From: Paraphaeosphaeria minitans
Lineage: Eukaryota; Ascomycota; Dothideomycetes; Pleosporales; Didymosphaeriaceae
Assembly (NCBI GenBank): GCA_015832175.1
Contig: WJXW01000013.1
Span: 434,001 to 498,000 of the forward strand
Reading direction: 5' to 3'
DNA length: 64,000 nucleotides
The notes under the pieces were generated by a model. It was not told the origin of the DNA. It was given only the letters and a program-made list of their open reading frames with translations, and did not search any database. Below are positions 1-64,000 of the stretch, in pieces. Within the stretch, counting starts at the first letter, position 1, and each line of letters starts with the position of its first letter. The translations under genes and the position numbers were made by a program.

Positions 1-946
1 CCTCGCCCTTCATGTGTTCGATCTTGGTGTCAATTCGATGCATGCAGCTCCATTCGTCCAGATATAGCTCTTGCACAAGGTTGACGCTGCCAAAGAACTT
101 CTCGCCGATCCCAGAACCAGGTAGATCGGGGTTGAGCTTGAATGCTCTGCTGCTCCCATGCGAGGAGCTGTGATTCTCAAAGCGTCCTAAGCTTTCTATT
201 GCCCACATAATCTGCTCATTCGTAATATAGTGCTCCCTCAGCCGTTTACGACGAATCTGTTTCCTCATTTCTACCTCAGCAAGGGCTCGGGGCTTGGGAT
301 AATCGTCCGCCGTCAGATGTTCGCGATTCGCGATTCGCTTCTTGTTTATTTCCATGATCTTCTCGCTTTCTGCTTCCCATCTCGCTCTAAGGAAACATAG
401 AAGGGCTTCCTCGCGAAAAAATCGGGTAAGCGTGGGCCGCCAGTTGAACTCGATCTGTCTCGTTGCGATATCGATGGATAAGCCGGAGAGCTCTGTATCA
501 TTGACCATATTGCCAATCCGTACTGTGTAGTTCGGCATCTCTGGCTTCCACTCCTTGACGTTGCTTTCCCATCTCTCCATGATCCTGTTGTATTCCTTCT
601 TTCTCCCGCCAGCGATTTCGCTTTTCTTGCGATGATCTTGGAAGCACACCAGTGTCTTATCTTTGTCGTCGTTCTCTAGCTGAAATCCAGGCACAAATCG
701 CGCGAACGAGGTAGGCACTTCGGGGCGCTTGCTCTTTCCACCAAGATTGTATTTCTCCAAGTGAAAGTCTATATACGTATTTCGAAGGGCTGTGTCGGTG
801 AAGACCTGTTCGGTGTAGGCTCTAAATTGCGACGATACGTTCCGGCATACAGTCCAAAGGTGTGTGAGATCGGTGTGGTAGGTGAGGATGCGGATCCACA
901 GCTCGGGCGGGAGCGAGGGACACTGCGGAGTGCGCGTTTTTTTCAT
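1..946 (-). CDS. F-box-like domain protein (3' end outside window)
   Basis: Reading the minus strand from the ATG at 946 gives 315 open codons with no stop before the left edge, so the C-terminus lies outside the window. An in-frame TAA lies four codons upstream of the ATG, which fixes the start. Residues about 10-45 (LPPELWIRILTY, then DLTHLWTVCRNVS) look like a fungal F-box-like helix set. F-box proteins usually join a substrate to an SCF ubiquitin ligase, but fungi hold hundreds of such proteins with no known target. The rest is hydrophilic with a strongly basic helix (EMRKQIRRKRLREHY). No intron is needed. The F-box call rests on pattern recognition; the function is unknown. Confidence 0.75.
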   Translation of the reverse strand, partial: MKKTRTPQCPSLPPELWIRILTYHTDLTHLWTVCRNVSSQFRAYTEQVFTDTALRNTYIDFHLEKYNLGGKSKRPEVPTSFARFVPGFQLENDDKDKTLVCFQDHRKKSEIAGGRKKEYNRIMERWESNVKEWKPEMPNYTVRIGNMVNDTELSGLSIDIATRQIEFNWRPTLTRFFREEALLCFLRARWEAESEKIMEINKKRIANREHLTADDYPKPRALAEVEMRKQIRRKRLREHYITNEQIMWAIESLGRFENHSSSHGSSRAFKLNPDLPGSGIGEKFFGSVNLVQELYLDEWSCMHRIDTKIEHMKGE

Positions 947-3198
947 ATTAGGCTTTTATCAGTGTGAAATACATACAGCGTGTTTCAGCCAGGATCGTGG
1001 TCCTGAAGCCGCATTGCAGAATGTTGAATACTGCTCGCCGTGCTCGGTACTGCATGGGGCGTGCCGGAAGGATGACGAATACAGCGAGTCATACATTGAT
1101 TATGTAATTTGTATCATGAATAAGTGTCTTTCTAGCCTCTGACATGGACCATGTTTATGACTATCGCTTCATCCTCAGCTCTATCGACAAATGATGTTAG
1201 GGATGCTCAGCCACGATGACCTTCCTAACACTGCCTGCAAATTCATGATCTCTCCAGGCCTCCGTTCATAGATGAGTTTGAAGTCGCTTATCCAGCACAC
1301 CCGACATGAGGACAACTTGCACAAATGATGTCATCAATGACATGATTGAGAGTGGAACCGGGCAAAACATCTGTTATGCCCCATTATACTCTACTATCTT
1401 TTGGTTCGTCCTTGGCTGGATGGAAAAGACGCTCCCAAAGTTAGGCCTGTGGCGAAAGGTGAGCTGACAAGAACAACTCCTCCAGCGCGTGTAAGGCGAA
1501 AGTGCGTCTTAAGCATCTCATCGGCAGAGTCGACACAGCCGAGGACACATGCGCAACTCGAAATCTTGCTTTTCCGACTCCCGACCGAGCTTCGCAACCA
1601 GATCATTGCAGAGTACGGTACATGAGTTACGAGGAGATTTGCCTCTATCGGATAGATGGCCAACTACGTGCATGTGGTCACCGAGGGCTACTCTATCAAG
1701 TGGTTGGAAGATGGCCTCTAGACCTGCTTTCCTTCTAGTAACATGTCGTAAAGTGTAAGAGCTCAAGCAGTATCTCAGCTAACCTAACCATTGACAGCTA
1801 TACTAAAGTGGTACCTGTATTGTACTTCACTCCGATATGCTGTTTTCAGTCGTCAACAGACTCATTGTCTTTCTCTGCTTCAGTTCTTCCGCAGTGCGTC
1901 AGTCTGCTCTCTGCGATCAGAATGGGCAGACTACAGGACGCCTTTCCCACGAGGTGTCTGGGCCTCACGGAGCCGGACGGACGGTTGCTTTGGTGCAGGG
2001 AAAGTGATGGAACGCGAACATGGATGTATGTGTGGTCTGTGATGAAGCGTGAGATGAGCGACAGGCCTGGGTTCGATCCGTGGGCCTGGGAGCCTGGGAG
2101 CCTGCTAACTAAAGCCAAAGGTTTCTACTGCCGGGATGCGCCTGTGGATGCTTCTAACGACACGTGACTCGGTAAATGAGCGACGCGTTAAGTTCGCGTG
2201 ACGCTAGGTACCGGCTAATCATCCAAGTCTCCTTTACCCTCCTACTCTCTCTTTCCAGAGCTTAAGACAGCGCGCACCGATTCGACTGCATCTGGAGCGA
2301 ACGCCGTACCTATATTACGGTGATGTTTCGGTCCGAAGTGTCTCTCAAAGTGCGAGGGCAAAAATAAGGGTTCTATTTAATACTTCAAAGAAGGGCTGCA
2401 GGTGCCTTGAGCATGCTGATTCTGATAGCAGAATGTCGCTGATCTGTGTTTCTTAGGTCATAACTTCAGCCGTTCCAAGCCGATGCTGAATCCCTCACAA
2501 TACACAGAATTGTCTGAATCACAGACCTCAAATTGATGTTACACACGCTCCACGATAGCATTGGTCTGCCCAGGCATCCGAGTTATTCGCCCTCAGAGGG
2601 ATTTTACTCTGCGTACCTACGCTGGCAGCGGCGAAGGTTGACGGTGTCATGATGGCGTAATCTGGGCCAGAGGAACAACACTGTACGGAATTGTTATTTT
2701 TTTTGGCACAAGATGTAATCGGATAGAACCGTAGCTAATCGGAAGCAACACTAGCTCTTCCTAGACTCGTCGTACAACAGGAGCGTGCTGTGTCATGCTT
2801 ACGAGGTTCCAGAAGGACACTATCCGCCGAGCTCACCTTTTTTCGATACGACACCCAGGGGGTGTGGTTTGTTCAAGCAGAATCGTACTGCGCTGAATTA
2901 TTGACTATAGGCTTGGAGAGGGTGTCGTCTTTGGTGTACTCCTTCTATACTCCATCCCACTTCTTCTTCGCAGCAGCGACATCTCGACATCGAGGAAGCG
3001 TTTGCCTTTCGATGAAGTAGAACATGATGCATCTGCGGTAAATGACACGCGCCCGAGCGTGGAATTTCGCACAGATCTCGGCATCCCTTCGCCTTATTGG
3101 ACGGGCAACATTCCAGCGCGTCACAACAGTCTTACAAAAGGAAACGTTCTCCAAGCAGGGTCTCGGGCATGGACTACTGAACCTTCATCGTAATCAAG
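947..3198. other. Intergenic region, upstream of two divergent genes
   Basis: About 2.2 kb between the F-box-like gene (-) and the metalloprotease gene (+). Apart from a broken F-box/2EXR-like fragment at 1401-1738 I see no supported gene. The short open frames here overlap on both strands and show no domain. Confidence 0.5.
1401..1738 (+). pseudogene. Fragment of a 2EXR/F-box-like protein
   Basis: The + strand encodes LLFRLPTELRNQIIAEYGT followed by a stop at about 1623-1625. The phrase L-x-LP-x-ELRNQI is typical of the N-terminal motif in fungal 2EXR/F-box-like proteins. Coding-like text seems to resume in another frame up to 1738 (EEICLYRIDGQL). No single reading frame or plausible intron joins the parts, and no clear start codon is present. 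It is best read as a decayed relic, possibly related to the F-box-like gene at the left edge. Confidence 0.35.
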
Positions 3199-6100
3199 AT
3201 GAGGTGGAAGATCGGACTGTTCTCTTTCACTCTTCTTGCGGTGAATCTTTATGTCGCAGCCATCAATCATAGCTCAGGTTTCATATCAGATCGGCTTCAC
3301 CATGTCGAAGTACCTATTCCAGAGCGACTGCATCGTGCAGCGGTATCTCCGACGCGCCGTTCGACCGCGAGAAGTTCTTTGAAGGCTTCCACCATTGCAG
3401 CAAAAACCCAAGCCTCTTCTAAAAAGTCAACAACGTCAAGAAAAAGAGCGACTAACTTGAGTTCTGGCTCTATTCTAGGCATTAAGAGTACGCCAAAGTC
3501 TAACTCTTATTTGACCACCAAAGTCACCCCGACCGTCCAGAATTTTGCTTTGTTACAGTCTGTACCAGCATCAAGTACCAAACGTACGGCGAAAACGACT
3601 GCGAAATCCGCTCCGAAATCGACCGCGAAATCGTCTGTAAAACCTGCAACAAAATTCACAACAAAATCCTCTGCAAAATATACAGCAAAGTTCACGGCGA
3701 AATCCACGGTGAAGAACACTTCCAAGTCAACTGCAGGGCCTACAGGAAGATCAACAACAAAATCAACTACAACGAACAGAAGATCCTCGGGTGCGTATCA
3801 GTCGGCTGGCAACTTATACACAACGACCAGATCTACATTATCGAGCGTTAAAGGGATCGCAACCCCGAGGATTGCTTCCATCACATCACGTTCAAGTCCG
3901 CGGGTGATCGAAAGCTCCAGATCCTCGTCAACTCTGCTGCGGTCAAGTGGCAAGGGCATCGCAAGCTCGAAAACCCCTTTGTCGTCATCTCGTCGTGTAC
4001 AGTCTTCCTCGGTTAGGGAAGTTGCAAGCTCTGTAGTATTGAATCGGTCAACGACAGAGGAACAGCAGAGCTCTCCAAACCCGGCACCACTTGCGACCCG
4101 CCTGGCTACTGCACTACAGACGGGGAATGAAGGGGGCGTCACCGAGAGCGAACTTCTCAGCATGCTTCCCAATGTACTAACCAAACGACTGTCGTTGGGT
4201 TACCAGCTCCTTCCCTCTAATATTCCTATTACCTGGCTTTTGGATGCGAACACTGCTTTCGTGGAGGACCCGGGAACCCTCCAAAACATTCTGTTGGCAA
4301 ATAAGAACCTCAAGCCCGGCGACTTCCCTAACGACAACCCCTTAGCTGCTGCCGGGACAGCACCAGGTTCTGACACGAGAATGGCATACTTTGGCGGCAA
4401 TCCTTTCGTGACTAACGATGGAGGCACCTACTATCCCTGGAAACCGGTCAGCGACCCCGGCATGAAGATGTTTAACACAAACATTGTCACCTGGCTCCTC
4501 GGACTGCCCACCGGTACACGCGGAGATGCTGTCTTAGCGGACTATGATATCATCTTATCAGGACTGAAAGACACTGCAGAGAACTTCACACGGACTGCGC
4601 TCTCTCAATTGTTTCCAAACGCTCGAATCAACGGCGGAAGAACTGGAATCAATGTGTGCGACTTCACAGGAAGCAGTAACCCCTGCCTCGCTGGCGCTAG
4701 CCTTCTCATTGTCGGAGATAATCGCAACCCTGGAGATGACGCTGTTGCTAACGCTGTGGTCAGATCGTACAAGAATGGGTTGCCACTATTGGTCATGACA
4801 GAAGACGGCAACTACGAGCCGGACTCTTGGAAGATCACTGATCAGCTAGGCTTGACGCTTGGGCAAAATTACTTCGAGGGACAAAAGGTGATCGACAACT
4901 CGCCACGAAGCTATCAAGCCCCCAGCAGTATCATCCGTGACGACTTCCGCACCGATGTCCTGCAGGTATACTCTTCCATCAGCAACGACCCACTGCGGCC
5001 TTCAGACTACGCAGTGTGTATAGCTCGGGACGGATTGCTGACACAGACCATACGTATGGGAGAATGCGTGGAATCTCCTCCCAATGGAGTGGCCGCACAT
5101 GCGCTTCCTTACTTCGGTGCAATTCACAGGTTACAGAACATCATGAACAGTATTTCTTCTAACGGTCTCGATATCTTCAGGACAACTAACGGCATCAACA
5201 CCGAGACCTTGCGCATCCTGACTCTTTTGGCCAACAAGATCCGAGTAGGCCCGCGAGGCATGTCCGGAGACACTGCTGTTGCAATAAAATATCCTATCAA
5301 CACTAGGACCGATGGAGTAGCCGTGACAAGGGCTTTATTTGCAGATTGGGTTGTTCCTATGAGCACATATTCAACGCCTCGTGCTCTGGACTTTGGTTCT
5401 TTGTGGTGCCCCGATAACGTGGTCTACGAAGCGGGAAACTGTACGGCTCCTTCCTTCCCAGATTTCTCCTCTTTCCGGGTGGCCTTGCAATCGACGCTTG
5501 GTGACGAATGGACCTCTACGGGATACACTCAATACCCCGGTCGAGCGGCCACGATCACTCTGCTTAATGATCCTGGCATACCCGTTGCCGTCAGGTTGTT
5601 TGCAACTCGAAATGCTGATGGCCGCACAACGGAGTACAGCGCGTCCGGAAAGCCGCTCTACAATCGTCCTCAGTTTCCTGTTAGCGTGTGGATCTCGCTG
5701 AAACCTGGACTACCCACTGTGATCAATTCACCCTACGGCGGCCCGCTGTACATTAGTCTGGACGGGACAGGTTCGACCAGCAACCGGCAAGCATCCTTCT
5801 TATTTCAAAACGTGAGCAAACACTTTGCTGTCCTTGATGCCAGTGACGACAATGCTCTCAGGCAGCTGGCTCAAGATCTGACGAGATCGCCGGCTTACTG
5901 GGTCGACATAAAGGGGTCCGGCTTTGAACTCCATGTGCCGGCCGAGAAACTTATTCAGTCCCTTGCACCAGGAGGCATAGACATAGGTGTTGGCCGCAGA
6001 GTCTACTACAACACTACTACTACTGGGCTTAGCCAGCTTATGATCGACTACAAGACAAGTTGGGCTGAAAGAGAGTATCGTATGGCAGGGCTGAAGATCG

Positions 6101-7373
6101 ATGGGGAGGCTATGACAACTTCGCTGCCCCTTGAGGACCAGCGACTCTGCCAATTCCTCGGTTGGGACTGCCTGAACGAGTCTATACATCGCATAACTGA
6201 AACCCAGCATCTGACATACGATACATATGCCGCCTGTGGCCAACTATGCTCGGGCAACCCCATCACCTCCAGTACAGTACCAGCACCAATCGCTTGGGGT
6301 GAAGGACACGAGTTAGGGCACAATCTACAACGACAGCAGCTTGATATCTACTGGCCAGATACGAGCTTAGGGAGAGGGCTAGGTGCTATCAACACCTGGG
6401 CCAATTACTCTATGAGAAGCACTGAGGTGTCCAATAACATCTTCCCATACTTCAACCAGTGGACATACTTTCGTCTCACACTTCCCGCCCGCTTTGGCAC
6501 CGGCATAGACGATGGCCCACTGCGTCGTCACGTACGATGTCCTATTTGCACATCCATGACCTGTTGCTGACAGCCACATAGGACGTACAAGATTTCACCA
6601 TATTGTTCAGCGCACATCAATCGGCGTATCTAAAGTTGCAGCAGAATGGTCAAAGTGTTGTTATGGACCACACATGCAAAGTGCTCGGCACATTTCCAAT
6701 CGGAACCCGCTCCGATGTTATGCTTGCAGATGCAGTCTGGAGTAACAATGGCTACGCCGTAAACAATGGCGAGCGCATGAGCTTCTACTTCGCGCTCCCT
6801 CAGATTTTACAGGGCAAAACAATGGCAAATAACGTAGTCCTCGCCGACGGAAGAAACATATACACGCTTATGTACCAAGCTGCGCGTCTGTTCTCCGCTT
6901 ACGCTACAGATGCTGCAAATTGGCAAGCACGTGCGACCTCATTGGGCTTCAGTCGCTACGCCTATACCAACAATGCTGTGTATGGTGCGGGCAAAACGGT
7001 CAACGACATGATCGGCAACGACTTCTTAGTTATAGTACTATCATTGATCACTCGCTATGACTTCCGGCCATACTTTACCGCGCACGGCGTCTTCTACACG
7101 TCGCTCGCAAACACGCAGGTCTTGGCGAACACTCCAAACGGTGGCTATAAGGTCCTTGGATCACCACACGTGGTGCTTGGAGACCAGTATCCAAAAACGA
7201 ACCTGGCCGTTACTCCGGTGGGGGGACCTGGGGCATATATATCTCGCAATGTCGGTATAGATATTGCGGACGGGGCGACAACTTGGCCAGGAGCGGACAA
7301 CAATCTGGATGGGGTGCCAGAGGACCTAGTCAGATTTCATCCCAGAAACTGCCCGGGTGTTACGGTACCTTGA
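3199..7373 (+). CDS. Secreted ImpA/M60-like zinc metalloprotease with Lys/Ser/Thr-rich stalk
   Basis: Two exons, 3199-6531 and 6582-7373, joined in phase 0 across a 50-nt GT-AG intron, give 1374 residues. The first ~22 residues (MRWKIGLFSFTLLAVNLYVA) look like a signal peptide. Residues ~45-290 are low complexity, rich in Ser, Thr, Lys and Arg, with repeated KST/KSA units at ~128-190, as in a glycosylated stalk. The C-terminal part holds the gluzincin signature GHELGHNLQ: His1037, Glu1038 and His1041, with a likely third zinc ligand Glu1076 in STEVSNNIF. This arrangement is that of M60-type and ImpA-type (M88) peptidases, which cleave glycoproteins in bacteria. The substrate here is unknown. 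Acquisition from bacteria is possible but not shown by the sequence. Family level is fairly sure; the exact subfamily is not. Confidence 0.8.
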
Positions 7374-10300
7374 CCTGCATGGCGATCTTTTTCGTCAGTC
7401 GAACGGCCCGTCTCACGAATTCCTTCCAGTATTTGTTTTTCGTTATTAAAATCATAGCTGTCAAATGCGCGAGTACATCTTCAAATCGCAATCTTGACAC
7501 TGCCTCACGTTCATTCTGGTCCACCCCCTGCAAGGCTGAGAACACTACTGAAATGATCAATATCGCTGGAGATCTAGTTCCGTCGAGCTGTGCACTGCCA
7601 TGCTTGGCTTTTACATCTAATCTTGCTCTTTCTGTTGAGTTCTCATAGCGGGTCCATATGTTCTCGTACTACCAACTCTATGGTATACGCGAATGAAACG
7701 CCTTGCTAGCAGCCCTAAATCTTGTAATTGGTGAGTCTTGCAAGTACGCCTATTCTGAAATGGTACCAAATTAGCCAAGGTAGCTGCATTCGCGGGAAGA
7801 GTTCCAGCCGCACTATCACACAAGACGTGCAACACGCTTCGTCCATCTTCACTGTTATTCGCAATTACCGTTTTCGCCGCTAATATAATGTTCTTTCCAT
7901 CCACAGAGGGTAGTAATACGAACAAGGGGCGAAAGCCGGAAAGCCGAGCGACCTCGGGAATCAACCCCACGCTATGCTTCACTGAGCTACGTCCCAGCCC
8001 ACTCGCTTCATGCAGACATCTCCGCTAGTGGAAACGGTGGAGGGCAAACGCAAGCTGAACTTACTCGGTTCAGCATCGAGCTCATGCATCTCTCAGCAGA
8101 GCCTCGATGCAATCCTTTACCTCCGTAAGAAGCCATCCTCTAGCTACAGCAAGGAGAGTCCGGTCTCGCGAATTCAAGGCCAGCAATGCAAAATCATGCT
8201 TCTACCCTCAGATGGTCTGTGGCCGGTTGGTAAGTGGACGCTACTGCAGGTACCTTTTGTCGAAATCTTGTGGCCAAAGCATGTCTCACAATACTGAGCT
8301 TGCAGCGGCGGCCCCGCTCGCGGCCGCGAGCTTCCGCATCAAGATGTAGATACAACAATCCTCTCGGTTGTCTCTCCAATCGGTACGGTGGAATCCCAGA
8401 TTATCCAATATCAACATCTCGTTTGGCTTTGATTGTGCAGCCAAGTGGGCATAGTTTGCTCGGGGGCTGCCGAGGGTGTTGATAACCGAACCTAATGGCG
8501 CAGGTACCGTCCAAGGAACGATCATGATAGCAATATGTGCTTTTGCAGTAGTCAAAAACACTTGTAGTGCGAGGCCTGGCCGCCATGTCGAGATTTCCTG
8601 CCAAAGTCTAGCTTTACCAGGCATTCGTGGGTGGTTGGAGAGAACTGTTCGCCTCCCACGTTTTGTGCATGCAAGCAGACTGCGATTTGGTTTGGCCGTG
8701 ATCGACCTTTCTCGCAGACCCGAGACCGTCTGAAGTACGAAGCAGCTTTACCAACACACTGGTCTTGCCCCAGCGCCAGACACATTCCACACCACCACCT
8801 GCGTAGCTCGCATGGCCCATGGATGATCTAGCCATGATGGATCGTCATTCGGCCCTATTCAAGCATCGTCGACTCTCCAATCTCCAATCTCCAATCTCCA
8901 GTCTTACAGAACAAATCTAGCTCACTTCGTCTCCTTCTACCTATCTAATTTTACACTAACCAAATCGAGGTATGCGCATGTACGCCACCCTGCCCACAGC
9001 ATGCACGCACGACCCTACAAGTAGCATCGAGTTGAACCCAACCCAAGTCCGAAGAGAACAGCTTCGTGGACGCCTGGCCTATCCCACCGATCCCTCGCTT
9101 GTCAACTTGAAACGACGTGTCTTGCGGTGCGTGCTCGTGCTCGTGCTCTACCTGAAACAACGCCTTTTGAACCACGTAGGTACCTATAGCTATAACGACA
9201 CCGACTGCTGGTTACTCTTTGGTAAGATCCACAAGTCACCGTTTGCTTGTGGCGCCCGGCAAACTTTGCCCGAAAAGATAAATAGCTGTCAGGGCAGACT
9301 TGGTTGCACAGCAGCAGTTGCATGAGTTGCTGGTTATAATGCCATGCACAACGACTCATCCCGACCAGGAGCAGTCAATGTATTTGGATTCGACATACTT
9401 CCTCGGGAAATCTTCAGCTATCTTCCGCGGGGAGGGGGGAGGAGGGAGGCGACTGCATCCCCATACGGACAGTTGGTGGGACGATGTGCACACACTCGAG
9501 CGTGACGACATTGGTGCGGTGGCTTCAGATGACCAGTAGGTAAATCCTTGCCGAAGGATTCCGCCCGGGATGCAGGTTCAACACCTCATCATGCCATACC
9601 CGAAGTGCGGCAACTTGGCCACCAGCATGTTCTACTGGCTGCAACGAGCGAGATCAAGGCTGCACTCGGCGTGGCGGGCACGACAGGATCTTCACTTGAA
9701 CATCGCCCTCATGGGAAGCGGTCCGCCACGCGGTTCGGGGCTTTCCAAGTCCAAGAGAACGGTTCATCGACCATGTCCCGCATTGGGTAGGTAGGAGAAT
9801 CCATCGCGCGCGCAATCCTTCTGCGATCTGTACTCTACGGTCCCTAGGCTCGCCGAGACCGCCGAGTGCGCGAGCACGAATCTTGCACACCCCGAAAGGA
9901 CTCGGAAAGGCTCACTTCGAATTGTTCCCCCTCCCGATCGAAGACTCATGACGGCGGCATCGCATGATGGTCACCGAGAGTTCGGATGCCATTCGCTCTA
10001 GCCAACTCCAACGTACTGCGCCCAGCAACCAGGCAAATGGGGTCGTGCTGTGGGACCAAAAGTCCCAATTGCTTGATGGTCGACGCGGGTCTACCTACCA
10101 CCTATTTACCCAGCAGACGGCTGCGGTTCTGGCTGGTGGGATTCCGCGCCGCACCGATGCAGCAATCCCCACAAAGTCCACGGCATAGGTACTACCGTAC
10201 ATGGGCGATATTGTCATAAAACTCGACAAGGTAGCTGCCTGGTGGACGCAGCAGGGGCCAGGACAAGCAGCAACCACAACAACCCAGGCTCGATCGCTTT

Positions 10301-10470
10301 CCACCATTGCAAAGCTTCTGACAAAAGCCCGACCAAGGGTTCTGACAGCAACGTCCTGCATGTCTCAGTCTCTCAACATTATTGTCGTCGCGATCGCGGG
10401 TCATGGGATGAGTCGCCGGCTAGTGAAAAGATGCACACCGTGCTGGATAGGGACACTCTACCCTTCCAGT
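7374..10470. other. Gene-poor region
   Basis: About 3 kb with many short overlapping open frames on both strands and no domain, conserved motif or plausible exon structure. The longest frames (minus 7617-7982 and 8286-8624) have no recognisable content. A small 7-bp tandem repeat lies at 8874-8901. I can support no gene here. Confidence 0.5.
8874..8901. repeat. 7-bp tandem repeat (TCTCCAA)4
   Basis: Three exact TCTCCAA units followed by a fourth with a final G. Confidence 0.9.
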
Positions 10471-10671
10471 CGACGTGCATCTCAATTCGACGTGCATCTC
10501 AAGCCGACGTGCATCTCAAGCCGACGTGCATCTCAATTCGACGTGCATCTCAATTCGACGTGCATCTCAATTCGACGTGCATCTCAAGCCGACGTGCATC
10601 TCAATTCAACGTGCATCCCAATTCAACGTGCATCCCAATTCAACGTGCATCCCAATTCAACGTGCATCTCC
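10471..10671. repeat. 17-bp minisatellite, about 12 copies
   Basis: Tandem units of CGACGTGCATCTCAATT and CGACGTGCATCTCAAGC, with a C-to-T variant (CAACGTGCATCCCAATT) dominating the right end. Because 17 is not a multiple of three, all forward frames stay open and produce spurious repetitive open frames. Confidence 0.95.
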
Positions 10672-10967
10672 AGTCCCCCTGAAGCAACTTATTAGCTACA
10701 TGGCAAAGTCTCGATTCAATCCGAAACCCCCTCGGGCGTCCTGGCCTCAGCAAAGTGTGACGTAACGCTACCTACACGTGCAGCGCACACTGCAGATACC
10801 TACCTACTTGGTAGATGGATACCTACTCACCCACGACTCGCACGCAGCCCGCAGACCTGCCGAGGCGTGCTACCGTTACCTACCTACCTAGGCGGCAGAA
10901 GGATGCGTCCCCTCCCTCCACCACACACATCGCGTTGCACGCACGCACGCACGGTATCTACCAAGCC

Positions 10968-10968
<1 letters not shown>

Positions 10969-11000
<32 letters not shown>
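10969..11000. repeat. (CGTG)8 microsatellite
   Basis: Uninterrupted CGTG tetranucleotides. The inverse motif GCAC occurs just upstream at about 10938-10952, so the pair could form a hairpin. Confidence 0.9.
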
Positions 11001-11001
<1 letters not shown>

Positions 11002-11290
11002 TCGCGGGTAGATTGGAGAGATACGATAGATGGCTAGATAGAGGAAGGCAGGGACTCCTCCCTCCGTGATCGACGGCCTGTCTGGACTCTGTAGCGCCAT
11101 CGAAGGCAAAAAAAAGAAAAACCCGGCCAGGCCGCGCCGTCTGCGCAATGCGACGGGACTTTGTCGCATCGTTGCTGATCGCCGTCGCACTGGCCTGGTC
11201 CTCGCGCGCGCATTACGTATCGTGCCGGGTGCGGCTGCCCGGTGTGCAAGTTGGCAGCGAGGAGTTTGGCGATGGCTTTGCAAAGAAGGT

Positions 11291-11497
11291 TGGTACGGTG
11301 TGGTGTGGTGTGGTGTGGTGTGGTATGGTATATTATGGTATGGTATGGTATGGTGTGGTATGGTATGGTGTGGTATGGTATGGTGTGGTATGGTATGGTG
11401 TGGTATGGTGTGGTGTGGTATGGTATGGTGTGGTATGGTATGGTGTGGTATGGTATGGTGTGGTATGGTATGGTGTGGTATGGTATGGTGTGGTACG
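11291..11497. repeat. TGGTA/TGGTG pentanucleotide array
   Basis: About 41 pentamers. Much of the array follows a 15-bp higher-order order (TGGTA, TGGTA, TGGTG). The strand bias is extreme: this strand carries almost no C, so the complement is rich in CACCA/TACCA. Confidence 0.95.
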
Positions 11498-12148
11498 GCG
11501 GTCGCCTGGGTAGGTATCGTCTTGCGCTCCTTTGCTAGGTAAGCCTAGGTATCCATCTACTTTGCTGGACGGATGGGCAGGCAGAATGCAAACGGCGTAG
11601 CCCCAGTGTGGCCCAGTACAGTAGGTAGGTAGGTATACGGCACGTTTCCCCAGGGTTGGATGAGGCAGAGCAGCCGCACGCACGCACGCACCACCCTCGC
11701 GCGGCTCACATCTGGCTGCTAGGAAGAGTAAGGCGCAAAGGTGACGGTAGATAGATGGTCCGCTGTGGAGTGTGGTAGATGGTTCACTGTGGTGTGTGGT
11801 GGCTGGCGCACGCGTTGGCAGAGTGCGGTGTGATGGGTAGGCGCGGCGTGTGCAGCGTCTTTCCCTCCAGGCACCTACTAGACTACCTACCCATCTACTC
11901 TTCAAGCGCCAGTCGCATAGCCGCGAAGGAAGGACGACATGACACCCCAACACCGTCCGGCGTGCGCGGGGGGATGGATTGGCGTCACATTGCCGCGTCA
12001 CGGAATCTACACAGTAGAGAGACGGCGTTGTGGTTTCCGGGTGTTCATAGATAGCTACACTTCGCTCTGGACGCGTAGTCTACCGTCGGGTAGGTATAGG
12101 TACGTAGGTACAGTGCATGTGGCCCCTGATCTAAGCCCCAACAGTTGC

Positions 12149-12207
12149 CCTCCCTCCCTCCCTCCGCCCTCCCTCCCTCCCTCCTCCCTCCCTCCCCTCC
12201 CTCCCCC
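12149..12207. repeat. Imperfect (CCCT)n tract
   Basis: Pyrimidine-only CCCT tetramers broken by single G or lost bases. It is a polypurine-polypyrimidine tract. Confidence 0.9.
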
Positions 12208-12808
12208 GCAATCAACACCACCCCCTGTCCCAGTGGACTCCACCACGCAAGCGCACGAATGGCTGCACACTCGTAAGGTGGCCCGGCCCGGGATACGACC
12301 ACGCCCGTGCCGCCCAGTCGCCCTTTCATCGATCGGGGGAGAGAGAGCAGCGAGCGAAACGCAGACGAGACTCAGGTAACCTATCTATCTAGCTCCTTAG
12401 CCATTACCACCAGCGGCCTTGCGCAACACCCGCGGTGGATCCCCGAGCGAAGACGACCTGAGGGGTGAGGCTGGAGGATTGCGCGATGGCGATTGTCGCG
12501 GGACAAAGCAGCCGTTTGGAGACAAGGCGGAGGGAGGGGTGGAGATGCGTGACCTCGACGACGACGAAGGCGTGGGAGGGAAGGTCGTCCCTGCGCGTGG
12601 GAACCGTTGGCGCTCGCATCCATCCATCCATCCATCGCTCGATGGCGACGATAGGTAGGTACCGTAGTCTACTAGGTTTAGTGGTAGTAGCATCCTGCGG
12701 ACAGGGTTGTCCAACAAGACACCCATTTCGAACACGACCTTGCGCCCGTAAGAGCAGCCATCACCCTCATTCTTAGCTACCGTACCGTACCGTACCCTGC
12801 CCTGGGGT

Positions 12809-12948
12809 CTACCTACCTACCACCTACCTACCTACCTACCACCTACCTACCTACCTACCACCTACCTACCTACCTACCACCTACCTACCTACCTACCACC
12901 TACCTACCTACCTACCACCTACCTACCTACCTACCTACCTACCTACCC
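12809..12948. repeat. (ACCT)n array with 19-bp higher-order unit
   Basis: CCTA tetramers grouped into 19-bp blocks: four ACCT units plus ACC, repeated about five times, then a pure run. A 19-bp phase slip repeated so regularly suggests block-wise duplication on top of tetramer slippage. Confidence 0.9.
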
Positions 12949-13236
12949 AGAGTAAACTGCATCTCTCCTCATCCCCATCCCCACGCCTCACAAAGCACCC
13001 ATCCATCCATCCCTCCCTCCCCCCGTCGCCCAACCAACCACGTCCCGCCCTCCCAGATACGCAGGATCGCACCCGCAGCCGCAACGTTGCAGCGACGCCG
13101 GGTATCCCTGCGCAGACCCATTCACAATCACAGCGTCCCGTGTAGGTCGAGGGTTAGCCTGGTCAAGGGTGGCCCCGTGCCACAGGGCGGTCCGGCCTGC
13201 GAGCGAAGAAAGCAAGTAAAGCAAGGCAAGGCAAGG

Positions 13237-13339
<103 letters not shown>

Positions 13340-13412
13340 GCAAAGAAGCAAGCAAGCAGCACTGCGCGACTCGGTGAGGTGAATGGGTGTAGTCACCGTT
13401 TGCTTGATGTTC

Positions 13413-13451
13413 ATGTCGATGTCGATGTCGATGTCGATGTCGATGTCGATG
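13413..13451. repeat. (ATGTCG) hexanucleotide array
   Basis: Six to seven ATGTCG hexamers, directly followed by a GGTA array. Confidence 0.9.
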
Positions 13452-13456
13452 GTGGG

Positions 13457-13503
13457 TGGGTAGGTAGGTAGGTAGGTAGGTAGGTAGGTAGGTAGGTAGG
13501 TAG
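13457..13503. repeat. (GGTA)n microsatellite
   Basis: About 11 GGTA tetramers. Shorter runs of the same motif continue to 13531, and its complement (CCTA) recurs at about 13677-13697. Confidence 0.9.
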
Positions 13504-15019
13504 TCTAGGTAGGTAGTCTAGGTAGGTATCTCGCTCCTCCGTCGCCGTCATAGCGGGCTGGAGCGCGTGCTGGCGGCAGGCAGGCAGGCTGGCTGGCTGG
13601 TAGGAAAGTCGTGAATGTTCCAATGCGCAGTCATTCTCTCGTCGCTCATGGCTCGTAGCTCTGCGACATGTTTTGACTACCTACCTACCTACCTACCCAC
13701 CCGCCTACCTAGGCAGACCACGACCTCACAAACAGCGACAGCGACGCCACCCAAGGCAAACCACGCCCTCCACGCAACGCTGCAGTTCCACTCAACTGCT
13801 AGACTGCCTCCTCGTCCGATGCCCACACGATACCTACCAGTGGGCCAGATGCACGCCCGCCCGCCCGCCGGAAGTCCCCGGCCACGTACGCGCCTACCTA
13901 CCCATCGCCAGCCATCATCGCGACTGCGTCTGGGGGCCAAAAAAAGCCGACCCGTCGCGCAGACTGGCGCGGTTGAGCGCTATCTAGCCTCGGGCGATCG
14001 GCCACGCACGATGGGTTGGTAGGTAGATACTAGACTATCTACCTATCTACTGCTCGTGTAGGTAGGTATGATAAGTATCTTGCGCAGCGAAGCTTCGTGC
14101 GGCGTGTGGCTGGTTGGCGTTCGTGGTGCGAGACGTAGGATGCGGGAGAGGGCGACGAGGTGGTGGGTAGACGTGGTAGTGATACCTATGTACATACCAT
14201 CTGTTCATCTATCTATATGTCCTGGCAATTACCTAGGTACAATGCCATCGAAGCGAAAGGCATTCAAGCGTTCCTATCTCCTCTCATCTCGTCTCGTCCT
14301 GTCTCCGCCACGCCACGCTGCGGGATCCCCGCCCTCCCTCGCAGAGACACGACAAAAAACGCCTGAAGATGCAAACAAAACGCAAACACCCGACCCGAAA
14401 GATGAAGCGTAAATCGTGAGTGAACCCCCCGCAGCAGTCCTTTGAGGGTATAACAGACGTGGACCGATGCTGAAAGAGGGGAAAAAAAAAAGACCACCGT
14501 TTTTTTGGGCTTCCCAAGGAGACGTTCCGTGAACACCGTACCTATATACATGTGGAACGTTCTCGACTGCCTGTACATGGAGAGTACAACGTAGGTAGAA
14601 GGAAAAAGACTAGGCGGGTGGATGGACATCGTGTGCGAGCCCGCCAGTCTGGATATCGTACACGCGACGCGTGGACGAGCAGGGTGTTGCGCGAACAGGA
14701 GCCCGGCATATGCGCAGTGGTGGGTGGGTGGGTGGTGGGCGATGTGCCATGCACCTCACCACAATGAGCGCGGAGGAAAATGGTTGCTTGGTCAAAAGAC
14801 CAGCGAACAACCACGGCGATCGGGGGCGTCCCCGAGTAGGTCGACGCTAGAGAGGCATGCTATGCCGAAAGCGAAATGGTAGAGCGGCTTAGACACCTGT
14901 TACGGTCAGCAATCGGGTTTCTTGTGAACAGACGGCCAGAGGAAATCATCCCCACGTGTGCGCAGCAGAACGACTTACCAAAATGTTTTTTTTTGCGTGC
15001 CCCCAATTCCGCGTCCACC

Positions 15020-16132
15020 TCAGAAGGCTTGGGTGCGGGGGACGATGATGTCCTCCCAGATTGGTTGCGGCGCCTTGGGGTACGCGTACGACTTCGCGTT
15101 GTTCATGAAGGACGAGGTGACCATTGGCTTGCTCATGATCTGGCCCGCGTGGGGTTGAACGTTGCTCCACTCCTGCTGCATATGTCTCGGCGAGTTGAAC
15201 TCCTCGGTTGAGGCTTCGCTGAGGGAGAGCGAAGGAACACCCTTGCTGTGTGGGGGCATGCCCATAGGCAGCTGAGGTGGTGACACGGACAGAGCGGGGT
15301 GTGACCAGGTGTTCATGGCAGTTGGCGAGTGGCAGATACCCATTGGCGTGATGCTCTCTGGCTCCGGAGTCGACCACATGTCGTTGGCAAGCATGCCAGG
15401 CATGTCATGCTCGAACCCCAATCCGACGGCCATGGAGCCATCGTCCGACCAGCTTGGCGTGCTCATGTAGTTGTCAAAGGGATCGGCAATGTTGATTGGG
15501 TCGTTGAAGGCGAAGGGCTCCGGGGTAGAGGGCGTCATGGCGCGGCTAGAGGTAATGTAGCTGTTCTGCTCCATCGAGCGAGGGAAGCTTCCCATGTTGG
15601 GCTCGGGGCTGCTCGAATAAGCGTACTCGTCGATGATCTGAGGAGTGTACGAGGTAGGCAGAGGCTGGAGCATGTTGAAGTTGTTGAAGTTGGCTGGGTA
15701 CTGGCCGAGTTTGGCGGCAGTGTGGAAATCCATGTGTGAGACTGTCCGCATCATCTGTGGCCGTCCCGAGGAAGGAATGCTGCGAGGGGAAGTGCCCATG
15801 GTGCCCATGGTAGGAATGGAGTTGGTAGTGGGGAACCTCTTGGGAGAGACGAGGTGCTTGGTGGTCTTCCTGTAGCTGTTGTCTGATGTGCGACGAGTTG
15901 ATCGAGGCTCGCACTGGAGACCCTTTGCAGTGCAGCGGGAGCAAGAGGGAACAGCCTTGTCACACTTGGTCTTTGCCTTTGCGCAGGTCGTGCACGCAAT
16001 GGCTCGTCGTTGAGACATCCTCTGGTAGGGGTTGTGGCTGTGGTTGTGGGACTTGGGTTGGTACGGCGAGGTCTGAGCAGCAGGGTTGGGGGAGGACAGC
16101 TTGGGCGCGTCAACTTGGGTAGGATGGTTCAT
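15020..16132 (-). CDS. Zn2Cys6 binuclear-cluster DNA-binding protein
   Basis: An uninterrupted 370-residue frame from the ATG at 16132. The open frame extends further upstream, but that part is pyrimidine-rich leader sequence, and a TATA-like element sits about 110 nt upstream of 16132, so this later start is preferred. Residues 47-74 form a Zn2Cys6 cluster (Cys47, 50, 57, 64, 67, 74; spacing C-x2-C-x6-C-x6-C-x2-C-x6-C) preceded by a basic QRRAIAC stretch. The remainder is Ser/Pro/Met/Asn-rich with acidic patches, and there is no fungal-specific middle homology domain. It probably acts in the nucleus as a sequence-specific regulator. No neighbour suggests a target and I do not recognise an orthologue. 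Confidence 0.85.
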   Translation of the reverse strand: MNHPTQVDAPKLSSPNPAAQTSPYQPKSHNHSHNPYQRMSQRRAIACTTCAKAKTKCDKAVPSCSRCTAKGLQCEPRSTRRTSDNSYRKTTKHLVSPKRFPTTNSIPTMGTMGTSPRSIPSSGRPQMMRTVSHMDFHTAAKLGQYPANFNNFNMLQPLPTSYTPQIIDEYAYSSSPEPNMGSFPRSMEQNSYITSSRAMTPSTPEPFAFNDPINIADPFDNYMSTPSWSDDGSMAVGLGFEHDMPGMLANDMWSTPEPESITPMGICHSPTAMNTWSHPALSVSPPQLPMGMPPHSKGVPSLSLSEASTEEFNSPRHMQQEWSNVQPHAGQIMSKPMVTSSFMNNAKSYAYPKAPQPIWEDIIVPRTQAF

Positions 16133-19100
16133 AGCGACGATGTGTGTTCGGTAGTGGTTCAGGCGAGCGAGGTGGTATGGGAGAGGGAAGAGGATGGTCA
16201 CCGAAGTTGTACTGGGTGAAGATGTGCAGAGGGGGGAGCTCGAGGGATATAAAATAGTAGCGGGAGTGTTTTGGCAGACGGCTCGAGCGTGGGAGGTGTG
16301 TGCGCTCGTGGTGGCTGAACCGAGAACTGGAGACTGACGTGGGATACGCTGCTCAATCATAGAGATTGTTGGTCGAGCTCGGGAACCTCGCATGAGGGGC
16401 CATCAACGGCTGCCCAGTGCAGGATTCAGGTCGGGCATAAGCCAATGAGGGTCCGGCCAAGGTTACTTTTCCACAGCGTGGCCGACCTCCTTCCAAGATA
16501 GTTCGGCGACGAGCTATGGGTCTGTCAATCCTGCCAGCAAGCGGTCCCAAGCGCCTCGTGCTGGGGTCCCTGTCTCGAGGGTTGCTGGGGTCCGCAGTGC
16601 AGGAAGTAGGTGCAGTTGAGCCCAGCAGTGCCTTGCCTGTTTCAGTCCAAGGTCGAGATGCAGGGGCATAGGCATCCTGCAGGCTGACGGCCGGCATTGC
16701 ACGGTCCTCGGCGGTGATCTGACCATCGCAATGGCGATGAAGACGAATCCAAACCGAGCTGTGGCTTGAGCCATGCGGACGTCGGTGTGGAGGATAGCTT
16801 GTAGCAGCCAAGCGCGCGTGGCTGGCGACAGCGGGCGGAGGATGGGTCCACGCCAGGAACTGCTGAGAGACGCGGTGAATAGAGGGCGCAGAGCCTCACG
16901 GCTAGCCACAGCACGGTAGGTAGGCAGGTAGGTAGGTAGTCCACCTAGGTACTGTGGGAAGGCTTCGTAAAGAGTGACAGCCAGGTCGACGGGCTGCTGC
17001 TAGCGGCGGGCGACGGCGCATCGTGGGGAGGGACTGGCTGTCGGTCACGCTCTGGGCTCGCCACCACGGCCGCCTGGTCTCTCGAGCGCGTCGAAACGCC
17101 CACAGACGTACAGCGCGCAAGAGCTGCAGGTGTAATTTGCTAGGAGACGGTGCTTTGGCGGGGATGATGCATGGGGTGGTGTCGCTGGCAGCTGTTTTAG
17201 GCCGTCCTTCTGGGGTCGAGGTGTGGCCGCAGCCTCGTCCAGCACAGTGCACACTGCACGGTGGACTATGCGCGCGAGAAGGCCTGTACTGTGTATGCGA
17301 AGGCCGTACGGACATTCACCCATGACCGGCGCTGGACTGCTGAGCTAATGGCGTTCGGTATACCAAAGCGACTTGAGGCTCTGCTGCGGACTTTGCCATG
17401 GGCTGATTAGCTTCGGGAGAGTGCGCAAAGCTACCAAAACATAACCTTCGGGCCAGAACGGGCAATATCATAGGCGAACAAACGCGCTGCCCGCCTAACC
17501 ACTGCCCCCCCAGAATCCTCACCAAACGTCACAGAAGCCTCTTGCGGTTGGTCTCCTCCTGCTTAAGGCAATAGTAACGTCCTGTGCGTCTGCTTTGGTC
17601 CTGAAACACACCCGACGGTGAGCGGACAGACCTCTTGCTTCAGTACCCAAAAAGGTATTGCCGAATGCTTCTAGAGACCCGTGTCTACTACGCTGGACAG
17701 CCTCTTCACAGTACAGGCTCTTGAACAGTGTCGTCCGTACTCCGTCCACACTAAGAAAGCACTGATCTTGCCAAGGGTACGCCCGTGTAGTGATTGTAGA
17801 TGCACTGACGTTGTCGATAACGTCACCCTTCTTGGTCGCTCGGGAGCAGCGCAATGCAGTCACACTTGACAAAAAGGAGAGAAACAACCCAATTCCAGAC
17901 ACTTTCAGTACCACCGAGTTAACCGGCCCATGTTTGAGGCCGACCTGAATCGCCGTTGCTCTCGTTCGGGTGCACCCTCGATGAATATGGCTGGGAGGGA
18001 TGGTACGGTCCAGCCTCGAGCAAACTCCCCTCTCTAATCACAACGTCTTCATTCTTCAGTTGGCCTTGCATTGTCGGCCCGTGGTCGAAGCGTTGCGGAA
18101 ACAAACATGCAAGTGTCTTACGGTCCTATCATCGCAACGAGCATTGCACATGGCATGCTTTGCAGTGCCCTCGGCTAATCCGATGCTGGCAACGTGCGAA
18201 CGATTGACTGTACAACCGTGCGAACGGACTTGAATCTGCATGGCCCACGAGCCCGTTTGGGATACAACTATTTAGGCCTGCAGTCGTAAAAGGCTGGTGT
18301 TTACATCGGGGGCTACTGGATTCTTTTCGCCTCTCTTTACGAGCTTCCGAGATAGCTATCGCGCCATAGGAGACCGAAAGCTGGGGATGCGGCTCGTGCT
18401 TGACTTTCCAGATGCCATCAAGGAGCTTCTAGTGCCGTGCTTCGGCGAAGGCGAGATCGAAAGGGCCCACATCTAGTTGAGTAGTGCACTCCCATATTGA
18501 ATATAGCATCGGGATGCGACGACTAGGGCTTGGAACGGTAGCCACATGGACCAGGTTGTAGCGTACCTGCATGGCCAAGCTTTTTTTTTCGAAGCAGTAG
18601 GATGCGTTTCAGGTTGCATGCCTACACTGCACTGTGGTTTAGAGTTGTCCGAAGTCGAGGTATGGTGGGGCTGAGTCGACGCCATGGTGGCCACGGCTTG
18701 CTGCAGGTACCGGTATGGGTTTACTGCTAGTATCTGCATAGCGCTCAGCTTCATCTCCGTCGTCTATCTCGAGTTAGCATTCTAAACTGATGACAGGGGC
18801 AGACGCGACAGAGCTCAGCGTAGCTGTGCGTCATGTGGTTATTCATAGCCCAGATGCTAGCTTCGGTAATGAGGTCTGCGATTAGGTACGATACTGGGTG
18901 TCGATCTGCGACGGTTACGCTAAGTAGCATACTCCCAATCAGTCCCGTGATCAGATCGCTGGCATCGTTGTTCAACGTCCGGCGAATTTTGCTGTGAACA
19001 TCGTGAAGAAGGGAAGCTAGTTTCCGGAACAATCCCGCAGCCGCTGCCGTACCTAGCGCCCTACCTACCAGCGAATTTGCTCTTGTTGGCCTGTCGCGTG

Positions 19101-19204
19101 ACCCCATCACATCATCAATCATACTTTACACTGCATCGCTCGAATCTGGTATCGCCCGGCAAATATCCGTTGGTCTTGGATCAAATTGAGCGCGGGCCGA
19201 AAAT
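16133..19204. other. Long intergenic region
   Basis: About 3 kb upstream of the Zn2Cys6 gene and of the thiamine pyrophosphokinase gene. A short GGTA run occurs at 16918-16939. A 63-codon open stretch ending at 18475 (+) contains coding-like text (RLVLDFPDAIKELLVPCF) but has a stop just upstream and no initiator, so it is at most a relic. Other open frames overlap antisense and are not supported. Confidence 0.45.
16239..16252 (-). promoter_or_regulatory. Possible TATA element of the Zn2Cys6 gene
   Basis: On the minus strand the sequence reads TATTTTATAT about 110 nt upstream of the chosen ATG at 16132, followed by a pyrimidine-rich leader. The position and composition suit a fungal promoter. 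Nothing else supports it. Confidence 0.3.
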
Positions 19205-20079
19205 ATGGATGCGGCCGACGAGCGCGCCTTTGACCTGGCGCTGCACCTTGCACAGGGCGAGGACCGCAAGGAACCATCGGATGTGACTGCTGCACCCAAT
19301 TTACTGATTCTCAATCAGCCCATCAGCGACTTTGCTGTTTTTGCAAAACTTTGGACCCGGTCGAGGTACCGATTGTGCGCGGATGGTGGTGCCAATCGTC
19401 TGTATGACATGTTCCGCGGTGAGCTTGAGGCTCGTAGATCCGATTTTGTGGGTATTATCTCGCTTCAACCTCGAAACCGCACAATCCTGACGGCGACTAG
19501 ATACCAGATTCGATTCATGGAGACCTTGATTCGTTACGGGATGATGTGCGATCATACTATGCTAACCGCGGGGTGGAAGTTTCCCAAGATCCTGACCAAT
19601 ATAGCACAGATTTCGGGAAGGCCATGCAGAAGATCACTGCTAACCACTTCCCCGCATCACTCACAGCTCGAGAAGTTCTTGTGCTTGGAACTTTGTCTGG
19701 GCGGGTTGATCAAGGCCTTGGAATGCTACACGAGATGATCCGTGAAGAAACCATGGATCCCCGCTTGCGATTGTGGTTGTATTCTGAAACAAATGTATCC
19801 TTCATCTTAAGGGATCGCCACAACGTTATTAAGGGTGCGCTATCAAGTCGAAGCTTTACTGAGAATGTGGGCATTCTTCCTGTCTATGGTCCTGCGACAA
19901 TCAGCACGGCTGGTCTCGAGTGGGACGTCGAATCCTGGCCAACACAGATGGGACACCAAGTTAGCACCAGCAACCACGTGAAGGCAGACGATATACACAT
20001 CTACACAGATACCCCAGTTCTCTTCACGATAGAACGGGCCACCATGTGTACGGACGGTCGTGCGACGGCAGCGCAATAA
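19205..20079 (+). CDS. THI80: Thiamine pyrophosphokinase
   Basis: Two exons, 19205-19447 and 19501-20079, joined in phase 0 over a 53-nt intron with an unusual GTGGGT donor. The 273-residue product transfers pyrophosphate from ATP to thiamine, forming thiamine diphosphate in the cytosol. Family landmarks are in order: LCADGGANRLYD in exon 1, then IHGDLDSLRDDV right after the splice, DQYSTDFGKAM, and LGTLSGRVDQGLGMLHE in the N-terminal catalytic domain. The C-terminal thiamine-binding beta domain follows (GILPVYGPA, GLEWDV, STSNHV). The splice is supported because both sides match the expected continuous protein. Length suits the family (243 in human, 319 in yeast). It looks intact. Confidence 0.92.
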
Positions 20080-21079
20080 CCTCCGAATATTCCTACGGGC
20101 TGCAGAATCGCAATGATTCCCGAAACAAACGAAGATCTGCGCCATGTATGTTCATGCATCTATTTTTCGACATCTTTTCTTTCCATAACGACGGTCTGCT
20201 AATTACCAACAAGGGCACCACGCTTCGTTTCACGCCCAATGCATACTCGAAGACGTGCGCAAACGTCCCGCTCGGCACGCGCATGGAACGCATAACAATC
20301 GTCTAATTTTAAAGTCTTTGACGGATTTTAAAGTCTTTGACGGGAAGCTACAACTGGCCCATGAAAGCAGCGGACCCCAGAATGCAAGAGTCGTGGGTTT
20401 GCAATTATGTGGGTCCGCCACTGTTACAGATGTTTAGGCCGGCAGAACAGCCATCACTTATACCGGTAACGTGCCGTCTCATCTAGCAGCGACGTTCTAT
20501 CGCAATAACAACCAAAATTTGAACGACGATGCGATGCAACCTTGCCAAATCTGAATGGTAGACTGTATGTCATTTGGTAACATGATAATATGCCTCTCGT
20601 GTCCGACAGCGTGTATAAACAACTGCCTAGTCTACTCTTCCTCGACCGCAGCTGAAGCGTGCGAGTTGCTTCATGGATTACGTTGAGCAGAAACATGACC
20701 CTTTCATATTCGCTCTGGCACATTTGTTTCGGGGTACAGCCTGGAATCTGACGAGTCACAGTGTGTCTTTGAACTGTCAGGTCCATTTCTGGTGCTGTAT
20801 ATAGTCGGCTGTCGTTAGCTCTCTTGCTGTACCACAAGACGCATAATCGCAATGGGAACGCTCCCATTGACGGCCACAGGGGCTGTTGAGGGGTTGGCGT
20901 GAAAGCTCCCCAACTGACCGTGATGAGCTAGTGTTGCTCCGCGAGCTGCGTGCTTTCGAGGCCTGACCACCATTAGGCTTCGAGCCTTAAAGCATCTAGA
21001 AAAGTATGTCTCTCTGTGACAGCCCTGGATCTGAGGCCTTACATTCCACAGGTACCACTGCAGCGAGCTGCCACGTCGC
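20080..21079. other. Intergenic region
   Basis: About 1 kb between the thiamine pyrophosphokinase and KRE6-like genes, likely holding their terminator and promoter. A 19-bp tandem duplication lies at 20306-20343. A minus-strand open frame of 137 codons (20454-20867) shows no recognisable domain and is not annotated as a gene. Confidence 0.5.
20306..20343. repeat. 19-bp tandem duplication
   Basis: Two identical copies of ATTTTAAAGTCTTTGACGG back to back. Confidence 0.95.
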
Positions 21080-23481
21080 ATGGAGCATGGCATCGACGGC
21101 AAGATACGAATCACACAAAACGAGTCGCCTCACTGGCCGGCCTTAGTGGATACAATGGTGCAGGAACCCGAGCCAAATTTGACTGTGCAAGCTGGACGAT
21201 CTTCGACGAGTTTACATGCAGAGCAGGCTGCTGCTATGCTCGAGGCAAAAGAAGTGACAGCCTGCCGGAGATCTAAAAGTGTGGTAGATGATCACCAAAA
21301 ACTCGCTGATGAGCAAAGTGCAAATCCATCCTCGGACAGGACGACTCCGCGCAGAGATACTCCTCCACCACACGAAGTTCTACAATCGCAGATAAGCTGC
21401 GCGCAGGATGGTTCCGACATTGCGCGTGTTCGTATGGGCACCATTGAACCTCAGGCGACATCCAACCTCCGCGCAAGAGCCGGACCTTCATCGTCGGCTA
21501 AACAATGTGGGCCTGGCAATCCCAAACGACGCAGGTCGCAGTCGAGGGCACACAAAATATCAGCGCTTGGACGTACATCACAGATCCCCGCGGATTTGCA
21601 ACGGCCCAGCACGTTCCTGACAGTTCACGATCTAGGTATGGATTATTCGCGATACTATGATCCGTTTACAGACAGCGCGAGGTTCTCGTTCGTGGGCAGA
21701 GCATCCTACCCTTCCAGCCGCACATCTCTGAACAACGTCCCCGCGACCACTTTGGCCACTGGCTCAGCGAATACCTTTTTGACTCCTTCGGCCTCCACTA
21801 CGGATCTGGTCAAGGATTTAGGGACTGAAGAGAAAATCTTTCTGATAGACGATCGCCTGGGGGCGCCGTTCGAAGGGAAAGATGGCTTAGCCTGGCCCCT
21901 TTGGGGCGACGAAGCAGAGGACGACGATGCGTTACATCTGCCCCACCCCAATGACGACAAGTTGTTCAAGGTACATTGGAAGGAACGCTTCTCGCGCGAC
22001 CAGATCGTTCCCACAACAGGCGTCACCCTCATGATCTGTGGGCTATTCATCATTTTCATTGGACTCCCTATCTTAACATACACGGGTGTCATCGATTATG
22101 TATACGGATACGAAACACCTTTGGATCAACTGACGGCCGTCCCTCCACGTAAGAACGATTGGGCTTGGGTCAATGACAAAGAGTATCCACTTTTGTACGG
22201 CGTGCGACACAACCTCATTGATCCTGACACGCCCGAACATGCCAGGCGGAAGCTTGGCGAATTTGGCGAAGAGTACGAGCTTGTGTTTAGCGATGAGTTC
22301 AACGTCAACAATCGCACATTCTACGAAGGCGACGACCCGTTCTTCTTCGCTCCGGACATGTGGTATGGTGCAACTCAGGATCTTCAATGGTACGACCCTG
22401 ACGCAGTCACGACTTGGGATGGCGTTCTGGAACTGCGCATGGACAAGCTCAAGAACCATGGGCTTGAATTTCGCTCTGGCATGCTGAACAGTTGGAACCA
22501 TCTCTGTTTCAAAGGGGGCATCTTCGAGGTATCTATGTCACTACCTGGTCCAGCAGGTATACACGGTCTCTGGCCCGGCGTTTGGACGCTGGGAAACTTG
22601 GGTAGGCCGGGATTTACAGCGACCACAGACGGGACATGGCCATACACCTACCAAGCTTGCGATGCCGGTATCACTCCCAACCAATCTGATCCAAGTGGCC
22701 TCTCATGGCTTCCCGGTCAAAGGCTGCCATCGTGCACGTGCCCAGGTGAAGACCATCCATCGCCAGGAACAGGTCGGGGCGCACCTGAGATTGACATTGC
22801 GGAAATGAGCGTTAGCTACGCAGAAGGAAAGCTACCCGTTGCGACTCAAAGTTACCAAGTCGCCCCGTTCGACATATGGTACTATCCCAATTATGAGTTT
22901 ACAGCGTTTCCCGACCAGCGCTTGAGCTACACCAACACCTACACAGGTGGTCCTTTTCAGCAAGCTGTCTCCGCAACCACGAACCTAAATCTTGACTGGT
23001 ACGATGGTAAAGCATATCAGCGCTTCTCATTCGAGTACGTCCCCGGTGATAAAGAGGGTTCGCATATCACCTGGAAGATAGGAGGGGAAACCATGTTCAC
23101 ACTCGATGGCCGTGCTCTTGGTCCCAACGGGAACATCCAAGCGCGCCAAATCTCACAAGAGCCGATGTCGTTGGTACTTAACCTCGGCATGAGCAACTCG
23201 TGGACGTGGATCAACTGGGCCGAGCTAGTCTTCCCGACGGTACTTCGGGTGGACTATATCCGATGGTACCAGAAGAAGGGGGAGAATATGGTGACATGCG
23301 ATCCGCCGGGGTTTGAGACGACCAATTATATCAAAGAGCATATACGCGCATACACGGATCCGAACTTGACTGTAAGTGCTCCTACTTCAGAATCATCGCC
23401 ATCAGAAATGTTGACTAAACACAGAGATGGGATCAAACCGGTTACGGCTTGCCGAAGCACAAGCTAAACAGCGACTGCTAA
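21080..23481 (+). CDS. KRE6: KRE6/SKN1-family beta-glucan synthesis protein (GH16)
   Basis: Two exons, 21080-23371 and 23425-23481, joined in phase 0 over a 53-nt intron with a GACTAAAC branch site, give 782 residues. KRE6/SKN1 proteins are type II membrane glycoproteins of the secretory pathway needed for cell-wall beta-1,6-glucan. The first ~310 residues are a Ser/Pro-rich cytosolic tail. One membrane span lies at ~314-337 (CGLFIIFIGLPILTYTGV). A GH16-type lumenal domain follows, with the catalytic motif EIDIAE at residues 570-575 and conserved patches ELVFSDEFN, MWYGATQDLQWYDPDAVTTW and GIHGLWPGVWTLGNLGRPG. The second exon restores the conserved tail (WDQTGYGLPKHKL...C); reading through the intron would replace it. 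The gene looks intact. Confidence 0.93.
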
Positions 23482-26400
23482 GCTCCCCAATCTTGTTTCG
23501 CTCTCGTTGCGCGTGCTAGTCTTTGCTGCAGTCTATACGAACGCACGTCCTTCAGATTGATTTATTCCTTTAGTAGTCGTTCTAGAGCAGCAAGATCGTC
23601 TTCGTGCATAGCTTAGCTCGCATTACTGATGCTCAGTCAACGCATGCTCTATCCAATGCCTTTTCACTTTGGCCCCAACCCCCGTCCCCAATCCACGACA
23701 CCTACAACCACTCTCCACACCCCGTCCGCCTACTCGCCCCTCCCCTTTCGCGCACATCTTACCTCTCGCCCAAGCCGCCTTCCCACCCTCGCAGTCTCGC
23801 ATTCTCATCTCCGCAACACGGGCGCCAGTCTCACCCAGCCTCACTCTCTTCGTGCAACCTCGCCAACCGCCCGACAGCTTACCACACACCTGCGTATACC
23901 ATACCCATCGTGGTCGCTATTTTCGGTGCCCGGGTATGTCAGCGAGTGGGTCGTGCCGGGACTCTCCGCTGGCGTGAACACGAACTGGGCATGATGTCAG
24001 CAGCGCTGCAAGGTACCCGCGGCCCCCACTTCATGTACCCGAAGGCCTGGATTGGGTATGCTTATGGAAGGCGGATCCAGAACGCATTACATGTGTTCAG
24101 AGAAAGGCTTCGGAAGGGTGGGAGCTTTTAAGCGTGGAGGGAGGGTGGTCGGTTTGTTTACGGTCAGAGATGTGATATGTAGGTATGCGCGCGACATAGG
24201 TTGAGGCTGTCTAGACCTCCCCTCCGAGTGCATTGCTTTTTTTTTTTAACCTTTTGGCACGTTTTTGATGATGTGCACGTTGAGTTCTTTCAATATGATT
24301 CGCATGATATGTGTTGGGTTCTTTCTTTTTTAGCCTTTAATGTGCCAGTCTTCTACGGTCAAAGGACAGCGAATACGATCTCCAAAATCGATTTGCCGAG
24401 AAGATCGATTAAGTTGATGCTATTGAGGGATTTTATCGCTGTCTTAGTCTATTAGTACACTACACACTTTGTTGCTACCATCGTCTTCGCCGTTACTTTG
24501 TATCATCTGTAAAGCGCACTCCATTCAGTAATCCGTGGCAAACCCAGTTGCGTCAGCCTAGTTCTTTTTGTAAAGGAGCAAGTCTGTTTGTGATATCATG
24601 TCAACTTGCTCCCATAATAGCTCAGTGGTGTTTCAGCGGCTTGAAACAGCGCCCTTGTACGCACTCGAAACACAGTCGCTTGCTTCAAAGACATTTCCTT
24701 TGCCAACAAACCGATTGTTTTCATATTGGGTCAAAATACTTGAATATGAAGTCAGAAGTGCTCTGATCTCATTGTCCCAGCACTTGCGGGCCCCTTTTGA
24801 TTCTAAGCGCCTACTCCCACTCTTACGCCGGCGAATTGCTATGATTTTACCAGAGCAACGATGATGCACTCAAGTGTCATCTCCGATCTTCAAACAAACT
24901 TTCCTCATGATGAGATGACTTCTTGATGCAAACAGAAGATATCGCGTCTTCTCGAACCGTCGCGACCTGTGACTGCAGGGCCATGCCTCGCACACGTCTC
25001 GTTGATAAAGGCGGGTTTCAGCTCGGGCATTATGTATCCTATATCAATCACCTTTTACTACGAACAAAGCATTGGTACGACTGAGCCTCTCAATTTCATG
25101 GATTAAATCTACATAACTCATTCACGACGCATCGCGTTGCCCGCCCAAATATATATGCTCTCAATTCCTCATCAAGGCTTAAAAAAAGCATGGTCCGACT
25201 ATAAAGTCCACGACTTGAAAATAAAACCCCAATTCCCTTTAAAGAACTTGCACGCTTAATGATCAACTCAAAAATGTCAACCAACGACACCACCACTTTT
25301 CCTGAGACTATGGACGGCATCCGTGCTTTCTTCAACTCCGTTCCCTTGCAGACCGGTATTTCGTTATATCCTTGGTCTTCTCATCTAGCCGGGCGCTCCT
25401 CAATTGGCTGGAGCTGCTGTGGTCAACTGTATGATACAGAGCACCATGGGATAATTCCAAGCTGACTGAGATTGGGCTGGACGTGTTTTCCTCTGGAGAC
25501 CTTCGTCGACATGCTAAAAGCCTTGAGGCCAACGCTGAGAATATGCTGAAGGACATCTACTTCTACCACTTCCGCATGTTGCCCAATGCTCATCGTATCA
25601 ATAGGAGGTTCTGCCCAGGTAACCCGGAAGACAATCGTTTCGGCAATACTCGATTTGCTAGCACGCCGAGGGCAAGGCCATGCTCACGGAGTGCTTCAAT
25701 TGGGATGTGACGCAGGACAGACCTCAATCTAGTTTGCCAGCTGGTATAGTTCAATTGCCATTTTCTTCATTACATATACTGTTCCCATTTCCTGAAACGA
25801 GTCATGATTCCCGTTCCAACGTACAAAGGTCGACCAGACCGAGTCCACTGTACCCGCCTCGCCCGAAACCGATGCTTGCAGCTCCGGCAAAGGTGGGTAG
25901 AAAGGTAGTGCGCTAAACGCCGCAAGAACCTAAGACATCTCATGATTGGTCTGAGCGGCTATCTAGCATGAACCACCACGAGCTTTTCCCTGCACTCACC
26001 CTATGACCAGCGCGCTTCATAACGAGCCGCACTACCTATAGAAAACCAAACCTGTTCTGCGATGCCCTCACCCGCACTGGAGAAGCTTCGAAAAGCCTGT
26101 TTGTCTTCAATTGCGATCCGCCCCGAGCAGAAGACTGATACCATCAAATAGACCAGTTCTCCGTGTCATTTTGATAGTCACAACTGTAAGCAAGACGTAA
26201 CATCTGATTGTAGATTATTATAAGTAACCCCTTTATATACATCTTCTAATTTCTTACTAAAGTATTTCAATTAAAACATCTAGATTGGTCTTTGCATACA
26301 GTTCTAACCACTTCAACTTCCAGCGAAGGTCACGCACGTAGAGAGGTAGTGCATCGTATCTGCGTGTTAACGCTGCTCGCAGGCAGGCCACGAGGAACCT

Positions 26401-26699
26401 TAGCGGGAGGAAATGGAGTGGAAAACTAGGTGGACCTAGGCTTTCATTGACTTATGATGGGGAAGGGAGGTGTGCATAGTGGTGTGCGTAGCATGGACTT
26501 ACGCGTGTAGGTACTATGTGGACTGGTCTACATCACGACTCAAGAAGCCACAATCTCCCTCCACTTCCCATCCATCGACTTGCGGAATCAAACACAAAAG
26601 ACTCATCACTATACTGTCTCTCCCCCCACCCACCCATCGCGTTCTCGACCTAGGAGACAAACCTGTGCCCCTGGCCGCCAAATCGCTCTTCACCCCCTA
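23482..26699. other. Long gene-poor, partly AT-rich region
   Basis: About 3.2 kb. Proline-rich overlapping frames at 23604-24131 lack a domain. From about 24.2 to 26.4 kb the DNA becomes visibly more AT-rich than the flanking genes. A broken open stretch at 25274-25710 may be a gene relic. No terminal repeats or transposase motif were recognised. Confidence 0.45.
25274..25710 (+). pseudogene. Possible relic of an unidentified gene
   Basis: From the ATG at 25274 the frame gives FPETMDGIRAFFNSVPLQTG. Coding-like text then continues in other frames (APQLAGAAVVNCMIQSTMG, then SSGDLRRHAKSLEANAENML, then KDIYFYHFRMLPNAHRINRR), separated by stops. A 35-nt GT-AG interval after QTG could be an intron, but later frame changes are not explained. 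I do not recognise the family. The amino-acid texture looks like former coding sequence rather than random DNA. Confidence 0.3.
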
Positions 26700-27315
26700 A
26701 CCCCCGTTCACGGTAGCGCGTCGTGAAAATTCTCCCCGCGGGCGTGCTCTTCTACCACCGCGAGGTCTCTCCTGCTGACACCGCTGGAAATAAGTCATCG
26801 ACCGCATCACCGCGCTAGAACCCGATGTCACGAGCCGTTCGCCGGGCCAGCTCATCTTCATCGAATGCATGATACGCGCGCGGGACGACCCATCCACCGC
26901 ATTCCTGCTCGCTATCCACGACACGGGACGGCGGGGAGTCAAAAGCTAGCGCGGCACGTGTGGTACGACGGCACATTTGCCGAGTATGCGCACGTGCCGT
27001 TGGATAAATTGTATTCCCTTGGATGAACAGAAGCTGTGCAGCGAGCTGGGGTACGAGATGCATGATCTGGTGTACATGCTGCTAGTGCCGTATGGTAGGT
27101 TGCGGGTCATCGGTTGGCAGCCTGGAGAGACGGTGGTGGTGAATCTTGCGACGGGCGGGTGTGGCGGGGCGATAGTGGTGGTTGCGGTGGCGATGGCGAT
27201 GGGTGCGAGGGTAATAGCCATGGGCCGGAACGAGGCTGCGCTTGCGCGGCAGCTGGGTACACTGACAGTCCTGTTGCCTCCCAGGCCGAGAGTATATGAT
27301 AGCCCCCTGGCATGA
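26700..27315 (+). pseudogene. Zinc-type alcohol dehydrogenase/quinone oxidoreductase relic
   Basis: Pieces of a medium-chain dehydrogenase appear in consistent order but in different frames: ITALEPDV and GQLIFIECMIRARDDPST, then GTWYDGTFAEYAHVPLDKL, then LCSELGYEMHDLVYM, then WQPGETVVVNLATGGCGGA and MGARVIAMGRNEAALAR. These match the catalytic domain and the Rossmann glycine motif (A-T-G-G-C-G-G-A) of fungal zinc-type alcohol dehydrogenases. Several frame changes and a stop, with no fitting introns, show decay, and the start and C-terminal third are missing. It lies tail-to-tail with the RRG7-like gene. Confidence 0.7.
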
Positions 27316-27371
27316 TTGTGTAGATCAGGCGCTTTTTCCCCAGCTTTCAACCATCAGGCTCCGCTATGATC

Positions 27372-28631
27372 TTATTTGGACGTCCTTTTTTCCTTAGTCA
27401 CAGATTCGACTGTGACCTCTCCAACTCCGTCACTTTCCTTCGAGATATTCTTTGGCTTGCGTCCTGGCCCTCGCTTTGGTGGGATTATTTTGGCCATAAT
27501 CTGCCCACTTCCATCATCACCCCAAACATCCCTCAGTGCCTTCAGTGGCCTACCTCTACCCCTTCTTGGTGTAACTACGGCAACCTCGACAGCTTTAACT
27601 TTAACTTTTGTTTTGCTTTTCGCACGCAAGGACGGACCGTTCGTCTTGACCACGGTTGCGAGGACAGGCTTGGGCTGGTTCTTTGAGCCCAGCGGCCGCC
27701 CTGGCTTTCTTTTTAACCCCCCCGACCTCTCCAACTTCGCTCGTGCGATATCAGCCAAGCGCCTCGCCGTCTCCTTCGCGGCTTGTGCACTATCAGGAAA
27801 GATAGGCGTTCCCATCCACGTGAGCTGTATGTCCGCTACGACGGTACGAGCGGCGCCCTTCTTCCGCAGTTTGGCATACGGATCGGTTATGAACCGCCCG
27901 TTGGCATCTCGAGGACGGTCCTCGGGTCTATAGATCTCCGTCTCCAAGTCTGCTTCTTTCGTTTCCGGTGGAAGCACAGTGTATCTTGGCGTCACTCCCA
28001 CGCCCTCCAAGCCACGATCCGTAGCCGCCTGATTCCAAACGAATTGCGTGGTAGTGCCACTCTTGCCGATCTGTAGGAAGCCCAACGGGCGAGGGCAGAG
28101 GTACATTTGTTTTCGCAAGCCTTCGGTGGCTTTCTGGTTAGAGATGAGCAGGCCCAGGACGTCCTTGTTGCGCCACTCGTGTGGCACGCTCCGAAAAGCG
28201 CCTTCTAGCTCCCGAATCGCGTCGGGTGAGCACGTCTTCATTCTCGCCTTGCACTGAACGATGGTGGGCATGGGTTCGCGCAAGAACGACAGCATCCAGT
28301 GTCCAATCAGATCAATGCCAGCATCGTTCTTCATGCCCGTACGAATGAGCGAGAAACCTAGGCGCTGCAGCGCCTCCGCTGCTGTGTATTCGTAGAGGGT
28401 TCCAATGTACACCGTTCGGTCTGGACGAAGTTTCGTGCGCGCTGCATATTCGAGATACGTGGATAGAGAGTTGTGATTGGGCGATCCTGGCTTCACCAGA
28501 AGTCTAGGCATCCCAACGGGAGCAGCATGGGTGGCGGAAGTATGGTGCACGGCGCCATGCGGAATCGTTTGGGATAGACGCGAAATGGGAATGCGTCGTG
28601 TGGGCCATGTTAGGCGGGAGAGAAGACACAT
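27372..28631 (-). CDS. RRG7: RRG7-like (DUF2034) restriction-endonuclease-fold protein with AT-hooks
   Basis: A single exon of 419 residues from the ATG at 28631; the open frame runs a little further upstream but only to a TTG. The N-terminus (MCLLSRLTWPTRRIPISRL) is basic and amphipathic, consistent with mitochondrial import. Residues ~65-240 carry the DUF2034 signature: TVYIGTLYEYTAAEALQRLG, then GMKNDAGIDLIGHW, then IVQCKA. This resembles the Mrr/type IV restriction nuclease fold, with the D-x(n)-Q/E-x-K active-site pattern (Asp in GIDL, QCK). In yeast, RRG7 is needed for respiratory growth. The C-terminal third is Lys/Arg-rich with three AT-hook-like cores (KPGRPLGS, RGRGRPLKA, RGPGRKPKN), suggesting DNA binding. 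Family call strong; nuclease activity is inferred. Confidence 0.82.
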   Translation of the reverse strand: MCLLSRLTWPTRRIPISRLSQTIPHGAVHHTSATHAAPVGMPRLLVKPGSPNHNSLSTYLEYAARTKLRPDRTVYIGTLYEYTAAEALQRLGFSLIRTGMKNDAGIDLIGHWMLSFLREPMPTIVQCKARMKTCSPDAIRELEGAFRSVPHEWRNKDVLGLLISNQKATEGLRKQMYLCPRPLGFLQIGKSGTTTQFVWNQAATDRGLEGVGVTPRYTVLPPETKEADLETEIYRPEDRPRDANGRFITDPYAKLRKKGAARTVVADIQLTWMGTPIFPDSAQAAKETARRLADIARAKLERSGGLKRKPGRPLGSKNQPKPVLATVVKTNGPSLRAKSKTKVKVKAVEVAVVTPRRGRGRPLKALRDVWGDDGSGQIMAKIIPPKRGPGRKPKNISKESDGVGEVTVESVTKEKRTSK

Positions 28632-28959
28632 TACGGTTCGGTCGGTACTTTGAGGAAGCGTAAAACCATATTTACAGGGCAAAAGAGCGACAAGAAGGGT
28701 CCCTAATCACGGCCAGTGTCAGGAGTAAAGTGGAGAGCGACAGTCGCGTTAGTTTTCTGATGGCGCCAAGCGAGAGCAGCGCGCTAGTCAGCGACCCTTG
28801 TTCCTGACTCCAGCTCGGGACTCGCTCTGTTACGGACCCGCAACCAAACTCCAAAAGTGCTGTCCGACGCAGGAAACCCGGCTTATCGAGACTCCGGAAT
28901 CTACCCACAGCTATAGAATTCGCCCAGACAACAATATCTGCCGGCGCACAACCTCCACA
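28632..28959. promoter_or_regulatory. Divergent promoter between RRG7-like and MED21 genes
   Basis: A 328-bp spacer separates the two start codons, so both promoters must lie in it. I see no convincing TATA element. Confidence 0.5.
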
Positions 28960-29483
28960 ATGGGCGACATCCTCACCCAGATCCAAGATGAGTTGGACAT
29001 GGTACGTCTCTCTTCATCCTACTCAAACGCACACCCACCCAAACACACACTTACTAACCTCCACAGCTCCTCAACCAAATGCAAGCCTCCTTCGCCTACA
29101 TCCGCAACCGCGCCCCGCCCACCTCCATCCCCAACCAGCCCATCCTCTCCTCCATGCAAGAATTCGAAGCCTCCAACGCCGCCACCTTGAACCCTTCCGC
29201 CGCGCCTCCAGCCCCACCGCCCTCACTTCCGCGCGATGAATTCCTCAAAGACATCGCCGAGCTGAGCCGCGACATGGTGCTCAAGGAGCAACAGTTGGAG
29301 GTGCTGGTTGCGAGTTTGCCGGGGCTAGACAAGAGCGAGGCGGAGCAGGTGGCACGGATGAAGGAGCTGGAGCGAGAACTGGAGGGGCTGGAGGGAGAGA
29401 GGTTGCGGGCGGTGGAGGAAAAGGAGGCGTTGTTGAGGAGGGTCGAGGGGAAGATTGTGAAAGCGGGGAAGATGGGGTCGTGA
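28960..29483 (+). CDS. MED21: Mediator complex subunit 21
   Basis: Two exons, 28960-29001 and 29067-29483, joined in phase 0 over a 65-nt intron with GTACGT donor and TTACTAACC branch site, give 152 residues. Med21 (Srb7) belongs to the Mediator middle module in the nucleus, pairs with Med7 in a hinge, and links regulators to RNA polymerase II. The diagnostic N-terminus spans the splice: MGDILTQIQDELDM in exon 1, then LLNQMQASFAYIRNRAPP in exon 2. A proline-rich link (~residues 60-75) and a long acidic/basic coiled-coil helix (EEQVARMKELERELEGLEGE region, ~100-140) follow, as in other fungal Med21. Length and order fit the family and the gene looks intact. Confidence 0.92.
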
Positions 29484-30698
29484 ACGAACGAGCATGCCCG
29501 TTGTTTTGCGCGTCGTCTGACTAGACGCTGCGCAAGGACGCAATCCTGCGCTTCACGAATACCGCAAAGGACCGTTGCCGCGCCTCGTCTTCGGCCAATC
29601 TGGCCTATCGCTGGCGACCAGCGTCAAATCGATCCCCGAATACGGCACTCAAGTCTATGAGCATCATCTTGCACAGCATGTTGCTCAAAGGGACAGATTG
29701 TCGCGATTGTCCGTCTACCGGCAACCGCGAAGCTGAAGCTCGAGGTTACATACCATCTGCCAGTCGACCGACTGGCAGAGAGATGTGGAGCTGTCGGATG
29801 AAGCTTGCCGAGCCGAAGATATTCATAAGTGAGTCGAAGCCCAGTGGCTGTGTGTTACTGCATGTAGGAGATCACACACAATATCGGCACCTATTTAGCT
29901 CTCCTTCACGTGTTTCAGATATCTGGATGTCGTCTAGAAAGTACATGTTCAAAACATACCAATAGGTTCAACTACAGGAGACTATATGAAGTATCTAGTG
30001 ATGGAGCCCCACCATAAACCGAGTGCGTCGTGGCTCCGGCCCGTTGGAACCATGACCCTACATATATCCCTATTTCACCGAGCATTATCGTGGCTATATC
30101 TACATCATTGGCAAGCCATCATCACCGGTGGCAGACCTACGTCCATTGCTAGCACAAGAATGAATGCTGTGTCGGAAAGGTGCATTTGGCGGTTATCCCG
30201 CTGGGCCTGTGTTGAGTGGGTCTGCAATCACACATGTCGACATCACGCGAGCATCAGGGATACGTCACCAGGAGTCGAGTGTAAGACTCGCATCCTTCCA
30301 GTTGCCAGTGGTTGTGCATTGGGCCTCGGTCGGATGACCGTCTCTGGACAAGGGATTTGTTCGTCTGTGGGTTGTCCGAGAGCCGTCCGGTGGTAGTTGA
30401 GATATTGTTTTCGAGTGCAAGCGGGGCATTCGGATAAAGGTTGTCTTGGACTGGTGTCGGTGCGTCGCGTCGATACCTCACTCGACATCACCAATCACCT
30501 GTATCTGGCATCGTGAGGCTTCGGTAGCTAGTCTGCTGTGCCGCAATTGTTGCAACTACTCGTACATGTTCTGTGGGGGTGTCCACCCACGAACGAATTA
30601 GCTCTAATTAGAGGGAAAAGCATATACCTTGTAATTTATGTTGCGTTGATGCTCGCTCAAAGGCGTCAAAACTTTTGTGAAGCAGCGGAAGTTGTAGA
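29484..30698. other. Intergenic region
   Basis: About 1.2 kb downstream of MED21 and of the PRM10-like gene (convergent ends). No supported gene, RNA or repeat was seen. Confidence 0.5.
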
Positions 30699-32877
30699 TC
30701 ACAACGTCCACAAACCCGACCGTTTCTTGCCCATCGGGTAGACGAGAAGTGCGGACATGAACAGACCAACAGTGATACCGATGGCGATCTGTATCATTTG
30801 CGCGGCAACGTTGAAACTGATGGCGTTGAGGGAGTTGGAGTTGTCCTAGCCATTGTTAGCAAGGTACAGGCGACCCTATCAGATTTCGGAAATCTTACGC
30901 TAGTACTATCTCCACCCTTGATGAGGGAAGAAGCAGTCTGCAGAGCAGTCGTGATAGCTCCACTCGCGGCAAGAGAGCCAGGAACTTGAACGTAGACAGC
31001 AGGTAGCAGTACGGCAGCCGCCACACCGTGCCGTAGGCGGCTGTACAGATTCGCCAACACCCCCACAGCGAATGCTCCAAAGGTGTAGGCAATCGGGGCA
31101 CTAGAGCTAAACTTCATGTTGGCATAGAAGTTGACAATGTAGCCTGAGAATGCGATGGCGATCATGACTGGCATCTGTTTGTACTTGGCTTGTACAGTAT
31201 GGCAGGCGAAGAGGACATAGAGAGGTACGAGGAGGAAGTTCCAATACGAATTCAGCGGATCCTGGCAAGTTGTCGCATTGGTGGCGTTGGAGTCCATCGC
31301 ACCGTACAGGGCCGTGCCGACGGTAATGCCGTAGCCGAGGAAGAGTGAGTAGATGATGGCGTAAATCAGTCGAATCGAACCTGGCACAATAGCGCGTGAC
31401 TGTAGCTCGAGCGAAGCGCTTAGCACAAGCTACGAAAGGTCAGCAGGAGTTCCATAGAATGAAAGTAGAATGAGGATGACGTACCCAGCCGGGAAGGATC
31501 ATCGCAATCGAGCTTTGTGTCAGAGCAGAGAAACAAAACAGGTTCCCACCACGTATACTTCCAAGTGCTCGAGAGATGCAAGTCATCAGAATGGCAGCGC
31601 TGATCTCGAAGACAGTATTGTATGTCTTGGACATTGGAGCAACCACCAGCTGCAGAAATCCAAGGATGGTGCCCATGACGAAGATCGGGCCCATGTCAAT
31701 CCATCGTGCCTTGAAGAAGCCTGAAACTGCAACGCTCGCGAGACCATACATGATAACGTTGAGCCAGACGGGGTGTTGATCGGGCCTGTTGATGAGCTCA
31801 TCAAGTGCTACCAGCGCCTCGTCCAGACTAATCACATCGTGAAGAACTTCTTTGTAGATTTCGTGACAATCCTTGAGCTTGCCCAGGTTGACACCTTGCG
31901 TAATTCGAACGATCTTGACTTCGGCGGTATGAGTGACTGGGAGATGGTCAGCTACTGTCAGTCTCCAGGGTACGATAAGTGAGCTTACGAGAGTCATCAA
32001 AGGATATGATCATGCAACCCGGTATATAGAGGAACTGGCTGTTGACCTCCAACACCTTTGCTGTCGTTGCTAGATATTCCTCAAGGCGGTGAGTGGGTGC
32101 GCCAACAACCATCAGTGCGCGGCACATCTTGATGATATACTGTTGGCGTTTGAGAATGCTCGCAACGTGGATCTTGATCTTTGCGTCGTGCTCCTCTTTG
32201 GCTTTCCATATTTTGGAAAGCAGAGGATTGCTGTTGGTTCGTTTGTGCTGTGGGCGATATTGCAATTTGCTTTCCGCTTTGGGATTTGCCAGTTCGGCCG
32301 CGGCTCCGATCAGCGTGGCGAGCGTGTCCTGCGACTGGTTGCTCCTGTCTTGGCTATACCACTTCTTTTTTGGGGTCGCGTTGCCCGAGGAGCCAGGTCG
32401 GCTCACAGACTCGGGCAACCGAGGAGGTGAACGACCTGTGCCTCCTGCAGACTGATTGGCGACCGTCGTGGGCGTCTTGTAGGCCTGGAGGAGGTGGTAA
32501 AAGACACCGCCTTGGTTGTTTCCAGAGTAGGTATAAACATCGTCGTCCTCGGGTTGGGTGACCGCACCGGCGGATTGATACTCTGAAGGGTCCAAGTTGC
32601 CGCCATTACGGTGGGCGTGCCAGAGGTCATTGACTTCGGCAGTGGCATCGTCTACGGGCTGAAGGCTTTCGAGGTTGCCCGAACTCTGCGCCTCAAGATC
32701 GTTGACGCGGTTATAGTTGGGTGCGCCTCCGGGTATCTCAGCGGCAGAGCTGTTGATTCGTACTCGCCGCCGCTCGACATTTTGCGGAGGGCTCACCGAT
32801 GGCGAGTTCTGGGGGATTTCTTGCATCTCGTGCGATTGTGCAGACCATCGATTTTGATGGTGGCCGTCTGATGCCAT
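30699..32877 (-). CDS. PRM10: PRM10/ThrE-like membrane protein (DUF1212)
   Basis: Four exons on the minus strand: 31989-32877, 31485-31936, 30899-31429 and 30699-30845, with introns of 52, 55 and 53 nt that all obey GT-AG and keep frame; 672 residues. The ATG at 32877 is the chosen start; the open frame upstream is dispensable. The N-terminal ~200 residues are hydrophilic and disordered. The ThrE-type domain then begins with KRQQYIIKMCRALMVVGAPT-HRLEEYL and FLYIPGCMIISFDDS, followed by about ten hydrophobic spans in two halves. In bacteria this family exports threonine and serine; yeast Prm10 is a pheromone-regulated membrane protein of unknown substrate. The splice at FDDS-LTHTAEVKIVRI restores the expected continuous motif. 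It looks intact. Confidence 0.88.
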
Positions 32878-35045
32878 GATGGATGTGATGGGTAAACTAG
32901 GGAGGTCGGGCGCACAGGTGACTGGATGATGGAGGGCGGGCGCTTTTATAAGGCCGAGTTCGGGCCCGTTGTATGAGCAAGTGGACGCGATCAAGAGCAG
33001 GCAAGTGCCGATGGCCCAGCGACGCAATTGCACTGCACGGTGCCGTCCCACGAGTTCTTTTTCCAAGTTGCCAACCCACCTTGTGCTTCTGCGCGTCGCG
33101 CAATGACGCAAGCGCATACCACTCGGGAAGTTCTGTACGAAGAGAATATTGCTATGTGTCAACGCCAGCCCATCACAGCTAGCCAATGCCAAAAGAATGG
33201 ATGGATTGTCATTCTAGCTCCCGCGACCATCTTGGGGACCCCTTTTTCCAACACAGCGGACGCCGGAACTGCATGTCCCTACGGTGCCGGCCATTCCACA
33301 GTGATCTCCGTCTCGAGAGGGACGCGCTGTGGCTCGTGAACAATGGAGAAGCTGCGCGAATCAAGAACGATGTGATCCAAGGGGACAAAGGGTCACGAAG
33401 TTTGTACAAGAGATTTCAACGGGCCGATGCCGCGATTCTCGTGATTCTATTTCGGGGTCCGATCCCTCGCTTCCGGGGGCCCGGTTAGGTTTAGCGTGGG
33501 CGGATGCAGGGCAAGACCGTTTGTGCGCCACCATCTAGAACAACACAGCAACTTCTACAACACGCATTATTATTGTACTTGATCATGCAAGAGATGGTTT
33601 ACCACGATCAGCTAGCTCTCGTACCCCTGACCACCGACGCCTCGAGTGAATCGGATCCACAGCAGCCGCCCAAGAAAAGCAACCTCTGCCGGAACCGAAC
33701 ACGCAGGGCACCGAGCACCCCTCAATCCTATCATTCTCAACTTGAACCATTCGTGGCGGGCGAACAGTTGTAATCAAAAACGATTCTCCTCAGAGCTGCA
33801 CGATTCCTCAAGCTCAGCCAGGGCTGGTCCGGCATCATGCCCAACTTGAACCACTCGTGGCGGACGAACAGTTGTGATTGAAACCCATTCTCCCCAAGGC
33901 TGGCATTCAACTTAGACACGCAAGATAATTCCATCTTAGCCTTGCAGGCTGGACCCAAACTTTGGACCTGCTGGGCTTGAGGATTCTCGCACAGCTGCAT
34001 GTACAGAACTGCGTACAAGCTTATGCTGCTGGTCCGCGAGTGGGGGCACAGGTGAGCATCAGCTTGGACGAGAGCTTTTCTCAGATGTTTCTTTGTCCAG
34101 ATAATTGATTGCTCGACCTCTTTCCCCAGCCATGAATCTGGGTTCTTGGCTTCTTTGGCCACACGAGACTTTTCCACTGCGTCATTGAAGCCCAGGAGCT
34201 TGACGAACCCTCACCGACTCGTTGATCTCTGCGTTTAGGACCATCTCTGGAGGGAGAAGCAGAAATGGGCTTGACTCTGAGTCGTAAGCTTCGATGGTCA
34301 AGGAGGTGATTTGTTGAAAATCCCACATGCGCATGATATAAGTGTCAGACTAAGTGGCACGCACATGGCGCACAGGCTGTTGACGATAGCGCTGGTAGGT
34401 ATCCAGTGGTAGTTGAGATGTCTGCCACGACATGCTCTAGTTTTCTCGATTGGAGAGCGTCGTGTACACGTTGGCAAGCGTATCGATGGATAATGCCCCC
34501 TCCCGGCGATTTTTTGCTGTGTTCTTATAAGCTTGCAATGTATGCGTTGGCCTTTTTATTTAGTGCTGAAGGGATCTCGTACGCCTGGGCATATTCCAAA
34601 CCTCTGCGACCCGCCATGTTCAACCTTGGCTGGCTGGCGCCAGTAAACGGCGGTGGTTGGGTATCGACTTTTAGTGCCTATGGTACTTCCAACACTACCA
34701 GCGCGGCAACAAACGAGCGTGAATGTCCCGAAAAGAAAAGGTCACGTGACTGTGTGGGGTCCGTGTCCATGCACAAAGATGTGCTCGTACGGTCTTCAAA
34801 GGGGTCCAGTCTAGATTCTAACACGTCATAGCCGGAATGTCGAGCAGCTTCGTTCAATTTCTTTGAAGAGGGAGATGCCTAGGATCCAGCGCATGGAAGG
34901 AACTCGCGAATCACTCAAGAGCAGGAAACATGTGTTGTGAAATAGCGATACGAAGTTATGCTATCGCAACCGCAGATTGTCGCGTAATCCCTTCGTATTC
35001 CAAGGCTGGGTCCAGAATCGCGTCGTTTCTCTACTCGCTAGTAAA
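32878..35045. other. Intergenic region with a diverged direct repeat
   Basis: About 2.2 kb between the PRM10-like gene and the MATE gene. It holds a pair of ~62-bp direct repeats at 33737-33902. An open frame at about 34406-34831 (+) has one hydrophobic stretch but no good initiation context or homology I recognise, and is left unannotated. Confidence 0.45.
33737..33902. repeat. Pair of ~62-bp direct repeats, offset 104 bp
   Basis: Copies at 33737-33798 and 33841-33902 share CAACTTGAACCA and ACAGTTGT and align throughout. Nearly all differences are transitions (C/T or G/A), as repeat-induced point mutation would leave, though so short a duplication is below its usual size range. Confidence 0.8.
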
Positions 35046-36712
35046 CTACGCACCATATGGACTCTTCTTCCTAAGTAACCTTCTAGCCCAGTACGCGTCG
35101 AACACCAGCACACCGAACAATGAGAACACCATACTTCCCCCAAACACCAAGCTGTGATATTTCCACGCGTCTCTCGAATTCAATGCTGTCACTTGGCAAA
35201 CAATCGCCCACGGAAGGACGTAAGCAATGTTTGATAACAATGACTGGTAGAGATACCACTTCGGACACGTCGACATTAGCACGGCTGCAAGCTGCGTGGA
35301 TATCGCGTAGCACAGATAGCACCAATCAATCGTCCGCCACATGTGCGCCGCAATACGCGCGACTTCATCCGAGCCGGAGAGATACCGCGCGAATGGACGA
35401 GCACCGAGGAAGGACATGAGCAGGCAAAGCGGGACCTCGAGCGCGAGCGCGATGAAGACGGAGTATGCAGCCCAGCGGGTGATGTTCCAGATCTGGTGCC
35501 AGCTGGCTTGGTGTTTTGTGGTCATCGCGGACAGCGAGTGGCGGAACTGGCCCCAAGAGTGGCCGACGAAGGCTAACGTTGTGGCCTCTAGGGCCTGTAC
35601 GGGTACCATGACGAGGCCCCAGCGGATGGTGCTGAAGACGCCCCAGGCTGTGGCGTAGTCGCTGCCCATGGATACGATCCCGTGAACGAGCCAGAGGTAG
35701 AGCGCGTTTCGGATGGCGGACTCTCAGAAGAAGATGAAGCCGGGCTTGAACAGTGTTTTGAGAGCGGCAAATGAAGGTTTCAATGATACATCAGCCGGAT
35801 CTCCGCGGGCTGCGGATGTCTTTTTGAGGCTGGTTGCATACACAAAGTACACGAGGCCCGCAAAGGCAGAAGAAAGGTTGCAAGCGAGTTGTATGCCAGC
35901 TTGTACGTTGACTGTCGGTGTCACGCCGCCCACGTGAAATTTTGAGATGATGATCAGGTCTAGAATGATGTTGATGGCAAACTTGGTCGAGCTGATTATA
36001 AGCGGCACGTCTGGTCGATCCAGTGCCCTGGTAGATGTGCTCACCGCGTATTCGATCGCCGAGCTAAAAGCCGAGAACGCGGCGATTCTGATGTATGTCA
36101 AGCTTGCGTTCCGGACCTCGACCGGAACAAAGCCTTTTGCAAATGTCGATGCACCGCCTAAGAAAGCGAAGCTCATAATCAATCCAAGGGTCGACTGGAA
36201 GAGAATGAGCGTATGCGTGAGTTGTAGACGCTCGCGAAAGCTACGAGATGAGTGATCGCCGATGACGAGATATGCAGCGCGAGGTAGGCCTTCGTTGAGG
36301 ACTTCAGCAACGACGCCGATGTACGTGTAGGAGTCGGTGGTGACTACCATGGAGGAGTCAAAATTCGCAACCCATAACTTTGATAGTGTGGAGTAAAGCG
36401 CCGGCAGGACGAAGCTGCAGAGGTTGAAGAGTAAAGCACCAGTGTAGCTGTCGAGACTGTTTAGTTGCACAGGCTCACCCAGCGTTAGTCGAAGAGCGCT
36501 TACACGTTGCGATGTGCTGATAGTTTTAGATCATGCTTAATCAGCTCCTTCCATGGCCCAGTCGGCCCATCGTCGCCGTTATTGCTATCGGTTTCTCGCC
36601 GCGTTCGCTCTCCAACATCGCCCACCACGCGCACAGCGCTATCGTCTCTCGAACCCAACATTGTGTATCTGGAACGATTACACACTGGCGAAGACCTTGA
36701 GCTTGAGGCCAT
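35046..36712 (-). pseudogene. MATE-family efflux transporter with in-frame TGA
   Basis: Exons 36504-36712 and 35046-36456 are joined by a 47-nt intron (phase 2), with the start at ATG 36712. The frame reads 539 codons but contains one internal TGA at 35724-35726, between KPGFIFF and [15 protein letters not shown]. Both sides belong to the same protein: [20 protein letters not shown] in the first half, [20 protein letters not shown] in the second, with about twelve hydrophobic spans, as in fungal MATE exporters that use ion gradients to expel toxic compounds or metabolites. No intron can remove the stop, and the context (TGA GAG) is not a known fungal readthrough motif. Everything else is in frame, so the lesion is recent or is a base-call error. 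Called a pseudogene with that caveat. Confidence 0.75.
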
Positions 36713-38027
36713 GGCTTTATTAATATACCAACCGTTGCCCCACTGGTTCAGGTTTGCTGTCGCAAACGCGCATTTGTTGGGTTGCATGGCGCTGCATCAG
36801 GTTTGCGGGGAAGAGCTCGCGCTTGCTCCTCAGCTGTGCGCATCATGCCTTCGGGCAGCTCTCCGTCTCGCCGAGAAATACATCGCACTTCGACCTAAAA
36901 TATCGTGGATTGCCTCCGTTATTGATAGGCGAAGACGGTCGTAGCAGTGGGATGCCGAGGAGTCGCGTTGAAACCTGGCTGGCCTCCATCCGACCTTTCA
37001 GATGGGGTCAGGCGGAGAAAGCGCCGCGAGCTTACTTGCATAAGGAAGTTGCAGAGTAGGTAGCTATCTAATAACTCTATCTACGCCCTACTGACGCAAA
37101 TCAAACTCGAAAAGTTCAGCCTTGCCACCCACGATCGAGGCGAAAAACATCTGTTGCACTCGAATCCAGCACTTGCGCCGCAATGACCAATCTTCTAGAA
37201 TGCACCGTAGTCTGTAACTATAAATGACTCGTAGCAATTTATGATTTAGACGAACATATTCATTGCGGGGTCTTTCCCGTCAGACCATGTCACGACGCGC
37301 GTCATACAGGAATCCTATATAAGGGGACCTCTAAGGTTGTGTAGTGGCATTTCAACAATAGTAAATACATAGAGGGATGGATCGAAAGAAGACAAATGCC
37401 AAAGTGGGAGTGTCTGGTGCTTGTTTTGGAGCGAAAGGAGAGTCGCAGCCAGCCACTCGAATTCTTTGATACCGAGGATGTCAAGATATGGTTGACTGCG
37501 GTGAACCTGACGAGTCGTGAGGTTTGTGGAGGGCGGGCATTTTGGAGAGCCCAGAGGATACGTATCGAGCAATGATGGAATTGTTGGATATGCAAGCAAG
37601 AAGACAACAGGGAGAATGCAATATGGAACTCCGTTGAAACCTAGACCTCTCATCTCTAGTACTTTCGCAAGGCGGTAAGTTGACTAAGTGACTGCATGTT
37701 TACGTCATTTAGAAAGATTCTTCAGCCCCAAAATCATTCTGCAAAGAGGTCGCGCATCGTCGTACGCTAGAAAGCCATCGGAGCATACAATTCGCCCCAC
37801 TTTTCCGTCGATTTTCCTTTGTTCACCCGCGCTACTGACCCCAGAATTTTGACAAAGACGTGGGGTCCGGATCCAAATTGACGAATGGCAATAGCGCGCC
37901 AACTTTATTGAAGACTAGATTTGGCCGACAATACGGAATAACAGCCAAGCTGTTCGTTTCAGTTCAGCGACCGCTCGATCCCAATACCTTCATCCGCAAC
38001 ACTCGTACCAATCCTGGAAGTCGACAA
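36713..38027. other. Intergenic region between divergent genes
   Basis: About 1.3 kb between the MATE gene (-) and the single-pass membrane protein gene (+). No gene, repeat or RNA was recognised. Confidence 0.5.
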
Positions 38028-38669
38028 ATGGCAATCTCGTACCAGTACGATAAAGTCGCCGAGTCAGATTCCATACCAGAATCAAAAGATCATCATGGGC
38101 CTCGCTCGAAAACGACATTGGCTCTCTACCTCGCTGCCGCCGCCCTGCTCGGTTTCCTCACCTCATCAGTCTTGTCGTACATATCCCACCTCCCGCCCAC
38201 GAAGCTCCACTGCGGCAGCTCCTACGACGAGGCTCAAGCGCTTGGCTGCAAATTTGACCTTCTTTCAAGCGGCTGGATACCGCACCAATGCTTCGACGAA
38301 AGCTCCGAGACCGAGTACCGCGAATGGATCTTGAACACCAACAACAGCCGCAGAGGGCCCTTCCCCTACTTCAAGGATAAAGAACTCACGCAGCCAATTG
38401 ATGGCATTGACGCTCTGTCGAGATACGAAAGTTTGATTTATACTACGATGGAGGAGCATTTGGCGCATTGCACACAACTTATGAGGAGGACGCACAGGGC
38501 GGCTGTCAGCGGGAGCAGAATGGCAGGGTTGAACGTGGATAAAGATGAGGTAGGGGCAGTAGTTGATAGCAGCCATATTACGCATTGTGTCAAAATGATC
38601 TGGAGGACGAATGAGTACTTGACGAAGTATAATTACACGACTTTTGGGATAAAATCATTATCATGTTGA
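38028..38669 (+). CDS. Conserved fungal single-pass membrane protein, His/Cys-rich
   Basis: One exon of 213 residues from the ATG at 38028; the frame continues upstream only to a GTG. After ~30 hydrophilic residues comes one membrane span (~33-55, TLALYLAAAALLGFLTSSVL). The outer domain has CGSSYDEAQALGCKFD, then SGWIPHQCFDE, then MEEHLAHCTQLMRRTHRA and HITHC. The pattern C...EA...GC-x-FD...W-x-P-x-x-C plus H-x-x-HC...H recurs in many uncharacterised ascomycete proteins, often beside secondary-metabolite or transporter genes. Paired His/Cys residues could bind metal, but that is inference. No function is known to me. The gene looks intact. Confidence 0.7.
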   Translation: MAISYQYDKVAESDSIPESKDHHGPRSKTTLALYLAAAALLGFLTSSVLSYISHLPPTKLHCGSSYDEAQALGCKFDLLSSGWIPHQCFDESSETEYREWILNTNNSRRGPFPYFKDKELTQPIDGIDALSRYESLIYTTMEEHLAHCTQLMRRTHRAAVSGSRMAGLNVDKDEVGAVVDSSHITHCVKMIWRTNEYLTKYNYTTFGIKSLSC

Positions 38670-39913
38670 AAAGGAGAATCAGAGAGTACTGCTTTAATCC
38701 TGAAGAGCATGCATACCCAATTACAGACTAGTTGCAGAAGCTCGAATGAATCTTCTAGTGCACGCTGTCTTCCCTCTTGAGATGTCTACGCCTGTACGAC
38801 CGAGTGCTTGGGGGAATTAGCCGTCTGACTCACCTGTAGAGGTGTCTTAAAACCAGTAGATCGTCCAGCGAGAAGGAGAGTACCACTTTGTATGTCGGGC
38901 CCTCCGGGAGGTGAATGACCTTGGCACATGAGCTGTGCTATAGGCACCAAAGCTTCGACTCCGCTGGATTACTCTAAACTCCTTATGAGGATTACACTGT
39001 CTTCACACAAGCCGAACAGACTCTCCACGACTACACTCTAAGGCGCTTCCCGGTCGCAGAATGGCCACAAAACGTGCACAAGAATGGTCCAAACACAGTG
39101 GAGAATGTTCTACAAGAGTGTGGTGCCCAATGATCGGTCGTCGTGCCCGACCTCGCGGCCGACACTGATCTCATACGCTGCTGTGCCGACGAGAAGTGTA
39201 CAGCACAGTTCGGTAAACTCGTCGTTCGAGATATTCTAGGAAGCATTGAAGTATTCATACATGTAAGCAGACAAACTTTGTTCGGCACTGTTCGAGGTCC
39301 GGATGAATGACCGTGACAAAAATCGATAAGTGCGTCTGTTGGAGACAAACATCAGCCAATTGATACCGGAAGCAGCCGGAGAAATTGCGTAAAGGCGAGC
39401 AAGCCGAACCTGAAATATTTTGTAAACTCCGCGCCCCACAATACTGTCGGGCATCTTGCAGAGGTAATCAGATCCGGAGGCATTAAGCCGCCAGTTGTCA
39501 GGACTTCCTAAAGGAATTGCAATCAACATAATAATGCGATGAAACTATAATGGAAAAGGATCTATGTTGGAATTCTAGGATAAATGGGGATAGGAGGAGT
39601 TCAGGTGTACATGGCTTGATGAAGTTCGTTTTCTAGTCGGACAAGTAAGAGGAATGAATATTTTCCGGTCATTTACCTGAACTAATCACATCCTATGAGT
39701 GACAAACCCACACGCTAAATCCAGATTAAACGTCTGAGCCGCATGACTGAGCATCATGGAGAAGACCGGTTCCACCGCCAAGTCATTATGAAGAAGCCCA
39801 TCGCCAGCCCATCATGAAGATGTCCGTCATCATCACCTCACAACGATTGAAATCTACACCCTGTCAACATCATCAGCCCAATTATCCGTCCCCAATGACC
39901 ACAACATACACCT
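38670..39913. other. Intergenic region
   Basis: About 1.2 kb between convergent genes. Antisense-overlapping open frames near 39031-39529 show no domain. Confidence 0.5.
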
Positions 39914-41078
39914 TCACTTTATCTCGTGAAACCGGCTTTCCAACACTTTCGCGTCGAAGAGCTTCCCCGTCTTCTTCTCCAGCGCATTCGCCACCGTGCC
40001 CCAGAACTCCTGCTCTACTGTTGCGACGGCCTCCATCATAAGCTCCGTCATGTCGGCCGTCTTAAGGATTTCGGTCTGCTCGATCAGCGTCTCGGAAACG
40101 GGCTGACGCAGGTTGTCAGCGAGGTCCTTGGCGGCGTGGTCCGCGTCACGGACGCGCTTGCGACCTCCGCCTGCGCCGAACTGATAGCCGGAGGAATTGT
40201 TGATAGCTCCCGGGAGCTGGGCGGCTGGGTGGCTCTGAGGGTTGCGGAGGTGCATGTCTGCGGAATGTATCAGTAACAGCTTCAAAACAGTATTCTGATC
40301 CAACCTACAATCCTGAGGACGGAACCCATACTCGCCCTTTGCAGCCGCAATGCGCGGCGCATTCCGCACGAACCGCGAGTACACCGCCGCCGATGTCCAG
40401 GTCCGAGGCTCGCCGCGCTCCAAGCGCTTCTTGTTGAGCTCGGTGACGATGGCGTCCCAAGTCATGCTATGCTCCTGACGCATCACCTTGATAGCCTGGT
40501 TGTCCGGATCCTCTTCGACAGTGCGGGCACGGACGTGCTTCGGCTTGGGTGCGAGTATCTTCAGGGTCTTGCCAGTGATCTGGTTCTTTATAACGCGAGC
40601 GCGCTTTAGACCGTCGAAGGTGGTATCGTGGGGCGGATATGAAGAGCCGTATTCTTCATCCGTGGCCTCGAGTGCGGCGGTCTCGTCGTCCAACAGATCT
40701 TCGTGCTCAGGTTCTACGGTTTCCATTGGCTCGAAGAGGGGAGAATCGCTGCAGTGGGATGCTGGTCGGCGGTGTTCGTAATAGCCTTAATGATTTAATC
40801 GATGGAAAGGTATCTGAGTGACGGCAGGCGTATGTGCTCACCTGGCAAACCGTGGGGAGAGATGTCATCTTGAGAGAACTCGACACTTTCACCCGCGTTG
40901 GCCTCGCGGCGATCATCATCATGCTCGTCCACACGAGCTCCGGAACGGCTCTTGACTCTATTGTAACTCAATTAGTGTTACTCCATACAATGTTGTCTCG
41001 TGGCTTCGAAAGCCTACAACAGAGCATCGGGTCGTAGACTTACAGACGCGGGTCGGCAGCACGTCGTTGATGCGACAT
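39914..41078 (-). CDS. Myb/SANT-like nuclear protein
   Basis: Four exons on the minus strand: 41044-41078, 40842-40957, 40309-40761 and 39914-40257, with introns of 86, 80 and 51 nt, give 315 residues. The chosen acceptor of intron 2 (GACCAG at 40762-40767) is the one that keeps frame; the AG 13 nt further downstream would introduce a stop. The N-terminus is acidic and disordered (GESVEFSQDDISP, EPEHEDLLDDETAALE). Residues ~125-185 (NQAIKVMRQEHSMTWDAIV, then TWTSAAVYSRFVRNAPRIA) form a helix-turn-helix resembling Myb/SANT repeats of Pezizomycotina proteins. A basic cluster (GGGRKRVRD) could be a nuclear signal. The C-terminal ~80 residues are helical. Function unknown; DNA binding is inferred. 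Confidence 0.75.
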
Positions 41079-41578
41079 TGTTGCACAACAAGATTCTGGG
41101 GAGTATGAAGTAGTTTCTTGGGTGATATTCAGGAAGAAATCGTGGTGAAGTTGATCATCGGCGAAAGAACCTGGCGGGCAGCGTAGACGCTGGTTAAACA
41201 AACACTCGTTCGGCGTATCGCCTAGTAAACTAAAGATCAACAAGGGGATTCAACCCAGCAAACGGCGGCTTGAGCCGAGACAAACCGACTGTCACCCAAT
41301 CAGCAGCACAAACGGGTAAGAAAATAACGAAATTTGTCAACATGCGGCACGATGCAAACACTCCCTTCAAACGGATATCTCTTTATATGAGGAGTTCACC
41401 ATTCAGATTCCTGAAAAGTCCCTCATGACCCAATTTCCATTATCGAACTCGAGCTTGTGATGCTAAAAGCCCGCAGGCCTGCCCAATCCTGTGCCAGCAA
41501 CCGTACGCTCGAACGCTCCGCTACCGACTCATCACCCACGCGGCCCTAGCTTCTGCTTCCCTTAGCCTCCTTTGGGCC

Positions 41579-41644
41579 TTCTATTCGATTGCCTTGGCAG
41601 TTTGTGACGCCTTTCTATTCGGTTGTCTCGGCGGTTTGTAACGC
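41579..41644. repeat. Diverged 32-bp tandem repeat (two copies)
   Basis: Copies at 41579-41610 and 41613-41644 both begin TTCTATTCG and differ at five positions, all transitions. Confidence 0.85.
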
Positions 41645-42369
41645 GGACGATGTCCGCTCTGACCGCCACATTGGCTTAAGGAGCGCCTTCGTTGATGCCA
41701 TAGTCGATGTTGACCTTGTCAGTTATGCGTCGTTTTCCGCCACGGTGACTTGAGTGTTCTTCCCAGTCATGCTCGTCTGATAATTTGATAAGGAAATTGT
41801 GGTGGAATGTGTAGATGTCTAGCCCATAGCTCGCTGTTGATGAATCAATGTGCTTCCGAGCCTGGTGATGTTGACCGTGGCGGGCAATCTGGTTACACCA
41901 TTTTGTGTGTCGTCTTCGTCTTTGAAAGCCATGCCATAATGACTTCCGAGTGTCTCGGTCATCAATTGATGGCGTAGTTGATGAAATGAGATTTTAATAC
42001 CCAGCATCGGATGGCCGCGCTCGCCCTCTTAGGGCCTGTTCGATTCGACCCTAATTGGTCATATCCGATCACGAAAATCCTATATTAGCAAATTTGAGGC
42101 ATTGATTGAACAAGGTGTTAAGTATAATTCTTGTGTCGCAAAACTTGCCACGTGATTTATCATACCACGTATGCAAAGACTTATTATGCCCCTTAGTATC
42201 CCAAGGGGTATGCTTATTCAAGTGTTATCTACACTCTTAAGTTTTGCTTAGTATTAGGCGTCGATTTTTCTTTTCCTTGTAGGACTTACTTCAAATTCAT
42301 TAGCAGCAGTTCTTACCTCTTCTTATGTAGCATAATTTCGTTTATTAGGGGGTGTGGCCTACGTCTACT

Positions 42370-42655
42370 CTTGGCCAATTGAGAAGTGGGTGGATTTTGC
42401 AGGAGCTGGTGGAGAGCGCAGCGTATGATACGTATGGATATCAGCTGCAGTGGCGAGATATATCGTTTGATCGAAACTTTCCGAGCAAGGAAGACATCCG
42501 TACGTTGCTGGATTCAGGTACAAGCTGCCGGCGGTGTTTATCCTGAGCTAGCAAAATATCACAGTGCTGCCGTGGTACTACGAGAGGAGATGCGTGCGAG
42601 CTTTGATGACCTGAGGATTGAGCTGCTGGGCAAAGTTCATTGGGTAGCGTACTAG
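42370..42655 (+). pseudogene. Possible relic or short unidentified gene
   Basis: Two overlapping frames end at 42546 and 42655; the second ends in EEMRASFDDLRIELLGKVHW, which has a coding texture. An 18-nt GT-AG interval near 42501 is too short to be a real intron. No family is recognised. Confidence 0.2.
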
Positions 42656-42735
42656 TGGAGGATCCGCTATCATAGAGCCAGATCATAACTGCCCTTCAGA
42701 TTACCTATCAATTCCAAACCCTCTTGCAAGTCGAC

Positions 42736-43683
42736 TCAGTTCTCGACAAAAACATCTGGCTTAATCAGCCTCTCCCTGATTACATCCCCATTCGGCAAAT
42801 CGTTCGCCTCAACTCTCTTCACCGCCTCCCCAACATCCGTCTCAATCCCTGCAGCTAGATGCCGCCTTACTAATCTCTCCATCACCACCTCCCGCGGCGT
42901 ATCTACGAACCACTTCTCCGCGCACAGCGCCGCGATACCGCGCCACAGTTCCTCATCCAGCAGGACGTAATTCCCCTCGACGATGATGAGGCGCATGCGT
43001 GAGGAGATGGGGATGCCGTCTTGCACGGGATCCTGAAGGGCGTGGTCGAAGTCGGGGGCGTAGAGGATGGCTTCAGAGGATGGGGATGGGGGAGTGGGCA
43101 GGGGGGTGGCGGCGAGGGATTGAATGAGGGAGAGAAAGGAGGAGGCGTCGAAGGTGAATGGGGCGCCGCGGCGGGCGAAGGCTTTTTCAGGATCTGGCAA
43201 AGCGGAGAGTTGCTTTTTTGTGAGGTGGAAGCCGTCCTATAAGACGTGTAAGCGATGTTGGAGGGCATGGCGCGAGTCATGTCTCTTCGATGGCATCGCC
43301 GCGCTGACTAGCTCTTTCACAGGCCGGCTAAACTTGGTTTGGATGTCTTGATCGATACCATGTCCAGTTGACATGACGCCACATCCCGTCGCGACACTTA
43401 TAACATAACTAGCCCCTAAAGACAAAGAGGAGAAAACGCAACATACCATGGGAACGACAGCAATATCAGTTATCCCCCGTGCAGCAAGCTCCTCCAGCAG
43501 CGCTGCCGACACGGTAGATTTTCCGGACCCGGGGACGCCAGCCAGCGCAACTAGGATCCGAGATGGTGTGTCGGAGGACGCCTGCCGGTTGAGGAGCCCC
43601 TCGACGCGCTTGGCTAGATGGAGGATGATGGAGCGCAGGCTGCTTGCAGGCACCCCTTGTACAGTAGTCGTGTCTTGCGCCAT
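42736..43683 (-). CDS. Uridine kinase/phosphoribulokinase-like P-loop kinase (YFH7-like)
   Basis: Two exons, 43447-43683 and 42736-43236, joined in phase 0, give 245 residues. The 210-nt intron is four times longer than others here. Residues 49-57 are a Walker A loop (GVPGSGKST). The splice joins VVPM to DGFHLTKKQL, recreating the VPMDGFH motif of this family. RRGAPFTFD, the Walker-B-like LIIVEGNYVLLD and the lid stretch VVMERLVRRHLAAGIETD follow in order, then a basic/Asn segment (ANDLPNGDVI). Relatives phosphorylate nucleosides, pantothenate or sugar phosphates; yeast Yfh7 is a close architectural match with no assigned substrate. It likely acts in the cytosol. The gene looks intact and is the last intact gene before the decayed cluster. 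Confidence 0.85.
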
Positions 43684-44346
43684 TGCGTCTTGCCCCTCTA
43701 ATGATACACAGCGTAGTTCAAGAGATTCGACTAGATCTAAAATTTGTCCCGTTGGTAGGTATAATCCAAACTGGAGATGGAAATGTTTTTGGGCTTTGTA
43801 GGCTGGTCTGAGGTGTGGAGTGGTGTTGTCCGGTGTTGCTGCATGTTGAGTTTGGTAATGATCCACTTTTTGGGCGGGTGACTGTCGCCCTCATCGGCGC
43901 CTTGCTCCGTGATATTTAATTTCCTCATCACGGTAGCTTCGGACGCAGGGAGCTGGTAGACACGAACCAGGAAGTGGTATTCCATAAAGCTGTAGAGAAA
44001 AGTAACCGCCGTACGAGAATCCAAAGACAAAGATATATCGCATCGAAGAGAAAAGGACATGTTAAGTGCAGTGAACAGTAATGAAGAATAGTAATGGATT
44101 ATTATGATGATTCGGCCTACTTTATGGAATAAGTCGCTCTTCTCAAACGCCAAAGGCGTACCTGTCGCGCACAACATAACGTGGCATGTGCAACGCGAGG
44201 TCCCTCAGCAATGAATTGCATTACACCGAACCTTTGCGTAAAACTTTTACGATTCATACGTGGTTATAGGACCTTTGCGATTCATACGTAGTATCTCTCT
44301 CAATCCAATATCCAACCCGGGCCCGACCCTTCTGCAGAACACAACT
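43684..44346. other. Intergenic region with partial direct repeat
   Basis: About 660 bp between the kinase start and the 3' end of the dehydrogenase relic. The words ACCTTTGCG and CGATTCATACGT each occur twice between about 44229 and 44290, a small imperfect duplication. A minus-strand open frame (43737-44177) has no recognisable domain. Confidence 0.45.
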
Positions 44347-45496
44347 TTACTGCACCCCCTCAATAACAACCTCAAATACGCCCTCCTTCACCGCCTTGAC
44401 AAGCTTGAATGCCTTCTCCGCATCCTCGATTTTGAATCTTGACATCGACCGCGCCCGACGCCACTAGATGCACCGCGTCAGGATAACATCCCACTGAGTA
44501 CCGTATCGAGCCCTTTATAGTCAGCGCGCGAATGCAGGCTGTCGTGATAGGGAACACAACGTTCTGTTTGGCAGCTGATTAGCACATCTCCCCAGTTCCA
44601 GGGTGACACAAACAAGGGTAGTCAACGACTTACCTCCTTCCCCATACCAGCTTCAAGTAAGTCCCTCCCTTGATAGCAACGTTCACACCAGCCTGGATGC
44701 ACGGCTCCGCCCCCGTACACTCAAGCACCACATCCGCACCCTCCCCAAGCCCAAACTCCTCCTTGATCATCGTTGCGACCTTCTCCGCATGCGCAACCGA
44801 ATCAACCCCCTCTTCCGCCCGCGGAGGCAAAAACGTCCCATCCGCAGCGTACTTCCGCGCAAAGTCAAGTCTCGATTGCGAGATGTCTATGGCAATGACT
44901 TTCTTTGCACCCGAGGCCTTGGCTACAGCTTGGGACAGGACGCCGATTGGCCCCGCGCCGAAGACGACAACAGTCTGATTTGCGCGGATGGAGGCTACTT
45001 TGCAGATTTGGACGGCGACGGCGACGGGCTCGACCATGGCCGCTTCTTCCATGTCCATGGTGTCTGGGATCTTGTAGCAGTAGTCGCTGGCCACAGTGTA
45101 ATACTTCGCAAGGGTGCCATCCCATGGCGGCGTCGCTGCAAAGATGGTGTCGTTGCATAGGTTATAGGAGCCCGCGCGGCAGTAGTCGCATCGTCTGCAG
45201 GGGACGCCGGGCTCGATGGCTACGCGGTCGCCGACCTTGAGGTTGGTCACTTTTGATCCTGCTTCTACGACCACACCAGAGGACTCGTGACCCAGGACGA
45301 TGGGCGAGTTGAGCACGAAGTCGCCAATGCGGCCGCGTTGCCAGTAGTGCGCATCGCTGCCGCAGATGCCGGTTTGGGCGACATGGACGCGGACTTCATG
45401 TTCGTCGCGAAGTTTGGGGACGGGGCGGTCCTCGAAGGCGACGTCTTTGACGGCGCGGAGGGCGAAGGAGCGGTTACCCTTCTTGGTGGTAGACAT
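44347..45496 (-). pseudogene. Xylitol/sorbitol dehydrogenase (XDH-like) with two frame breaks
   Basis: From ATG 45496 the minus strand encodes a zinc medium-chain dehydrogenase of the D-xylulose reductase/sorbitol dehydrogenase type: GICGSDAHYWQRGRIG, GHESSGVVVEAG, the structural-zinc Cys lobe CRRCDYCRAGSYNLC, and the NAD fold VVFGAGPIGVLSQAVA. Such enzymes oxidise xylitol or sorbitol to the ketose in the cytosol. Before the intron (donor GTAAGT near 44616, acceptor at 44564) the expected GMGKE is present but out of frame by one base after TYLK. After NVVFPITTACIRALTIKGS (exon 2, from 44563) the frame breaks again at about 44437, where VDVK is followed by FKIEDAEKAFKLVKAVKEG in another frame and about six residues of the family are missing. 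That frame ends in TAA at 44347. Without correction the protein is truncated. It faces the SDR gene across a 593-bp spacer. Confidence 0.8.
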
Positions 45497-46089
45497 GGTG
45501 AAGGTGCGAATTGAGAAGTCCCAATTACGGTACTTTTGGGAGAAAAGAGATAAATCAGACTGGACAGATGTCGTGCTTCTCAAGACGCCAGAGGAAATGA
45601 TTTCGGAATTCCATCTCATCGACCTGCTTCAGGGTAAACAACTATCGCGGCTCTTCAACAAAGCGTCACCCTCGCATCGAGGGGCGGAGGACCGAAGACC
45701 AAGGGTCAACGTCGCCCATCGGCTCTTCCACTACGGTAGATAATGCGGGGGAGCCCCGCGCCGTGTGGATCCCTGAGGCTTCGAATACCCTGTGATGGTG
45801 TTCTACGGACCGTTGGGGCTTTCATCCTGTAGAAGTTGTCGTACTCCCGCGACTAGTTCCCGTGATGATGGGACATCGTGCTACACCCGTGCAGCGCGTG
45901 GGTGTACCCACTCCGACGCTATCCACCGTCGCGCTTTGGATCAGCGTCAGCATAGGGAGAAAAGTAGAGGCGCCATGGCCTCCTGTGCCTTTGATTCTTC
46001 GAATTCTTCGCCTCTTTAACGTATACCTCTCTTCATACTCTCTACTTGTACACCGCGTCTCCGAACCTACCTGCCATCTGACCACCACC
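45497..46089. promoter_or_regulatory. Divergent promoter region of XDH-like and SDR genes
   Basis: A 593-bp spacer between divergent start codons of two sugar-alcohol genes, a layout that suggests shared control, perhaps by the regulator at 49525-51783. No known binding site was identified with confidence. Confidence 0.4.
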
Positions 46090-46988
46090 ATGCCTCTCGC
46101 AAAACACCCCAATCCCTCCAGCTCGGTGACCTCCCACTTCTCCCTCAAAGGCAAAGTCGCGGCCGTCACCGGCGGCGCCCGCGGAATAGGCCTCTCCGCC
46201 TCGCGCGCCATCGCCGAAGCAGACGCCTCCGTCGCAACCCTCTACTCCTCCACCAACGACGCCGACGCCATCGCATCCCAAATCGCGGCAGACACCGGTG
46301 CTAATGTAAAAGCATACAAAGCCTCTGTCGAAACTAAGGAAGAGATCGCCTCAGTATTACGGCAGATCTCTGAGGACTTTGGAGGCTTGCACATTGTCGT
46401 AGCAAACGCGGGTACTGTGCTCTCCGATACAAAGTCGCCATGTCTTAGACATAGAGAAGTTGTACACAAACCAACTTTTGTGACACGACTGACTTTGAAG
46501 CCGCGAGTATAGGTGTCGCGAACCACCATGCGGCAGAAGACTACACCGAGGAGCAATGGCGCAAGGTCATGGCCGTGAACCTCGATGGCGCGTTCTACAC
46601 TGCTCAGGCAGCGGGTAACATCTTCAAGAACCAGGGTCACGGAAACTTGATCTTCACCGCTTCAGTCTCCGCCATCCTCGTTAATGTCCCGCAAAAGCAG
46701 GCAGCGTATAACGCGTCCAAAGCAGGGGTGGTGCAATTAGCTCGCTGTCTTTCCGTTGAGTGGGTCGAGTTTGCGCGCGTCAACTGCGTGAGCCCCGGGT
46801 TTATCGAAACGGATATGCTAGATGTGCATCCCGAGGCCCACAGGAAGAAGTGGTTCGACATTATTCCTGCGAAGAGGATGTGCGAGCCGGATGAGTTGAA
46901 GGGGGCGTATGTGTTTTTGGCGAGCTAGGCAAGCTCGTATATGACGGGTGCGAATTTGGTCATTGATGGAGGATATACCTTGCCGTGA
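46090..46988 (+). pseudogene. Sorbose reductase/mannitol dehydrogenase-type SDR with premature TAG
   Basis: Exons 46090-46411 and 46513-46988 are joined in phase 1 over a 101-nt intron. The protein is a classical short-chain dehydrogenase of the Sou1/NADP-mannitol dehydrogenase type: VTGGARGIGL cofactor loop, HIVVANAG across the splice, catalytic Ser in TASVSA, and the YNASKAG Tyr-Lys pair, then VSPGFIETDML. These enzymes interconvert ketoses and polyols in the cytosol. In the last stretch the frame reads AYVFLAS, then TAG (46926-46928), then ASSYMTGANLVIDGGYTLP and a normal TGA at 46986-46988. The tail is plainly the family's conserved C-terminus, so one codon has become a stop and removes the last ~20 residues, which help shape the substrate pocket. 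A base-call error is possible. The intron is one of the two introner-like copies. Confidence 0.82.
46412..46512 (+). mobile_element. Introner-like intron, copy A
   Basis: A 101-nt GT-AG intron splitting the Gly codon of ANAG (phase 1). It shares ordered blocks with the intron at 48128-48231: TACAAAGTCGC, ATGTCTTAG, TTGTAC and CGAGTATAG at the acceptor. It includes the palindrome ATGTCTTAGACAT. Introns of unrelated position normally share nothing beyond splice signals, so a common mobile origin is likely. Introner-like elements of this size are known from Dothideomycetes. Confidence 0.65.
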
Positions 46989-47815
46989 GCGGTTGAATGC
47001 GCGTTTCTGCGGGTGGTTGGTCGATGATAACAGGATGATTCAACTGTACTTGATCAAATGTCTCTTCCTTCAGAGTACCATACTCGACCTTTCCGAGGCT
47101 GTTCATGCGAATTTGTGACCGAGACTTGGTTCAAAGATCATAGCAAGGTCTTCCGATATATCCCGCGTACTGTGGCCTAGCGAAGTAGCCTGAGATCGTG
47201 CAGACGACTCTGGGCTGCAATTCCTGCAGCAAGCCAGCTCGGGTAGATGAAAGGGCTTAGTTCAAACTCAGACATGGACGCTACATCCGGCAACAGATTT
47301 CCAAGTCCAGGGTCGGATGATCCGTCATCTGAAATCGTCTAGGTCTCTGTTGATCGATCAGACTGGGAAACAGTGGGTCTGCCTGCACGAAAACATGAGA
47401 CAGACCACCCAGTGGCCCCCATGATCGGTAGTTTCGGAGGTCACCCTAGAGCCTCACGTACCGCCCGTATAGTCGTACGAGCCTCCGAAAGCTTGGTCAT
47501 TGATCACAAAACCTAATTGCAAGAGGCCTTGCTACGTGTGTGGGGTCCGCGAGAAGGCAGTGTGCAGACAGTACACTGCAGGCAGTGCTCTTTGAACCCG
47601 AGACGAGGGCGAACCCCATACTTACCATCCGCGCGTAAGAAAATGTTGCTGTCAAGTGTGGATGAAGCCAGCATGGTAGATCCACTGTAAACGGAAACTA
47701 AATACCCACGCTCTTATATAGACTCCCAGGCCACATTTTGTTTCTAATGAAATCTGCAACGTCGTTTCAATTGTTCCAGTTCTATACCTAGAATCTTTAT
47801 CAGTTACCTTGCATA
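46989..47815. other. Intergenic region between two SDR genes
   Basis: About 830 bp. It should hold the first gene's terminator and the second gene's promoter. No gene or repeat was recognised. Confidence 0.5.
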
Positions 47816-48568
47816 ATGACTGCCAACGGGACCATCAACGGCAATGGCGCCACCAGGAAGTCCATACGCGCCCCCAATCCCCCGCTCAAAGACAGTGTCT
47901 TCGATATGTTCCGTCTCGATGGCAAGGCAGCCATAATAACAGGTGGCTCGGGCGGGATCGGGTACGAGGTCGCGCGCGTGCTGGCAGAAGCTGGAGCAAA
48001 CATTGCGATATGGTACGCGCACTCCAAGAAGACGCACGCCCTCGCCGAGACCATCGCCTCGGATTTCAACGTCAAGGTCAAGGCGTACCAGGTGGCTGTG
48101 GAGGACTATGCTGCGGTGGAGAAGGCAGTACGATACCCCCTGGTACAAAGTCGCTATGTCTTAGCATAGACAAATTGTACCTGAACCCACGTTTGCATGT
48201 GACTAAGCTGACTCTGTACCCACGAGTATAGGTAGCCACAGTCGAGGAGGAATTCGGCAGGCTCGACATCATGGTCGCAAACGCTGGTATCTCAACCAAG
48301 GCAGGGGGTCTGGATGACCTCGTCGAGGACTGGAACACAGTGCGAGTCATCGATTTTGACGGCGCTTACTACTGTGTCCGAGCAGTTGGATTGGTGTTCA
48401 GGAAACAGGGCTGTAAGTTTCGCTTTCCCAATCCAAAGGATGGGAGTTTTATGCTGACGACAGAATCTTGTAGCCGGAAACTGCATCTTCACAGCCTCAA
48501 TGTCCGGCCACGCAGCCAACGTCCCGCAAGAGCAATCGTGTTCATTTGGAGCGGCACCGGAATGTTGA
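47816..48568 (+). pseudogene. Truncated short-chain dehydrogenase (3' half replaced)
   Basis: Exons 47816-48127, 48232-48412 and 48474 onward encode a second SDR close to the sorbose-reductase group: AAIITGGSGGIGYEVARVLA, FGRLDIMVANAGIS, and CIFTASMSGHAANVPQEQS. Intron 1 (104 nt) is the second introner-like copy; intron 2 (61 nt) is ordinary. Immediately after PQEQSC, where the catalytic Tyr-x3-Lys should follow, the sequence turns into a sugar-transporter gene and the SDR frame ends at TGA 48566-48568. The enzyme therefore lacks its active site and half of its fold. Everything before the junction is intact, which points to a deletion fusing two same-strand genes. Confidence 0.85.
48128..48231 (+). 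mobile_element. Introner-like intron, copy B
   Basis: A 104-nt phase-0 intron after VEKA, 19 codons before the ANAG motif. It is similar along its length to the intron at 46412-46512, ending in the same CGAGTATAG. A hairpin CTATG-TCTTAG-CATAG is present. The trinucleotide GTA begins the intron and also begins the next exon, as a small target-site duplication would. Confidence 0.65.
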
Positions 48569-49023
48569 TCTCGTACATTGTCTGGACAGCATGTTCGGCA
48601 GTCAACAATGAGCAAAATAACAAGGCAGCTGGCTACGTCGTGGTGGTGTGTCTTTTCGCCTTTTCACTTCCACTACGACATCGCATATACTCCGCTCCTC
48701 ATGTCGTATCTCACTGAGATCTTCCCGTACACCTTACGGTCCAAAGGTATTACGTGCGAGTTGTTGTCATCTACTGCTCACTCGTCATCGCTGCTTTCGT
48801 CAACCCGATCGGTATGGAAAACCTTGGCTGGAAGTACTACATTTGTTTCTGCTGTTTCTTGGCAGTATTCCTCGCGGTCACATATATGTTCTTCCCCGAG
48901 ACCAAAGGACGAAACTTGGAAGAGATTGCTGAGATTTTTGACGGACCCGGCGCTCAAGTTGATACGCATGCCGTCGAGAAGGAACATGTCTATGCAGACA
49001 AGGAGCACAAGGAGGTGGTATAA
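48535..49023 (+). pseudogene. C-terminal remnant of an MFS sugar transporter
   Basis: The sequence encodes the last third of a sugar:proton symporter in several frames: VFIWSGTGMLISYIVWTACS and YVVVVCLFAF, then HYDIAYTPLLMSYLTEIFPY and TLRSKG, then NPIGMENLGWKYYICF, and PETKGRNLEEIAEIFDG, ending at TAA 49023. PETKGRNLEE is the signature at the end of the twelfth span. At least two frameshifts (near 48665 and 48755) interrupt it, and all earlier spans are missing. It is fused directly to the truncated SDR, so the original transporter start lay in the deleted DNA. Confidence 0.85.
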
Positions 49024-49524
49024 ATCAGGTTTGGCTATTCAGTGAAGAAGCCGAAGCCGAAGGCACTCTATTATTCCGTAGCTGATCGGTTGTCTTATAC
49101 AAAGATCTTCATCTGAAATCGAACAACGCTGTCGCAGTTCGGGTGCTTTTGTTCTTATGGTCTTCCGCATTGCGATGTAGCTTGCAAATTGCGAGTCTAA
49201 CTCCCAGTATTGTCGTGCTTTACATCGCAAGACTATCCTCATTTGCGTCTAATGGCGTCAACTTTGCTACCTCTTCCTGGAGGCTGGAAATTGTCGAACG
49301 CGAGCGCTAATGCGTTGCTTTTATTTTATTTTTTAAAGTGCTCCTCAAGCCGACAGGTCTCTCGCCTCTTCTTCCTACTGGGCGGCTTGTCGCGGTAGAA
49401 CCGACGCCTGGCTACGGAGCCACAGATGGATATTGTGACGAAAGCCATTCGGCCTCCGGACAGATGCTGCGCAAGATGTCATGCAACTATAGTGTACTAA
49501 CGGGAAGTTGACCAAACGTGAACC
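49024..49524. other. Intergenic region between convergent genes
   Basis: About 500 bp between the transporter remnant (+) and the regulator (-). Nothing specific was recognised. Confidence 0.5.
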
Positions 49525-51783
49525 TCAATCCCACGGAAATCGATTTGTACCAACATCCCCAGGCTGAGGAATTGTCGGCTGCGGCATGTCGCCCATGTCG
49601 GTAAAGAAGTTGTTCCAATGACCGTTTTGCATTAGCACATCGGGCCACATCATGGCATAAACGCTGTTAATCTGCGTTTGCGGCGATTCCTGCGTGGATT
49701 CCAGCGGTGGATGGTTCGCAAGCGTGGTGCTGTCGGGAGTGGACCCGGCTGCGTGATCGTTGATCTGCGGTTGTAAAAATGGCCCACAAAGTTGTTGAAT
49801 AACATTGTAGCAATCTTGTGCGCTGGGATTCAGCGTTGAAACGAGTTGCATGGTATGAAGCGTCTGATTAACCTGGAAACGCCAACTAGCGGACGATGGT
49901 GCGTTTGGCTCGTTCCGGAGACACACGCAAGGAATGAGTGAGGCTTGAAATAAGAAGTACAGCGCATACCAGGCAGCTAGTCTCGTCGGTGGAGTAGATG
50001 CCCAAAACTCATTAATGGAGGATATGCTTGCCTCGGCGTCCCTGAGGCAGCGATTGTATGCCTCTTGAACAGCAGGTGGAACAGCGTTGCCATTGTTGGT
50101 ATCTGGGGCTCTTGCTTGTAGTACGCGTCGCATTACATACGGACGATACATGATAATTCTGAAGTTGTACAGGCGCCACCACATGATCGCGTGCCCAGTC
50201 GCAAACTTAATAGGAATCGGTGAGGTTTGTCGATACCACGATGGTACAGAGGATTCCCATTTTCCGATCAATGTATCGTCTAGTCGAATGAGCTCCGTGG
50301 CGGAAGGAAAGGGCATGGATATTACGCGAGTGTAGATATCGTTAGTCAGTGTGTGGAATTTGGACTGCATGATGAGAGCACTGAAGGTTGTGACGTTGTC
50401 TACTTCCTTGGGAAGCGAGCGCGACAGATTAGTAAGAGCTCGGTCATTCACATTGAGTGGCAGCGATATCTCCACGTTGCGATTCGGCCAGGCTAATGGA
50501 CGGCCAAAGGTGATGGCAGCCCCTATATTGAAGACAAACATGCACCACCACACACGACGGCGGATCTCCATGTTCAAAGGCGAGATATCCCAATCATTGA
50601 ACTCTTTGTGTAGGCCGAGGCCCATGGCCATGTGAACAGCGAGGCCGAGATAGTTGTAGCCACTGTTAGGTTTGTTGCGCTTTTGGAGGTAATTGGACAT
50701 GAGCGTGAGCGTCTGTACAAGAGTAATATTGCCCGTCTCCAGGCTCTCGATAGACATGTTGGACTTGGCAGCCATGAAGAGCCGTCGATCTGTATCGGTT
50801 GGAATTGTGGCGGCGGTGAAGTGGCCAATCGCGGCGAGCATGAACGCTAGAGCATGCCAGCTTCGCCCAGACGGACGGGGTATGACCTGAGAGTATTGGG
50901 CTCTAAATGTGTGCTCTTCAACGAGCGGGTATGAGATGTGATAGAGGCCAAAGTAGGCGTTGATAGCAGCGTCCAGATCGACGGACCCCATGTCAAGCGC
51001 ATCCCACAAGGGCGTGTCCAGCCAGTGTTCCGAGAGACTCGGCGCAGTGGCAGCAGGCGGCGGATGAGGGATTGCCTTTCTGTACGAAGCATGCGCATCG
51101 GGAAGGAGCAGTCGCAGCATGGCTGCGCCAGAAGCGACGCCTAGATATCCTGCTTCGTGGTCGGCCACCGTCAACGAGGCCATACCGTCGGCGGCGCCTT
51201 CATCTTCGCCATTCGATCCGCCCGTAGCCGGGTTTGTTTCCGGGAGACCGTTGTCCAGTGTCTGTTCGGACCAGCTATAGTCGGCTAGACCAGACGGCGG
51301 GCCTTCGAAAGCCAACCCTGCCTCGTCGTTGGGCGTCGCGACGTCCTCTCCCGCATCATGCTCTGCTGCTGCTGCTGCTACCGCGGTTCCACCCTCGCCT
51401 GTCCTTTCGCCATCGTGGCGCTGCAACTGATGTAGGCTATCTTCGGCACGCTGAGCGCGGGCTTCGGCGCGCGCGCCTTGGAGTTGAGCGCGTCGCAGCT
51501 GTTCCTCGACCTGGGTCAGGTATTTTCGCGTCAAGGGTGTTCTGCTGTGCCGTTCATAGAGACAGTGGCCTTTTAGCACAGTCAGTGTGGTTCAAAGTCG
51601 TGAGAACGGTCAGTTGAGCATGTCTCTGCGAGGCGAGATCACTGTACGGTAGGTAGACAGGGTGTACTGACGGCGATTCTTCCTGCAGGGCCCGCACTCT
51701 GGGAGTGTCTTGTCGCAGCGCGCCTTGCGCCGACGACATTCATTGCAGGCTTGGTCACGTTCGTCGCGATTGTCGCTGTCCAT
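49525..51783 (-). CDS. Zn2Cys6 transcription factor with fungal-specific TF domain
   Basis: Two exons, 51672-51783 and 49525-51569, joined in phase 1 over a 102-nt intron, give 718 residues. The splice falls inside the zinc cluster and is confirmed by it: Cys13, 16, 23, 30, 33 in exon 1 and Cys40 two codons into exon 2 restore C-x2-C-x6-C-x6-C-x2-C-x6-C. A linker and coiled coil (~55-90, EEQLRRAQLQGARAEARAQR) typical for dimerisation follow. The fungal-specific TF domain (~220-500) includes YNYLGLAVHMAMGLGLHKEF and RRRVWWCMFVFN, with the C-x-x-x-GRP pattern (ITFGRPLAWP). It lies tail-to-tail with the sugar transporter remnant, so it is the natural candidate regulator of the adjacent polyol genes. 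Unlike them it looks intact. Confidence 0.88.
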
Positions 51784-54131
51784 GTGCGCTGCGGGTCAAG
51801 GCATGTTGTCGCATTGGCGCGGTAGCATGACTGCCCAGATGCTCAGAATCTCTTCTAGCCTCCGCTGTGGGGCCGCACCCCGCACACCACACCATTCGCC
51901 ATCTGTTGGGGCTAACTCCATTCTTCATTTTTACACCCCTTAACATGGTGCATGCTTCGCTTGTAAAGGCAGAATGGTCAAGAATTTGGATGCTCCTTCG
52001 AATGATTGCTCCCCTTGTCAATGCTGTGCTATTTCCGGTAATTCCTCTCTTTCTAAGCCGAGCTCATCCCTATGGTCCGATCGCTTCCTGGATCCGCTGG
52101 GGTTTTGACGCATTCATAACGGAGTACATAAAAGTGTGAGGTATGCACCTAATTTGAAGCGGACAGCCTCGTCTGACATATCCTGCGTGTGCATGGACGG
52201 ATTTCCATCTATGGAGATGTCAGCTGAGTCTCAGCACCACGACTAGCCAGCCAAACCGTAACATTACATCCACTTCATGGACGTCACTTACCCAAACCCT
52301 GTCCGTGTCAGCACACAAGACCTTGACGCCCACTATCACTTCGTTTGTCACCCTCTCTCAAGTTCCGAGTCCATCGGTTGGTGTCACCAATGTAATGATA
52401 ATCATACGTGTCACTACGCTGTTTAACAATGATTACCTCTCTCTCCAGGAACCTTCGAGCCAATCGCGAAAAAAGCTGTGTAATTAGTCTTGCCTATGCT
52501 AATAGATAATAGAAGAGTATATCTGACCAAGTTTCAGAAGCTTTACATCTGCACTTAAGCCGCTTCTAGTGCAGACACCAGCAGGGCAGCCACCACCAGC
52601 GACGAACCAACGATCCATTGCACCCGAAACCCCGAAGCTGTCCCAAGCCCCCTTGATCCAGTCTCGTCCAACACCTCAAGATGCCCATGGATACCTGGCG
52701 CCCCAGCACCACCGCCCAGCCCAGAGTCGCAAGCAACTCCCACGTCCATCGCAACCATACATGGCAAGGACACAATCAACGCCAACCCCTCCAGCGCCGC
52801 AGCACTCATCCCTGCCGTACCTATCGCCTCCCACCCGCCCAACTCACCACCCTCGACACATTCTTCATTTCTTTCGACACATCCGCCTCCTTCACAGTAA
52901 CCAACAACGCCCAAGCCATCCCTCCACCGGCGCTCGTCTTAGAAGAAAGACCCCTAGCACATACTTAAGTTTCTTGCCCACGGTACATAAGCCAAAAGTA
53001 CAATTATATTCCTTTTTTCCAAGCCTTGTTAGGAAACAACCCACTGTGTACCTCTATAGTGTAATAATATCTAGAGCAAAGTGTGGCACCATCCGCTTAG
53101 TACCTAGTACCTACGGTACCTACTTGATAAAATAAACCATGGCACCTCGCAATAGGCTTTCTGCTACCTAGAGCCACGCACTTTTCTTGTAACTCCTAGG
53201 TAATGCATAACGATTTCGCTCCTAGACGCCTACACGATGGTGTCATTAACTTCTAATTCAAACTACTGTCGTTGTCGCGCATTTGCGCATTTGCGCAAGC
53301 TCCCATGGTTCCTTTTAGCCACCCTGTTACCTCCAGTGCCCAGAGCCAGCTCAACTCAAATTTTCCCCACCCTAGAGTGCTGTCAAGAAGCATTCGCTAT
53401 ACCGCATGCAGTCTGAGCTTGCGAGTCGTGAATCTTACTCTGCGTTCCGCCAAACTAGTAGGTATCGCACGAGAACTCTCATCCAATCAGCGATACCAGA
53501 CTAGACGATGGTAGAGATCTGGAGTGTGACTAAGCGGAACGACATCCTTGTTAGCGTTGGTTCGGGCCTGAAGTTCTCTACATGCAATTTCGATGCGTCC
53601 TCGGATTGCCATTACACATGGCCAGCCACGCGTCTCCCATCTCAAGAAGCGAAGCCGAGCTGGTGGGACGATCTCTTCGTCGTAGTTTGAGGATGCTCTT
53701 GTATCGCTGGAAACTTCAAGCCCGCGGTGATTGGGCTTCACCACCATGGGCAATTCGAACACACACCCAGATTTACAGTAATTCGAATCCCCAGAGTTAG
53801 GTAACATCGTTGTGCGCGGATCTACTAGTGACATGCCGCCAAGATCGCCGTTGTTTAATCGTGCTACATGCGACCATCCCGCGATGCGGACGCGTCTCCT
53901 GCTGCGCCTTGGGACTTGGGCAGACGGTTCCTCTCAAGCATCACTATTTCGGGATTAGCGCTTGTCTCATCAAGATGTATCCGCCTAATACTTGAATGGA
54001 CGATATATGCCATAACGACAAGCTGAGGACACTCGCTGTCGAAGTTGATCGTGAAATAGTCTGCTTATTTTCTAAGTTTTTTTTTTCTATTTTCTTTTCA
54101 TTTGACGCAGATCTACGAGAGAGTAGCCACG
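51784..54131. other. Intergenic region
   Basis: About 2.3 kb. A proline-rich frame on + (52569-53135) overlaps a minus frame (52555-52914) with a hydrophobic C-terminus (SLVVAALLVSALEAA); neither has a clear start or homologue, so none is called. GGTACCTA-type words cluster near 53100. A pyrimidine-rich tract ending in GACGCAG at 54110 resembles a strong splice acceptor for the following relic. Confidence 0.4.
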
Positions 54132-55584
54132 ATGACCCCAAACGTACGACTTGTAGAAGAAGGCTCGAACGTACGACCGGTAGAAGAAGGAACCCGGACT
54201 GCTGGAGGCGAGTACGACAAGATCCAAGAAAATCAGCGGGCTGACCCAAAAGCAGAGCACGATGACGCTTCATCGGCGCGTCAAGAGGTGCAAAGCAACC
54301 CAGATCTCTACGCTCCGCCGGCCTACACGATAATGACCACAACCGGCGAGGAAAGCCTCGACGCGGAAGCTTTCGCGCCGGAAAAGACTCCCCTCCTCGA
54401 GCAGTCCCAGTCCGCGGATCGAAACGACCAGCCGTCTCCCTTGTACACACCTAAGCTTCTGCTTCTGCTTCTGGCTCTCGAATCGAACGGCCATGCTCGC
54501 AAGGCCCTTCCCAAGTCATGCCTGCCCGGAAACCGCTAGACTGGACGGATGACAACGCGGATGCTGTGCGATGTAGCGTCCTCAACGATCGGCCAGCTAC
54601 ATGGACTGTGAAAAGGGAAAGGGGGATGGCGCTGTGTCCACTAGCCGCCGCCGTCTTACTCCGAGAAGGCATCCTCAGCAATAAGCACCTCCAGCTAGTA
54701 CCATCGCTCCTCGACCGTCCTTCCTCATATCCAAGATTCGACCCACACGACCCCAAAGACCCGCTGTCCGCTGTCATAATAAGCAGCTACGATGTCATCG
54801 GCGACGTCCTTCTTGGAGCTGCCGGTGGACCGATAGAAGTAGGGCGAAAGCTTGGATCCCAGAGACGCGAGATGGAACACAATGCAGCTCTGGCTCGTCT
54901 GTCTCAAGGATCGACGTGGGCGCAGGAGAACCCGACCGAGAAGGCGCTCATGGTGGGCCCGAAGGCGCTCGTGCATTGCGGCGTCGGCACGTACAAGGGT
55001 TGTCGGAAGATAGTTGAGACGTGCATCAAGACTCCCATGATCTATACGCACAGCTTGGCGAGAGGGTTCCACAACACACCGAAACTGTACGGCGAGCATT
55101 TGAGAGCGCGTGAAGAGGTGTTTGACTTGAAAAGTGGACTGGTAGTAGGAGGAAAGGTAAGCATTGCCCAATTCTTCGCGTGCGAGGCTGACTCGATCCG
55201 TAGACACTTGTACTAGGTACATATGACGGCGTCAAAGACTTTTTTTGGATGCCCGTCAAAGGTGCGCGGAAGGAAGGCGTAGTGGGAGCGGGCAAAGGCT
55301 TTTGCAAAGGCATCGGGAATATGATGTGCAATTTTGGCGAAGGTATGAGCCTGGCTTCCCATTCGTTTCGATCGACGTGCTAATCGAATCCAGCTGCTTG
55401 CGGAACCATTGGCTATTCATCCTACGGCATCTACAGAGAGATCCAAAACTCGGCCTCGGGCGGGAACCTGCCAGCCCGGAATGTGGTTCTTACGTTAGGG
55501 GAAGCTGAGTATGAACAAGCCAAGGAGGAAGAACGGCGGAATGTGATCAAGCGGTGGCTTCAGGTGCAAATGAGGCAGATGTGA
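54132..55584 (+). pseudogene. Glycosyltransferase family 1-like gene relic
   Basis: The 3' part matches the C-terminal region of large ascomycete UDP-glycosyltransferases (sterol glucosyltransferase-like): DPLSAVIISSYDVIGDVLLG, LARGFHNTPKLYGEHL, FDLKSGLVVGGK, then YDGVKDFFWMPVKGA, GAGKGFCKGIGNM, TIGYSSYGIYREIQ and a final ARNVVLTLGEAEYEQ to TGA at 55584. Three exons seem to remain (to 55156; 55217-55342; 55395-55584), but the first join is out of frame and hits an early stop. The 5' part from ATG 54132 includes a 27-bp direct duplication and ends at a stop at 54539. The glycosyltransferase core of several hundred residues is absent. The gene is therefore both internally deleted and frameshifted. 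Family call moderate. Confidence 0.6.
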
Positions 55585-55907
55585 TGGAATGGGTATTGTA
55601 GGATTATGTATTATCTCATGCACGCCTGACTTGATCGTGCTTCCTACCCTGTTATCCAGGCTTCGCGAAGAGCCACGAACGACCGTCTCCGATGAGAACA
55701 TTGAGAAGGGACTACGGAGAAGTCTGATAACTCGACCAAGGCCTGAATTCGTCTCAGCGAGCGATCGCAGGATCGAGTGAATGAGGATCGCGGCTCGCCA
55801 TGACTGCTTCCGTGCGGTGCGCACTTTGTGTTCCGTGAACCAGTCGCGTTGACGTTGCATCGTCGTGATGGAGAAATCGTAGTCTTGATTATCTGGACGA
55901 AACATCA
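55585..55907. other. Short intergenic region
   Basis: About 320 bp between convergent genes; nothing specific recognised. Confidence 0.5.
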
Positions 55908-56864
55908 TCAATCTCGGTCGTATCGGTCATGCGACACCGGAAGTTCGCTGGGTGCTCTCGGTTGCTCTGCGCTTGGCATTTCTGCTGGATGTGTAGTCGA
56001 AGTCGTATACAATTCAGAAGGTGCAGAGTCTGTGTGTGCATATTTATGTTCATGCCCGTAGAGATGAGGCTGCAACGCATATTTGTCTTCGGCCTCGCGC
56101 CGCTTCGCCAGCTTCCGATATCCGTACGCTTTGCGGCCGAAAAAAACCGCAAGCAAGATTGCAATGGAACCGATGGCAGCGCCAGCACCAATACCTGCTT
56201 TGACTCCTGTAGACAGACCATTGTCTCCTACCTCTGGTGCTTTGGTGTCGGTCGATGTAGGCGACGATGTCGGTGAGGCTTGGGATGATGTTGTGCTGGA
56301 GGCTGTAGGCGTTGAGGAAGAGGAAGAGGAAGAAGCGCTGGATTTCACCGCATGTCCGGTGAAATTTCTTGGTAACTCGACCACGTCGATGTTGTTGGTG
56401 CAACATGAATCACTGTCGCCGCAACACCATCTCGTTACATCCCGAGTATCGTCCAACGCGTTGTAATCGCCGTTTCCAGACACTCCACACGGAGTCATTC
56501 TTGAACCACCAGCTGCATCGCGAGTGTGTCGGCACACATCTAAACATTCGCTACTTGTCGGGTCCGAGTTTGTACAGTATTCAAGCCACCAGGTCGTCGA
56601 CGCTGTACCATCTGTCATATAGCGATTCTGACATATACCGTTCGGCAAGCACTCGTCCTGCGTCCAGCCCATCACATTCGTCTCGTTCCCTGGTGTGTTT
56701 TCTCGGTTTAGGGCGCAACATAATGTTGTCACTCCATCCGAGCATTGCTTAATCTCGGTGTTGCTGATTTCCGTGCCATTGGCATAATAACATGATGCAG
56801 AGCCAAATGCAAGAACTGCAGTCGCTAAAGAGGAGCAGAAGATCAGAGAAGGAAAAATGCGCAT
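55908..56864 (-). CDS. Cys-rich type I membrane protein with Ser/Thr stalk
   Basis: A single exon of 318 residues from the ATG at 56864; the frame upstream is Arg-rich leader text and the chosen start begins the signal peptide (MRIFPSLIFCSSLATAVLA). The outer domain (~25-165) has many cysteines, including CYYANGTEI, LCCALNR, DECLPNGICQNR, CLDVCRHTRD and a terminal RWCCGDSDSCC. A Ser/Thr stalk (~180-215) leads to one membrane span (~229-250, KAGIGAGAAIGSIAILLAVF), then FFGRKAYGYRK as a stop-transfer and a ~70-residue cytosolic tail. This architecture is widespread and lineage-expanded in Dothideomycetes and Sordariomycetes; it resembles wall-sensor proteins but no function is established. Several N-x-T sites suggest glycosylation. 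It looks intact. Confidence 0.78.
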   Translation of the reverse strand: MRIFPSLIFCSSLATAVLAFGSASCYYANGTEISNTEIKQCSDGVTTLCCALNRENTPGNETNVMGWTQDECLPNGICQNRYMTDGTASTTWWLEYCTNSDPTSSECLDVCRHTRDAAGGSRMTPCGVSGNGDYNALDDTRDVTRWCCGDSDSCCTNNIDVVELPRNFTGHAVKSSASSSSSSSTPTASSTTSSQASPTSSPTSTDTKAPEVGDNGLSTGVKAGIGAGAAIGSIAILLAVFFGRKAYGYRKLAKRREAEDKYALQPHLYGHEHKYAHTDSAPSELYTTSTTHPAEMPSAEQPRAPSELPVSHDRYDRD

Positions 56865-58905
56865 GTTGGGAAGCCGTTGAAGGGGACCTCGCGCACGAGG
56901 GGAGGAAGACCGGGTAGAACTTCGCAACCGTAGGGGCACTGCCACCCATATGTACCTTGCAAGCCAAGATCGAATCCAAACAACAGTGTGCCCTTGTCGG
57001 AGGGCCTGAAATGGCGAGGTAATCTATGCTTGGGGGCGAATAAGAGGGCTGGAGCAGGCAGGCGGAAGCGCCCAGCCTGGTTCTTCATGCCCGTGTGCAT
57101 AGCCAATCCGTGCCGCTTAGATTAAAAGGTAAATGGCACACCCGTACTGTACAGTAGTCTACCGTCGTTAACGTTCTTGATCAGATAAAGGACATTTTCG
57201 CTCTCAAGGTCGGAAGCGCCACGCCCCAGAGGCGAAGGTATGTCACCCGGAAATTGGTACAACGCCTGGGTCGAAGCATACGATTGCAAAGGTTCGGAAA
57301 GAAGGCTTAACTTGCGTCTGTCGTGTCAGCCTTGGCAGGCTGAGACTGGGTGACGGTTCGGGAAACAAGTGAGAGGCGTTTTCGCGACAGCCACCTATGC
57401 CGGCCTTCGGCCCTTCGTTGGCTTCGTTGGGCCTGCATACTGTCATCCAAAGGTCTTTAGAGATGTCTTGAGCACATAAGTAGCCGTAGTGCGATGCGAA
57501 TGGATGTGGCAAACAGCTGTTGCGCGATGGAAAGTGAGTGAAGGTAGCCAAGCTTCTCCGAGAGGTCAGCCCCCAAAACGATGCACGGACCTGGTAGGTA
57601 CGGAACCTAGGTAGGTAGAGGTATGATAGCAAAGTTGCCAGCAACCTTCCGTACCTGCACGCTGCAGTTTTAGACGTCCGTAAATGGCTTGTGCAATGAC
57701 CACGGGAATCTGCATTTCCGATCTAGATTCGCAACCATCTGTTTTCCAGGCAAATACCTAACATAGGTACCATACCGTGATCCATACGCAAACCGCTTCA
57801 ACCCTCTTCGGACCCGATGAACGTTATTCGAATAGCGCGGTCTTGGTGTGATTTGACTTGAAGAGGATATGTAGGTCAAATATTATCTAGGAATGAAGCA
57901 ACTTCATCGAATGAGGCGATCTACCTAGCGCCACACTGGTGCATGGCCATCCTTAGCTCACAAACTCTCTTAGCCACAATGGGCTCACCACACTGTCTAG
58001 GTAATAAAGCTCACCGCTAACAAGCACCACGCATGGCACTAAAGCAACTGCAATCAATACCTTTGCGGAAATTGCCCGACAGGGCAGCTCTGCGACATCC
58101 GCCATTCTGGTCATCCGACTTGGGCCTGGGACGTGTCCTACCGCCGCACATGTAGGTACCTACCTATCTAGACTGACCAGGTACGGTACCTACCTACGGT
58201 ACCTAGTCTCTGAGATCGCTACATCGCCCCACGAATAGGTACCGCGGCCAGCTTTATCAATAATCCAAGAAAGATGAATTGCATATGAACGCCCGCCAAT
58301 GCAGAAACGGGCCGCTCCTATCGCGTGCAGCGTCGTCGACGCAGACGCACGATGACCACAGCGCACATCATCCGCGACCCATTCGCAGCCCGCCAGCGCA
58401 TACCCACAAAGCCTGTGCTCCGCACGTCTGCATACTCACCAACAACTGCAACTGCTACTGGAGCGCAGCGCTCATGACATTGTCTCCGACTGGAGAAACT
58501 CGCGGTCTGTTTTTTATGTGAGATTGGGGATGACGACATGCGGGGTGTGAGGCCGGGGAAGAAGAAATGCAGGGGCTGTGTGGGATGGGACGTGGGGGGA
58601 GAAAAGAGTTATAGGGAGATGGTGAGGACGTCGGGAGGAAGGCAAACAAGAGCGACAAGAGCCTAAACATCATCAAGAGAACATCAACTTTGCCTAGTGG
58701 CAACGCATCTTTTGCTCTATCATTGCAGCCCACATCGTGTCTACTAAGTTCTGGTATACCACTTCCACTTCGTGGTGCTTGCCAACAATCCGAAACCTCA
58801 CATCACGAGAATGGCCGGGAGATACGCAGAGCCAATCCGTCAGTTTATCACTCTCTCCCCAAAACACATCCCACCATCTGCGAGGCTGACAAAACGCTGG
58901 CAGAC
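56865..58905. other. Intergenic region between divergent genes
   Basis: About 2 kb. The stretch 58150-58210 is dense in GGTACCTACC words, some forming palindromes. No gene is supported. Confidence 0.5.
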
Positions 58906-59632
58906 ATGGACGAGTACGGAGGCAGACACTACCCTCCCCAACCCCGACCCGAACCTCGACCTCACCCTGTTCCCCAAACACCACCTCCACCACCCCCAAG
59001 TGCATCACCAAGCCGACCCCACCTCCCGCGCTCCTCCGCCACACACAGAACCAGACACCAACCCCGTCGCGCACACATCTCCCGCGCCCCTCCCCCATCC
59101 ACCCCCCTCCCCTCTTCCGCAACCCCACCACCGCACCACCCTCCCCCCCGCCGCTCCCCTCGCAGTGAGTACTCCCCCACCCCGAGTCCACCCTCCGCAT
59201 CTCGCTCGCCGACATCCAGCCCCTCCAAACCGGAGACACACGGAAGCCTGCTAACCCCCCCGCCCCCGCCACCTAGACCACGACCGCTCGCCCCCCGCAG
59301 AAGCCTACCACGCGTCGAGGCGCCGCCGGCACAGGGACGAGGCCTACGCCGCGTACGACCGGCGCGCCCCTCCCGCGCGGGAAGAGCAGCGCCGTCGAGA
59401 GCGTCGCGACGACGGGCCTGGGGACCTTGCACCTCGCGAGCATCCCAAGGATAGGGATCGTGGCAACCACCGGAGCGAGCGTTCCCGCCCGCGCCCCGAG
59501 CGCAAAGAGAGCAGGTGGCAAGCAGAAGGCAAGAAGCTGTTCAACGAGTACGCGGTCCCGGCGATCAAAGCCGAGGGGACAAAGTTTGTGAGCAGGCAGA
59601 TTGGGAATATCTTGGCCAGGGGGGTCTCGTAG
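58906..59632 (+). CDS. Pro/Arg-rich conserved fungal protein of unknown function
   Basis: Two exons, 58906-59164 and 59277-59632, joined in phase 1 over a 112-nt intron with a GCTAACC branch site, give 204 residues. Exon 1 (MDEYGGRHYPPQPRPEPRPH onward) is almost entirely Pro, Ser, Arg and His. Exon 2 is charged and Arg-rich (YAAYDRR, EEQRRRERRDD, ERSRPRPERKESR) and ends in an ordered-looking segment, KKLFNEYAVPAIKAEGTKFV, then RQIGNILARGVS. The alternative frame that stays open through the intron would lose this tail, so the spliced model is preferred. I recognise the C-terminal pattern only as a recurrent ascomycete one. Function unknown; nuclear location is possible from composition. Confidence 0.6.
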
Positions 59633-59694
59633 CTGGTGTGATGTGAGGGGAAAGTGGGGGAGGTGGGGGACCAAGGTATATGGAATGTATAATA

Positions 59695-59724
59695 GTGTAG
59701 GTGTAGGTGTAGGTGTAGGTGCAG
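59695..59724. repeat. (GTGTAG)5 hexanucleotide repeat
   Basis: Four exact GTGTAG units and one GTGCAG, in the spacer between convergent genes. A short (CGT)n run follows at 59866-59887. Confidence 0.9.
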
Positions 59725-59924
59725 GTATTGGTACTGTATTTGCTTCTAGTTCTGCTTTATTGGGAATGGTTTTGGATTTGAATTCGTGAGGGTTGGCGGT
59801 GCATGGCTGAGGTGAGGTGCGATGCGATGCTTAGAGCGGGTGTCCGACGCCGGGGCTCACTTGCTCGTCGTCGTCGTCGTCGTCGTCATCTTTCTCCCAC
59901 TCGTCCTGGTCATCATCCGCATCC

Positions 59925-60690
59925 TCATCCGCATCCGGCATCCTCGTCAACATCATCCTCCTCCTCCTCGACCAATGCGCCAAGACCTGAATCACTCTTC
60001 ACCATTTCCTCACCGCCCGCCGCCATGGGCTTCCGATCCCCATCCACTATACTCCCTAGAAGATTGCGCGGCACCTCCCACCCCACCAATGCATCCACGG
60101 CCTTCTCATCTCCCACATGCATGACCTCCTTCTTCAGGCCGCTCACGATCAAGCGTAGTGTCTCAAGCCGCGACTCTAGGCGCGCGAGATTGTGCGTATC
60201 GCGCTGAACACCATTACGCAGAGCGGTGAGCAGGGCGGCTGTGGCGAGTCAGTACAATGCTTGTTGGGCAAGGAGAAGTGAAAGGGAAGGGGGATATCCT
60301 ACCATTCCTATTTTCCTCCGTTTGCCTAGCCGTGAACTCCGCTTTCTCTGCTTCCTTGCGGATGGCCCTGACCGCCCAATCCTCCATTGGGCGGCCAAGC
60401 ACCATAGCCTTCACCAACGCAATTTCCTCCTCGTCTAAGTCGCTCGGGACGCCGCCCCAAGGGTCGTTAGCCCTGGACAGGTACCTCTTCGACGGGAAGT
60501 GAAAGACACTGTACGTGGTCGTGACGCCGCAGGGTGGTTCGGCCGTATGCACGGGCATCGTGCGGCGGGGTGTGAGTGTGGTGGCTAAGATTGCGTCCGA
60601 GGGCTGGGTTTCGACAATCCGGCCCTCGCGCTCTTCGTGCGTGGGCATCCTTGGGGCGCGCGGGCAAAGGGGGGCGTGGTTGAAGAACAT
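59925..60690 (-). CDS. Conserved hypothetical protein with coiled coil
   Basis: Two exons, 60303-60690 and 59925-60238, joined in phase 1 over a 64-nt intron, give 233 residues. Start at ATG 60690; the second Met (residue 15) is an alternative. The middle region is the ordered part: TYSVFHFPSKRYLSRAND, then SDLDEEEIALVKAMVLGRPM, then a long charged helix AIRKEAEKAEFTARQTEENR that continues across the splice into NLARLESRLETLRLIVSGLK, consistent with a coiled coil. The C-terminus is acidic (EEEEDDVDED). The splice is supported because the helix stays in register. I do not recognise a named family. It is divergent from nothing nearby and convergent with the Pro/Arg-rich gene. Confidence 0.7.
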
Positions 60691-61338
60691 ACGGAAGGTT
60701 GTTGTTTTGTCGACCAGCGTGGAAGAGGAGGAGAGTGCTGGATGCCGTGCTCAGTGTGATGTAGTGGGGGGTGGCATATGTTGAGGCCCCAGGCCCAGCA
60801 GCGTTGACGCGCACCCGTCCATCGGTCCCAGTACCACGCATCGTATGCCAGAGCCATTGAACAATCCAACAATCACTCTTGAAACCCCATTGGGTGTGAT
60901 GCAAGTGGTATGTGAGCTGCAGACGAGCATTTTGTCGGTGCCGCCTGAAGCCAGTTGTAGAACGAAAGGGGTTCGGTTGGCGGAAGCTGCATGGATGAAT
61001 AACGTATTAGAACAAAGGCGCTTGTCGTAGTCCTCAGATCTGAACTCGTTGAAATGCCAGTGTAGTACGAAGATTCGTGGCTTATGTTTGCACTCCATTT
61101 GAAAATATGTATTAGTGCTCGCGCAAGACTTGCGTGTTGCAACCGGACGTGATTTGTTCGCAACGGAATTGTTCAATGATGAGGTATCAGGAAAGGATAA
61201 AGAGGTCAACAAAATGATTGATTGGATAGAGAAGGGGGTATATAACGTTCAAAGAGAAACGGAAGTGGGAGGCGACAGAGGCCAGAGCTGGAAAATCACA
61301 AGTGCGTGAAAAAGGTGCCTTGCGCCCGACTGATGATA
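60691..61338. other. Intergenic region
   Basis: About 650 bp upstream of the coiled-coil gene and downstream of the Fta1-like gene. Nothing specific recognised. Confidence 0.5.
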
Positions 61339-62523
61339 TCACGCATCAGCCATCACTACATCACCAAGCACACCGTCGCGGCTTTCCTTTTCTCTCGCTC
61401 TCGAACGTTTCGTGTTGCGAGACGCGGCGGGCACGTTGCTCACAGCACGTTTTCGGCGGCTCGCACTTGCGCTTGTGGGGGACGAGGGAGTAGACGATCT
61501 CCTGTCCACGGTGAGATGTTCGGATAGAAACTTGCCGGTTCCGGCGGCTTCCTTGACTAGGGAAGCGTAGAAGTCCTGGACGGCAAGTTCTCCCGCGCTC
61601 GCTTGGGGCGTATCACTGTCCACAATCGATGAATCAGCAATGTCAGGTGCCATGAGCTTCAGGCGGTCGGTAGCCAGGACAAGACTTGCGCAGGATATCC
61701 GTGAGATGTGCACCTTAGGGTGGGAGATGTCCAGGGCAAGGTGCTTCCTCATGTAGGCAGCCAACGCAGTAGTGAAGGGGCTGTCCTTTGCGTCCCGCAG
61801 AAGCCCCCCACGGTTCAGGAAACCGGACACATGGCGGCCCGCTATGGTCACGTCGAGGTGCCGAAGTAGTGTGGTAGCTTTCGGAAAGGATAGCTGGACC
61901 TGCAGCTGTCCGATTACGTCCTGTACCGACTGCGTGGAGGTGCTGGCGGTCAGGTGGCGTAAGTAGGTCTCCAGGGTGGAGGTGACGAAGGCCGAAGACA
62001 GTCTCAGCGGGACTACATGGGCATCGAAGCTGGTTCGGATGTAGTCGAGGAAGATGGCGCGGATGGCCGAAGGCATCTTGACCAGCAACAGTGGGAGCGA
62101 GGTGAAGCCATGGGGAGATGTGGTGGCCGTTGGGTCCCGTAGCAACAGGGCATTGTAGGCGTGGTTCTCGTAGTCGAGGGTGACTTGGATGCCCCGCGCG
62201 TGCTCTGCATGCACGAGGGTGGTCAAGTGGGAGGCGTCCGGGTCTGCCAGCTGGCGATGGCGGTCGATCCAGGCGTCTTCGTCGCCAATCATGTCCCAGC
62301 TGCACTGGTCGAGCGGGCCCAGGTTTGGCAGGGCGTCCTCTGGCCCTGCGAAGTCGACTTCGACCCCGCGCACATTGTCGCCCTTTAATTGCTCCCGCAA
62401 GCGCTTCGCATGTGTGTCCAGGACCGGTTCGTTCAGCAGCGGCACGTCGCCGTGATGCAGAGGTGAGAGGCGGTAGAGTAGGTAGCTCCTGCCGTACAGC
62501 GGATAGGGTGGGACGTCGGCCAT
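61339..62523 (-). CDS. Kinetochore Sim4/CCAN subunit Fta1 (CENP-L family)
   Basis: A single intact exon of 394 residues, ATG at 62523. Landmarks of the fungal Fta1 family are in order: the N-terminal LYRLSPLHHGDVPLLNEP, RLREQLKGDNVRGVEVD, WDMIGDEDAWIDRHRQ, the YNALLLRD and GFTSLPLLLVKMPSAI segments, ETYLRHLTASTSTQSVQDVI, and LDISHPKVHISRISC. Fta1/CENP-L pairs with CENP-N-type proteins in the constitutive centromere-associated network (Sim4 complex in fission yeast) at centromeric nucleosomes. The C-terminal ~70 residues are Ser/Arg/Lys-rich with basic clusters (SRRKRA, TKRSRAREK), likely a nuclear signal and disordered tail. Length fits the Pezizomycotina proteins. It is transcribed divergently from the Hsp110 gene. 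Confidence 0.82.
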   Translation of the reverse strand: MADVPPYPLYGRSYLLYRLSPLHHGDVPLLNEPVLDTHAKRLREQLKGDNVRGVEVDFAGPEDALPNLGPLDQCSWDMIGDEDAWIDRHRQLADPDASHLTTLVHAEHARGIQVTLDYENHAYNALLLRDPTATTSPHGFTSLPLLLVKMPSAIRAIFLDYIRTSFDAHVVPLRLSSAFVTSTLETYLRHLTASTSTQSVQDVIGQLQVQLSFPKATTLLRHLDVTIAGRHVSGFLNRGGLLRDAKDSPFTTALAAYMRKHLALDISHPKVHISRISCASLVLATDRLKLMAPDIADSSIVDSDTPQASAGELAVQDFYASLVKEAAGTGKFLSEHLTVDRRSSTPSSPTSASASRRKRAVSNVPAASRNTKRSRAREKESRDGVLGDVVMADA

Positions 62524-63062
62524 GTTTGTTTACCTAGGGACACGGACGGCCCGTTTACGCGTCTCAGTCGCAGTTGTAGTTGGAGTTGGAGTTGCAGTCG
62601 CAGCGGCGGGTCAGCAACGCAGGGAGCAGCAGGCGGTCTGGGCCGGCGACAAGGCTGCTGGTGTGGATTGTGGGTTCGCCATGGCGCAGGCCTGCCGAGT
62701 AGGAGAGGGGATGGAGGGGAGGATGGAGGGGATGCATGAGGGTTTGTGGGATGGACTAGAAATCTATCCGACATGGAAAGAGCGGCTGGCCCTGGTGGTC
62801 CGTGCCACATCCCACTCGGGCCATGCCACCTTTTTTCTGCTGGCGGCTAACTTGGCTGTAGAAAGCAGGCGAAGACGCTCGAAGCCTCTGCAACACTCAG
62901 CCCGGCGGATCCAGCAGCCTCAGATCCCGCTCACATTTTGTGCAGAGCTTGCCTGCACTCCTCCACCACGCTCTCTTACACCCTTAATACCCTGGACCCT
63001 TCGCCTGCCGACCTGAAATTTCATCCTCGCCCGATACCCCGCCACATCGCATACACGCAAAC
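62524..63062. promoter_or_regulatory. Divergent promoter of Fta1-like and SSE1 genes
   Basis: The 539-bp spacer lies between the two start codons, so both promoters fall here. It includes one heat-shock-element-like inverted GAA pair at 63015-63022 close to the SSE1 start. Confidence 0.55.
63015..63022 (+). promoter_or_regulatory. Half heat-shock element (GAAATTTC)
   Basis: One nGAAnnTTCn pair 41 nt upstream of the SSE1 ATG. A full element needs three or more alternating units, so this alone is weak evidence for Hsf1 control, although heat induction of this gene family is well established. Confidence 0.3.
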
Positions 63063-64000
63063 ATGTCCGTCGTGGGAGTAGACTTGGGGACGCTGAACAC
63101 CGTCATTGCCGTTGCTCGGAATCGCGGTGTTGACGTCGTATGTGCACCTGCTCCGACCATGCGCCGCACGCAATGCTGACTGTCGCAGATCACAAATGAG
63201 GTTTCCAACCGTGCCACGCCGTACGTTCTCTCATCGCTACCCCCCGAAAACTCAGACTGACTCTCTTTCACAGCTCTCTCGTAGGCTTCGGTCCTAAGAG
63301 CAGGTACATCGGCGAGCCCGCAAAGAACCAGGAGGTCTCCAACCTCAAGAACACCGTCTCGTCCTTCAACCGTCTCGCCGGCCGCCAGCTCAGCGACCCC
63401 GATGTCGACGTCGAGAGGAACTTCGTCTCGGCGCCCTTGGTCGACGTCGACGGCCAGATCGGCGCCGAGGTCACCTACCTAGGCAAGAAGGAGAAGTTCA
63501 CCGCCACCCAGATCCAGGCCATGTTCCTCACCAAGATCAAGCAGACGGCCTCTGCTGAGCTCAAGCTGCCCGTCGCCGACGTCGTCATCAGCGTCCCGGC
63601 ATGGTACACCGACGCCCAGCGGAGAGCCCTGCTCGATGCTTCCGAGATCGCTGGTCTCAAGACGCTGCGCCTGATCAACGACACCACCGCCGCCGCCCTT
63701 GGCTGGGGCATCACAAAGCTCGACCTCCCTGCGCCCGAGGAGAAGCCCAAGAGGGTGGCCTTTGTCAACATCGGCCACAGCAACTACACTGCCTCGATTG
63801 TCGAGTTCAGGAAAGGCGAGCTGACCGTCAAGTCTACCGCCTGGGACCGCCACTTCGGTGGTCGTTACATCGACCAGGCTCTTGTCGAGCATTTTGGCAA
63901 GGAATTCAAGGAGAAGTTTAAGATTGACATCTTCGAGAACGCAAAGGCCAGATTCCGTGTCCAGGCCGGTGTTGAGAAGCTGAAGAAGATTCTTTCCGCC
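63063..64000 (+). CDS. SSE1: Hsp110-family nucleotide exchange factor (3' end outside window)
   Basis: Exons 63063-63137, 63189-63220 and 63274 to the right edge, with two short introns (51 and 53 nt) near the start, as is common for this gene in filamentous fungi. The open frame continues out of the window; about 278 residues are visible. The ATPase domain reads MSVVGVDLGTLNTVIAVARN, then NEVSNRATPSLVGFGPKSRY, FTATQIQAMFLTKIKQ, VVISVPAWYTDAQRRALLD, LINDTTAAALGWGITKLDLP and FVNIGHSNYTASIVEF, ending in VEKLKKILSA. GIDLGT-type Hsp70 features are altered in the Hsp110 manner (DLGTLNTVIAVARNRGVD, GHSNYT). The protein acts in the cytosol as exchange factor for Hsp70 and holds unfolded clients. Intact as far as visible. 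Confidence 0.95.

Follow-up and report, generated by a model that had tools for sequence, protein, structure and literature searches.

Results

Two neighboring SDR genes with near-duplicate introns

The window analyzed here is a 64,000 nt stretch of the Paraphaeosphaeria minitans genome (contig WJXW01000013.1, positions 434,001 to 498,000 of the forward strand), and contains two neighboring paralogous genes, SDR A and SDR B, each interrupted by an intron of about 100 nt (introns A and B, Table 1). P. minitans (Pleosporales, Didymosphaeriaceae) is described as a mycoparasite and biocontrol agent; we take Coniothyrium minitans to be a synonym, and Alternaria belongs to the same order.

Table 1. 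Features of the SDR A and SDR B genes and their introns, in positions of the window
Feature	Position	Strand	Remarks
SDR gene A, coding exon 1	46090..46411	+	
Intron A (introner-like family); phase 1, Gly codon of NAG motif	46412..46512	+	84% to family consensus
5′ arm of terminal inverted repeat, intron A; begins 3 nt inside intron	46415..46436	+	
Internal palindrome ATGTCTTAGACAT, intron A	46440..46452	+	from sequence
Branch-site-like CTGAC, intron A	46489..46493	+	CTnA conserved across aligned copies
3′ arm of terminal inverted repeat, intron A; last bases are the acceptor AG	46491..46512	+	
SDR gene A, coding exon 2, in-frame TAG at end	46513..46929	+	
SDR gene B, coding exon 1	47816..48127	+	
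Intron B (introner-like family); phase 0	48128..48231	+	91% to family consensus
5′ arm of terminal inverted repeat, intron B	48131..48152	+	score 11, p = 0.002
Internal palindrome CTATG-TCTTAG-CATAG, intron B	48154..48169	+	from sequence
Branch-site-like CTGAC, intron B	48208..48212	+	CTnA conserved across aligned copies
3′ arm of terminal inverted repeat, intron B; last bases are the acceptor AG	48210..48231	+	
SDR gene B, coding exon 2	48232..48412	+	
Ordinary intron after exon 2, SDR gene B	about 48413-48473		read by eye

The original prediction took introns A and B to be near-duplicates inserted at different sites, and this description holds in detail: i) the two are ~77% identical from end to end (76.4% over 89 nt by blastn inside the window, E = 8e-13, with all remaining matches of intron A there at E >= 0.68); ii) they share the words TACAAAGTCGC, ATGTCTTAG, TTGTAC, and CGAGTATAG, as well as a short palindrome that lies at an equivalent place in both and is not identical between them; iii) A splits its Gly codon in phase 1, and B lies 19 codons earlier in phase 0; and iv) the flanking exons are less alike than the introns, the two proteins being 39% identical (57/147 aa) and the exon DNA matching over 60 and 44 nt, compared with 91 nt at 77% for the introns. 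Chance similarity of A and B is ruled out by the E value of 8e-13 in the window together with the 30 copies described below.

Spliced SDR A and SDR B are both gapless across the junction when aligned to solved SDRs such as 7dll. The SDR A protein is 98% identical to PMIN06_004602 of P. minitans, and the deposited PMIN06_004602 protein has four additional residues (AASI) at the site of intron A, which are absent from the four relatives aligned. AASI seems to fit use of an AG located 12 nt upstream (46499-46500) as the acceptor; the common end of the family is TATAG, at 46512 in intron A.

Had the two introns descended from a shared ancestral intron, paralogous SDR genes might be expected to carry them at homologous positions; instead, of the 43 other SDR matches in the genome, 37 cross both sites without a change of frame, although stop codons in 4 of them could conceal a short intron. 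In two SDR paralogues (L088 and L089), an ordinary intron of ~50 nt lies two codons upstream of A's site; it is unrelated in sequence to the introner-like family.

At least 30 copies genome-wide

Searched at the DNA level, the full assembly gave 7 matches with intron A, 7 with intron B, and 17 with a 101-nt consensus, and five patterns matched at 14, 19, 18, 14, and 17 places compared with 1, 0, 0, 1, and 0 for the corresponding reversed-pattern controls. Merging these searches yields 26 copies with both ends and 3 partial copies in which the 3′ part alone is recognizable (L030, L045, and L062). Two additional patterns, which hit 4 and 21 places (0 and 5 for their controls), produced no new copy, the two new places read being judged chance matches. 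A 27th both-ended copy (L092, C1:4314873-4314962) was met by a separate route, through transporter paralogues, and the resulting total of 30 copies on 13 contigs is therefore a lower bound. L039, L044, L086, and L087 were dropped as chance matches, judged by eye. L103/L104 may contain a worn 3′ end of the family; the score is marginal, being equaled in 5/200 and 10/200 shuffles, and these loci were left out of the copy count.

The expectation that such introns should prove to be one of many copies with a common consensus at unrelated sites is thus borne out by at least 30 copies genome-wide, with a Pfam domain across the junction in 15 of the 27 scanned. Judged from these alignments, the copies probably constitute a new introner-like family of fungi. 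No other repeated introns were recognized in 152 kb comprising the window and 29 loci; the 9 repeat hits in that sequence are mostly local, and the two between places are a 48 nt repeat within the window and a 26 nt repeat between L026 and the window.

Copies range in length from 88 to 108 nt, and 20 of 25 both-ended copies align to the consensus in full, from first to last base. These figures bear on whether a short repeat has secondarily invaded old ordinary introns, a scenario for which one could cite the ordinary introns found at or near the same sites in some paralogues, as well as L103/L104 as a possible copy inside a longer intron (at the marginal score given above). Where a copy spans the whole consensus within 88 to 108 nt, no older intron can be accommodated around it, and we regard secondary invasion as highly improbable.

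A terminal inverted repeat that is not visibly maintained, and splice signals that are

Comparison of the two ends of the family consensus, GTACGATACTCCCCGGTACAAAGTCGCTATGTCTTAGACATAGACAACTTGTACATGAACCCACTTTTGTGACTCAGCTGACTTTGTACCCGCGAGTATAG, reveals an imperfect terminal inverted repeat of ~22 nt, in which positions 4-25 pair with positions 80-101 at 19 of 22 places. The repeat scores 17 where the shuffle maximum is 13 (0/2000 reach 17), and the consensus scores 26 against its own reverse complement where the maximum in shuffles is 17 (0/1000). Intron A retains end-to-end complementarity (score 11, p = 0.002, 1000 shuffles). Among single copies, the inverted repeat reaches p < 0.05 in 12/26 and fades with distance from the consensus; with the other 14/26 short of p = 0.05, it is easily missed in worn copies.

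Folding is variable: the predicted fold has z <= -2.3 in 8/26 copies and is no better than shuffles (z > 0) in 7/26 (mean of all copies -1.13), and RNAalifold finds in the first 11 copies a weak structure (-2.92 kcal/mol) without the terminal repeat. Maintenance of the stem at the RNA level was considered and rejected: single stem changes retain a G-U pair in 35/115 cases, where 33.3 would be expected from the rest of the element, and stem cells changed on both sides are still paired in 5 cases and unpaired in 8.

Mean divergence outside the stem is 21%, and the splice signals stand out against it. All 26 aligned copies begin with GT; all retain the C, T, and A of CTnA, which we take to be the branch site by analogy with fungal introns; and all end in AG, a figure that is partly true by construction, since in six worn copies (L010, L025, L026, L041, L043, and L077) an AG close by was chosen as the acceptor, by rule or by eye. 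Once a copy has inserted, its stem shows no visible maintenance; the two splice-site dinucleotides are kept, as are the C, T, and A of the branch motif. Because the symmetry has been left to decay and the splice signals have not, we infer that the role of the inverted repeat lies in copying and not in splicing.

Host genes and reading frames

In 15 of the 27 copies scanned, a Pfam domain above cut-off continues across the spliced junction on the intron's strand. These domains include the two SDRs, sugar and other transporters, an ABC transporter, an M13 peptidase, AA9, the ATP synthase alpha/beta family, HRXXH, a fungal rhodopsin domain, and carbamoyl phosphate synthase. Six further copies (L005, L009, L017, L041, L042, and L092) have an in-frame domain adjoining the junction or below cut-off, and another six (L002, L004, L010, L018, L024, and L032) gave no Pfam hit in the scan. 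Counting these last six with the three copies outside the scan (L012, L045, and L062), the host gene is not established for 9/30 copies. Genome-wide searches revealed no copy that could be shown to be intergenic or antisense, an absence that is a weaker argument than it appears, given those 9 copies.

With the intron removed, the frame stays open for at least 20 codons to either side in 24/26 copies (the exceptions being L012 and L059); the same test on the opposite strand is passed by 19/26, so an open frame alone is a weak indication of a host gene. Phases 0, 1, and 2 are represented by 7, 10, and 9 copies, where the frame was picked by eye for L012 and L054, and for L026 once its acceptor had been reset.

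Insertion before GY without target-site duplication

The base 3′ of the intron is G in 18/26 copies and the following base is a pyrimidine in 25/26. GY follows the insertion in 18/26 copies, compared with 13% of dinucleotides in the flanking exons (binomial p = 8e-11). Ordinary intron candidates are followed by GY in 4/26 cases (Fisher p = 2e-4 versus the family), an impure control: 44 candidates were found where shuffled sequence gave 25-36, and 26 of them passed the open-frame filter, so that many are false and the control is weak. Upstream of the insertion there is no preference for AG (3/26).

No target-site duplication rises above the control in which flanks are exchanged between copies, for lengths 3-5: with boundaries slid by up to 8 nt, the best counts for lengths 3, 4, and 5 are 15, 3, and 1 of 26, and the exchanged-flank means are 15.9, 3.65, and 1.17 (lengths 2, 6, and 8 were searched without a control). 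The original prediction had noted a possible GTA duplication at intron B. The triplet is indeed literally present (GTA...TAG/GTA, the slash marking the end of the intron), but it does not stand as a family-wide target-site duplication, because the first three bases of the intron are repeated after it in 4/26 copies and swapped flanks match equally often. The junctions, gapless in A and B, show what appears to be a seamless insertion before GY and without target-site duplication.

These observations allow the family to be weighed as a MITE-like DNA transposon, that is, a non-autonomous element with terminal inverted repeats moved by a transposase, in which the 5′ splice site would derive from a duplicated target (GYN) and the 3′ AG would be carried by the element. 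Such an element would account for the ~22-nt terminal inverted repeat, which runs from 3 nt inside the 5′ splice site to the acceptor; for the triplet after the intron, which resembles GYA as does the intron's own GTA; and for the occurrence of two copy pairs within 5 kb (P = 0.004 under random placement), one of them A-B, which was noticed first. With a duplicated target, a GY preference would follow as well if GT and GC are the sole dinucleotides usable as a 5′ splice site. Against a MITE-like origin, no target-site duplication exceeds that seen with exchanged flanks at lengths 3-5; GC is the downstream dinucleotide in 11/26 copies, yet GT starts 26/26 introns; genome-wide, no copy has been shown to be intergenic or antisense, with the reservation already made for 9/30 host genes; and no longer element with these ends was found, all 18 of 18 places matching the 3′ arm and all 14 of 14 matching the 5′ end (<= 3 mismatches) being family copies. 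An autonomous partner bearing the family's ends was likewise not found genome-wide at <= 3 mismatches, a search that more diverged ends would escape. We consider a DNA transposon of this kind unlikely.

A worn family and a likely transporter hot spot

Copies are 58-91% identical to the consensus. Pairwise identity has a median of 70% and a maximum of 91%, the latter between intron B and L009 on another contig, whose host gene has a weak pyridine-nucleotide oxidoreductase match; A and B, at 77%, rank 74th among 325 pairs. Near-identical copies (98-99%), as in active families, were not found, and the family looks worn. Accordingly, the proposal that A and B were recently gained from one mobile intron family stands as regards the family, and is not borne out as regards "recent".

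The same ranking bears on the two SDR introns themselves. Being in neighboring paralogues, A and B could in principle reflect gene conversion or inheritance from a common ancestral gene; against this, the sites are 19 codons apart and differ in phase, at least 28 copies lie elsewhere, the A-B pair ranks only 74th in similarity, and the copy most similar to B lies on another contig. We regard both conversion and shared descent as exceedingly improbable. Two pairs lie within 5 kb of each other (A-B, and L003-L007 on C12), which has P = 0.004 under random placement, a value to be read knowing that A-B is the pair first noticed.

Three copies fall at or beside one motif in transporter paralogues. 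L037 and L025 interrupt the same nucleotide in two transporters, within the Trp codon (TG/G) of GW[QR]W; the host proteins are 33% identical and the introns 69%, about the pair median. L092 lies 3 nt downstream of this position in a third transporter paralogue and is closest to L012, not to L037 or L025. Other paralogues have ordinary introns here, at positions read by eye: L097 has one at L092's position, L094 and L095 have one 6 nt below L037's, and L093 and L098 have ordinary introns near the GW[QR]W positions. For this comparison we read 19 short stretches at 18 places (12 + 3 + 4) of 77 matches, selected because the match was interrupted close to the motif or a little below it; among them, L092 is the new copy. 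GW[QR]W of the transporter paralogues is likely an insertion hot spot, with three copies within 3 nt, a pattern noticed after the fact among 18 chosen places of 77 matches.

Discussion

We conclude that introns A and B are probably two copies of one mobile spliceosomal intron, belonging to what the alignments suggest is a new fungal introner-like family of ~100 nt elements with at least 30 copies. As to how such a family could spread, we envisage that a copy would be transcribed and then spliced out along with its host gene; that the excised intron RNA, as a hairpin or in double-stranded form, might re-enter an exon that is being transcribed, either by reverse splicing or in the course of break repair; that the inserted RNA would be converted into DNA; and that the new copy, being spliced at once, would be tolerated and could then drift into an ordinary intron. 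Both reverse splicing and capture of intron RNA during break repair are discussed in PMC8469720. RNA-linked copying accounts for genic copies in the sense orientation and for seamless insertion, and fits better than a DNA transposon, although the 9/30 copies lacking an established host gene weaken the part of this argument that concerns genic copies in sense.

Judged by published descriptions, the family appears to fit the fungal introner-like elements except for their high identity and upstream AG. Introner-like elements of Dothideomycetes are reported in PMC4457414 (Collemare et al. 2015) from Fulvia fulva, Dothistroma septosporum, Zymoseptoria tritici, and Passalora. Like the P. minitans family, they are canonical introns, similar from end to end, inserted seamlessly into unrelated genes and with GY on the 3′ side; they have inverted repeats or stable folding, according to PMC8469720, which credits van der Burgt et al. 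2012 with the AG/GY preference and stable folding of fungal elements and Torriani 2011 with their inverted repeats; and, according to PMC4457414, they include gains at or beside ordinary-intron sites as well as worn families (D. septosporum). Compared by description, the P. minitans family differs in its order (Pleosporales, where PMC8469720 names Capnodiales), in numbering ~30 copies found rather than hundreds, and in lacking near-identical copies and an upstream AG preference.

Other systems resemble the family in part. The Pezizomycotina introners surveyed in PMC9860276 (Gozashti et al. 2022), for example those of Alternaria alternata, are like it in having no target-site duplication, but the ascomycete families are described in the survey as lacking terminal inverted repeats as well as target-site duplications, whereas the consensus of this family has a terminal inverted repeat. 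The inverted repeat is not new for fungi, but is at odds with the survey in PMC9860276. The symmetrical sister stwintrons and cropped introns of Hypoxylaceae (PMC8469720, followed up in PMC12403724) are likewise self-complementary with terminal inverted repeats, are seamless and without duplication, and lose their symmetry with age; they come from nested [D1,2] stwintrons and have no flanking preference, whereas the P. minitans copies are single introns with a GY preference. DNA-transposon introners (e.g., Symbiodinium and Aureococcus, described in PMC9860276) also have a terminal inverted repeat, and the Symbiodinium introner also carries its own acceptor according to the same paper; in contrast to these, the present family has no target-site duplication, no co-opted splice site could be shown, and no longer element with the same ends was found. 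An inverted repeat and a preferred target are both expected of a DNA transposon too. A full-text literature search yielded no introner report for Paraphaeosphaeria, though the species may still be listed in the supplements of PMC9860276; PMC11889510, though it matches introner and Pleosporales, concerns another kind of intron.

The transporter motif may have wider implications. PMC4457414 describes introner-like elements that lie one, eight, and three nucleotides away from where other species have ordinary introns, and calls them parallel gains. We wish to suggest, tentatively and as one possibility among others, that introner-like elements are aimed at exon sites before GT or GC, both usable as 5′ splice sites, so that paralogous genes would be hit repeatedly at the same nucleotides, and that many "conserved" intron positions of large families could be repeated gains by introners now worn beyond recognition.

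The origin of new introns is a long-standing question, and the process can be seen in few lineages. The present family adds a mycoparasitic biocontrol fungus to the lineages with introners, and combines, in an ascomycete, a clear terminal inverted repeat with a GY-only target preference; the transporter motif, where independent gains seem to accumulate, makes the problem of parallel gain testable within one genome.

Gene models of the neighboring SDR paralogs

At intron 46412-46512, the deposited model of SDR gene A seems to be spliced 12 nt upstream of the acceptor shared by the introner-like family, which puts four additional residues into the conserved NAG motif. In the same gene, an in-frame TAG at 46927-46929, where the deposited protein also terminates, closes the frame about 20 codons short of where its relatives stop; four of these relatives reach 265 aa.

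SDR gene B looks truncated or chimeric: by eye, its frame stops early beyond its ordinary intron (region 48474-49023), and the early end is followed within the same region by a sugar-transporter-like gene remnant, whose Sugar_tr match comprises a weak first piece and a second piece above the cut-off.

Other repeats in the window

Direct repeats and segment pairs
Feature	Position	Length	Identity	Offset or spacing
Overlapping direct repeats	10470-10673	~120-130 nt	92%	offsets 68 and 85 nt
Segment pair	33730-33902	69 nt	83%	spacing 104 nt
Segment pair	13479-13526 and 16915-16962	48 nt	83%	

A worn copy and a possible relative of the introner-like family

The transporter paralog at L103/L104 carries a longer intron, the 3′ part of which resembles the end of the introner-like family (AGCTGACTTTATATCCACGCG), with a marginal score; and L045 is a partial, worn family copy which, because its 5′ part reads GCACGATCTTCCCC, may be a GC-AG intron.
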